The notes under the pieces were generated by a model. The model worked only from the letters and a program-made list of their open reading frames with translations, was not told the DNA's origin and ran no database searches. The position numbers and the translations under genes are program-made. Shown one piece after another: positions 1-38,935 of a stretch of 38,935 nucleotides of DNA (positions are counted from its first letter, which is position 1; every line of letters starts with the position of its first letter). This stretch comes from Planctomycetota bacterium. GTDB lineage: Bacteria > Planctomycetota > UBA8108 > UBA1146. Location of the stretch: positions 1-38,935 of the forward strand of contig JAPKAM010000013.1 in assembly GCA_028825265.1 (NCBI GenBank), read 5' to 3'.

Positions 1-25
1 GAAGCATCGGTGCGCCATCGCGCAG

Positions 26-99
26 ACCGCTGCCGCTCAGATCGCTGCCGCTCAGATCGCTGCCGCTCAGGCCGCTGCCGCTCAGGCCGCTGCCGCGAG
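26..99. repeat. 15-bp tandem repeat, about 5 units (RYCGCTGCCGCTCAG)
   Basis: ACCGCTGCCGCTCAG / ATCGCTGCCGCTCAG x2 / GCCGCTGCCGCTCAG / GCCGCTGCCGCGAG read directly; in-frame 5-aa repeat if translated. Confidence 0.85.
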
Positions 100-140
100 T
101 CCCGACCGGTTTGTTCCCGGGCTCGAGTCGACGGTCGGTT

Positions 141-2582
141 CTAGGGGCAACCTCCTGGATTGGGGAACGGCGCCGGCGGCGCGGATCCAGCCGCGAACAG
201 GTACTCGACCAGGTAGATCACATCGGCCACATCGATCTGGCCCGAATCATTGACATCTCCTCGATCGGTCGGATCGGGGGTCGGCCCACCATTGAAGAGG
301 TAGATCAACAGGGTCACCGCATCGGAGAGATCGATGGTGCCGTCATCGTTGAGTTCGCCTCGGACCCAGGGAATGCACTGACATTCGTCGGGGGTTCCAT
401 CGTTATCGGAGTCCTGACTGGTGCCACTGGCGATGTCCTGATCATCGGCCACGCCATTACCGTTGCAGTCGTTGCAAAACAACTCTCCCACCACCAGATC
501 ATCGATGGCGGCCTCCACGATAGAAGCGGCGGCCACGTCCTCGGCGCGGAAGCGGAGCCGCACCGTTGCGGTTAACGGAATGAAATCCGCCACCTGGAAC
601 TGATGCTGAAACCAACCACCCGAGGTGAAGTTGCCGGTCGGGCCGATCACCTCTACCGAGGTCCATGTGGTGCCTCCGTTGGCACTGATATCGACGCGGA
701 AAGTATCGGTTCCCGGGCCGGCTCCACTATTGTTGGAGAACCAGCGCCAGTAACTGATGATCGGACTGGTGGCGGTGGAAAGATCGTAGTTGGGTGAGGT
801 CAGCGTGGTCACGCCGCCGTCGACGTCATTCTCGCCCAACGCCCCTCCCACGCTGCCCTGGCCAGTGACCCAGCAACGGGTACCCACCACCGAATGATCC
901 GCGGACGGCTGCGCTGCGGTGCCGATCGGAGCCACTCGCGTCCACACTCCTGTGGTGGCAGCATCTCCTGCCGCCCCCGCGGTCCAGCCTGGATTTTGTT
1001 CCATGTCGTCGGTGAAGAGGGAGTTGACCCCCAGCATCGCCGGAGCGCTGTAGAAGGAAACGGGCGCCGATGGAGGATCGGTCATGGCGCTCCCGCCGAT
1101 CACATTGGCTTCGACATACCAACGCACATCGGTTCCGCAATCGACGGCGGGAAAGAGGGCGAGGTACTCGACACTGCCGGGTGCCACTTGAGTCATCAGG
1201 CTGGTCATCCAGCCGCTTCCCGCATCGAACCACAGCGTTGCACTCTGCGGATCGACCTCGAAGCCCGATCCGGGAACGATCTGAACCGTCAGCGTATCGC
1301 CAAATGGATTGAGCTGGTCCGGGATCCCTGCGGGATAAGAGAAGGTCAAAGGTGTCGCTCCCAGCGACCAGACGAACAGACCTCGCTCCAAGTCGCTGCC
1401 GATGATGGTCCCACTCGGGAAATACGGGTAAACGCTCCACAGCCCATTGAAGTTACTGTTGTCATCGGTGGGGTAGGTATCGAAGTAGGCCACCTCGGTC
1501 AAGTTGAGCGGGTTCGTTCCGTCGAGTATCCGCAGGCCGCTGCGATAATTCGCCTCGTAAACCAGATTGTCGACGGTGTAGATGTTGTGCCCGATGGCAC
1601 TGTTTCCGTTGGTGTATTCATCCATCAGGATCGGAGTGGTCAGATCGGAAACATCGATCACGAAGGTCTTGGTCGGAACGCCCGGTCCCTCGTCCAGTTC
1701 ATCGCCGAGGTAAAAATACTGCTGATCGGAGGACAACCAACCTTGGTGACTGTACGCCCCTCCAGGATAGATCAGTTGCCCCAGGAGCACGACGTTGGCC
1801 TTGTTGGTGACATCGAGGATATCAAAACTGACCGGACCGTTGCCGGTACACAGAAATGCCACCTGGCTACCGGCGAAGGGCCCCGCCTGCATCTGGACAA
1901 TCTGTGCATCATGAACGTAACGATCGTTCCAACTACCCTCGAACACCGGAGTGCCCGGATTGTTGAGGTTGTAGAAGCGCAATCCGTTGCCGCCGCCACC
2001 ACATCGATACAGGTAACCAGAATCGGTATCGATGGCGACATTGTGAGAGGAGAGGCCTCCGCCAGTGGTGATGGTGTTGGTCAGCGGGAATTGGCCGTTA
2101 TCCACATTGGAAAGATCGATGACCTGAATTCCACCGCCCCCCTCCGAAACCGCATAAGCAAAATTCTGATAGGTCTTCACATCGCGCCAGAGACTGTTGG
2201 GCCCCGCCACGGTTCCGAGGATGGTGGGATTACCCGGATTGGTCACCTCGACCACGGTGGTACCGCTGGAATGTGCCATCAGGGCGTACTCTCGACCGCT
2301 CGGAGCCGTGTAACCCCAGCAGTCATTTCCATTGGAGATGCCTGATTGCATCTCGGGCAAGGTGATCCAGGACTCCAGGTTGATCCCATCCGATGGGAAT
2401 CCCCCGACCGGACCGAACGGCTGCGGACCTGGCAGGCCGCTGCGATAACCCGGTCCAGTATAGGGAGGCTGACGATCTCTGGCCTTGGGGTCGTTATCGT
2501 GGCCCACTGCGATGAAGCCACCAAAGATGGTGCAGGTGATGCAAACCAGCAGCATCCAGCGAGTTCTGAATGAGGTGGACAT
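141..2582 (-). CDS. Secreted choice-of-anchor-B/LVIVD-type beta-propeller protein with C-terminal dockerin-like (EF-hand-like) repeats
   Basis: Signal peptide MSTSFRTRWMLLVCITCTIFGG; AGGAGG RBS upstream of ATG at 2582; repeats such as 'LWRDVKTYQNFAYAVSEGGGGIQVIDLSNV'; C-term 'RGDVNDSGQIDVADVIYLVEYLF...GGCP'. Confidence 0.85.
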   Translation of the reverse strand: MSTSFRTRWMLLVCITCTIFGGFIAVGHDNDPKARDRQPPYTGPGYRSGLPGPQPFGPVGGFPSDGINLESWITLPEMQSGISNGNDCWGYTAPSGREYALMAHSSGTTVVEVTNPGNPTILGTVAGPNSLWRDVKTYQNFAYAVSEGGGGIQVIDLSNVDNGQFPLTNTITTGGGLSSHNVAIDTDSGYLYRCGGGGNGLRFYNLNNPGTPVFEGSWNDRYVHDAQIVQMQAGPFAGSQVAFLCTGNGPVSFDILDVTNKANVVLLGQLIYPGGAYSHQGWLSSDQQYFYLGDELDEGPGVPTKTFVIDVSDLTTPILMDEYTNGNSAIGHNIYTVDNLVYEANYRSGLRILDGTNPLNLTEVAYFDTYPTDDNSNFNGLWSVYPYFPSGTIIGSDLERGLFVWSLGATPLTFSYPAGIPDQLNPFGDTLTVQIVPGSGFEVDPQSATLWFDAGSGWMTSLMTQVAPGSVEYLALFPAVDCGTDVRWYVEANVIGGSAMTDPPSAPVSFYSAPAMLGVNSLFTDDMEQNPGWTAGAAGDAATTGVWTRVAPIGTAAQPSADHSVVGTRCWVTGQGSVGGALGENDVDGGVTTLTSPNYDLSTATSPIISYWRWFSNNSGAGPGTDTFRVDISANGGTTWTSVEVIGPTGNFTSGGWFQHQFQVADFIPLTATVRLRFRAEDVAAASIVEAAIDDLVVGELFCNDCNGNGVADDQDIASGTSQDSDNDGTPDECQCIPWVRGELNDDGTIDLSDAVTLLIYLFNGGPTPDPTDRGDVNDSGQIDVADVIYLVEYLFAAGSAPPAPFPNPGGCP

Positions 2583-2687
2583 GGAAGCCTCCTGAAAGCG
2601 ATGCCCGAGGGGCATTCAAGATGAGTAATCGGACTGGACCGTAGCGGTATCCATCCATTATATGCCCTGAGAACCCCCACTCACACC

Positions 2688-3974
2688 CTAGTCATCGGGG
2701 GTCGGGGAGGATTCCCTGGCAGACAGACTTTCGAGGAAGTGGATCAAATCGTCCTCTTCTTGCCGGGTCAGGCTGATGCGGGTCAACATCGTCTCCCCTT
2801 GGTGAGAGTGACCGGCTCCGGTCGGCCTGGCTCCTTGCCGCCAGGTATAGAAACGGACCACCGAGCGCAGGTCTGCCATGCCACCGTCGTGGAAATAGGG
2901 AGCGGTGCCCACCAGATATCGGAGGGAAGGGGTTCGGAAGGCGCCCCACTGCGCTACATCTCGCTGGAGCCGTTCGGTTCGACCGGCACGGGCTCCCTGC
3001 GAATCGTCGGAGTACTCCCCACCACTTCGAAACGGATGGATCCGTAACTCCTGGATGCCACCGTAGCGGCCCGCGTCTCGAGCCGTGCGACCACTGGTGA
3101 GAATCCCCGTGTCATGAAATTCTCCATCCGACAACATCGAACCACTATGACAGCGGATGCACTGCGCCTTGCCGAGGAATATTTGCAAACCCCTTCGCGC
3201 AGAAATCGGATATTCAGCGGCGGCCACTGCATCCTCTTTTGCGACCGCCTCCAGATAATGATCAAAGGGAGTCGACGGACCGCGCAGCGTCCTCTCGTAG
3301 GCAGCGATCGCCTTGCCGATGTGGGTGAAGGCTCGATTCAATTCTCGCCGACGTGTCTGCGACAGCGCCAGCCACTCGGCGGTCGGCTCTCCTCCCTTGA
3401 TCGCCTTCTCGGGGAGGGCGGATAGATCTGGAAGTGAACCGAACAACTGCTGATATCGCTGTAACAACGGCGGAGTCGCCGCCAGATGGCGAAGCACCAG
3501 GAGACGATCTCCGGCCATCTCGTCGACCTCCTCGATCGGACTCAGAGCCTGCATCCACAGCGAATCCCAGCGACCATCCCAGCCCCACCAGCGGTGGCCG
3601 GCGACGTCGTGAAGTGTCGGGGTGTCGCGCGGGATCTGGTTGAATCCCCGCGGATGGGTCTTGCCATCGACCAGTTGCTGATCGGGACGATGACAGGTCG
3701 CGCAGGAACTTTTCCCATCCCCCGATAGCCCTCGATCGGAGAAGAGCAAGGCGCCCAGTTGCACCGCCGCCGGATGGTCGGCATAGCGGTTGGTCCGATC
3801 GACGGGAGGTGCCGCCGCTCTTCGAAGCGAGAGTGCCAGACTGCGGAGCGGTTCCGCAAGCAGCGGACCCTGCAACGGCTCCTCGGTGGCCGCCGCGGGA
3901 GGAGGGTTCGGAGGCGGCGGCGGCTCTTGAACCGTGGCCAGTAGCAGCAGCGACAGAAACCAGATGAACTTCAA
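2688..3974 (-). CDS. Di-heme cytochrome c peroxidase (MauG/CcpA-like)
   Basis: Two heme motifs CATCH and CIRCH; 'DTPTLHDVAGHRWWGWDGRWDSLWMQALSPIE', 'TPSLRYLVGTAPYFHDGGMADLRSVVRFY'. Likely TTG start overlapping upstream stop (TTGA). Confidence 0.85.
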   Translation of the reverse strand: MKFIWFLSLLLLATVQEPPPPPNPPPAAATEEPLQGPLLAEPLRSLALSLRRAAAPPVDRTNRYADHPAAVQLGALLFSDRGLSGDGKSSCATCHRPDQQLVDGKTHPRGFNQIPRDTPTLHDVAGHRWWGWDGRWDSLWMQALSPIEEVDEMAGDRLLVLRHLAATPPLLQRYQQLFGSLPDLSALPEKAIKGGEPTAEWLALSQTRRRELNRAFTHIGKAIAAYERTLRGPSTPFDHYLEAVAKEDAVAAAEYPISARRGLQIFLGKAQCIRCHSGSMLSDGEFHDTGILTSGRTARDAGRYGGIQELRIHPFRSGGEYSDDSQGARAGRTERLQRDVAQWGAFRTPSLRYLVGTAPYFHDGGMADLRSVVRFYTWRQGARPTGAGHSHQGETMLTRISLTRQEEDDLIHFLESLSARESSPTPDD

Positions 3975-4492
3975 CGGATCTCCACCCAGCCTCGGGCCCG
4001 CTCCAGATGAGGTCCTTCGATGATGTCCACCGTCAGCAGCCAGCGTCCTCCCATGTGGAATCGAACCCCTGCAGCGACGAATCCGCCCGCCGGGCGACGA
4101 AGCGTCACGACCGGCACGGCCAACCCGTGAGCATGCTGCGGCATCCCGCCATCGAACACGACTTCGGCACTCTCGGAGATGGGGATCCCATCCTTGAAGA
4201 CGGTGCCGTGGGCGGTGAACTCCTGATTGAGTGGCGCAGGATCGGGGATGTAGAGATGGACCTGATAAGAGCCATCTGCGCTGGTCATCGTTCTCCATCC
4301 GGGGCCCTGAGGAGCCACAGCATTAGACGATGCCACAGTATTAGACGATGCCGCACCATTAGACGGGGACTGGCATCCGGCGATGAAGACCAGCATCGCC
4401 AGTCCAATCAGTAACGAGAAGAACACCAGCGCCAAGATGATGCAGCCGGGACTCTCCGTTTTTTCCGAGGAGTCGCTGTTGAATTCAGTCAT
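3971..4492 (-). CDS. Membrane-anchored YtkA/FixH-like domain protein
   Basis: Single N-terminal TM 'CIILALVFFSLLIGLAMLVFIAGCQ'; 'GSYQVHLYIPDPAPLNQEFTAHGTVFKDGIP...GGMPQHAHGL...FHMGGRWLLTVDI'. Confidence 0.7.
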   Translation of the reverse strand: MTEFNSDSSEKTESPGCIILALVFFSLLIGLAMLVFIAGCQSPSNGAASSNTVASSNAVAPQGPGWRTMTSADGSYQVHLYIPDPAPLNQEFTAHGTVFKDGIPISESAEVVFDGGMPQHAHGLAVPVVTLRRPAGGFVAAGVRFHMGGRWLLTVDIIEGPHLERARGWVEIR

Positions 4493-6399
4493 CGCTGCTC
4501 CTGAAGTTTTTCCTGCTGCTTTTTCAACTGGCGCACCCGGGCCCCGCCATCGGGGAGATAGGGTGCGCTTCCGAAGTGGCGAAGATCTCCTGTCGGAGAG
4601 ATCACCACTCCACGATGATTGCCATGATCCAGCACCCAGACCCAACCATCATCATCGATACGGACCGCCCGTGGCCGAAACAACTGCCGCTCACCGGTCC
4701 CGCCGCCGCCCAGTATCGTCTTCGCTTCCCCACCTCCGGGTGGGATCCTCAGCAACGAATGATTGGCTCCATTGGTATACCAGATGGAACCATCCGGATG
4801 CGCGGCCACTCCGACGGGCATCCGACAAACGACATCGATGACCTGCGGACGCAACTGACCCACTTCAAATCTCATCAGTTTTCCGCGGATGGCATCGGCG
4901 ACCAAAAAGCCCGCTCCATCCGCAGAGATTGCGGTCGCCTCACGCAACAGGTTTGGAGCCTCGAATTGGCCGATCGGTCGAAATCTCCGATCGAGCAACA
5001 GGATCCTCGAGTTGGCATCATCGGCGACGGCGATGGTTCCACCTTCACCACAAGCGAGTGCTGTCAATCGTGGCGGCAGGGGCGACTTCCAGGGTAAATA
5101 CTGTTGCACCAATTGTGCCATGTCGACGGTTCGGACCAAGGCCACCAACGCCGCCTCTCGACGCAACGGTGGCTGTTGCTGCCAGCAGACCTCGAACATC
5201 TGGAGTCGTTGATTTCCTCGATCGGCCACCACCCATCGCGATGGTTCCTCGCCCGGCATAAAATCGACCCCCATCGGCGTACGGAAGCGAGTCGGGGCAT
5301 CTCCCGGGCCGCCGACGTTATCGAGTTCGAAGGGAATCTCCAGATCCCTGACCAGTACCGAGACCCGCTCCGAATCGGGCTCTGAAACCACCAGCAGCCT
5401 TCCTCCCGGCTGTAATGCCCAGTAGCGACCATAATGAGAGACTAGGTCGACCCGCTGCCACTGCTCTGCGGCGGCCACCGCCACCTCCGGATCCCTCACG
5501 CCGAACAGTTGCACCCTTCGCTCACTCGGTTCGATGACTGCACAAACCGCTGCCCGCGGGTCGTAGGCAACCGCGGTCGGATAGTGCAATCGACCTTGAG
5601 CTTCTCGTGGAAGCATCGAGTGAATGCCAAATTGATGCATCGAGAAACCGCGCCCACTGAAGAGTTGCACCCGGTGATTGTCTCGATCAGTGACCCAAAG
5701 GAATTGATCCCCCACCTCGCACAGTCCCATCGGCGAGGCGAGTAATCCTGGAGCGGCGCCATGGTCACCGATTCCTTGTTCCAGGTCTGGTTGTTGCGAG
5801 CGCGGATCGAACTGGATCAGACGGTGCAAGCCACGATCACTGACCCAGATATGGTCGCCGACCGAGCAGACCCCAGTCGGCTCGATGAACCCGCTCCAAC
5901 TTTGTTGCACGTGTCCATCCGGGTCGAGGTGATGCAATTTTCCCTGGAGCAGGTCGGTGACCAACCAGCCTTCCCCCCGTGGAGCCCTCGACAGTGCTGC
6001 CGCTTGCCAGCGCCCCTCAGGCCCCGGCAGCATCCGCACCAGTTGTCCCTCACGGTCGATCTCACCCACATGACCGGCGCGATCGATGATGATGAAATGT
6101 CCGCGGCTGAGAGTTTGAATCCCACGAGGACGGGAGAACCGAGCGGGCAGTGGCCACGAGTCCGCCCTGACTTTTCCATCCGATTGCAAGAAGCGCAACC
6201 GTGCCGGACGTTCGGTGAGGATGGCAAAGCCTCCCTCCTCCAGCGCACAGATCGCCACCGGCAAAGCAGGGGCCAAGGAACGGGAGCCGAGCGGGAAGCC
6301 CAGGGCAAGGTATTGATCCAGGTCACGGACGCGTTCATCCGGCAGCGCCGGTTCAGCGTTCAGCAGGGGCCACAGCAGCACGATCCAAAACAAGTTCAT
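4489..6399 (-). CDS. NHL-repeat beta-propeller protein, exported
   Basis: Signal peptide MNLFWIVLLWPLLNAEP; repeated NHL blocks 'LCEVGDQFLWVTDRDNHRVQLF', 'VADRGNQRLQMF', 'RAVRIDDDGWVWVLDHGNHRGVVI'. Confidence 0.8.
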   Translation of the reverse strand: MNLFWIVLLWPLLNAEPALPDERVRDLDQYLALGFPLGSRSLAPALPVAICALEEGGFAILTERPARLRFLQSDGKVRADSWPLPARFSRPRGIQTLSRGHFIIIDRAGHVGEIDREGQLVRMLPGPEGRWQAAALSRAPRGEGWLVTDLLQGKLHHLDPDGHVQQSWSGFIEPTGVCSVGDHIWVSDRGLHRLIQFDPRSQQPDLEQGIGDHGAAPGLLASPMGLCEVGDQFLWVTDRDNHRVQLFSGRGFSMHQFGIHSMLPREAQGRLHYPTAVAYDPRAAVCAVIEPSERRVQLFGVRDPEVAVAAAEQWQRVDLVSHYGRYWALQPGGRLLVVSEPDSERVSVLVRDLEIPFELDNVGGPGDAPTRFRTPMGVDFMPGEEPSRWVVADRGNQRLQMFEVCWQQQPPLRREAALVALVRTVDMAQLVQQYLPWKSPLPPRLTALACGEGGTIAVADDANSRILLLDRRFRPIGQFEAPNLLREATAISADGAGFLVADAIRGKLMRFEVGQLRPQVIDVVCRMPVGVAAHPDGSIWYTNGANHSLLRIPPGGGEAKTILGGGGTGERQLFRPRAVRIDDDGWVWVLDHGNHRGVVISPTGDLRHFGSAPYLPDGGARVRQLKKQQEKLQEQR

Positions 6400-6504
6400 C
6401 GCTCTCCTTCTTCGAGATCATCGCTATCTTCTGCTCCAGCGGCAAGCGTCCACTCGATCTCATCGGTCCCGACGATTATCCTAACGGGTGGACAAGGAGG
6501 GGCG

Positions 6505-6954
6505 ATGGAAGCGCCAAATGAAACCAGAGGACTGAACTGGCGTATCGGACGCTGGATTCCCTGGGCCGAAATAGAGATTTCACAGCAAACCAGGGGTGGT
6601 CCCGGAGGTCAACACGCCAATCGATCCGCCACCGCCATCGACCTGCGCTGGGCTCCCGCAGCATCCCACGCCTTCTCGCCCGCGGAGCAGGAACAACTGG
6701 TCGAGAGAATCTCCACGAAAATCGACGGCCACGGCAGAATCCGCATCTTGGCCAGTGAAGAACGCTCCGCATCGAGAAACAGAGGGATTGCTCTGCAACG
6801 TCTCGCCGACCTGATCCGTGAGGCACTCAAACCAAGACGATCGAGAAGGGCGACTCAGCCGACCCGTTCGAGTCAGAAGAAGCGGCTGGTCGACAAGAAG
6901 AACCGCTCACTCCGCAAGCAGAATCGAAGTCGTGACTTCAGCGATGAGATCTGA
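6505..6954 (+). CDS. arfB: Peptidyl-tRNA hydrolase ArfB-like (RF-1 GGQ domain, basic C-tail)
   Basis: 'EIEISQQTRGGPGGQHANR...'; GGQ motif; Lys/Arg-rich tail 'RSSQKKRLVDKKNRSLRKQNRSRDF'; AAGGAGG RBS before ATG 6505. Confidence 0.8.
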   Translation: MEAPNETRGLNWRIGRWIPWAEIEISQQTRGGPGGQHANRSATAIDLRWAPAASHAFSPAEQEQLVERISTKIDGHGRIRILASEERSASRNRGIALQRLADLIREALKPRRSRRATQPTRSSQKKRLVDKKNRSLRKQNRSRDFSDEI

Positions 6955-7030
6955 GCCGCTGCACTGTCCACGCCGGGCATCGTGACGCAAATGATTCTTG
7001 ACTCGGGTGATTCGTGATGGGCACGAAGAA

Positions 7031-7056
7031 GGGGCCCCGGGTTTCCCCGACGCCCC
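7031..7056 (-). terminator. Probable intrinsic terminator downstream of tRNA-His
   Basis: Minus strand GGGGCGTCGGGGAAACCCGGGGCCCC followed by TTCTT. Confidence 0.5.
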
Positions 7057-7066
7057 TCAAAATTTA

Positions 7067-7144
7067 TGGGGTGGGTAGAGGGGCTCGAACCCTCGGCCTC
7101 CGGCACCACAAGCCGGCGCTCTAACCAACTGAGCTACACCCACC
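7067..7144 (-). tRNA. tRNA-His (GTG), with encoded CCA and G-1:C73
   Basis: Minus strand G-GTGGGTG-TAGCTCAGTTGGTTAGAGC-GCCGGCTTGTGGTGCCGG-AGGCC-GAGGGTTCGAGCCCCTC-TACCCAC-C-CCA; anticodon loop TTGTGGT. Confidence 0.95.
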
Positions 7145-7225
7145 ACTGAATTCAGATCCGGGAGAAGCTCAAGGGGTTGAGTCCCTCTCCAATGAACCGA
7201 ATGTTGGCGAAGGTGTGGGTGGGTG

Positions 7226-7966
7226 TCAAGGAGACCGGGTATTCCCCTGCCAACAGATCTGAAATAGGACCCCCGATTCGCCACCGCTTTCGAGGTTTGC
7301 CGTCAGCAAAAATCTCAGACTATGGCAGTGGAAGGGCGAAAGTGTGTCGAGCCCGAGAGTGGCGCGGATTCCTCCCCGATTTGAGTTCCGCGAGTCGCTT
7401 TCGGCTCCCCAGCGGGTCCAGGGGAGCACCTCGAAGTAGGGGAAATAGACCTCCTCAACAGTCTTAGCGCTGGTTCCATATCGCTCTGCAGCGCCAAGAT
7501 GAGCCGCGATCCGGTCGCTGGGAGGCCCGACGAAGGGCCCGTCGAGCAGCGGGTCGTCGAGGCCCAGGTCGAATCCTCCAAAGGAGCCGTAAGAGATGTA
7601 CTGGTGCTGCTGTCCGCTGCGATAGCCGCTTCCACTGATCTGGGCCATCTCGGAACCGTATCCTCCCGCACCGTACTCCGGGTCGTTGAGCAGATGTTCT
7701 CGGAGCACTCCACGGACCGTTTGTGCAATCACCTCGGAGCGGATGTGGGAATTCCATTCCAGGCTAGAATCCACCAGGGAGGATCCAAATAGCGCAGGAT
7801 GCTGATCCCCCTGGCTGATCGCTCGGTGAACCTCGGTGGGCAGGGTCCTGGCCCACTGTCCATCGCCCTGGATCTCCAGCAATGAAGGAGGAGGGGCCAG
7901 GGAGACTCTTCCGGAGGGGTGCAGAGCGGTCGCCAGTAGCAGAAAGAGGGCAGTGGCTGTATTCAT
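7226..7966 (-). CDS. Hypothetical exported protein
   Basis: Signal peptide MNTATALFLLLATALHPSGRVSLA; no family recognised; antisense frames lack coding character. Confidence 0.6.
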   Translation of the reverse strand: MNTATALFLLLATALHPSGRVSLAPPPSLLEIQGDGQWARTLPTEVHRAISQGDQHPALFGSSLVDSSLEWNSHIRSEVIAQTVRGVLREHLLNDPEYGAGGYGSEMAQISGSGYRSGQQHQYISYGSFGGFDLGLDDPLLDGPFVGPPSDRIAAHLGAAERYGTSAKTVEEVYFPYFEVLPWTRWGAESDSRNSNRGGIRATLGLDTLSPFHCHSLRFLLTANLESGGESGVLFQICWQGNTRSP

Positions 7967-8191
7967 CGACGACCTCAATTCAGGAACCTCGGGGAGTCCC
8001 TGGGTCATCGCGCACGTTCGAGACCTGACTCCCCCTGGAGTCTGGATCGGCACGATCAGGGTAAATCTGAGCAGGATTCAGGAAATCATTACCGGAAGCG
8101 ATACCCGGAGGATGACTCGTGAAATTCCAGTGATGTGAACGGGCGGCCACCAAACCCCATCATCACGCTGCAGATGAGAGAACCGATGAGG

Positions 8192-8288
8192 GGAGCCCAG
8201 GGGCCTTCGGCGGAAGCCGGAGGGGTTCCTAGATGCCTTCGGAGAGCTTCATGGGCGCTTTCGAGGGTTTCACTTTATCCGTGAAACC
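8192..8288. other. Cluster of three hairpins in intergenic region (candidate structured RNA, strand uncertain)
   Basis: GGAGCC(CAGGGG)CCTTCGGC-GGAA-GCCGGAGG-GGTTCC; GAGAGC-N9-GCTTTC; GGTTTCAC-TTTATCC-GTGAAACC. Confidence 0.4.
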
Positions 8289-8370
8289 AGCAGGTGATTG
8301 GGGTCAGTGAATCCTAAGGAGCGGTGTCCCTGTCTCGATGGTACCGCAAGCCTAGAAAAGGGGAAGCCCG

Positions 8371-8967
8371 CTATCGACCGCGACTGGCCCAGCGAACCAG
8401 TTGCTCGGCGCTCGGTTCTTCCGGATGATCTGCGACCACCTTGCGCACCCGGTCCTGAGCATCGGTCACGTGAAAACCCAGCACCTGCAAGGCTCGAACC
8501 GCATCTGCCGCAGCACCCTCGGGAACCCCCACCGTGGCCGGGGATCCGACGCTCGGCATCAGGTCCTCTTTTTCCAGCGCCCCCCTCAGATCGAGGACGA
8601 TTCGCTGGGCAGTCTTCTTGCCGATGCCCTTCACTTTCTCCAGCGGGGCCGTTTCTCCCTCCAGCACCGAGGTTCGAAGCTGGTCCGGATCGACATGGGA
8701 AAGCAGTGCCAGAGCACTGGCGGGTCCGACTCCTGACACCTGGCAGAGGCGATCGAAAAAATCGCGTTCTTCAGGATGAGAGAAACCAAACATCACCAAT
8801 TGTTCGTCACGGATCCGATGAGAGATGAACAACCTTGCGGTGACTCCATCTTTCAATTTCCGCAGAGTACCCGAGGGAGCACGGAGTCGATGGCCGACTC
8901 CCCCCACTTCGAGCACGGTATGTCCTTCAGCAATTCGGACCACTTCGCCAGTGAGGTATTCGTACAC
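8371..8967 (-). CDS. ruvA: Holliday junction branch migration protein RuvA
   Basis: 'MYEYLTGEVVRI...', HhH motifs 'LCQVSGVGPASALALLS' and 'LEKVKGIGKKTAQRIVLDLRGAL'. Confidence 0.95.
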   Translation of the reverse strand: MYEYLTGEVVRIAEGHTVLEVGGVGHRLRAPSGTLRKLKDGVTARLFISHRIRDEQLVMFGFSHPEERDFFDRLCQVSGVGPASALALLSHVDPDQLRTSVLEGETAPLEKVKGIGKKTAQRIVLDLRGALEKEDLMPSVGSPATVGVPEGAAADAVRALQVLGFHVTDAQDRVRKVVADHPEEPSAEQLVRWASRGR

Positions 8968-8974
8968 TGCGCCG

Positions 8975-10258
8975 CTAGCCGTTCGCCAGGTTCAATCCGC
9001 GATCGGCCAGTTTCCTCTTGACCTCATTAAGCGATGTCACTCCAAAGTTTTTCTGGCTGACTAACTCGAGTTCGTTGCGTTGCATCAGGTCTGCAATCGT
9101 CTCGATTCCGAGGCGGTCCATGCAACGCTGACTACGGCTCGAGAGTTCCAGCAGGCTGACCGGTTCTCCCAGTAGCGAAGCCGCTTCACCATCGATCGAG
9201 AGCAAGAAGGAATCATCACTGCGAGTGTTTTCGCCGAGGCGAAGCTTCTTCTGGTTCAAGATCTTGCGGATCTCTTGCAGGCTAGTCTCACCGAAGTTCT
9301 TGTAGGAGAGCAACTCCGGTTCGCTCTTGCTGACCAGATCTCCGAGGGTGTGAATTCCCATCTTCTGCAGGCAGTTGCGACTTCTCACCGAGAGTTCGAA
9401 TTCGGTGACCGGAATCTGCAAGACCTGCTGCTTGCGGACGTTGTCTTTTTGCTTGTCTCGATCGTAGTACATCGATTGCGATGCTTCTGCATCCCGCAGA
9501 TAGAGGCGGGCTCGAGCATGATTGGGATTGGAAAGCATCACCATCCTGTAACAGGTAATCGCTTCCTCGAATCGTTCCGCATCTTCATACAGCACGCCGA
9601 GGTTGATCATGGCGTGTGCGTAGAGAGGGGTGCTTCTTTGGCACATCCGATAGGCTTCAATCGCCTTCTCTTCATCTCCGTAGAGGGAGTGCATGTACCC
9701 CAGGCGAAACAGGAACCGAGTCTCATCTGGATTGCCTTCTGCGGCAGTGCTGTAGGACTCGAGTGCCTCCTGATAGTCTCCTTCGTGCTGATGGAGTAAT
9801 CCGTTGAGATAACTAATCCTGGGGTGATCGTCCGGAACCTTCATTTTCGCAAGCAGTTCTCTCGCCTCGTCGATCTTGTCCTCGAGGATCAGCGCTTCAC
9901 AAAGTAGCATCCCGACGCGCGGCTCGCTCTCTTGGCAATTCTTCCAACCCGTATCGAGCACCTTCAGCGCCTTGGAGGATGAACCTTCCTCGAGTAGTAG
10001 TTTGCCGAGCAGGTGCATGCAAAGAACATCAGTCTTGCACCCTTCGAGGGTTTTCCGTGCTTCTTCACGCCGGCCGAGCAGGTCCAGAACCACGCCTCGA
10101 CGGAACGGGTCGCTGACATCATCTAGGATCACCTCGAGTTCATCGATCGCCTCCCGTCGGGAGGTCACTCCTTGTCGCGCCTCGTGGTAGAAATCGACCG
10201 AGGTTTCCCTCGTCAAGACTAGATCACGCAAGGAAATTTCGCTTATCGAATCCACCAA
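8975..10258 (-). CDS. TPR protein with two C-terminal RNA polymerase alpha-CTD-like domains
   Basis: TPR blocks '[27 protein letters not shown]'; alpha-CTD-like '[47 protein letters not shown]' and '[47 protein letters not shown]'. Confidence 0.85.
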
Positions 10259-10588
10259 TGCCTCCTCGAAGGAAGTCGAGCGTTGAATTCCGTGTTCCCG
10301 GGGCTTCGGAGTGGATCCGATATTGGTCCCCTGGATCTACGGAAGTGAGTCCAGGATCATAAGAAACGTGCAGGAGCGCGTCAATACGATCAGGATTCTC
10401 CTCTCGATCCGGCTCTCCTTGCAGCGCCACCCAATCGAGGGGACCATGGAACCATCAGTTTTCGGCTCCCCTCAGCAGCGGGGAGATCTGGATTGCGGCC
10501 ACCCTTTTGGCCCTATCCTATGGCTACTTCGGGACTTCTGAAAATCCTGGTAGACTCACCAGCGGTAAAAGTAGAAACGAGAGATGAG

Positions 10589-12865
10589 ATGAGCCCGGCA
10601 CTCAATCCAGCCCAGCAGAGAGCGGTCTCGGCCCATCGAGGTCCGCTGGCCATCATCGCCGGCCCTGGCAGCGGCAAAACTAGGGTGATGACTCACCGCG
10701 TCACCGACCTGGTCCGCTCGGGAGTGATCCCGGGATCGATCCTGGCGATCACCTTCACCAACAAGGCCGCCGACGTGATGCTACGACGGACCATGAAACT
10801 GCTCGATCCACAGCGTCCATCCGATCTTCCGACCTCCGGTTTCCTCGGTCCATCTTCGCTCAATCTCAACGATGGCACCCCGGTCCTTCGCACCTTTCAC
10901 TCCTTCTGTGCGCGATTACTCAGGCGTCACCTTCACAGAATCGAACCCTATTCTGGCCGATACACCATCTACGACGGTGCCGATCAACAGCAATTGATCG
11001 GAATGATCCTGAAGGAGTTACAACTCGACAAAACTACCTTCCCGCCACGCAGAACTCTCTCACGAATCAGTCACTGGAAGAGTCACATGACCTCGCCGGA
11101 ACAGGCGGGCGAAGAGTCCTCGACCTTTCATGAGCGACAACTGGTGCGCATCTTCGATCGCTACCAGGAGTTGCTGGAAGAGCGAGACGCGGTCGACTTC
11201 GACGATCTGTTGCTTCTAGTGGTTCGATTACTGCAAGAGCATCCCGATGTTCTTGATCAGCTCCGGAATCGGTTTCAGTTCGTCATGATCGACGAGTTCC
11301 AGGACACCAATCGCCCGCAATATCTGATCGCAAAGTTACTGTCAGAACAGCACCGGAATCTGTGTGTCACCGGAGACCCCGATCAATCGATCTACTCGTG
11401 GAGGGGTGCCAGCCCCGACAACTTCCGACGCTTCAAGGAGGATTTTCCAGAGCACACCTTCATCACCCTCGACCAGAACTACCGATCCACTCCACAAATC
11501 TTGGAAGTCGCCGGCCGCCTCGCTGGAACTGAATTTGGCGAGCGTAAACTATTCACCGAGAACGCCGACGGAACCGAGGTTCGGGTCCAGCAGTTGCGCG
11601 ATGAGAGAAGTGAGGCCGCTCGGATTGCCGACCATGTCGAATCCTGGATCGAAGCGGGCTGTCCGGCATCCGAAATCGCCGTGCTGTACCGGGTCAACTC
11701 GCTTTCCAGAACCTTGGAAGAGGAATTCGTTCGTCGCAGGATCGTCTACACCGTGATCGGTGGGATGTCCTTCTACGAGCGTAGGGAGGTCAAGGACATC
11801 CTCGCCTACCTACGGGTCGCACGATCCCCCAAGGATGACGTCGCACTGCATAGAATCGTCAATACCCCTGCGCGTGGCATCGGCAAGGTTAGCGTCGAAC
11901 GGTTTCAAAATGCCGCCAGTGCAGCGGGCAGAAGCCTCGGTGAACATCTGCGAGCCGAAGAGGACTTCTCTTCGATCCGTGGCAAGGCAAGAAAGGGTCT
12001 CGAACAATTCAAAAATGTCATCGAACAGTTGTCGGCCAACCTCGGGACTTCTCTCCCCGATCAGGTAGCACTGGCGATCGAAGCGAGCGGATATCTTTCC
12101 TTCCTCGAGAAATCAGAACCGGAGTCGTGGCAGGAACGAGTCCGAAATCTCGAGGAACTGGTCGCGGCGGCGGCGGAGACGGAAGAAATTCTCGCCAGCG
12201 TTGCTGCCAGCGCAGCGAATGATCCGGAGTTCCAAGAAATCGACCCGCTGTCGCTTTTCCTCGAGCGAATTGCACTGGTCTCCGATGCGGAGATGCGCGA
12301 TGACGAAGATGGTCAGGTTTCATTGATGACATTGCATGGGGCCAAGGGACTCGAATTCGACCGGGTCATCATCGCTGGAGCAGAAGAGACGCTGATTCCC
12401 CATGCTCGACAGGGTGAAGTGGTTCATGTGGAGGAGGAGCGGCGACTTCTCTATGTCGGTGTCACTCGCGCTCGCAAGGAACTTTGCATGACCCACGCCA
12501 GCTGGCGAAGACGCTTTCAAGAGCGGGAACCGAGAATGCCATCTTCTTTCTTCACCGAGTTGGAGGGGACTTCCATCGTTTTCGAACGCAACGAGGTTCC
12601 CGCCTACTCCAGCGGTGGCTGGAGTCAGAACAACTCCGGATATGATCCCGCAGAGGCGGTCGAGGATGAGGACGACGGTCTGCACCAAGGGGCCTGGATC
12701 CGCCATGAGATTCTCGGTCGAGGGGTCATCGTCAAGTCCCAAGGACACGGGGCCTCGAAGCGAATCTCGGTGCGCTTCGAACAGGGAGGTGAGAAGCAAC
12801 TAGTGGTCGCTTATGCTCCTGTAACACCGATCTCGCCCCCCGATGAAGAATGGGAACCATGTTAA
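10589..12865 (+). CDS. pcrA: UvrD/PcrA-type ATP-dependent DNA helicase
   Basis: Walker A 'IAGPGSGKTRVMTHRV', 'ITFTNKAA', 'MIDEFQDTN', 'GDPDQSIYSWRGA', 'MTLHGAKGLEFDRVII'; exact start uncertain. Confidence 0.9.
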   Translation: MSPALNPAQQRAVSAHRGPLAIIAGPGSGKTRVMTHRVTDLVRSGVIPGSILAITFTNKAADVMLRRTMKLLDPQRPSDLPTSGFLGPSSLNLNDGTPVLRTFHSFCARLLRRHLHRIEPYSGRYTIYDGADQQQLIGMILKELQLDKTTFPPRRTLSRISHWKSHMTSPEQAGEESSTFHERQLVRIFDRYQELLEERDAVDFDDLLLLVVRLLQEHPDVLDQLRNRFQFVMIDEFQDTNRPQYLIAKLLSEQHRNLCVTGDPDQSIYSWRGASPDNFRRFKEDFPEHTFITLDQNYRSTPQILEVAGRLAGTEFGERKLFTENADGTEVRVQQLRDERSEAARIADHVESWIEAGCPASEIAVLYRVNSLSRTLEEEFVRRRIVYTVIGGMSFYERREVKDILAYLRVARSPKDDVALHRIVNTPARGIGKVSVERFQNAASAAGRSLGEHLRAEEDFSSIRGKARKGLEQFKNVIEQLSANLGTSLPDQVALAIEASGYLSFLEKSEPESWQERVRNLEELVAAAAETEEILASVAASAANDPEFQEIDPLSLFLERIALVSDAEMRDDEDGQVSLMTLHGAKGLEFDRVIIAGAEETLIPHARQGEVVHVEEERRLLYVGVTRARKELCMTHASWRRRFQEREPRMPSSFFTELEGTSIVFERNEVPAYSSGGWSQNNSGYDPAEAVEDEDDGLHQGAWIRHEILGRGVIVKSQGHGASKRISVRFEQGGEKQLVVAYAPVTPISPPDEEWEPC

Positions 12866-14613
12866 GCCTCCGCTGGAAGACTCGAAGGTCCCTGGTGCAA
12901 TGGCTCGCCATCCTGCTGATGGTTTGCCTGCCCGGCAACCAGCGTGGCGATGCCCATGAACTGGCGGAGGGAATTGGAACCCAAACCACCTTCACCATCC
13001 GTGATGGCCAGGTGACCCTTCTCTTCAATCTGGGGTGGAGCGTTCCGGCAGGGTTTCCGTTGCTGGCGAATCTCGATGCGGATGGCGATGATCGAGTCGA
13101 AGAAGAGGAGTGGCGCCCCTACCTGAAAACTCGAATTGAAACTCTACTGCCGCAACTGCAGTTACAAATCAATGGTCAGCCGATTCAACTCGAACTAGAC
13201 CTGATCGAACAGGCGGGTCTCGAGGGATCGGTACGAGCTCGCCCCTTCGATGCCTACTTCACCCTCCATGGCTCGCTGCCACCACTGTTGTCAGAGAGCA
13301 GCCCGTGGGGTGGCGGCTACTGGATCCACTGGCTGGACAACAGTTTTCGTGAGCAAACTTCGAGTCAGTACTCATGGATCCCGATCGAGGATCATGACAC
13401 CGACCTGTCCTTCTACATCCTGCAACCGGACCCATCGATGTTCGAGGACCAGGGGGCCTTCATTCGGACTCCGGGCCGCAACACCATCCTCTACTTCTAT
13501 CAAGGGTCCACCACCTTTGACCCGTTCACCGATTCCGCTCCCACCGCTGCGCAACTGGCCAGCCTCCCCTCGGCGCGACCGGTCGCAGTCATAGACGAGC
13601 CCGACCTGAATCGACCGAATCTTCAGCAGGAAGCGATCGGCAGGCCGCCGCGAAGATTCCCCACAGAGACCGATTCCAACCCTGGCGAGATGGGTGAGGA
13701 GCAGCAGATCGGCGGCTTGGTCGAGACCATCGTGCTGGGCAAAGCGCCCTTCTGGGAGGTGCTGCTGGCACTGTTGCTGGCGACCATCTATGGAGCCGGC
13801 CATGCCATCGGACCGGGTCATGGCAAGACGATGGTGGCGGCCTATCTGGTCGGCACTCGCGGTCGCATCCGCGATGCGGTGATCCTCGGGATGGTGGTCA
13901 CCTTTGCGCACACCGTCAGCATCTTTCTGCTGGGGCTACTGTTGCTGGGGCTGATCGAGGCCAGCACCGACAAGACCACCTCGGCCACCTTCCAGAACTG
14001 GATCACGACCATCTTTAGTTTCGGATCCGGGGCCTTGCTGGCGATCTTCGGGTTGTTTCTGGCTCAACGTCGCTGGCGAGCCCGTCCGACACACGATCCT
14101 TCGCACGACCATTCACACGATCATTCACACGATCACTCGCACGATCCTTCGCACGATCACTCACACGATCACTCACACGATCACCCACACGATCATTCAC
14201 ACGATCATTCACATCTTCCCGCGGGTTGGGGTCAAGATGGTGAGGTCCGATTCCGCGATCTGGTCACCCTCGGAGTGAGTGGCGGGATCGTTCCCTGTCC
14301 GGCGGGATTCACCATCGTGCTGGTCGCCGCTCACTTCCAGGCGCTGTGGCTGGGACTGATCGTGCTCAGTTTCTTCAGTTTAGGACTGGGATTGATGCTG
14401 ATTGGTATCGGCTGCGTGCTGGTGCTGGGCAAGGAACGCTTACTCGAGCGAGCCGGCGCACCGTTAAAATCACGATTCCTGCAACTGGCACCGGTGGTCT
14501 CGGCACTGCTGGTGAGCCTCATCGGAGTCTGGTTCTGCGTCGATAGTTTGACCCAAGGACGCGAACCGATCGCCCAGATGCTGAGAGCGTTGGCGAGTTA
14601 CCTCGACGGTTAG
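12850..14613 (+). CDS. NicO-family (RcnA-like) nickel/cobalt transporter with large N-terminal extracytoplasmic domain and His/Asp-rich linker
   Basis: 'LLATIYGAGHAIGPGHGKTMVAAYLVGTRGRIRDAVILGMVVTFAHT'; (HDHS)n linker; 'GVSGGIVPCPAGFTIVLVA'; multiple TM segments. Start may be at 12859. Confidence 0.85.
   Translation: MGTMLSLRWKTRRSLVQWLAILLMVCLPGNQRGDAHELAEGIGTQTTFTIRDGQVTLLFNLGWSVPAGFPLLANLDADGDDRVEEEEWRPYLKTRIETLLPQLQLQINGQPIQLELDLIEQAGLEGSVRARPFDAYFTLHGSLPPLLSESSPWGGGYWIHWLDNSFREQTSSQYSWIPIEDHDTDLSFYILQPDPSMFEDQGAFIRTPGRNTILYFYQGSTTFDPFTDSAPTAAQLASLPSARPVAVIDEPDLNRPNLQQEAIGRPPRRFPTETDSNPGEMGEEQQIGGLVETIVLGKAPFWEVLLALLLATIYGAGHAIGPGHGKTMVAAYLVGTRGRIRDAVILGMVVTFAHTVSIFLLGLLLLGLIEASTDKTTSATFQNWITTIFSFGSGALLAIFGLFLAQRRWRARPTHDPSHDHSHDHSHDHSHDPSHDHSHDHSHDHPHDHSHDHSHLPAGWGQDGEVRFRDLVTLGVSGGIVPCPAGFTIVLVAAHFQALWLGLIVLSFFSLGLGLMLIGIGCVLVLGKERLLERAGAPLKSRFLQLAPVVSALLVSLIGVWFCVDSLTQGREPIAQMLRALASYLDG
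14092..14214 (+). repeat. 12-bp (CACGATCAYTCN) tandem repeat encoding (HDHS/HDPS)n
   Basis: Direct reading of consecutive cacgatcattca-like units inside the NicO CDS. Confidence 0.95.
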
Positions 14614-16046
14614 TAGGCGTCCGTAATCCCCAGCGCATCGAACATCGCTCGAGCCTTGTCTATAATTTCTGCACGCTCCGCCTGCGGTTTCGAATCCCAG
14701 GTCACCGCACCGCCGAAGGGGATCAGGGCACGCTCCCCCCGGATCAGAGCGGAGCGAATCGCGATGCTCAGTTCGAGATCTCCCGATGGGGCGAGCCAAC
14801 CGATGGAACCGGTGTAGATGGAACGTGGCCACGGCTCCAGTTGTCGGATCCGCTCCATCGCTGCCAGTTTTGGGGCTCCGGTGATCGATCCACCGGGAAA
14901 AGTGGCGCGTAGAATCTCGCCAGGGCCCGGCTCCCCTCTCAGTTCACCGGTCACGGTCGCCACGGTGTGCATCACCGAGGCATACCTTTCGACCTGCGCC
15001 GGGTGCACCACCTGGACACTTCCCGGCTGACAGATTCGACCCAGGTCGTTTCTTTCCAGGTCGACGATCATCGCCAGTTCCGCTCGTTCCTTCGGATCCG
15101 CCAGTAACGCGGCTGCGGCCTCGCGATCTCCTTGCGGGTCGCAGCCTCTGGCGATGGTCCCCTTGATGGGACGGGTCGAGAGATGAGTCCCCCTTCTGGA
15201 GAGAAACTGCTCGGGCGACGCCGACACCAGCGAGAAGGGATCGCCCTGGATCATCGCTCCGTAAGGGACCGGTTGCGCCTCACGCCAGAGCCGATGCAGA
15301 GTCTGTGCCGCAGGGATCCCATCGATGATCCAACCACGAGCCAGATTGACCTCGTACACCTCACCGAGACCGATCTCTTGGCGAATCGCTGCCACCGCAT
15401 CGAGGTACTGAGGATCGGTCAGGGAAGATTCGATGATTCTCACCCGCTGAGGAGAGATCGGTTCGATGGGAGCCAACGGAGTGCGACAAGACAGACGCCA
15501 CCACTGCCGATCTTGCCACCCGGCTCGGCCTCGATGAATCCACCATCCTTGCTCCGTGATGGCATCGACGAGCACCACCTCATCGTACAACTGCCAGCAC
15601 AGGTCAGGGACCCCCTCCAGCAGGGAGCCGATGGCTCCGGCAGGGGTTTCTCGCGCCGACAATCCGAGGAAGCGATCGGCCGCCTCGTAACCGATCCAGC
15701 CCACCGCACCGCCGAAAAAGGGCAGCCCTGCCAGCGGTGCTGGCGGCTCCTGGGCCCACTGTCGCCACCAGCCATCGAACTGTTCGAGCGGATCCCCGCA
15801 CCCCGTATTGATTTGCCCTTCAGAATCGCGGGCCTGCCACCGATCACGACTCGCCTCAAAGGAGCCGATCGGATCGACCCCAGCGAGATGCCAGCGTCCG
15901 GTTCCGGCCACATCGAGGCCACTCTCGAGCAGGAAACCGGGCTGCCCAGGGGAGATCGCCGCCAACAGCCTCGCCACATCGATGCGGCCCAGCGCCTCGA
16001 TTCGAGGTGGTTGGTCGAATGGATGAGAGCGATTCTCGGAGCTCAT
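14610..16046 (-). CDS. pabB: Aminodeoxychorismate synthase component I
   Basis: Chorismate-binding domain; 'EVYEVNLARGW', 'STRPIKGTIARG' (PIKGT Lys typical of PabB), 'DLERNDLGRIC', 'FPGGSITGAPKLAAME'. Confidence 0.9.
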   Translation of the reverse strand: MSSENRSHPFDQPPRIEALGRIDVARLLAAISPGQPGFLLESGLDVAGTGRWHLAGVDPIGSFEASRDRWQARDSEGQINTGCGDPLEQFDGWWRQWAQEPPAPLAGLPFFGGAVGWIGYEAADRFLGLSARETPAGAIGSLLEGVPDLCWQLYDEVVLVDAITEQGWWIHRGRAGWQDRQWWRLSCRTPLAPIEPISPQRVRIIESSLTDPQYLDAVAAIRQEIGLGEVYEVNLARGWIIDGIPAAQTLHRLWREAQPVPYGAMIQGDPFSLVSASPEQFLSRRGTHLSTRPIKGTIARGCDPQGDREAAAALLADPKERAELAMIVDLERNDLGRICQPGSVQVVHPAQVERYASVMHTVATVTGELRGEPGPGEILRATFPGGSITGAPKLAAMERIRQLEPWPRSIYTGSIGWLAPSGDLELSIAIRSALIRGERALIPFGGAVTWDSKPQAERAEIIDKARAMFDALGITDAY

Positions 16047-16136
16047 CGGGCTCGATTCCTGCCGAAATTGCACTGCAGAAAATCGGCCGATCTGCCGAAA
16101 GATGAGTCAGGACCACCAACAGAGGGAGAAATCCTT

Positions 16137-16322
16137 GTGACTTCGGTGGCGGCACCGCAGACGGAAATCGCCCACCGATCCGCCGAGCGGCTTCGTTTCA
16201 CCAGAATCTCCTGTCCGATGGAGGGTGCACCGGTGCGGATTGACGTCCCCACCGACGGGTGGGAGTGGCAAGGCGGCTCCACGGCCACCTCATTCCGGGC
16301 GGCAAGAGAACGTAATACTTGA
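16137..16322 (+). CDS. Possible 61-aa small protein (GTG start)
   Basis: GAGGGAG RBS-like 7-12 nt before GTG; 'VTSVAAPQTEIAHRSAERLRFTRISCPMEGAPVRIDVPTDGWEWQGGSTATSFRAARERNT'. Confidence 0.35.
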   Translation: MTSVAAPQTEIAHRSAERLRFTRISCPMEGAPVRIDVPTDGWEWQGGSTATSFRAARERNT

Positions 16323-16349
16323 ACAAGATCTGTACAGAAGAAAGAGAAC

Positions 16350-16604
16350 ATGATGATTCCGAACTCTCCTCTCACCCACTCCGACGAGCGCTCCTTGATG
16401 GTCGTCAGCAACGATGAAGAACACTGCATCCTCTACGATGGAGACGATGTGCCAGCCCTGCTGGAACAGTTGATGACGATGGGAAGCGATGCCCCCACGA
16501 CCCTCGACGGCGCCGCTCATCTCGATGAAGAAGAACTGACCCAAGACCACTTCCGGGCCATCGTGAGGGAACTGATCAGCCGTCGCCACGGGATTCTGAG
16601 ATAA
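16350..16604 (+). CDS. Small acidic hypothetical protein (84 aa)
   Basis: MMIPNSPLTHSDERSLMVVSNDEEHCILYDGDDVPALLEQLM...; purine-rich RBS region before ATGATG. Confidence 0.55.
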   Translation: MMIPNSPLTHSDERSLMVVSNDEEHCILYDGDDVPALLEQLMTMGSDAPTTLDGAAHLDEEELTQDHFRAIVRELISRRHGILR

Positions 16605-16805
16605 GCGACTCCCGCTCCTCCACGGCTTCGACTCCCTCCACTTTTCCAGTGTTTTTCCACAACCTCTTCTCCCCCAGCTGGACTTATCCACCGGGGGTAC
16701 GAGGTCCTTTTTAATTCTGGGCCAGATCCACTTCACATTTTTTTTCGGCCTTCGTAGGATCCACCCAGGGGAAACGCCGCCCCTTGGAATGAGGGTAAGT
16801 TCTCG

Positions 16806-17720
16806 ATGGACTCTTTCCTGAAACACCTGGAGACCGAACGAAATCTGAGCCCGGAAACTCTCCGCGCTTACCGCAAGGACCTCGAGCAACTCCGTGACTT
16901 CTTCGAGGTCAAGGATCTGGCACAGATTGCCGGCCGGGATACTGTCGAAGTTCGGCGTTGGTTGGCCCACTTCGCCGAAGTCGGATATTCGAGAAGCACG
17001 GTGGCGAGAAAACTCGCGTCGATCCGTGGTTTCTTCCGCTTCCTGCTGGGTCAAGGTCGGTTCGAAGGGCGCTGCGCGTTCCTCGAACTGAGTACGCCGC
17101 GGGTGCCCCGCGCCCTACCCCACTTCCTCACCGTTCAAGAAGTCTTGCGCCTGCTCGACCAACCGGAGACCAACACGTACCGCGGGCTGAGAGATCGAGC
17201 CATCCTCGAGGTCCTCTACAGCACAGGCCTCAGGGTCAGTGAACTGGTCGCTCTGAACTGGCAACACATCGACGGACCGGCGCGTCTGGTTCGAGCCTTC
17301 GGCAAGGGACGCAAGGAGCGCATCGTGCCCGTCGGTGAGCATGCTCTGACCGCACTGTTCAGTTACCAGGATGAGATCCCTTCCCGCTGGCAACCTGAAG
17401 ATGGAAACTGGAGTGCACTTCCGGTGCTGTTGAATCGCTTCGGTGATCGCATCTCCGATCGATCGATCCGCAAGATCCTCGACCGATACGTCGGCAAGGC
17501 GGGTCTCGACAGTCGCACCAGTCCCCACACCTTACGTCACTCTTATGCGACTCACCTGCTCGACCGGGGTGCCAATCTGCGGCAGGTGCAGGAGTTGCTC
17601 GGCCACAAACATCTGGCCACCACGCAGGTCTATAACCACCTCAGCAGCGAGAAGATCTCCGAGAGGCACCGTTCCGACCACCCCCACAGCAAACTGCCTG
17701 AGGGGGAACCGACCCGCTGA
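16806..17720 (+). CDS. xerC: XerC/XerD-type tyrosine recombinase
   Basis: 'LYSTGLRVSELVALNWQHID', 'HTLRHSYATHLLDRGANLRQVQELLGHKHLATTQVYNHL': catalytic R...HxxR...H...Y. XerC versus XerD not resolved. Confidence 0.85.
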   Translation: MDSFLKHLETERNLSPETLRAYRKDLEQLRDFFEVKDLAQIAGRDTVEVRRWLAHFAEVGYSRSTVARKLASIRGFFRFLLGQGRFEGRCAFLELSTPRVPRALPHFLTVQEVLRLLDQPETNTYRGLRDRAILEVLYSTGLRVSELVALNWQHIDGPARLVRAFGKGRKERIVPVGEHALTALFSYQDEIPSRWQPEDGNWSALPVLLNRFGDRISDRSIRKILDRYVGKAGLDSRTSPHTLRHSYATHLLDRGANLRQVQELLGHKHLATTQVYNHLSSEKISERHRSDHPHSKLPEGEPTR

Positions 17721-17837
17721 GGCCAGACCAGGATCAGGGTCACCTCCAGAGGTTGATTTCTTGTTCCGAGGGTCGATTGCCGCCTCGTCGGGATGTCGCT
17801 ATCCTCCCTTCTCAGGCCCACGTTCAACAAAATCCGG

Positions 17838-17913
17838 GCTGGCGTAGCTCAGTTGGTAGAGCACAGCTTTCGTAAAGCTGAGGTCATGGGTTCGACTCCC
17901 GTCGCCAGCTCCA
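17838..17913 (+). tRNA. tRNA-Thr (CGT)
   Basis: GCTGGCG-TAGCTCAGTTGGTAGAGC-ACAGCTTTCGTAAAGCTG-AGGTC-ATGGGTTCGACTCCCGT-CGCCAGC-T-CCA; anticodon loop TTCGTAA. Confidence 0.95.
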
Positions 17914-17922
17914 ATGAACCTC

Positions 17923-17961
17923 AAGATCTCGTGGACCAACGGGTCCACGGGATCTTTTATT
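17923..17961 (+). terminator. Intrinsic terminator after tRNA-Thr
   Basis: AAGATCTCGTGGACC-AACG-GGTCCACGGGATCTT then TTATT; 15-bp stem with one G:T. Confidence 0.85.
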
Positions 17962-18111
17962 CATGTTGTGACACTCTCTTATTGCTGCCTGGTGCAAATC
18001 CCCGCTCGAAGTTTTCTAATCGCACCTCGATCACACCATTTCGAAACACTACAATGGCGGGGCCTGTCCAGTTGAACCATCGTGGTCAAATACGACCTCA
18101 AAAGGGAATCC

Positions 18112-20532
18112 ATGTATTATTTTGCACCACGGGTCTCGGAGATCCTTTCACTTGTTGTCACCTCCTTACTGCTGGTCTTCTCGGCCCCCCTGGGCGCCCA
18201 GTGTGATCCCGGCGGCGGCCTCGGAGGCACCGGTGCGGATGTGATCGTCGGCGAGTTGACCGGCACCCAGAGTTACGGCACGGCAGGTGGCTATTACGCC
18301 TATTCGGTGGGAACCACCTCTTGCAACATCGGCACCGAAGAATTGCTCTGGATCGCGAACACCAACCAGCACCCGGTGATCGGCCAAAACATGTTCCGTC
18401 TCAAAGACGGAGTGCTCGAACAAATCGGCATGAGTTGGCTCAAGCACGGATTCACGGCTTTGCAAGGAAACACCTGTGGTTGCGGATGCACATCTTCCGG
18501 CACCGGATCACGTCTAGGTGTCGGCTGCTCCGATCCCTACGGAGCCAGTTTGAATGGCAGCCAGGGGAGCCTCGGCGCACGGTCCGAGGTGACGGACCCG
18601 GCCCACGGCGGATTCATCTATCCGCAGATCCTCGATCCAGGAAACAATGACCTGACCTGGCGTCGCTTGCGGGTTCACGGAAGTGATCTGGATCCGGCGA
18701 TCAATAGTGCAGCGCAGTACTTCATCGAGGGACATTACGTGACCCCCGACGACTCTGCCGCAGGCAACCATCACAACAACACCAGTTACCGTCAGGTCTC
18801 GGTCTCCCCCTCGACTTCCAATCATGCCATCACCTTTCTTGGATCGACCCAGCGGCAGCAGCCGGGCATCCAGGCGTGGCAGGACAACGATCCGACTGTG
18901 ACGCTGGTCGACATCTCGGATGGAGCCGATGGACTGCTGATCCTCGGATACAAGGTCATCCAGTTGAATGCCAACTTGTGGCGTTACGAATATGCACTCT
19001 ACAACATGGACTCGACTCGCTCGGTTCGCAGTTTCTCCTTGCCTCTACTGGGTGTGATCGCCAGCGATGTGGGCTTCCGCGATGTCGAGTACCACAGTAC
19101 CGAGGTCTACGACGGAACCGACTGGGCGATGTCCACCTCCAACGGAGAAATCAACTGGTCGACTCAGACCTTCGCCCAGAACCCCAACGCCAACGCACTG
19201 CGCTGGGGAACGATGTACAACTTCCGTTTCGTGACCACCTCGCCACCCACCGCGGCCAACGCAACGCTCGGTCTGTTCCAACCCGGAGCCGGCAACACGC
19301 TGCTGGTGCCGACCGTCGCTCCAATGGTCGGCAATCTCGATTGCAACAATAACGGCATTCCAGATGCGGATGAGATCGCCAGCGGTGCATCCGATTGCGA
19401 TGGAAATGGCTTGCTCGATGAATGTCAGGAAGACTGTGACCTCGACGGAGTTGCAGACGCCTGTGAACTGATCAATGGCGCACTCGATTGCGACGGGAAT
19501 TTCATCCCCGACACTTGCCAGATCTCCTCAGGTGCAGCGGATTGCGACTTCGATGGAGTACTCGACAGTTGTGAACTCGACCTGGGAACCGCAACGGACT
19601 GTGATCTCGATGGATCTATCGACAGTTGCCAGATCTCGGCGAATCCCGCCACCGACTGCGATGGCAACGGAGTTCTCGATGTCTGTGAGGCCGCCGGGAT
19701 CTTCTCCTATGTCGACAACGTCTCTCCTCCAGCACCGATCGCCGACAATCTGCCGACAGTGATCCGGATCATCGCGGTGGATCAGGCGGGACTGGTCAAC
19801 GATCTCGATGTGGCTCTGGCCTTGACTCACACCTGGATCGGCGACCTCGCCATCTCGGTGACCAATCCTTCAGGCACCAGCGTCAACTTGCACAGCCAGA
19901 CTGGCGGATCTTCCGATGACATCAACACCATCTACGACGACGATGGTAATCCTGGAACCAGTTCTCCCGCCTCGCCGTTGTCGGCTTTCGATGGAGTCAG
20001 CGGGCTCGGCAACTGGGCCCTTTCCATCTCGGATAATGCCGGAGGAGATTCAGGTTCCCTTTTGACCTGGGGACTCGACATCTCCATCGCCGGAGCGGGA
20101 ATCCCCGACTGTGATGGCAACGGCATTCACGACGACTGTGAGATCGATGCCGCAACCGACTGTAATCTCAACGGTGTCCTCGATGCGTGTGATCTCGCTT
20201 CCGGGACCAGCACCGACAACAATGGCGATGGCACTCCCGATGAGTGTGGTGGAGGCGGTGGCGTCACCTACATCCGTGGTGACACCAACATCGATGGCAG
20301 CCACGATGTCAGCGATGCCGTCAATACTCTCGGCTTCCTCTTCAACGGATCAACGGTCACCTGCCTGGCAGCACTCGATGATAATGGGGATAACCAGGTC
20401 GACGTTTCCGATGTGGTTCACCTGATCGGATACATGTTCGCAGGTGGTCCCGAACCGACGGCTCCATTCCCCGGTTGTGGTCCCGATGGTCCCGGCGGGC
20501 TCGGATGTACTTCGTTCAGCGGTTGTCCCTGA
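18112..20532 (+). CDS. Large secreted protein with TSP3-like DxDxDG repeats, P-domain and dockerin-like C-terminus
   Basis: Signal peptide MYYFAPRVSEILSLVVTSLLLVFSAPLGAQ; 'DCDGNGLLDECQEDCDLDGVADACEL...'; P-domain 'LALTHTWIGDLAISVTNPSGTSVNLHSQTGGSSDDINTIYDD'; C-term 'RGDTNIDGSHDVSDAVNTLGFLF...CP'. Confidence 0.85.
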   Translation: MYYFAPRVSEILSLVVTSLLLVFSAPLGAQCDPGGGLGGTGADVIVGELTGTQSYGTAGGYYAYSVGTTSCNIGTEELLWIANTNQHPVIGQNMFRLKDGVLEQIGMSWLKHGFTALQGNTCGCGCTSSGTGSRLGVGCSDPYGASLNGSQGSLGARSEVTDPAHGGFIYPQILDPGNNDLTWRRLRVHGSDLDPAINSAAQYFIEGHYVTPDDSAAGNHHNNTSYRQVSVSPSTSNHAITFLGSTQRQQPGIQAWQDNDPTVTLVDISDGADGLLILGYKVIQLNANLWRYEYALYNMDSTRSVRSFSLPLLGVIASDVGFRDVEYHSTEVYDGTDWAMSTSNGEINWSTQTFAQNPNANALRWGTMYNFRFVTTSPPTAANATLGLFQPGAGNTLLVPTVAPMVGNLDCNNNGIPDADEIASGASDCDGNGLLDECQEDCDLDGVADACELINGALDCDGNFIPDTCQISSGAADCDFDGVLDSCELDLGTATDCDLDGSIDSCQISANPATDCDGNGVLDVCEAAGIFSYVDNVSPPAPIADNLPTVIRIIAVDQAGLVNDLDVALALTHTWIGDLAISVTNPSGTSVNLHSQTGGSSDDINTIYDDDGNPGTSSPASPLSAFDGVSGLGNWALSISDNAGGDSGSLLTWGLDISIAGAGIPDCDGNGIHDDCEIDAATDCNLNGVLDACDLASGTSTDNNGDGTPDECGGGGGVTYIRGDTNIDGSHDVSDAVNTLGFLFNGSTVTCLAALDDNGDNQVDVSDVVHLIGYMFAGGPEPTAPFPGCGPDGPGGLGCTSFSGCP

Positions 20533-20731
20533 TCGAATCAACCGCAGGAACATCGGAGCGATCGGTCGTGACAGGCTGAATCGCCATTCGAGGATAGGAG
20601 GCTCCTCTCCCCCGAGAATGGGCTTCCAGGAGTATTCCCAGATCAACTCTTGAATCCTGGTCGATTCACGGGAAAATAGTCGATGGCTCTGATCATCATT
20701 CATCCAGGCTGTTCCACACCGAGGAGGTGTC

Positions 20732-23146
20732 GTGACCCGTTTTCACCAATTACTCCAGCTCTCCCTATCGTCGATCCTGCTCTCCCTATCGTCGATCCTG
20801 GCCACTCCCTTACTGGCCCAGGATCCAGCCATCTTGACCAGCATCTCCAGTCCCCTCGATGACCATCACTACCTGTTGCTGGATGCCAGCGACTGGACCA
20901 CTGCCGAGGCTCGCGCCAACAGTTGGGGAGGCAACCTCGTGGCGGTCGGAGATGTGGTGGAGATGGAATTCATCGAGGAGAACTTCAGTACCTTTGACGG
21001 CACCGGCCGGCGCCTGTGGTTGGGTCTCAACGACATTGCTGTCGAGGGCGTCTACGAGTGGAGTAACGGTGAACCGCTGGTGTACACCAACTGGAATGTA
21101 GGGGAGCCCAACAACTCCAACAACGAGGACATGGGCCACACCCTCGCGACCACTCCATTTCTGTGGAACGACATCAGCGAGATCAACAACAATGTTAGTA
21201 CCTTCGGCCTCGTCGAACTGGAGCCGTGTGGGATCAGCGCACCTGACGCTCTGGAAGCGACCTCCGTCGGTCCCGATATCACCCTAGTGTTCACCAACAA
21301 TGGTCCCTACACCGATACTTTTGAAATCTGGCGTGACGGTGTCTTCTACCAGGATATTGCCGATCCCGCCGCCACCAGTTGGACCGACCTCAATCTTTGC
21401 CAGGGGGTCTACTCCTATCTGATCGTGGTCTCTGACGGAGCCTGTTTCGATTTCTCCGACCGAACTGAAGTCCCCCATGGATTTGAAATCTACGGCAGTC
21501 TCGACACGCCACTGGCGATTCCCAACAGCACTCCGACGGGAGTCACCTCGGTGATCAACATCACGGACAACTTCCTGATCCAGGATGTCGACATCGAGAT
21601 CCATATCACTCACACCTGGACTCGAGAAGTGGGGATCGACCTGATGCACCCATCGGCGACGATGGTGACCCTGAAGCAGTTCGTCGTCGGATCTCCTAGT
21701 GATGTGAATCACATTCACACCGTCTTTGATGATCAGGGAATCCCCTTCGACGAGGATCAGATTCCGCTCTACCTCCACATGCAACCGCAGGGGCCTGGCA
21801 CCCTCGCCGATCTTGCAGGCCTTCCCATCGATGGTGACTGGCGTCTGACAGTGACGGACTACACTGGAGGCGAGTTTGGCGATCTCGAAACTTGGGCCAT
21901 CCACCACCGCAGTGCCCCCCCCTGTCAAATCACTCCGCCACTCGCCTTTACGGCCGTCACCAATGGTAATGAAGTGACTCTCAGCTGGGATATCAACGGC
22001 AACATCTTCACCAGCATCGATGTCTATCGTGACGGACAACTCGCCGCGACCTTACCCGGAGGCGATCAGCAGTGGACCGATGTCCTTCCCGCGGGCCCCG
22101 CTGCTTACCAGTATCAGCTTCGCTGCTGGGACGACGCGGTCACCCCCTGCTGTGTCATCGATGGAAATGCCATCTGGGCGCTGATCAATGCCATCGATCT
22201 GGTGTGGGCCGCTGAAGGGAGTGGTGGTCAGATCGATTCGGCACTCGCCATCTCCGCTGCTCTGGTGGTCAATGGACTCGCACCGGCACTGATGACAGAC
22301 ATCCTCGATTGCGATTGCCTGCTCGATACACCGACCCTCGAGCGGGTCTGGGTGGCCTCGGGAACCTATCCCGATCACCATTGCTTGACGATTGCCGAGG
22401 GTCAGTTACTCGCAGATCTGATCGCCAATGGCATCGATGTGTACATCGAGGGTGGTGATGTGTGGGGATTTTGTGGCCAGACTCCTCTCGCAGACTATGA
22501 CGGCATCGGACTGGGAGTGGTCGACGGCGACGACTCGTTCCTGGAGATGATCGGGGATTCCTATGCCACGCTCAATCTGACCGGGATGGATGCCGCATAC
22601 AACCAGGACCAGGCGGCCAGCGACTGGACCGATCGACTGGTCACCGCAGATCCCCTCACGCCCGACCTAGCAGGAGCATCGAGCGGCTCCATCTGGGTCC
22701 AATCGGGCATCGGATACAGCACCGGCAACTTCTACGAAACCGATGACCCCTTTGGAGAGGTGATCGCGCAGTCGTGGGAGTTCGGTGGCTATGGCGCCGA
22801 GCAGGGTGTCCTGATGGGACTCTACCTCGATGCGCTGGGAGCCAGCAGCGGTCCGCCACAGGAACTGTTCCGCCGTGGTGATGTCAATGTCGATGGCGGT
22901 GTCAACATCGCCGATGCCATCCGCCTGCTCAACGCCCTGTTCGTGCCTGGAACTCCCCAGCCCGATTGCTACGACAGTGCCGACGTCAATGACGATGGTG
23001 CCGCGAACGTCGCGGATGCGGTTTTCCTGCTCAATGCACTGTTTGTACCAGGATCGGCAAATCCACCGGCGCCGGGAGCTCTCGACTGCGGAATCGATCC
23101 GACCGCTGACGCTTTTGATTGCGCTCTGTACCTCGGCTGTCCCTGA
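20732..23146 (+). CDS. Secreted protein with C-type lectin-like domain, P-domain and dockerin-like C-terminus (GTG start)
   Basis: GAGGAGG RBS then GTG; CTLD 'HYLLLDASDWTTAEARANSWGGNLVAVGD...RLWLGLNDIAVEGVYEWSNGEPLVYTNWNVGEPNN'; P-domain 'VDIEIHITHTWTREVGIDLMHPSATMVTLKQ'; C-term 'RRGDVNVDGGVNIADAIRLLNALF...CP'. Confidence 0.85.
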   Translation: MTRFHQLLQLSLSSILLSLSSILATPLLAQDPAILTSISSPLDDHHYLLLDASDWTTAEARANSWGGNLVAVGDVVEMEFIEENFSTFDGTGRRLWLGLNDIAVEGVYEWSNGEPLVYTNWNVGEPNNSNNEDMGHTLATTPFLWNDISEINNNVSTFGLVELEPCGISAPDALEATSVGPDITLVFTNNGPYTDTFEIWRDGVFYQDIADPAATSWTDLNLCQGVYSYLIVVSDGACFDFSDRTEVPHGFEIYGSLDTPLAIPNSTPTGVTSVINITDNFLIQDVDIEIHITHTWTREVGIDLMHPSATMVTLKQFVVGSPSDVNHIHTVFDDQGIPFDEDQIPLYLHMQPQGPGTLADLAGLPIDGDWRLTVTDYTGGEFGDLETWAIHHRSAPPCQITPPLAFTAVTNGNEVTLSWDINGNIFTSIDVYRDGQLAATLPGGDQQWTDVLPAGPAAYQYQLRCWDDAVTPCCVIDGNAIWALINAIDLVWAAEGSGGQIDSALAISAALVVNGLAPALMTDILDCDCLLDTPTLERVWVASGTYPDHHCLTIAEGQLLADLIANGIDVYIEGGDVWGFCGQTPLADYDGIGLGVVDGDDSFLEMIGDSYATLNLTGMDAAYNQDQAASDWTDRLVTADPLTPDLAGASSGSIWVQSGIGYSTGNFYETDDPFGEVIAQSWEFGGYGAEQGVLMGLYLDALGASSGPPQELFRRGDVNVDGGVNIADAIRLLNALFVPGTPQPDCYDSADVNDDGAANVADAVFLLNALFVPGSANPPAPGALDCGIDPTADAFDCALYLGCP
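20759..20800 (+). repeat. Perfect 21-bp tandem duplication (CTCTCCCTATCGTCGATCCTG x2) within signal peptide
   Basis: Direct reading; encodes LSLSSIL-LSLSSIL. Confidence 0.95.
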
Positions 23147-24750
23147 TGAAAAGCAGGATGGTCGACCACTGCCAGCACCCGAGGCGAACCATCGTTGGCA
23201 TTCTCGCATCGCTTGTGCTGCTCTGCTGCACCGTGATGTCCTCGGCTCAGGTGATCCTGCACAGCGATGAGATGGCCTCGTCTGGATCGAATACCTCGCA
23301 CAACATGGTTCGTGATAACGAGGGCGTGCTTCACTGTGTATCTCTGGAGCGAAATGCCGCCGACGAGATGGCTCTGATTGTCCAGAGTTCCTCGGATGGA
23401 GGTGCCACCTGGTGGACCCAGCCGCCCAATCTCAACGACGACGACAGTGGCCTGTTCGATCCGGATCCCGCCAGCCAGTGCTCGGTGGCCATCGACGACC
23501 AGGGGATCCTGCACGTACTCTGGGGTCGGTACAGCTACCCGTCGTACTTTCGGCAGTTTTACCGCCGCTTCGATCCCGCCACCGGCGACCGTTCCGACAT
23601 CATCGAGATCAGCACCATCACCGGTGCCCCACTCAATGCTCGCACCTCGGCGATGGACATCGTCATCGATGGCAACAACACGGTATGGATCTCGGGGCAC
23701 CACCCCTCCAGCTGGGTCGAGCACCTGCTGCGCAGCGATCAGCCCTACGCGGCAGATGATTCCTTCACCGACCTAGGGGCTTTCAGTCCCTCGGCCAGTG
23801 CCCAGAACACGCGTCTGGCGGTCGATGACAGCGGCCGCATCCATTGCAGTTTTTATCGCAACACCCCACCGGGGGTCTACGAGCACCGTATCTACGACCC
23901 GACCATCGGACCCGCGGGGGCCGCCGGCTGGCAGGCAGATCCCTTCGTGCTCGGCAATACCACCGGCAGCAATGACTACTTCGGCTGGCTCTCCAGCGAT
24001 GCGCTTGGAAATGTGCACAGTGCCTATGTCGTCGACGCCGCCTCCGGCTCGCCGCTGTGGAGTTTCCGCTACCGCAGGTGGGATGAAAGCAATGGCTGGA
24101 GTGACGAGACATCTCTGTTCGATGCCACCAGCGACCAGTTCACCGGAATCGCCAGCTACAAGATCTTCAACATCGGCTGTGATGAGACCTCGGGCACGGT
24201 CCATGCCGTGTACCGGGACCTCGCCAACGAAGGCTCTCTGGTGCTGGCACGGAAACTCGCCACATCTCCCGAGTTCGAGTTCGTCGAGCAGTTACAACCG
24301 ACCACACTCGGCCAACACGCCTACATCTATCCGACCATCCGAGGCTCGCTGTATCCCGCCTTCAACAACACATCCTTCGGCCTCGATATCACCTACCAGC
24401 TGCGCGAAAATCCGGGGGTCCCGCCCTATTCACTGATCTATCACGACGCTTCCGCTGGATCAGTGATTCGATTCATCCGTGGTGATGGCAACGAGGACGG
24501 CAGTTTCAATGTCGCGGACATCGTGTTCGGACTCAATGCGCTATTCGTGCCGGGAGGGGTATCTCCGAATTGCATCGAGAGTTGCGATATCAACGACGAT
24601 GCTAGTTTCAACATCGCAGACATGGTCTACGGATTGAATGCACTCTTTGTGCCCGGGTCTACGCCTCCGGATGCTCCCTACCCGACCTGCGGAGCCGACC
24701 CGCTCGCCAACACTCTCGACTGCCCGACCACCAGCGCTGCTTGCCCCTGA
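23146..24750 (+). CDS. Secreted BNR/sialidase-like repeat protein with dockerin-like C-terminus
   Basis: ATG overlaps preceding stop (TGATG); Asp-box-like 'SSSDGGATWW'; 'VAIDDQGILHVLWGRYS', 'LAVDDSGRIHCSFYR'; C-term 'RGDGNEDGSFNVADIVFGLNALF...CP'. Confidence 0.75.
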   Translation: MKSRMVDHCQHPRRTIVGILASLVLLCCTVMSSAQVILHSDEMASSGSNTSHNMVRDNEGVLHCVSLERNAADEMALIVQSSSDGGATWWTQPPNLNDDDSGLFDPDPASQCSVAIDDQGILHVLWGRYSYPSYFRQFYRRFDPATGDRSDIIEISTITGAPLNARTSAMDIVIDGNNTVWISGHHPSSWVEHLLRSDQPYAADDSFTDLGAFSPSASAQNTRLAVDDSGRIHCSFYRNTPPGVYEHRIYDPTIGPAGAAGWQADPFVLGNTTGSNDYFGWLSSDALGNVHSAYVVDAASGSPLWSFRYRRWDESNGWSDETSLFDATSDQFTGIASYKIFNIGCDETSGTVHAVYRDLANEGSLVLARKLATSPEFEFVEQLQPTTLGQHAYIYPTIRGSLYPAFNNTSFGLDITYQLRENPGVPPYSLIYHDASAGSVIRFIRGDGNEDGSFNVADIVFGLNALFVPGGVSPNCIESCDINDDASFNIADMVYGLNALFVPGSTPPDAPYPTCGADPLANTLDCPTTSAACP

Positions 24751-24771
24751 CCCTCGCTATCCCCATCAGTA

Positions 24772-25704
24772 TCAGTTGGCGTGATCGTAGAGCGCCTTCT
24801 TGAACGCAGGGATGTCCTTGTAGTGATCCCAGAATCGATATAGCAACTGGTCGCTGGCATCGATGATGAGCAGATCTCCGGGCCAACTGGCTCGGTACTT
24901 CTTGACGATCTCCAACTGAGATCGACCATCGATTTTGATCCGGATGTAATCGTGGAGCAGGCCTGCGATCTCATCATCTTGTGTCAGCAAGCGCTCGATC
25001 CGGGTCGACTGACCACATCGATTCGCCTCGATGAAAATCAGTCGAGTCTTCGAGGTCCTCTCCGATTCCTCGACTCCTTCGTCATATTCGAGCCAACGGA
25101 TGGGAATCGGCGGCGGTTCGACTCCGGCCTGACGCAACAGACGGTCGAGCCAGGGACGCTGATCGTCGTTCGACTCGGAAGCACGAGGCAGGATCCCCTG
25201 CCAGATCACCTTGCCTCTGGTATCGAGGAAAAAGGCCGATGGGAAACCCTTCACTCCGTGACGCTCCAGGTTGCTGGACTGCTCCGACAGGATGGGGAAG
25301 GTCACTTGGTGCTTGTCGATGTATTGCTGGACCAGTTCTGGTTGCTTGGACGAGTCACTGAAGACGGTCATCATCGAGAAGAACTCGGGGCCCACTTCTT
25401 GTCGCCACCTGACCAGGCTGGGCAATGCCGGAGCACAACTCTCTCAGCCAGGAATCGTATAGGCGACCAGCAGCGGCTTGCCGCGCCCCAATACAGCGAG
25501 CGGCGAGACCGCGACTGAAAGGCCCTTCGTGGCGTTGAACCAGCGATCGCCCTGCTCGAGTTTCAACTCCGGCAGTGGCTTTCCCATCGACGAGAAGTGG
25601 AACTGCATCGAAGTGGGTTCCTGAGCGGCCTCCTGGGCATCCTGGGCCACCAGGGAACTCGAGGAGAGGGACAGGGCGATCAGCAATGTCTTCCATCGGT
25701 TCAT
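24772..25704 (-). CDS. Putative selenoprotein: thioredoxin-like protein with UxxC motif (in-frame TGA at 25444-25446 read as Sec) plus second Trx-like domain
   Basis: ORFs 25444..25704 and 24772..25425 share one frame; 'PLLVAYTIPG-[TGA]-ESCAPALPSLVRW...VTFPILSEQSSNLERHGVKGFPSAFFLDTRGKVIWQG' matches a TlpA/ResA-like fold with TGA in place of the first Cys. Confidence 0.8.
25404..25438 (-). promoter_or_regulatory. Candidate bacterial SECIS element immediately 3' of the UGA
   Basis: RNA GCCCAGCCU-GGUC-AGGUGGC: GCC/GGC, A-U and CCU/AGG pairs with bulges, apical loop GGUC at nt 30-33 after UGA; outer UUGU/ACAA possible in an alternative fold. Confidence 0.55.
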
Positions 25705-25774
25705 CCGAGGTCTCCTCCCTCAGCGGACGCTATCCGCCCACGCACCGTTCCCATCCTTGCCACCGATCTCGAAA

Positions 25775-25809
25775 AAGAACGGCCCCGAGGAAACCCCGGG
25801 GCCGTTCTT
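25775..25809 (-). terminator. Intrinsic terminator of MFS gene
   Basis: AAGAACGGCCCC-N11-GGGGCCGTTCTT; minus strand followed by T-rich TTTC. Confidence 0.8.
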
Positions 25810-25831
25810 CTCATTCGTTCCCAGATCAGAG

Positions 25832-27295
25832 TTAGTAACTGCTCTGCATCTGGTTCGACTCTTTATCCGTGGTTTCTTTGCGGCTGCCGACCGAGGCGGC
25901 CGCCACATGGCCGTACTTCTTGTTGAGGTTGAAGAAGACCAGCGCCAATGGAATCGCCAGAGCAGCGATCCAGCGGAAGGCCATCTTACCGGCATAGGCC
26001 GCAGCCGCTTCAGCGGTGGCTCCGGCGTTGTCCGCCATGTAAGTCGCGATATAACTGTCCTGGATCGCTCCGATGGCCGGAGCCGCGACATAGCCGACCA
26101 CCAACATCCCCGCTCCCCCCATCAGGCACATTCCCATGGCTCCGCTGTTGGGAATCCGCTCGGAGACGAATCCGAGCATCGTCGGCCAGAAGAAACAGAT
26201 GCCGCCATAAAAGACGGTGGCGGTGAGGAAGATGGATCCGAAACTGTCGGCGTAGGTCATGGCAAAGAGACCGATCCCCCCGAGCACTGCCGATCCCATC
26301 AACAAGCCGGTCGGCGAGAACTTGTGGACAAATCCTCCGGCGAAGTAGCGAAGCACTGCCATCAGACCACTGCCGTAGACCAGTACTAGGATCCCGGCAC
26401 CCGCCGTCGTCGAGTCGGTTCCGAGAGCACTTTGCATCGCGGGTGTCATGATCTCACCCATCCAGCGCCCGGGGCCCAGTTCGAGCGTCGCGGTCAAGCC
26501 CATGCAACACAGCATCAGCAAGAAGAGTGGAGAAGCGATGGAAGCCTTGACCTCGGCATCCGAGACCCTCGATTGAACCCGTTCCGTCTGGGGAATCTCT
26601 TGCCCCAGGAACAGGTATCCGTAGATGAGCGTAGGAACCAGCACCAGTGCCATCTTGGCCTGCAGTGCACTGAGTCCCAACAGGGTCCAGCCTGTCAGAG
26701 CGGCATCATACGCCTGCTGGAAAGCCACGCTCCAGGTCGCCGGATCCGCAACAACAGAGGCAGAATCTGCCAGTACTCCCGCCGCTATTGCGGCATCGGC
26801 TGCTGCATTGCTGACCCAGAAGCCAAACAGCGCCCCGACGATGATTCCCACCGGCCAGAAGACATGGAACTGGTTCAACCTGGTCGTCTTGTTGTCGGAG
26901 TAGAGGGTGGCGACCAGCGGATTGCAGCCCGCCTCGACGCAGCCATTACCGAGTGCAATGACGGAAGCTCCCGCCATCAACTGACCAAAGCCATCGGCGT
27001 ACATCATCAGGATCACGCCGAGGATGTGGCAGACGAAGGCCATCTTGAGGGAGATCGCGATTCCGCTCTTCTCGATCACCGGTCCGAGCATAATGATGGC
27101 GACTGCGAAGCCACCGAGGGCTGCACCGCCGACCCAGCCCGCTTGTGCCTTCGAGAGTCCGTACATCGAACTGAAATCACCCATCGATGAGGTGATGACG
27201 CCAAAGGCGATGGAGGTCGCGATCAGCGAGATGCAACTGGCCCAGAAGAGCCGTGCTTTGCCCGCTTCATCGAGTACTTGAGACATGTATGTCAC
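25832..27295 (-). CDS. MFS transporter
   Basis: About 12 hydrophobic segments; 'MYGLSKAQAGWVGGAALGGFAVAIIMLGPVIEKSG', 'LNQFHVFWPVGIIVGALFGFWV'. Start may be the internal MSQVLDE. Confidence 0.85.
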   Translation of the reverse strand: MTYMSQVLDEAGKARLFWASCISLIATSIAFGVITSSMGDFSSMYGLSKAQAGWVGGAALGGFAVAIIMLGPVIEKSGIAISLKMAFVCHILGVILMMYADGFGQLMAGASVIALGNGCVEAGCNPLVATLYSDNKTTRLNQFHVFWPVGIIVGALFGFWVSNAAADAAIAAGVLADSASVVADPATWSVAFQQAYDAALTGWTLLGLSALQAKMALVLVPTLIYGYLFLGQEIPQTERVQSRVSDAEVKASIASPLFLLMLCCMGLTATLELGPGRWMGEIMTPAMQSALGTDSTTAGAGILVLVYGSGLMAVLRYFAGGFVHKFSPTGLLMGSAVLGGIGLFAMTYADSFGSIFLTATVFYGGICFFWPTMLGFVSERIPNSGAMGMCLMGGAGMLVVGYVAAPAIGAIQDSYIATYMADNAGATAEAAAAYAGKMAFRWIAALAIPLALVFFNLNKKYGHVAAASVGSRKETTDKESNQMQSSY

Positions 27296-27405
27296 CCCTT
27301 TTCCAAATGCTGTGTTTCGCAGGGAGCCTATCCTGCCATGGCCCTAGTGGGACAAAGGTCAGGAGGAATGTCAATCAGGGATATTGAAAAGCAACGGGGC
27401 GTCGA

Positions 27406-27445
27406 CTTACAAAGTAGTTGTAAGCATGTTTGTTAATGCATACAA
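27406..27445. promoter_or_regulatory. Overlapping inverted repeats (candidate operator) upstream of MFS gene
   Basis: CTTACAA-N5-TTGTAAG, and TTGTAAGCAT-N8-ATGCATACAA (9/10 arm match). Confidence 0.45.
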
Positions 27446-27485
27446 TGTGGGCTAGTCGGAAGATCATCCTTAGAAAACATCGATC

Positions 27486-28556
27486 CTATTCACCTTGCTC
27501 TTCATCTCTATTGAGTTGTCCATGACCTGCTCGGTCATGGGCAACTTTTTTCAATTTCTTCAGCAGTTGTCGCCACGCCTCGATTTCTACTTCCTTCCGG
27601 TGATTCTTCGCCAACTGGTCAGAAGCCTGTTCGAGTTGTTGTCGGTAACCTAGGTCTTCACTGAACCTCAGCACCAGTCGAGCCAGACACTTCGCATCCT
27701 GGCGACCGAAGATTCCTGGATGGTTTTCTCCGAGCAGACCCAGATTGCCGGGAGCATTGCTGGCCAGAATCGGAATCCCAGCGACCAATGCCTCGCTGAT
27801 GATGTTGGCTCCCCCTTCATCGAGGGATGGATGAACCAACAGATCTGATCGCGCCAGTTGGTACCGAACCCTGGCCGCTGACACCGCTCCGAGCCAGCGC
27901 CATCTCGGTTCTTGTCGCATCGCCTGCAGTGCCAGCGCCCGGTACCCTGGCTCCTCAACCCCCCCCAGGTGAATCACTTCCAATCGCCGCCCATCGGCGC
28001 TGCGTTGGGGCAACCAGCGCAACGCTTCCACGACCAGCAGAGGGTCTTTGACACGACGCAGAAATCCCACCACCAGCAGACGAAACTTCGACTTCAGTGG
28101 TTTTCTGGCACTGGAGAGTGGTTTTGCAGACTGAGGAATGAACTGTACTCGACCCGCCAGTTTCGATCGGATGCTCCCTGGCAACGATTCGTCCGCACCC
28201 CGGTAAAGGGTGACGAGTTGGTCTGCCTGCTCTAGACTTTCGATGACCCGTCGTGCCGACGACCCACCCGCTGGAAGATCGACATGGAGATCGGTCCCGC
28301 TCAGGACCACCACGACCGGCGGTGCGGAGGGGAGTTGCTTCCACTCCATGATGGCTCGATGAGAATGACCGGCATGAAGTGCCAGCAGTACATCCCCTCG
28401 AGGTAGTGGGGAGCGATCGCTGACTTGAGGATCACGGACTTGATGAACCCGGACCTGACAGCCCAGTTGCTGAAGCAGCACACTCCAGCGCCTAACGCTG
28501 CTGTGATTTCCAGCTCGAACTCCTGGCCGGCTCGGATCTGTCAGGACGATGATCAC
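27486..28556 (-). CDS. Glycosyltransferase resembling TIGR04348/SenB selenosugar synthase family
   Basis: 'GNHSSVRRWSVLLQQLGCQVRVHQV', 'DVLLALHAGHSHRAI', 'VVVLSGTDLHVDLP', 'FIPQSA', 'VIHLGGVEEPGYRALA', 'DEGGANIISEALVAGIPILASNAPGNLGLLGENHPGIF'; GTG start abutting the lpxA stop. Confidence 0.7.
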   Translation of the reverse strand: MIIVLTDPSRPGVRAGNHSSVRRWSVLLQQLGCQVRVHQVRDPQVSDRSPLPRGDVLLALHAGHSHRAIMEWKQLPSAPPVVVVLSGTDLHVDLPAGGSSARRVIESLEQADQLVTLYRGADESLPGSIRSKLAGRVQFIPQSAKPLSSARKPLKSKFRLLVVGFLRRVKDPLLVVEALRWLPQRSADGRRLEVIHLGGVEEPGYRALALQAMRQEPRWRWLGAVSAARVRYQLARSDLLVHPSLDEGGANIISEALVAGIPILASNAPGNLGLLGENHPGIFGRQDAKCLARLVLRFSEDLGYRQQLEQASDQLAKNHRKEVEIEAWRQLLKKLKKVAHDRAGHGQLNRDEEQGE

Positions 28557-29360
28557 CTAGAAGTTGGCCGGACGAGCCTCGACTTGGGATCGGGACCCGG
28601 ACGCAATGCCTCGTGAACTCTGCTCGATGAATTCAGCGATCTCGCGCACCGCATCCCACTCGCTCTCCTTGAGAATCTCGGCCGCCTCGGGAATGGTGCG
28701 TCCACTTCGATAGAGGACCCTGTGGGCATCCTGGATCGCACGTCGCAGGTCCGCCTCGATCCCTGCGCGGCGTAAACCGACCACGTTGACTCCGCGAATC
28801 GTCGCACGATCTCCAGTCGACAACATGAAGGAGGGAATATCCTGAACGGCAACCGACGCTCCTCCGAGCATCGCCAGTCTTCCGACCCTGCAGAATTGGT
28901 GGACCAACGCATTGGCAGAAAGAAAGGCGCCCGAACCGATCCGAGCATGCCCGGCCAAAGAACAGTGATTGGCCATGATCACCCCGTCCTCGACAAAGCA
29001 ATCGTGCGCCACATGAGCTCCGACCATCAACAGGCAGTCGTCTCCGATTCGAGTTGAACTGCCTGGACGAGAAGCCCTGTGCACCGAAACATATTCGCGC
29101 ATCACGGTTCGCTCACCGATGATGACCTGACTCGGCTCCCCGGCCCACGCCAGATCCTGAGGGTCATGCCCGATGACCGCATGCATGTGAACCTCGGACC
29201 CGGCACCGATCTCGGTTCGTGGACCGATATAGGCGTGCCCCAGTACCTTGCATCCGGCCGCCAGGATCGCTCCCGCTTCGATGATGGCGAAGGGCCCAAC
29301 TGTCACATCGGTAGCCAACTGAGCTTCGGGATGGATCACTGCAGTCTTGTGAATTGGCAT
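28557..29360 (-). CDS. lpxA: Acyl-[ACP]-UDP-N-acetylglucosamine O-acyltransferase
   Basis: Hexapeptide repeats; 'MPIHKTAVIHPEAQLATDVTVGPFAIIE', 'VMREYVSVHRA', 'GDDCLLMVGAHVAHDCFVEDGVIMANHCSLAGH'; AGGAGG RBS. Confidence 0.9.
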   Translation of the reverse strand: MPIHKTAVIHPEAQLATDVTVGPFAIIEAGAILAAGCKVLGHAYIGPRTEIGAGSEVHMHAVIGHDPQDLAWAGEPSQVIIGERTVMREYVSVHRASRPGSSTRIGDDCLLMVGAHVAHDCFVEDGVIMANHCSLAGHARIGSGAFLSANALVHQFCRVGRLAMLGGASVAVQDIPSFMLSTGDRATIRGVNVVGLRRAGIEADLRRAIQDAHRVLYRSGRTIPEAAEILKESEWDAVREIAEFIEQSSRGIASGSRSQVEARPANF

Positions 29361-29492
29361 CGGGCCTCCTGAACTACGATCCGCCTGACCCGAAGAACTG
29401 GCTTCAGAAGTCGGGCTCACACCACATGTCGATCACCTACCATGACATCGATCGTTGCCACGTGAAAGTAACGACCTATGAGACGAGAGGCT

Positions 29493-30512
29493 CTAACTCT
29501 GTGCTTTTCTCTGGCTGCTGAGGATTCGTAGTTCATCGGGAACCTGCTGTATATCTTCCCACGCCCACTGCCAACCAGTCCTGACTCTCTGGATGAAATC
29601 ATCGCTGGAGAGCGGATCGAGGCCGCTCGCACGATCGAGAAGCACTGTCAGAGCCTTGTCGACGATGTGATAGACCTTCAACTCTCCCTCGGCCAGATCT
29701 GAAAATCCCGCGTATTCCCCCTCGAGACGAACCGCTCGATCATCCCGAAGCGCCTCGATCAGGTAAGGAACCGCCCGTTCTTGATGAGCCACGATCTCCT
29801 CCAACACCTGGTTATGAAAGCGCCCATCTAAGGGATCGGTGAGGGCATCGAGCAGGCCACGAATTTCAGGGTCTCCCAAGATCGGCCCCCTCAACATCGT
29901 CTCCGAGATGATGGTGGCAGATCTGCGACGGATGTCACGACGAGCCATGCCCATGTCGGTCCGACCATTCATCAGCGGCTCGGGAAAGGAAAGTTCCTGA
30001 ATCCGGCCATCTTCGATCGATGTCAATCTCCCGTCGAATTTGCCATGGAACTGGTATTCGAGGTGTTGCTTCGATTCCTTGAATTCGAAGTTGAGGTCCT
30101 GGAAGAACTCACAGGTCAAGGTACCCTCGACCACGAACTGAGCCTCCGCTCGAGGAACCAGCTGGAAGCCGTGTAAACTTAGGCCCCGTTCCAGGATCAA
30201 CCGAGTGATATTGAGCTCGGTGGGATCTCCATCGATGGTTTCCGAAACATCGACATGGGCCGTGCCGCGTTGCAGCGCCGCGGTGGATGACTCGCCGACT
30301 GACTGGGCACTCTGTTTCGTTGGGACACACGCGGAGAGTCCGACCAACAGCAGCAACAAGAACGTTCCACCCATCGAGAACCGTTGGCGATTCACGAGCG
30401 GGAGCGGACGACCACGCTGGGGCGGATCACTCCGAGTGCCGACCTTCATCTCGGTTGAAGACTGAAACCTATTCATGGATGATCTTCCCTCTCCACTGGT
30501 ATCTGCGGTCAT
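29493..30512 (-). CDS. Hypothetical lipoprotein
   Basis: Lipobox 'LLLLLVGLSAC'; no domain recognised; start uncertain. Confidence 0.65.
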   Translation of the reverse strand: MTADTSGEGRSSMNRFQSSTEMKVGTRSDPPQRGRPLPLVNRQRFSMGGTFLLLLLVGLSACVPTKQSAQSVGESSTAALQRGTAHVDVSETIDGDPTELNITRLILERGLSLHGFQLVPRAEAQFVVEGTLTCEFFQDLNFEFKESKQHLEYQFHGKFDGRLTSIEDGRIQELSFPEPLMNGRTDMGMARRDIRRRSATIISETMLRGPILGDPEIRGLLDALTDPLDGRFHNQVLEEIVAHQERAVPYLIEALRDDRAVRLEGEYAGFSDLAEGELKVYHIVDKALTVLLDRASGLDPLSSDDFIQRVRTGWQWAWEDIQQVPDELRILSSQRKAQS

Positions 30513-30612
30513 TTAGCGACAAACTAGCGACTCGACCTCTCAGGATGACGCCGAGCAAGACCGTTTTCCCTCGCAACGATCGACCACCACAGGATACCCG
30601 GACAGGAGCCCG

Positions 30613-31458
30613 ATGACTCACGGAACCCTCAGCTTCCTCAAGGCGCACGGCGCAGGCAACGACTTCCTGCTCCTCGATGAGGCCTTGGGTCCGGTTCCGA
30701 GCGATTTCTCGCGACTGGCCCCGTCTCTCTGTTGCCGGAGAACCGGAGTTGGAGCCGATGGCATCCTGGTGATCCGGCAGCAGCAAATCCCGTTCATGGA
30801 GTGCTGGAATGCCGATGGCTCTCAGGCGGAGGCGTGTGGCAACGGACTTCGAATCGTCGCACTAGCCCTTCAAGATCGCCACCCAGGATCGATCCGTATC
30901 GCCACCGATGCGGGAACGGTCGAGGTTCAACTGCTACACGATCGACCAGGAGAGTTTTCAGCTGAGGCTTCGCTGGGACAGGCAACGGTCGGAATCCCCA
31001 CTTCTTGCCAGGTCGATGGCACCTTTTTGATGATGACCCCGGTCAACCTCGGGAACCCGCACCTGGTGGTGGCCATCGATCCGGAATCGCTGCCCGATCC
31101 GTTGTCTCGCTTCGGTCCCGGCCTGGAAAACTCGGTACCGGGCAGGGCCAACGTCGGCTTCGTACGGATCGATTCACCTCAGCACCTCACCATGCGCGTC
31201 TGGGAAAGAGGATGCGGTGAAACCCAGGCGTGCGGAAGCGCCGCCGCCGCCGCCTTCGCTGCCCTGCGCCAAGCCGGGTTCATCGATGACAAGATCGAGG
31301 TACAGATGCCGGGGGGAGTGCTGGGAGTTCGAATCGATGACGAAACCGGTATCCTGGTTCGGGGACCTGCCAGGATCAGTTACCGTGGCGTTCTGTCGCT
31401 CGATGATCTAGCACTCGGCAGCGACCGGGGAGACCCGGGAGAGCTCGTCCAGCACTAA
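30613..31458 (+). CDS. dapF: Diaminopimelate epimerase
   Basis: 'KAHGAGNDFLLLDE', 'NADGSQAEACGNGLRIVA', 'ERGCGETQACGSAAAAAFAAL' (both catalytic Cys). Confidence 0.95.
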   Translation: MTHGTLSFLKAHGAGNDFLLLDEALGPVPSDFSRLAPSLCCRRTGVGADGILVIRQQQIPFMECWNADGSQAEACGNGLRIVALALQDRHPGSIRIATDAGTVEVQLLHDRPGEFSAEASLGQATVGIPTSCQVDGTFLMMTPVNLGNPHLVVAIDPESLPDPLSRFGPGLENSVPGRANVGFVRIDSPQHLTMRVWERGCGETQACGSAAAAAFAALRQAGFIDDKIEVQMPGGVLGVRIDDETGILVRGPARISYRGVLSLDDLALGSDRGDPGELVQH

Positions 31459-31472
31459 TCTCTCGATCATCT

Positions 31473-32564
31473 CTACACGATCTCGACGCCATTGCCTTCG
31501 ACGATTTCACCGATCAGGGTCGCCTTCTCCCCCGATCGGGTCAAGCTTTCGATGATGGTCGTCACCGACCCTGCTGCCGCAACCAACACCATGCCGATCC
31601 CCTGATTGAAGACTCGATCCATCTCATCGGTGGCGACCCCCGCTCGTTGCTCGATCAGTGAGAAGATCGGTGGCCGCTGCCAGCGCGATCGATCGAGACG
31701 GCATCCGAGTCCCTGTGGCAACACCCGCGGAATGTTTTCCAGCAATCCACCCCCTGTGATATGGGCGATGGCGTGAACATCCTCGCCCGCTCGCTCGATC
31801 AGATCGAGAACCGGCCGGACATAGATGCGGGTCGGTTCGAGCAGGGCCTCGGCCAGCGTACAGCCGAGTGCTCCGGGATCCTGGTCGAGCGGTAACGCAG
31901 TCCCCTCATCGAGAAGCGCTTTTCTCACCAGTGAGAAACCGTTCGAATGGATTCCGCTCGAGGCGATCCCGATGACCGCATCTCCGGAAGCCACCTGCTG
32001 TCCATCGATGATGGAGTCTCGTTCCACCACGCCGACGGCGAAGCCGGCCAGATCCAGTTCACCATCTTTGTAGAATCCGGGCATCTCTGCGGTCTCACCG
32101 CCGAGAAGCGCACAACCGGAGAGACGACACCCCTTGGCAATGCCCTCCACCACCTTTGCGATCGATTCGGGAGAGATCTTGCCGGTGGCGACATAGTCGA
32201 GAAAAAAGAGCGGTCGTGCTCCGCCGACGATCAGATCGTTGACGCACATCGCGACCAGGTCGATGCCCACCGTATCGAGAACTCCGCACTCAAACGCCAC
32301 CTTCAACTTGGTCCCAACCCCATCAGTCGCACCGACCAGGATCGGATCCTTCAGTGGTTGGCCAAACAACGAGCCGTCTCCATCGAGCAATCGAAAGTAA
32401 CCACCGAAGGCTCCATGGGAGCCCTTCAGTACCCGATCGTCCTGGGTCGAGACCACCGCCTCGCGAATACGCCCGACCACCTCGTTGCCCGCATCGATAT
32501 CGACACCCGCATCACGATAGGTGAGTCCCTTCGCGATCGGTTCTACCGGTGTCTCATCCGCCAT
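31473..32564 (-). CDS. purM: Phosphoribosylformylglycinamidine cyclo-ligase (AIR synthetase)
   Basis: 'YRDAGVDIDAGNEVVGRI', 'VGATDGVGTKLKVA', 'VAMCVNDLIVGGARPLFFLDY', 'CALLGGETAEMPGFY', 'AHITGGGLLENIPRVLP'. Confidence 0.95.
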   Translation of the reverse strand: MADETPVEPIAKGLTYRDAGVDIDAGNEVVGRIREAVVSTQDDRVLKGSHGAFGGYFRLLDGDGSLFGQPLKDPILVGATDGVGTKLKVAFECGVLDTVGIDLVAMCVNDLIVGGARPLFFLDYVATGKISPESIAKVVEGIAKGCRLSGCALLGGETAEMPGFYKDGELDLAGFAVGVVERDSIIDGQQVASGDAVIGIASSGIHSNGFSLVRKALLDEGTALPLDQDPGALGCTLAEALLEPTRIYVRPVLDLIERAGEDVHAIAHITGGGLLENIPRVLPQGLGCRLDRSRWQRPPIFSLIEQRAGVATDEMDRVFNQGIGMVLVAAAGSVTTIIESLTRSGEKATLIGEIVEGNGVEIV

Positions 32565-33069
32565 GCGTGGCCTCCTCACGTTGTAGTTCCCACAACCATT
32601 TTTCATCGAGATCATACCGCCTCAACAAGCGACGACTGCGACGAGCTCTGGAGGAGTCTCCCAGTTTTCTCGCGACTTGCCAATCGAGGAAGAGCAAGTC
32701 GATATCTTTCTCATCCTGGGACAGTCCACTGTCGAGAGCCATCCTTGCTCTCATCATCCTCCCCCTGAGATAGCATCGCTGGGCATCATCCAGGGCTCTC
32801 TCGACCCTCTTGCGGATGTGGATGCGACGATGGTCGGAGGTCAGCCTGAGGGTCCAGCGGACACTGATTAGGGTGGCGATCGCTCCTACCACAGCGCCAC
32901 TCAATTGTGCCTGCCACCGATCGGGACCGGCCCATACCGTCGATCCTGCGGCCAGAAGCGCCCAGCCGCCGCCACCGAAGGCCAGCAGCAACAACCCGCG
33001 ATAGATCCGACCGAGCAGGATCGGTCCCAGCCCAGGAATCAACGAAGAGATCAAAAGTATCGCTCTCAT
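32554..33069 (-). CDS. Hypothetical membrane protein
   Basis: Two N-terminal TM segments 'MRAILLISSLIPGLGPILLGRIYRGLLLLAFGGGGWALLAAG'; overlaps purM start by 11 nt. Confidence 0.55.
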   Translation of the reverse strand: MRAILLISSLIPGLGPILLGRIYRGLLLLAFGGGGWALLAAGSTVWAGPDRWQAQLSGAVVGAIATLISVRWTLRLTSDHRRIHIRKRVERALDDAQRCYLRGRMMRARMALDSGLSQDEKDIDLLFLDWQVARKLGDSSRARRSRRLLRRYDLDEKWLWELQREEATHGG

Positions 33070-33133
33070 GGGAATCAGTGCTCCTTCCTCGGTGGCCACC
33101 AGTGTATCTCCCCCGAGGGGGTGAGGGGAGCCG

Positions 33134-34270
33134 ATGGGATGCCTTGTCTGGGAAGTGGGAACAGTGGATCCTGAGGCCATGGAATCAGCCTCCCACCCCT
33201 CTGGGGAACCATCGATCCTGCGAGTCCTCGATGCAGCGTTCAACCGACTGTCGGAAGCGCTCCGCGTCACCGAGGATCAACTTCGGTTTGGCGATCTCTC
33301 TCCTCTGGCACAACGCTGGCAGCAGCTGCGGCGGGTCAGCGGGGCCCTGCGTCAGCAGCTAGAAGTGGACTCCGGCCCCCTTTCTTTGCACCGCAATGTC
33401 GAGGGAGACCGGCTGCGGGGGCTTCCTGGCAGTGGCCCACATGTCGATCGGGACCTGTTGATCCGCGCCAACATCGCTCGCGCTCGGGAGGCGGCTCGCT
33501 CGGTCGAGGAAGCGATTCGTTACCTCTGCCCCCCTCTCTGTGGCGAGGCAGAGGCGATTCGCTACCAGATTTATCAGCTGGAATCAGTGACCGAGGGGAA
33601 GTTCCACCGCGGACCGACACTCGAGAATCGAAACCTGTACCTGCTGGTGACCGAGGAGCTTTGCCTCGGTGACATCCTCGAGACCACGGCAGCGGCCATC
33701 GAGGGCGGGGCTTCGATCGTCCAGTTAAGAGAGAAGTCGCTGGGAGGTGCCCAATTTCTGGAGCGAGCGCATCAACTGAGAGAGATCACCTCAGAGGGTG
33801 GAGCGTTGCTGATCATCAACGATCGCATCGAGATCGCTCGCCTCTGCCGAGCCGATGGTGTGCACCTTGGTCAACAGGACATCGCCCCTCATCAGGCGCG
33901 TGAAATCCTCGGGCCTGACGCCATCATCGGACTCTCGACCCACAACCCCCAGCAGGCCAGCGCCGCAGCGATCGCCGGCGCCGATTACATCGGTGTCGGC
34001 CCCATCTTCGAGACCCAGACCAAGCCACATCGTTGCGCAGTCGGTCCCAGTTTCATCGAAGAAGCTCGCCAGTGCTGCGAACTCCCCGGCTATGCCATCG
34101 GTCATGTCGATGATGAAACCATCGACGAGGTGATCGCAGCCGGCGCCACGCGTATCGCCGTCTGTACCGGTATCATCGCCAGCCCAAACCCTCGCGATGC
34201 CGCTCGAGTCTTGCACCAAAAACTGGTCGAGTGCGCTTCTCGAAAGGTCACCGATGGCGACCTCCGATGA
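33134..34270 (+). CDS. thiE: Thiamine-phosphate synthase with N-terminal ThiE-associated (ThiD2-like) domain
   Basis: N-term 'RVLDAAFNRLSEALRVTEDQLRF'; C-term 'ASIVQLREKSLGGAQFLERA', 'LLIINDRIEIARLCRADGVHLGQQD', 'IGLSTHNPQQA', 'ADYIGVGPIFETQTKP'. Start uncertain. Confidence 0.85.
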   Translation: MGCLVWEVGTVDPEAMESASHPSGEPSILRVLDAAFNRLSEALRVTEDQLRFGDLSPLAQRWQQLRRVSGALRQQLEVDSGPLSLHRNVEGDRLRGLPGSGPHVDRDLLIRANIARAREAARSVEEAIRYLCPPLCGEAEAIRYQIYQLESVTEGKFHRGPTLENRNLYLLVTEELCLGDILETTAAAIEGGASIVQLREKSLGGAQFLERAHQLREITSEGGALLIINDRIEIARLCRADGVHLGQQDIAPHQAREILGPDAIIGLSTHNPQQASAAAIAGADYIGVGPIFETQTKPHRCAVGPSFIEEARQCCELPGYAIGHVDDETIDEVIAAGATRIAVCTGIIASPNPRDAARVLHQKLVECASRKVTDGDLR

Positions 34271-34919
34271 TCCGAAGGACCCCAATGATCCAACCGATCC
34301 CGAAGCGGTTGCCTCGGCATCGGCATCACCCTCCTTGTTAAAAAGACTCTATCTGCGAATCCTCGCCGAAGCGGAGACTTCCAGGGGACCGACAGTACTA
34401 GCTGTGGTCGCCTTCACTGAATCGAGTTTCTTCCCCATCCCACCCGATCCACTGCTGATCGCACTCGGGATCGGGGCTCCCAGAAGGGCCATTCCGTTGG
34501 CCATCCTGACCACCGTGATGTCGGTGCTGGGAGGATTGCTGGGATACGCCATCGGAGCCTGGATGATGGACACCGTGGGCGACCCGATCATCGCTTTCTT
34601 CAGCGCGCAGACCTCCTTCGAAGAGGTCAAGATGAGATTCCTGGAGTTCGGTTTCCTGTCGGTGGTGACCGCAGCATTGACGCCGATCCCCTACAAGGTG
34701 ATCACCATCGCTGCAGGAGCGTCGGGATTGCCGCTAGCCATCTTCATTCCGGCCAGCATCATCGGTCGTGGCACACGCTTCATCGCCGAAGGAATCCTGG
34801 TCTGGCGCTACGGCGAATCGATCCGCAGTTTCATCGACCGCTGGTTTGCCACGCTGACGATTACGGCGGTCATCCTCGGGCTTCTCGGAGTGGCACTACT
34901 CCGCGGCTACGGTCACTGA
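34254..34919 (+). CDS. YqaA/DedA-like (SNARE-associated/VTT domain) membrane protein
   Basis: 'FTESSFFPIPPDPLLIALGIGAPRRA', 'GGLLGYAIGAWM', 'TPIPYKVITIAAGASGLPLAIFIPASIIGRGTRF'. Confidence 0.8.
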   Translation: MATSDDPKDPNDPTDPEAVASASASPSLLKRLYLRILAEAETSRGPTVLAVVAFTESSFFPIPPDPLLIALGIGAPRRAIPLAILTTVMSVLGGLLGYAIGAWMMDTVGDPIIAFFSAQTSFEEVKMRFLEFGFLSVVTAALTPIPYKVITIAAGASGLPLAIFIPASIIGRGTRFIAEGILVWRYGESIRSFIDRWFATLTITAVILGLLGVALLRGYGH

Positions 34920-34942
34920 CCTGCGAGTCCGAGACCCGTTCT

Positions 34943-36541
34943 TCAGCGATCCAGGGCGTCAGCGATTCGCTGGTAAAGCAGTTCTCGCCGATCCTCACCC
35001 GTGATCGCCTCGACTCTCATCGGCGATCCCACCGCCGCCCGAGCGACCGCCTCGAGCTGCCAAGCATCTTGATGCTCACTCGAGATCAGGACCATCAATC
35101 CGGTGCCCGGATGTGCATCATCCTCGGCGACCGGTGGCGGCAATCCTTCCATCGCAAACCAACCGGGAGCCGCCATCGTCTCGGTGATGGCGATCGGCCA
35201 GTCCGCATCTCCGATGGCGACCGATGCGATCAGATCTGCGGTATCGCCATCGCCCGCCAGCACCACTCGATCGGGGTCCAATCGCCGCTGGGCCAGCAGT
35301 CTCTGGCGCAATCTCTGCAATCCAAATGCGATGGTCGAGATGTCTTCATCTCGATGATCCTCGGCCAGCCAGGTGCCCCCCGATCCATTCGAATAGATCG
35401 GTTCCACCACCACCAGGCAGGGCACTGCTCCGAAGCGGCTCCGCAACTGCTGCAACCGCTGGTCAGGGTCGATCCCCTGCTCCGACAACCAGATCAATAG
35501 CGGTGCTTGACCGGCACTGCGCGGCGGAGCATCGATCCGATAACGAAGGGGTCTGGTCATGTAGACCGCCAAGGATCCATCGCTGAGTCCTCGTGCCACC
35601 GGTTCGGTAACCACGATCCAGTCTGCGCGGGCATCGCCCGCTTCGATTTCCACTTGGCTCAGGTCGAAGGAGGGAACGATGTGAACCGTCTTCACCGATG
35701 CTTCGGGACTGCGAAGTTGAAACTGATGTGCCGTCCCATCATGCTCGAGAGTGTGAAATCCTCCGTTGACATGGACCACCACCGAGCCGGGGTGCTGTTT
35801 CACGGCTCGCGCGACCGATTCACCCATCGTGTTATCCCACAGGCTCTGTACCTTCTCGAGGCGCTGCTCTGGCTGCTGATCGACGGTCACATGGCCGTGG
35901 CCTCGCACCGTTCGATCGTAGCGATCCCAGTATCGTTGGGAGTTGGGGAGCAGCGTGTCGGCGATGGTCGCACGCTGATCCGCATCGAGTGCCGAGAGCC
36001 CACCGCCGAAGGCCGCCTTGCGCCAGACGGAACGAGGTACATTGGCAGCGACCACAGGAGATCCGGTACGCCTGGCCCACTCGATGATGGGACGGTAGCC
36101 CGTCTCGTAATTGTTCCACGGATGGGAATCGGCCAGAAACTGGTCCTCGCTGACCGTGCCCGCCAGATAATCATCGAGCAGTTGCTGACGATCCCGACTG
36201 AACATCTCAAGCGAAACGACCACCGATCGGCCAGCGGCATGAATCCCCTTCAGCACCGAGAGTTCGACCTGGTGAGTGATGTCATCCAGATGTGTTTCGC
36301 CCAGAAACACCACGTCTCGACTGGAAATTTCTGCGATCAATGCTGCGAAATCCTGCCGACTTCCATCCGAGGAGCGATGAATCCGGATCCGGGAATCGAG
36401 TGGATGCTCGCCCGCAGATCGGCGAGTGTTTTGAATTCCCTGGCAGCCGGGAATCAGGATCAAGATCGACAGCATCGTCAGCATCGTCAGCATCATCACC
36501 CTGCAGGTGCGCCACGGCTCTCTCTTCAGTGCTCTCATCAT
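34943..36541 (-). CDS. ChaN-like lipoprotein with additional C-terminal domain
   Basis: Lipobox 'ILILIPGCQG'; 'RDVVFLGETHLDDITHQVELSVLKGIHAAGRSVVVSLEMFSRDRQQLLDDYLAG'; C-term about 190 aa alpha/beta-like 'DPDRVVLAGDGDTADLIASVA'. Confidence 0.75.
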   Translation of the reverse strand: MMRALKREPWRTCRVMMLTMLTMLSILILIPGCQGIQNTRRSAGEHPLDSRIRIHRSSDGSRQDFAALIAEISSRDVVFLGETHLDDITHQVELSVLKGIHAAGRSVVVSLEMFSRDRQQLLDDYLAGTVSEDQFLADSHPWNNYETGYRPIIEWARRTGSPVVAANVPRSVWRKAAFGGGLSALDADQRATIADTLLPNSQRYWDRYDRTVRGHGHVTVDQQPEQRLEKVQSLWDNTMGESVARAVKQHPGSVVVHVNGGFHTLEHDGTAHQFQLRSPEASVKTVHIVPSFDLSQVEIEAGDARADWIVVTEPVARGLSDGSLAVYMTRPLRYRIDAPPRSAGQAPLLIWLSEQGIDPDQRLQQLRSRFGAVPCLVVVEPIYSNGSGGTWLAEDHRDEDISTIAFGLQRLRQRLLAQRRLDPDRVVLAGDGDTADLIASVAIGDADWPIAITETMAAPGWFAMEGLPPPVAEDDAHPGTGLMVLISSEHQDAWQLEAVARAAVGSPMRVEAITGEDRRELLYQRIADALDR

Positions 36542-37089
36542 CCCATCTTTCTATGTTGCTGGATCCACCTTGCCGCCTCCTCGAGATCGACCACTCGTGC
36601 GTCCACCTCGAGACTGGCGCACGATGCCGACTCTCCACGACCGGTAGCGACCAGGATTCTGGTCATATCGAGCCGCTCGGCCGCCTCCATGTCGCAGGGG
36701 GAATCACCCACCATCACCGAACTCGCGAGATCGATCCCATGAGTTCGTGCCGCGCGCTCAAACATCTGCGTGCCCGGTTTGCGACAAGCACACCCCTCAT
36801 CCGGTAGATGAGGGCAATACTCCACCGAGCTGATGGTCGCCCCCCAGGACAGCGCATCCTGGCACAAGCGATGATGAATCTCATCGACTTGACCGGGATC
36901 GGTCCAGCCCCTTCCGATGGCGGACTGGTTGGTGACCACCACGATCGGACAATCCAACTGGCCGAGAAGTTTCATCGCATCGGGAGTGCCATCGTAATAA
37001 CTGAACTGCTCTGGTGAACGGACCGACTCGACGATGTAATGGTTGATGACTCCATCTCGATCGAGAAATAGTCCCGGTTGGCCACTCAA
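36538..37089 (-). CDS. gmhB: D-glycero-manno-heptose-1,7-bisphosphate 7-phosphatase-like HAD phosphatase
   Basis: 'LFLDRDGVINHYI', 'VVVTNQSAIGRGW', 'YCPHLPDEGCACRKPGTQMFERAA', 'VMVGDSPCDMEAAERL'. Confidence 0.85.
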   Translation of the reverse strand: MSGQPGLFLDRDGVINHYIVESVRSPEQFSYYDGTPDAMKLLGQLDCPIVVVTNQSAIGRGWTDPGQVDEIHHRLCQDALSWGATISSVEYCPHLPDEGCACRKPGTQMFERAARTHGIDLASSVMVGDSPCDMEAAERLDMTRILVATGRGESASCASLEVDARVVDLEEAARWIQQHRKMG

Positions 37090-37733
37090 GAGCCCGAGGA
37101 TCCGCTCGTGCGCTGTGCGAGGTAATTTCGAATCGCGACTCTGAAGCCGTGGATGATCATGTGAGTCATCACCATCTGAGCATCCTGGGCGGGCTGCATC
37201 TGGTGCACCTCGACGTGTAACGGATGGTCGACTAGGCCTCTCAATTCTCCGCCATCAAAACCGGTCATCGCTGCGGTCTCACACCCGAGTTGCTCGGCTC
37301 TTCTCATCGCAGCGATCAGGTTGGAGGAGTTTCCCGATCCGCTCATCGTCAGGACCAGATCTCCAGGACGGGCCCACTGCTGCACCTGTTCTAGGAAGAT
37401 TGAATCGAAATCGAGATCATTTCCAAGTGCGGTGATGATGGAAGGACTGTCATTGAGACACAGAACTCGCAGTCTCTTCGGCTCGGAGAAGGGGATCGCA
37501 TAGGTCGCGAGGTCCTCGGCCAGGTGAGTGGCCGTGGCTGCACTGCCGCCATTTCCGAACACCAGAAGCTGGCGATCCTCATGCCAAGTACGGATCACCC
37601 TGTGGGTGAAGCGAGCGACCGCCTCCGCATCAATTCGCTGCAGCGCCTGCTGGCTTTGAACGAGGTAACCGACCAGTTCCTGGTGGATCGCCTCGGGATC
37701 CGGCTCAAATTTTGAGAAATCGCTAGGTTCCAC
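37086..37733 (-). CDS. gmhA: Phosphoheptose isomerase-like SIS-domain protein (probable GTG start)
   Basis: 'LLVFGNGGSAATATHLAEDLATYAI', 'LVLTMSGSGNSSNLIAAMRRAEQLG', 'DAQMVMTHMIIHG'; GGGAGGAG before GTG at 37733. Confidence 0.8.
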   Translation of the reverse strand: MEPSDFSKFEPDPEAIHQELVGYLVQSQQALQRIDAEAVARFTHRVIRTWHEDRQLLVFGNGGSAATATHLAEDLATYAIPFSEPKRLRVLCLNDSPSIITALGNDLDFDSIFLEQVQQWARPGDLVLTMSGSGNSSNLIAAMRRAEQLGCETAAMTGFDGGELRGLVDHPLHVEVHQMQPAQDAQMVMTHMIIHGFRVAIRNYLAQRTSGSSGS

Positions 37734-37861
37734 TGGATCTCCTCCCGAGACTTGAGGATACATCTTCCAGGCTTCGTCTCCAGCCCAACGAGAGGAGCCC
37801 TTCGCCTGGCCCCTCTCCGGGGCTAGGATTCAGCCACTCCTTCGAACCAGAAAGGGACTCA

Positions 37862-38884
37862 TTGCTCAGCCTCTCCACCTCGCTGCTCCCTGAATCTCCG
37901 CTTTCCCTCGCCGAGCAGGTCTGCTGGCTCCTCGATGGGGGGATTCCAGGGATCGTGGTGGGAGCCGAGATCGATCGGGAGCGGCTCGCAGCCCTGGTTC
38001 AGGAGGTCGACGGTGCGGGCCACTGCGTGACCGCATTGGAGGCCCCTCGACCCCACTCCAGCGCCAGAAACCAGCACCCTCGCCAGCGCTGTCCTGCCCT
38101 GTCGGCCATCGAGGAGGCCGAACGCCGACTGGCCGTCGATTCACTGCTCGATGCACTAGAACTGGCCGATCGCTACCAGATCGCCCTGGTGGTGGTCTCG
38201 CCATCGCATCCAGGGGGGCACGATCCGACCGCCGACTGCCATCAGCTGATCACCGAGACGCAACTGAAAATCGACCGGGCCGGATCCCCTGACGACCCGG
38301 CTACGGCAGCCCAGGTCAAGCAGTGGGTCGATCAGCAACGCCAGCAATTGATGCGGTTGACCCGACCCGATGGGGCAGCCCAGCAGCGCCAGCAAAAAGC
38401 GCGTGATTCGATGCTGAGGAGTCTCGACACGGCGCTCGAGAGGGCCGCTGAGCTGGGAATCGCCCTGGCACTGCGTGAATCCGATCGAATCGGCGGATTC
38501 ACCGACCGGAGCGGATTCCTCGATCTATACCAGATCTTTCGTGGAGCTCCGCTACGATTCATGCCAGATCCCGCGGCTGCGGAATTGCTATCGACCCTAC
38601 TCGGTCTCAAGACGGTGACTCCGCTGCCTGAAGATTTAGAATTGATCGAAGGATGTTACCTTCGCGATCGACTCGACCTCTCCTTCGCCAACCTCGGCGA
38701 CGGGGATCTCGATCTTTCCCATCAGTTCGGAAACTATGGTGCGGAGGATCTGCGTATCATCGAGTTGTCGAAGGGCACAACCTCCCAACAGGTGAGAGAA
38801 GTGGCAAGCCTCTGCCGGGCCCTGGGTATCGACGGATCTCCACCGCCTCAGCCGGGAGATCCCTTCCCCATCATCGGAGGGTGA
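37862..38884 (+). CDS. Sugar phosphate isomerase/epimerase-like TIM-barrel protein (TTG start)
   Basis: 'SMLRSLDTALERAAELGIALALRESDRIGGFTDRSGFLDLYQIF'; AAAGGGA RBS-like before TTG. Confidence 0.55.
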   Translation: MLSLSTSLLPESPLSLAEQVCWLLDGGIPGIVVGAEIDRERLAALVQEVDGAGHCVTALEAPRPHSSARNQHPRQRCPALSAIEEAERRLAVDSLLDALELADRYQIALVVVSPSHPGGHDPTADCHQLITETQLKIDRAGSPDDPATAAQVKQWVDQQRQQLMRLTRPDGAAQQRQQKARDSMLRSLDTALERAAELGIALALRESDRIGGFTDRSGFLDLYQIFRGAPLRFMPDPAAAELLSTLLGLKTVTPLPEDLELIEGCYLRDRLDLSFANLGDGDLDLSHQFGNYGAEDLRIIELSKGTTSQQVREVASLCRALGIDGSPPPQPGDPFPIIGG

Positions 38885-38935
38885 TCCGCGTACGTGATCA
38901 TCGGACATGATCATCGGAGATGCGGATAATCTCAC

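Follow-up and report, generated by a model that had tools for sequence, protein, structure and literature searches.

Does the TGA that divides a minus-strand reading frame in this stretch of planctomycete DNA end a gene, or is it translated? The stretch analysed (the window, 38,935 nucleotides) is contig C148 of assembly G000, a planctomycete genome of 2.98 Mb that is 90% complete. We find it almost certain that an apparently broken gene of a marine planctomycete is in fact whole and encodes an exported selenocysteine (Sec) redox protein, and judging from sequence we put the probability that the UGA of codon 87 is read as Sec at about 95%.

A single frame with one internal UGA

Read with TGA as a residue, the minus-strand frame from 25704 to 24772 has 310 codons, and its lone internal stop is the TGA of codon 87 (25446-25444). 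The terminal stop, at 24774-24772, is also a TGA, and a GGAGG lies immediately 5' of the ATG. The initial annotation had described two open reading frames sharing one frame with no further stop between these limits, and translation of the full frame agrees, coordinates included. The "ORF start" at 25425 is a TTG, a Leu codon inside the gene, so that a separate gene start is unnecessary. Table 11 ORF calling does divide the gene at codon 87, as had been predicted of ORF callers; with the protein split in two, the family is easily overlooked in routine annotation. The active-site motif reads U87-E-S-C90-A-P-A-L-P95 (UESC), with the proline five residues past C90 as originally proposed.

24772..25704, minus strand: predicted selenoprotein gene of 310 residues, complete from its ATG to the final TGA and containing a single in-frame UGA (translation, upstream GGAGG, orthologues in five genomes)
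25444..25446, minus strand: UGA predicted to encode Sec as the attacking redox residue (TGA constant in six orthologues; Sec or Cys aligned in 20 homologues)

The UGA is conserved and selection continues beyond it

Orthologues were found in five relatives (recorded as Planctomycetota bacterium UBA1146, SI037S4_bin26, SZUA-1234 and others): three from the same genus, at 83-85% identity, and two from other genera, at 55% and 43%. The locus is syntenic across the relatives that carry it. Each orthologue contains a single in-frame TGA, always at the corresponding codon (6/6 with the window gene), so the argument that this position is not random now extends over five relatives and three genera with no other internal stop. 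Sequencing error is excluded in practice because the codon is present in six separately assembled genomes. Purifying selection acts both before and after the TGA: dN/dS is below 1 on both sides in every orthologue pair, and lies at 0.14-0.59 downstream. For the most distant orthologues dS is about 1.5-2, and the constant TGA has thus outlasted near-saturation of synonymous sites. In the wider alignment of 20 homologues C90 and P155 are constant and residue 87 is exclusively Sec or Cys, which upholds the earlier placement of the TGA at the attacking redox cysteine.

A true stop or nonsense mutation, leaving a pseudogene or two cistrons of 86 and 217 aa with a restart at the TTG of 25425, would account for the split made by Table 11 callers and for a TTG shortly downstream of the TGA, but is extremely improbable given that six genomes keep the TGA without a second disabling change, that purifying selection persists past it, that the cut would separate two active-site residues of one domain and leave a first product without a redox motif, and that the Cys homologues translate through in a single frame.

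The Sec gene was not found in g4 and g5, two genera that belong to the same family. In genome G002 the neighbouring dockerin-type gene is present as a partial copy at the extreme end of a contig, so the missing Sec gene may be an assembly effect there. No homologues were found in plasmids.

A nearly invariant hairpin follows the UGA

25403..25424, minus strand: predicted SECIS hairpin UGCC-CA-GCCU-[GGUC]-AGGU-GGCG (core constant in the six orthologues as well as in eight distant Sec homologues, lacking in Cys homologues, within published bSECIS constraints)

The hairpin downstream of the UGA, CCUGGUCAGGUGG, presents a GGUC loop (25414-25411) exactly 29 nt past that codon; the initial annotation had made no mention of it. 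All six orthologues have UGCC-NN-RCCU-[GGUC]-AGGU-GGC, and among them this core is the longest constant nucleotide run in the gene, at 14 nt versus 9 or fewer elsewhere. As drawn in Fig 2A of PMC13188914, the bSECIS model has a loop of 3-9 nt beginning with G and then G/U, a stem of 4-16 bp, a distance of 16-37 nt from the UGA and an energy of -7.5 kcal/mol or lower. The window hairpin falls inside every one of these limits (loop GGUC, upper stem of 4 bp, 29 nt, -8.8 kcal/mol). Taken alone the model is loose and accepts 25% of the window's 1253 background TGAs, whereas a GGUC loop above four stem pairs at the right distance occurs at 0.3% of them.

A profile search of 392 planctomycete genomes provided a wider homologue set. 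Eight TGA-bearing homologues of domain 1, belonging to five other families, carry CAC CUG GUC AGG UGG without a single substitution and equally far from the UGA, whereas the corresponding stretch in the Cys homologues L101 and L106 reads CAU CAG ACC CGG UGG and UAC CUG AAG CAG UGG and the hairpin is missing. The tripeptide LVR is encoded as CUG GUC AGG in 8/8 of these Sec homologues; from codon use, uncorrected for relatedness, 0.017 per gene would be expected. Across the 392 genomes, the pattern TGA-N26-CCTGGTCAGGTGG has 19 matches in 18 genomes and its reversed form has none, and among the matches listed 18/19 continue from the TGA to xxC or xxU. One match (L111), a very short frame without UxxC context, was set aside.

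In folding energy the window hairpin does not outperform shuffled sequence (z 0.18), and covariation across the hairpin is weak because the core hardly varies; neither was counted as evidence for the hairpin. With three orthologues alone, a synonymous-site test did not reach significance (p 0.10-0.14), and the wider homologue set was used instead. By conservation, position and the contrast between Sec and Cys forms, the GGUC hairpin is the predicted Sec insertion signal. Its near-identity across distant planctomycete families offers a 16-letter signature for finding further members and clearly illustrates how a protein sequence can be constrained by a signal in the RNA, with "LVRW" as the footprint.

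Some Sec homologues lack the GGUC hairpin and have a different downstream sequence, among them L104, L107, L109 and others of the WATWUGPC group. A second widespread planctomycete ResA-like group (L047, L050, L051, L053, L067, L068, L104, L109) has an in-frame TGA within WATWUGPC or WASWUGPC; the hairpins that follow differ, and most members have a long C-terminal extension. Elsewhere, the homologues L098 (G258) and L108 (G195) have a UDTU active site in which three residues separate one Sec codon from the next, and the SECIS of the window gene follows it.

Selenium machinery of the genome

The initial annotation had pointed to selA, selB, selD and selC as the genes to look for, and all but selB were recovered. 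In G000, selA (527 bits), selD (350 bits) and a tRNA-Sec with anticodon TCA (70 bits) adjoin one another on contig C47. The selD is itself a Sec gene, with an in-frame TGA in ASCAGUAAKLPP and a hairpin, ACCU-GGUCG-AGGU, that has the GGUC apical motif of the window gene and a loop starting 26 nt after the UGA. It occupies about 7604-8690 on the minus strand of C47 (L070), and the standard ORF call begins past its TGA.

A profile search of the assembly, which is nine-tenths complete, did not find selB, while 19/20 genomes searched have it above cut-off, G000 being the lone exception. Among other genomes of the genus the selB region (4.9 kb) is 87-95% alike; used as a query against G000, the region from a same-genus genome gave no match, flanks included (about 5 kb). 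DNA at this distance is alignable, as the Sec gene locus itself shows (88.8% alike), and the flanks are gone too, which makes an assembly gap more likely than gene loss. The best weak selB match in G000, a 402-aa frame of EF-Tu size, is not SelB, and neither is a candidate on contig C93, which has a domain 2 of EF-G type and is an ordinary translation GTPase.

The missing selB would also fit insertion of another amino acid (Trp, Gly or Arg) through a reassigned code or leaky termination. We consider this scarcely credible: TGA still serves as a stop, being the terminal codon of the window gene and of three orthologues; homologues show Cys or TGA alone at the site; tRNA-Sec, SelA and SelD are encoded in the genome; and the hairpin accompanies the TGA forms and not the two Cys forms.

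Two thioredoxin-like domains in one probably exported protein

25645..25704, minus strand: MNRWKTLLIALSLSSSSLVA, a hydrophobic stretch at the N-terminus that is likely a signal peptide for export (by eye; alike in all orthologues)
25183..25584, minus strand: domain 1, residues 41-174, AhpC-TSA/Redoxin/TlpA-type thioredoxin fold with U87-E-S-C90 and a cis-Pro-like P155 (Pfam, PDB profile matches, AlphaFold)
24781..25095, minus strand: domain 2, residues 204-308, Thioredoxin_7-type fold (PF13899 in all six, PDB 2kuc, AlphaFold pLDDT about 90)
25006..25017, minus strand: CxxS motif C230-G-Q-S233 of domain 2 (C230 and S233 constant in six orthologues; Sec at the matching place in L099)

The hydrophobic N-terminus is likely to be an export signal peptide. 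Domain 1 matches AhpC-TSA, Redoxin and Thioredoxin_2 in Pfam and StoA and ResA among PDB profiles. An AlphaFold model built with 20 sequences has two thioredoxin folds and a mean pLDDT of 85, and supersedes an earlier six-sequence model in which domain 1 was poor (mean pLDDT 63). In the newer model domain 1 reaches a pLDDT of about 90 and a target-normalised TM of 0.72-0.80 against ResA. The thioredoxin fold, the C(U)xxC motif and a conserved proline before the fourth strand place it in the ResA/TlpA-type fold class. At the level of named families the scores stay below cut-off for ResA (NF002854, 24.8 vs 170 bits) and StoA (NF041202, 27.1 vs 210 bits), and no NCBIfam model reaches its cut-off with this protein.

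Could the selenoprotein reduce peroxides, as a peroxiredoxin-like enzyme, rather than reduce or isomerise disulfides? The AhpC-TSA and Redoxin matches of domain 1 lend this some weight, yet we regard it as unlikely. Peroxiredoxins carry a TxxC/TxxU motif, which differs from UxxC; the spacing of UxxC is that of disulfide oxidoreductases, and the model's best structural matches (DipZ, ResA, DsbE and CcmG) are of this type too. PMC13188914 likewise gives TxxU for peroxiredoxins.

The suggestion of a second, C-terminal thioredoxin-like domain with CxxS also held: domain 2 matches PF13899 at 35 bits against a gathering score of 27 (E 1.6e-8), a family match shared by all six orthologues, and contains CGQS at C230-S233. 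Its PDB profile match is 2kuc, a putative disulphide isomerase. A candidate tandem Sec thioredoxin, L099 (G106, 1426-1980 onward, minus strand), has two in-frame TGAs and two fused thioredoxin domains with UGSC in each, the frame running through the second TGA into a Thioredoxin_7 domain. Sec in that domain supports a redox role for the matching Cys230. Both second domains match PF13899; in profile comparison the L099 domain 2 failed to align with that of the window protein, and its best match was domain 1. Another homologue, L121, has a similar-looking C-terminal extension with neither a Cys at the place of C230 nor a Pfam match.

Relation to known families

The window protein resembles ResA, StoA, TlpA and DsbE (AhpC-TSA, Redoxin; PDB 3erw, 1st9, 3gl3) in fold, conserved-Pro spacing and predicted export. 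It differs from them in having Sec for the first Cys, with PGUESC instead of the usual WC-PC type, in its fused second thioredoxin-like domain and in scoring far under the NCBIfam cut-offs. Bacterial thioredoxin-like selenoproteins with UxxC are a known kind, mostly predicted. In the main family lists of PMC13188914 and PMC9312934 they include a Prx-like thiol:disulfide oxidoreductase (PF00578), a thiol:disulfide interchange protein (PF13098), a thiol-disulfide isomerase-like family (cd02966) and a redoxin family (PF08534). The window protein shares with these the Sec in UxxC and the domain families; unlike it, the tabulated families have no fusion to a Thioredoxin_7 CxxS domain.

Two other Sec families each share a feature with it. 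The Trx7/PDZ domain selenoprotein (NF041199) has a Thioredoxin_7 domain, but with CxxU and a PDZ domain as listed in PMC13188914, whereas the window protein has its Sec in the other domain and CxxS in domain 2. The WAxxUGC_long selenoprotein (NF041054) is a ResA-like Sec protein that one orthologue matches weakly (E 2.3e-8); its motif is UGC and not UxxC, and no match comes near the 300-bit cut-off.

Sec use in planctomycetes has already been reported (PMC4807772); the main lists of PMC13188914 and PMC9312934 make no mention of the phylum. A fusion of a Sec-TlpA domain with Thioredoxin_7 is not among the families in those main lists. Judged against them, what is new is this fusion, with predicted Sec in both domains in one relative, together with the near-invariant SECIS and its protein footprint "LVRW". 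We give even odds to the broader proposal of an unlisted planctomycete selenoprotein family in which Thioredoxin_7 would act as a built-in redox partner of Sec-TlpA (through C230, or through Sec in the UGSC/UGSC tandem of L099), and whose SECIS, nearly unchanged to the letter and always 29 nt away, would spread with it, the RNA dictating LVRW in the active-site helix.

Proposed function

The locus would encode one exported selenoprotein of 310 residues, periplasmic or at the surface. SelA, SelB, SelD and tRNA-Sec would decode codon 87 as Sec, steered by the GGUC-loop hairpin 29 nt downstream. Domain 1 would be a ResA/TlpA-type thiol-disulfide oxidoreductase in which U87 attacks a disulfide or other oxidised substrate and C90 resolves the adduct; an electron donor in the membrane or periplasm would then return the U87/C90 selenenylsulfide to its reduced form. 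In domain 2, whose CxxS retains one conserved Cys, C230 might form a transient mixed disulfide, serving as a relay or to hold the substrate. For the substrate, the redox partner, the localisation and the part played by domain 2 we draw on family knowledge. Overall we propose that the protein works outside the cytoplasm on disulfides or oxidised thiols, reducing or isomerising them, with U87/C90 recharged in this way and C230 as an accessory mixed-disulfide or relay site; the proposal could fall either way. A single chain that pairs a Sec and a Cys thioredoxin in tandem would allow Sec recycling by the next domain to be tested.

Genomic surroundings

Upstream, a GC-rich inverted repeat followed by TTCTTTTTC (25772-25810, minus strand) lies between an MFS transporter gene and the Sec gene. 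It resembles a terminator, which suggests that the Sec gene may form its own transcription unit. The window also encodes several large secreted proteins, at 141-2615, 18082-20532, 20732-23146 and 23119-24750, with dockerin-like repeats (GDxNxDGxxxxxD) in pairs at their ends and a CP tail at the C-terminus. One dockerin-repeat gene is convergent with the Sec gene, and repeat DNA is common to some of them.
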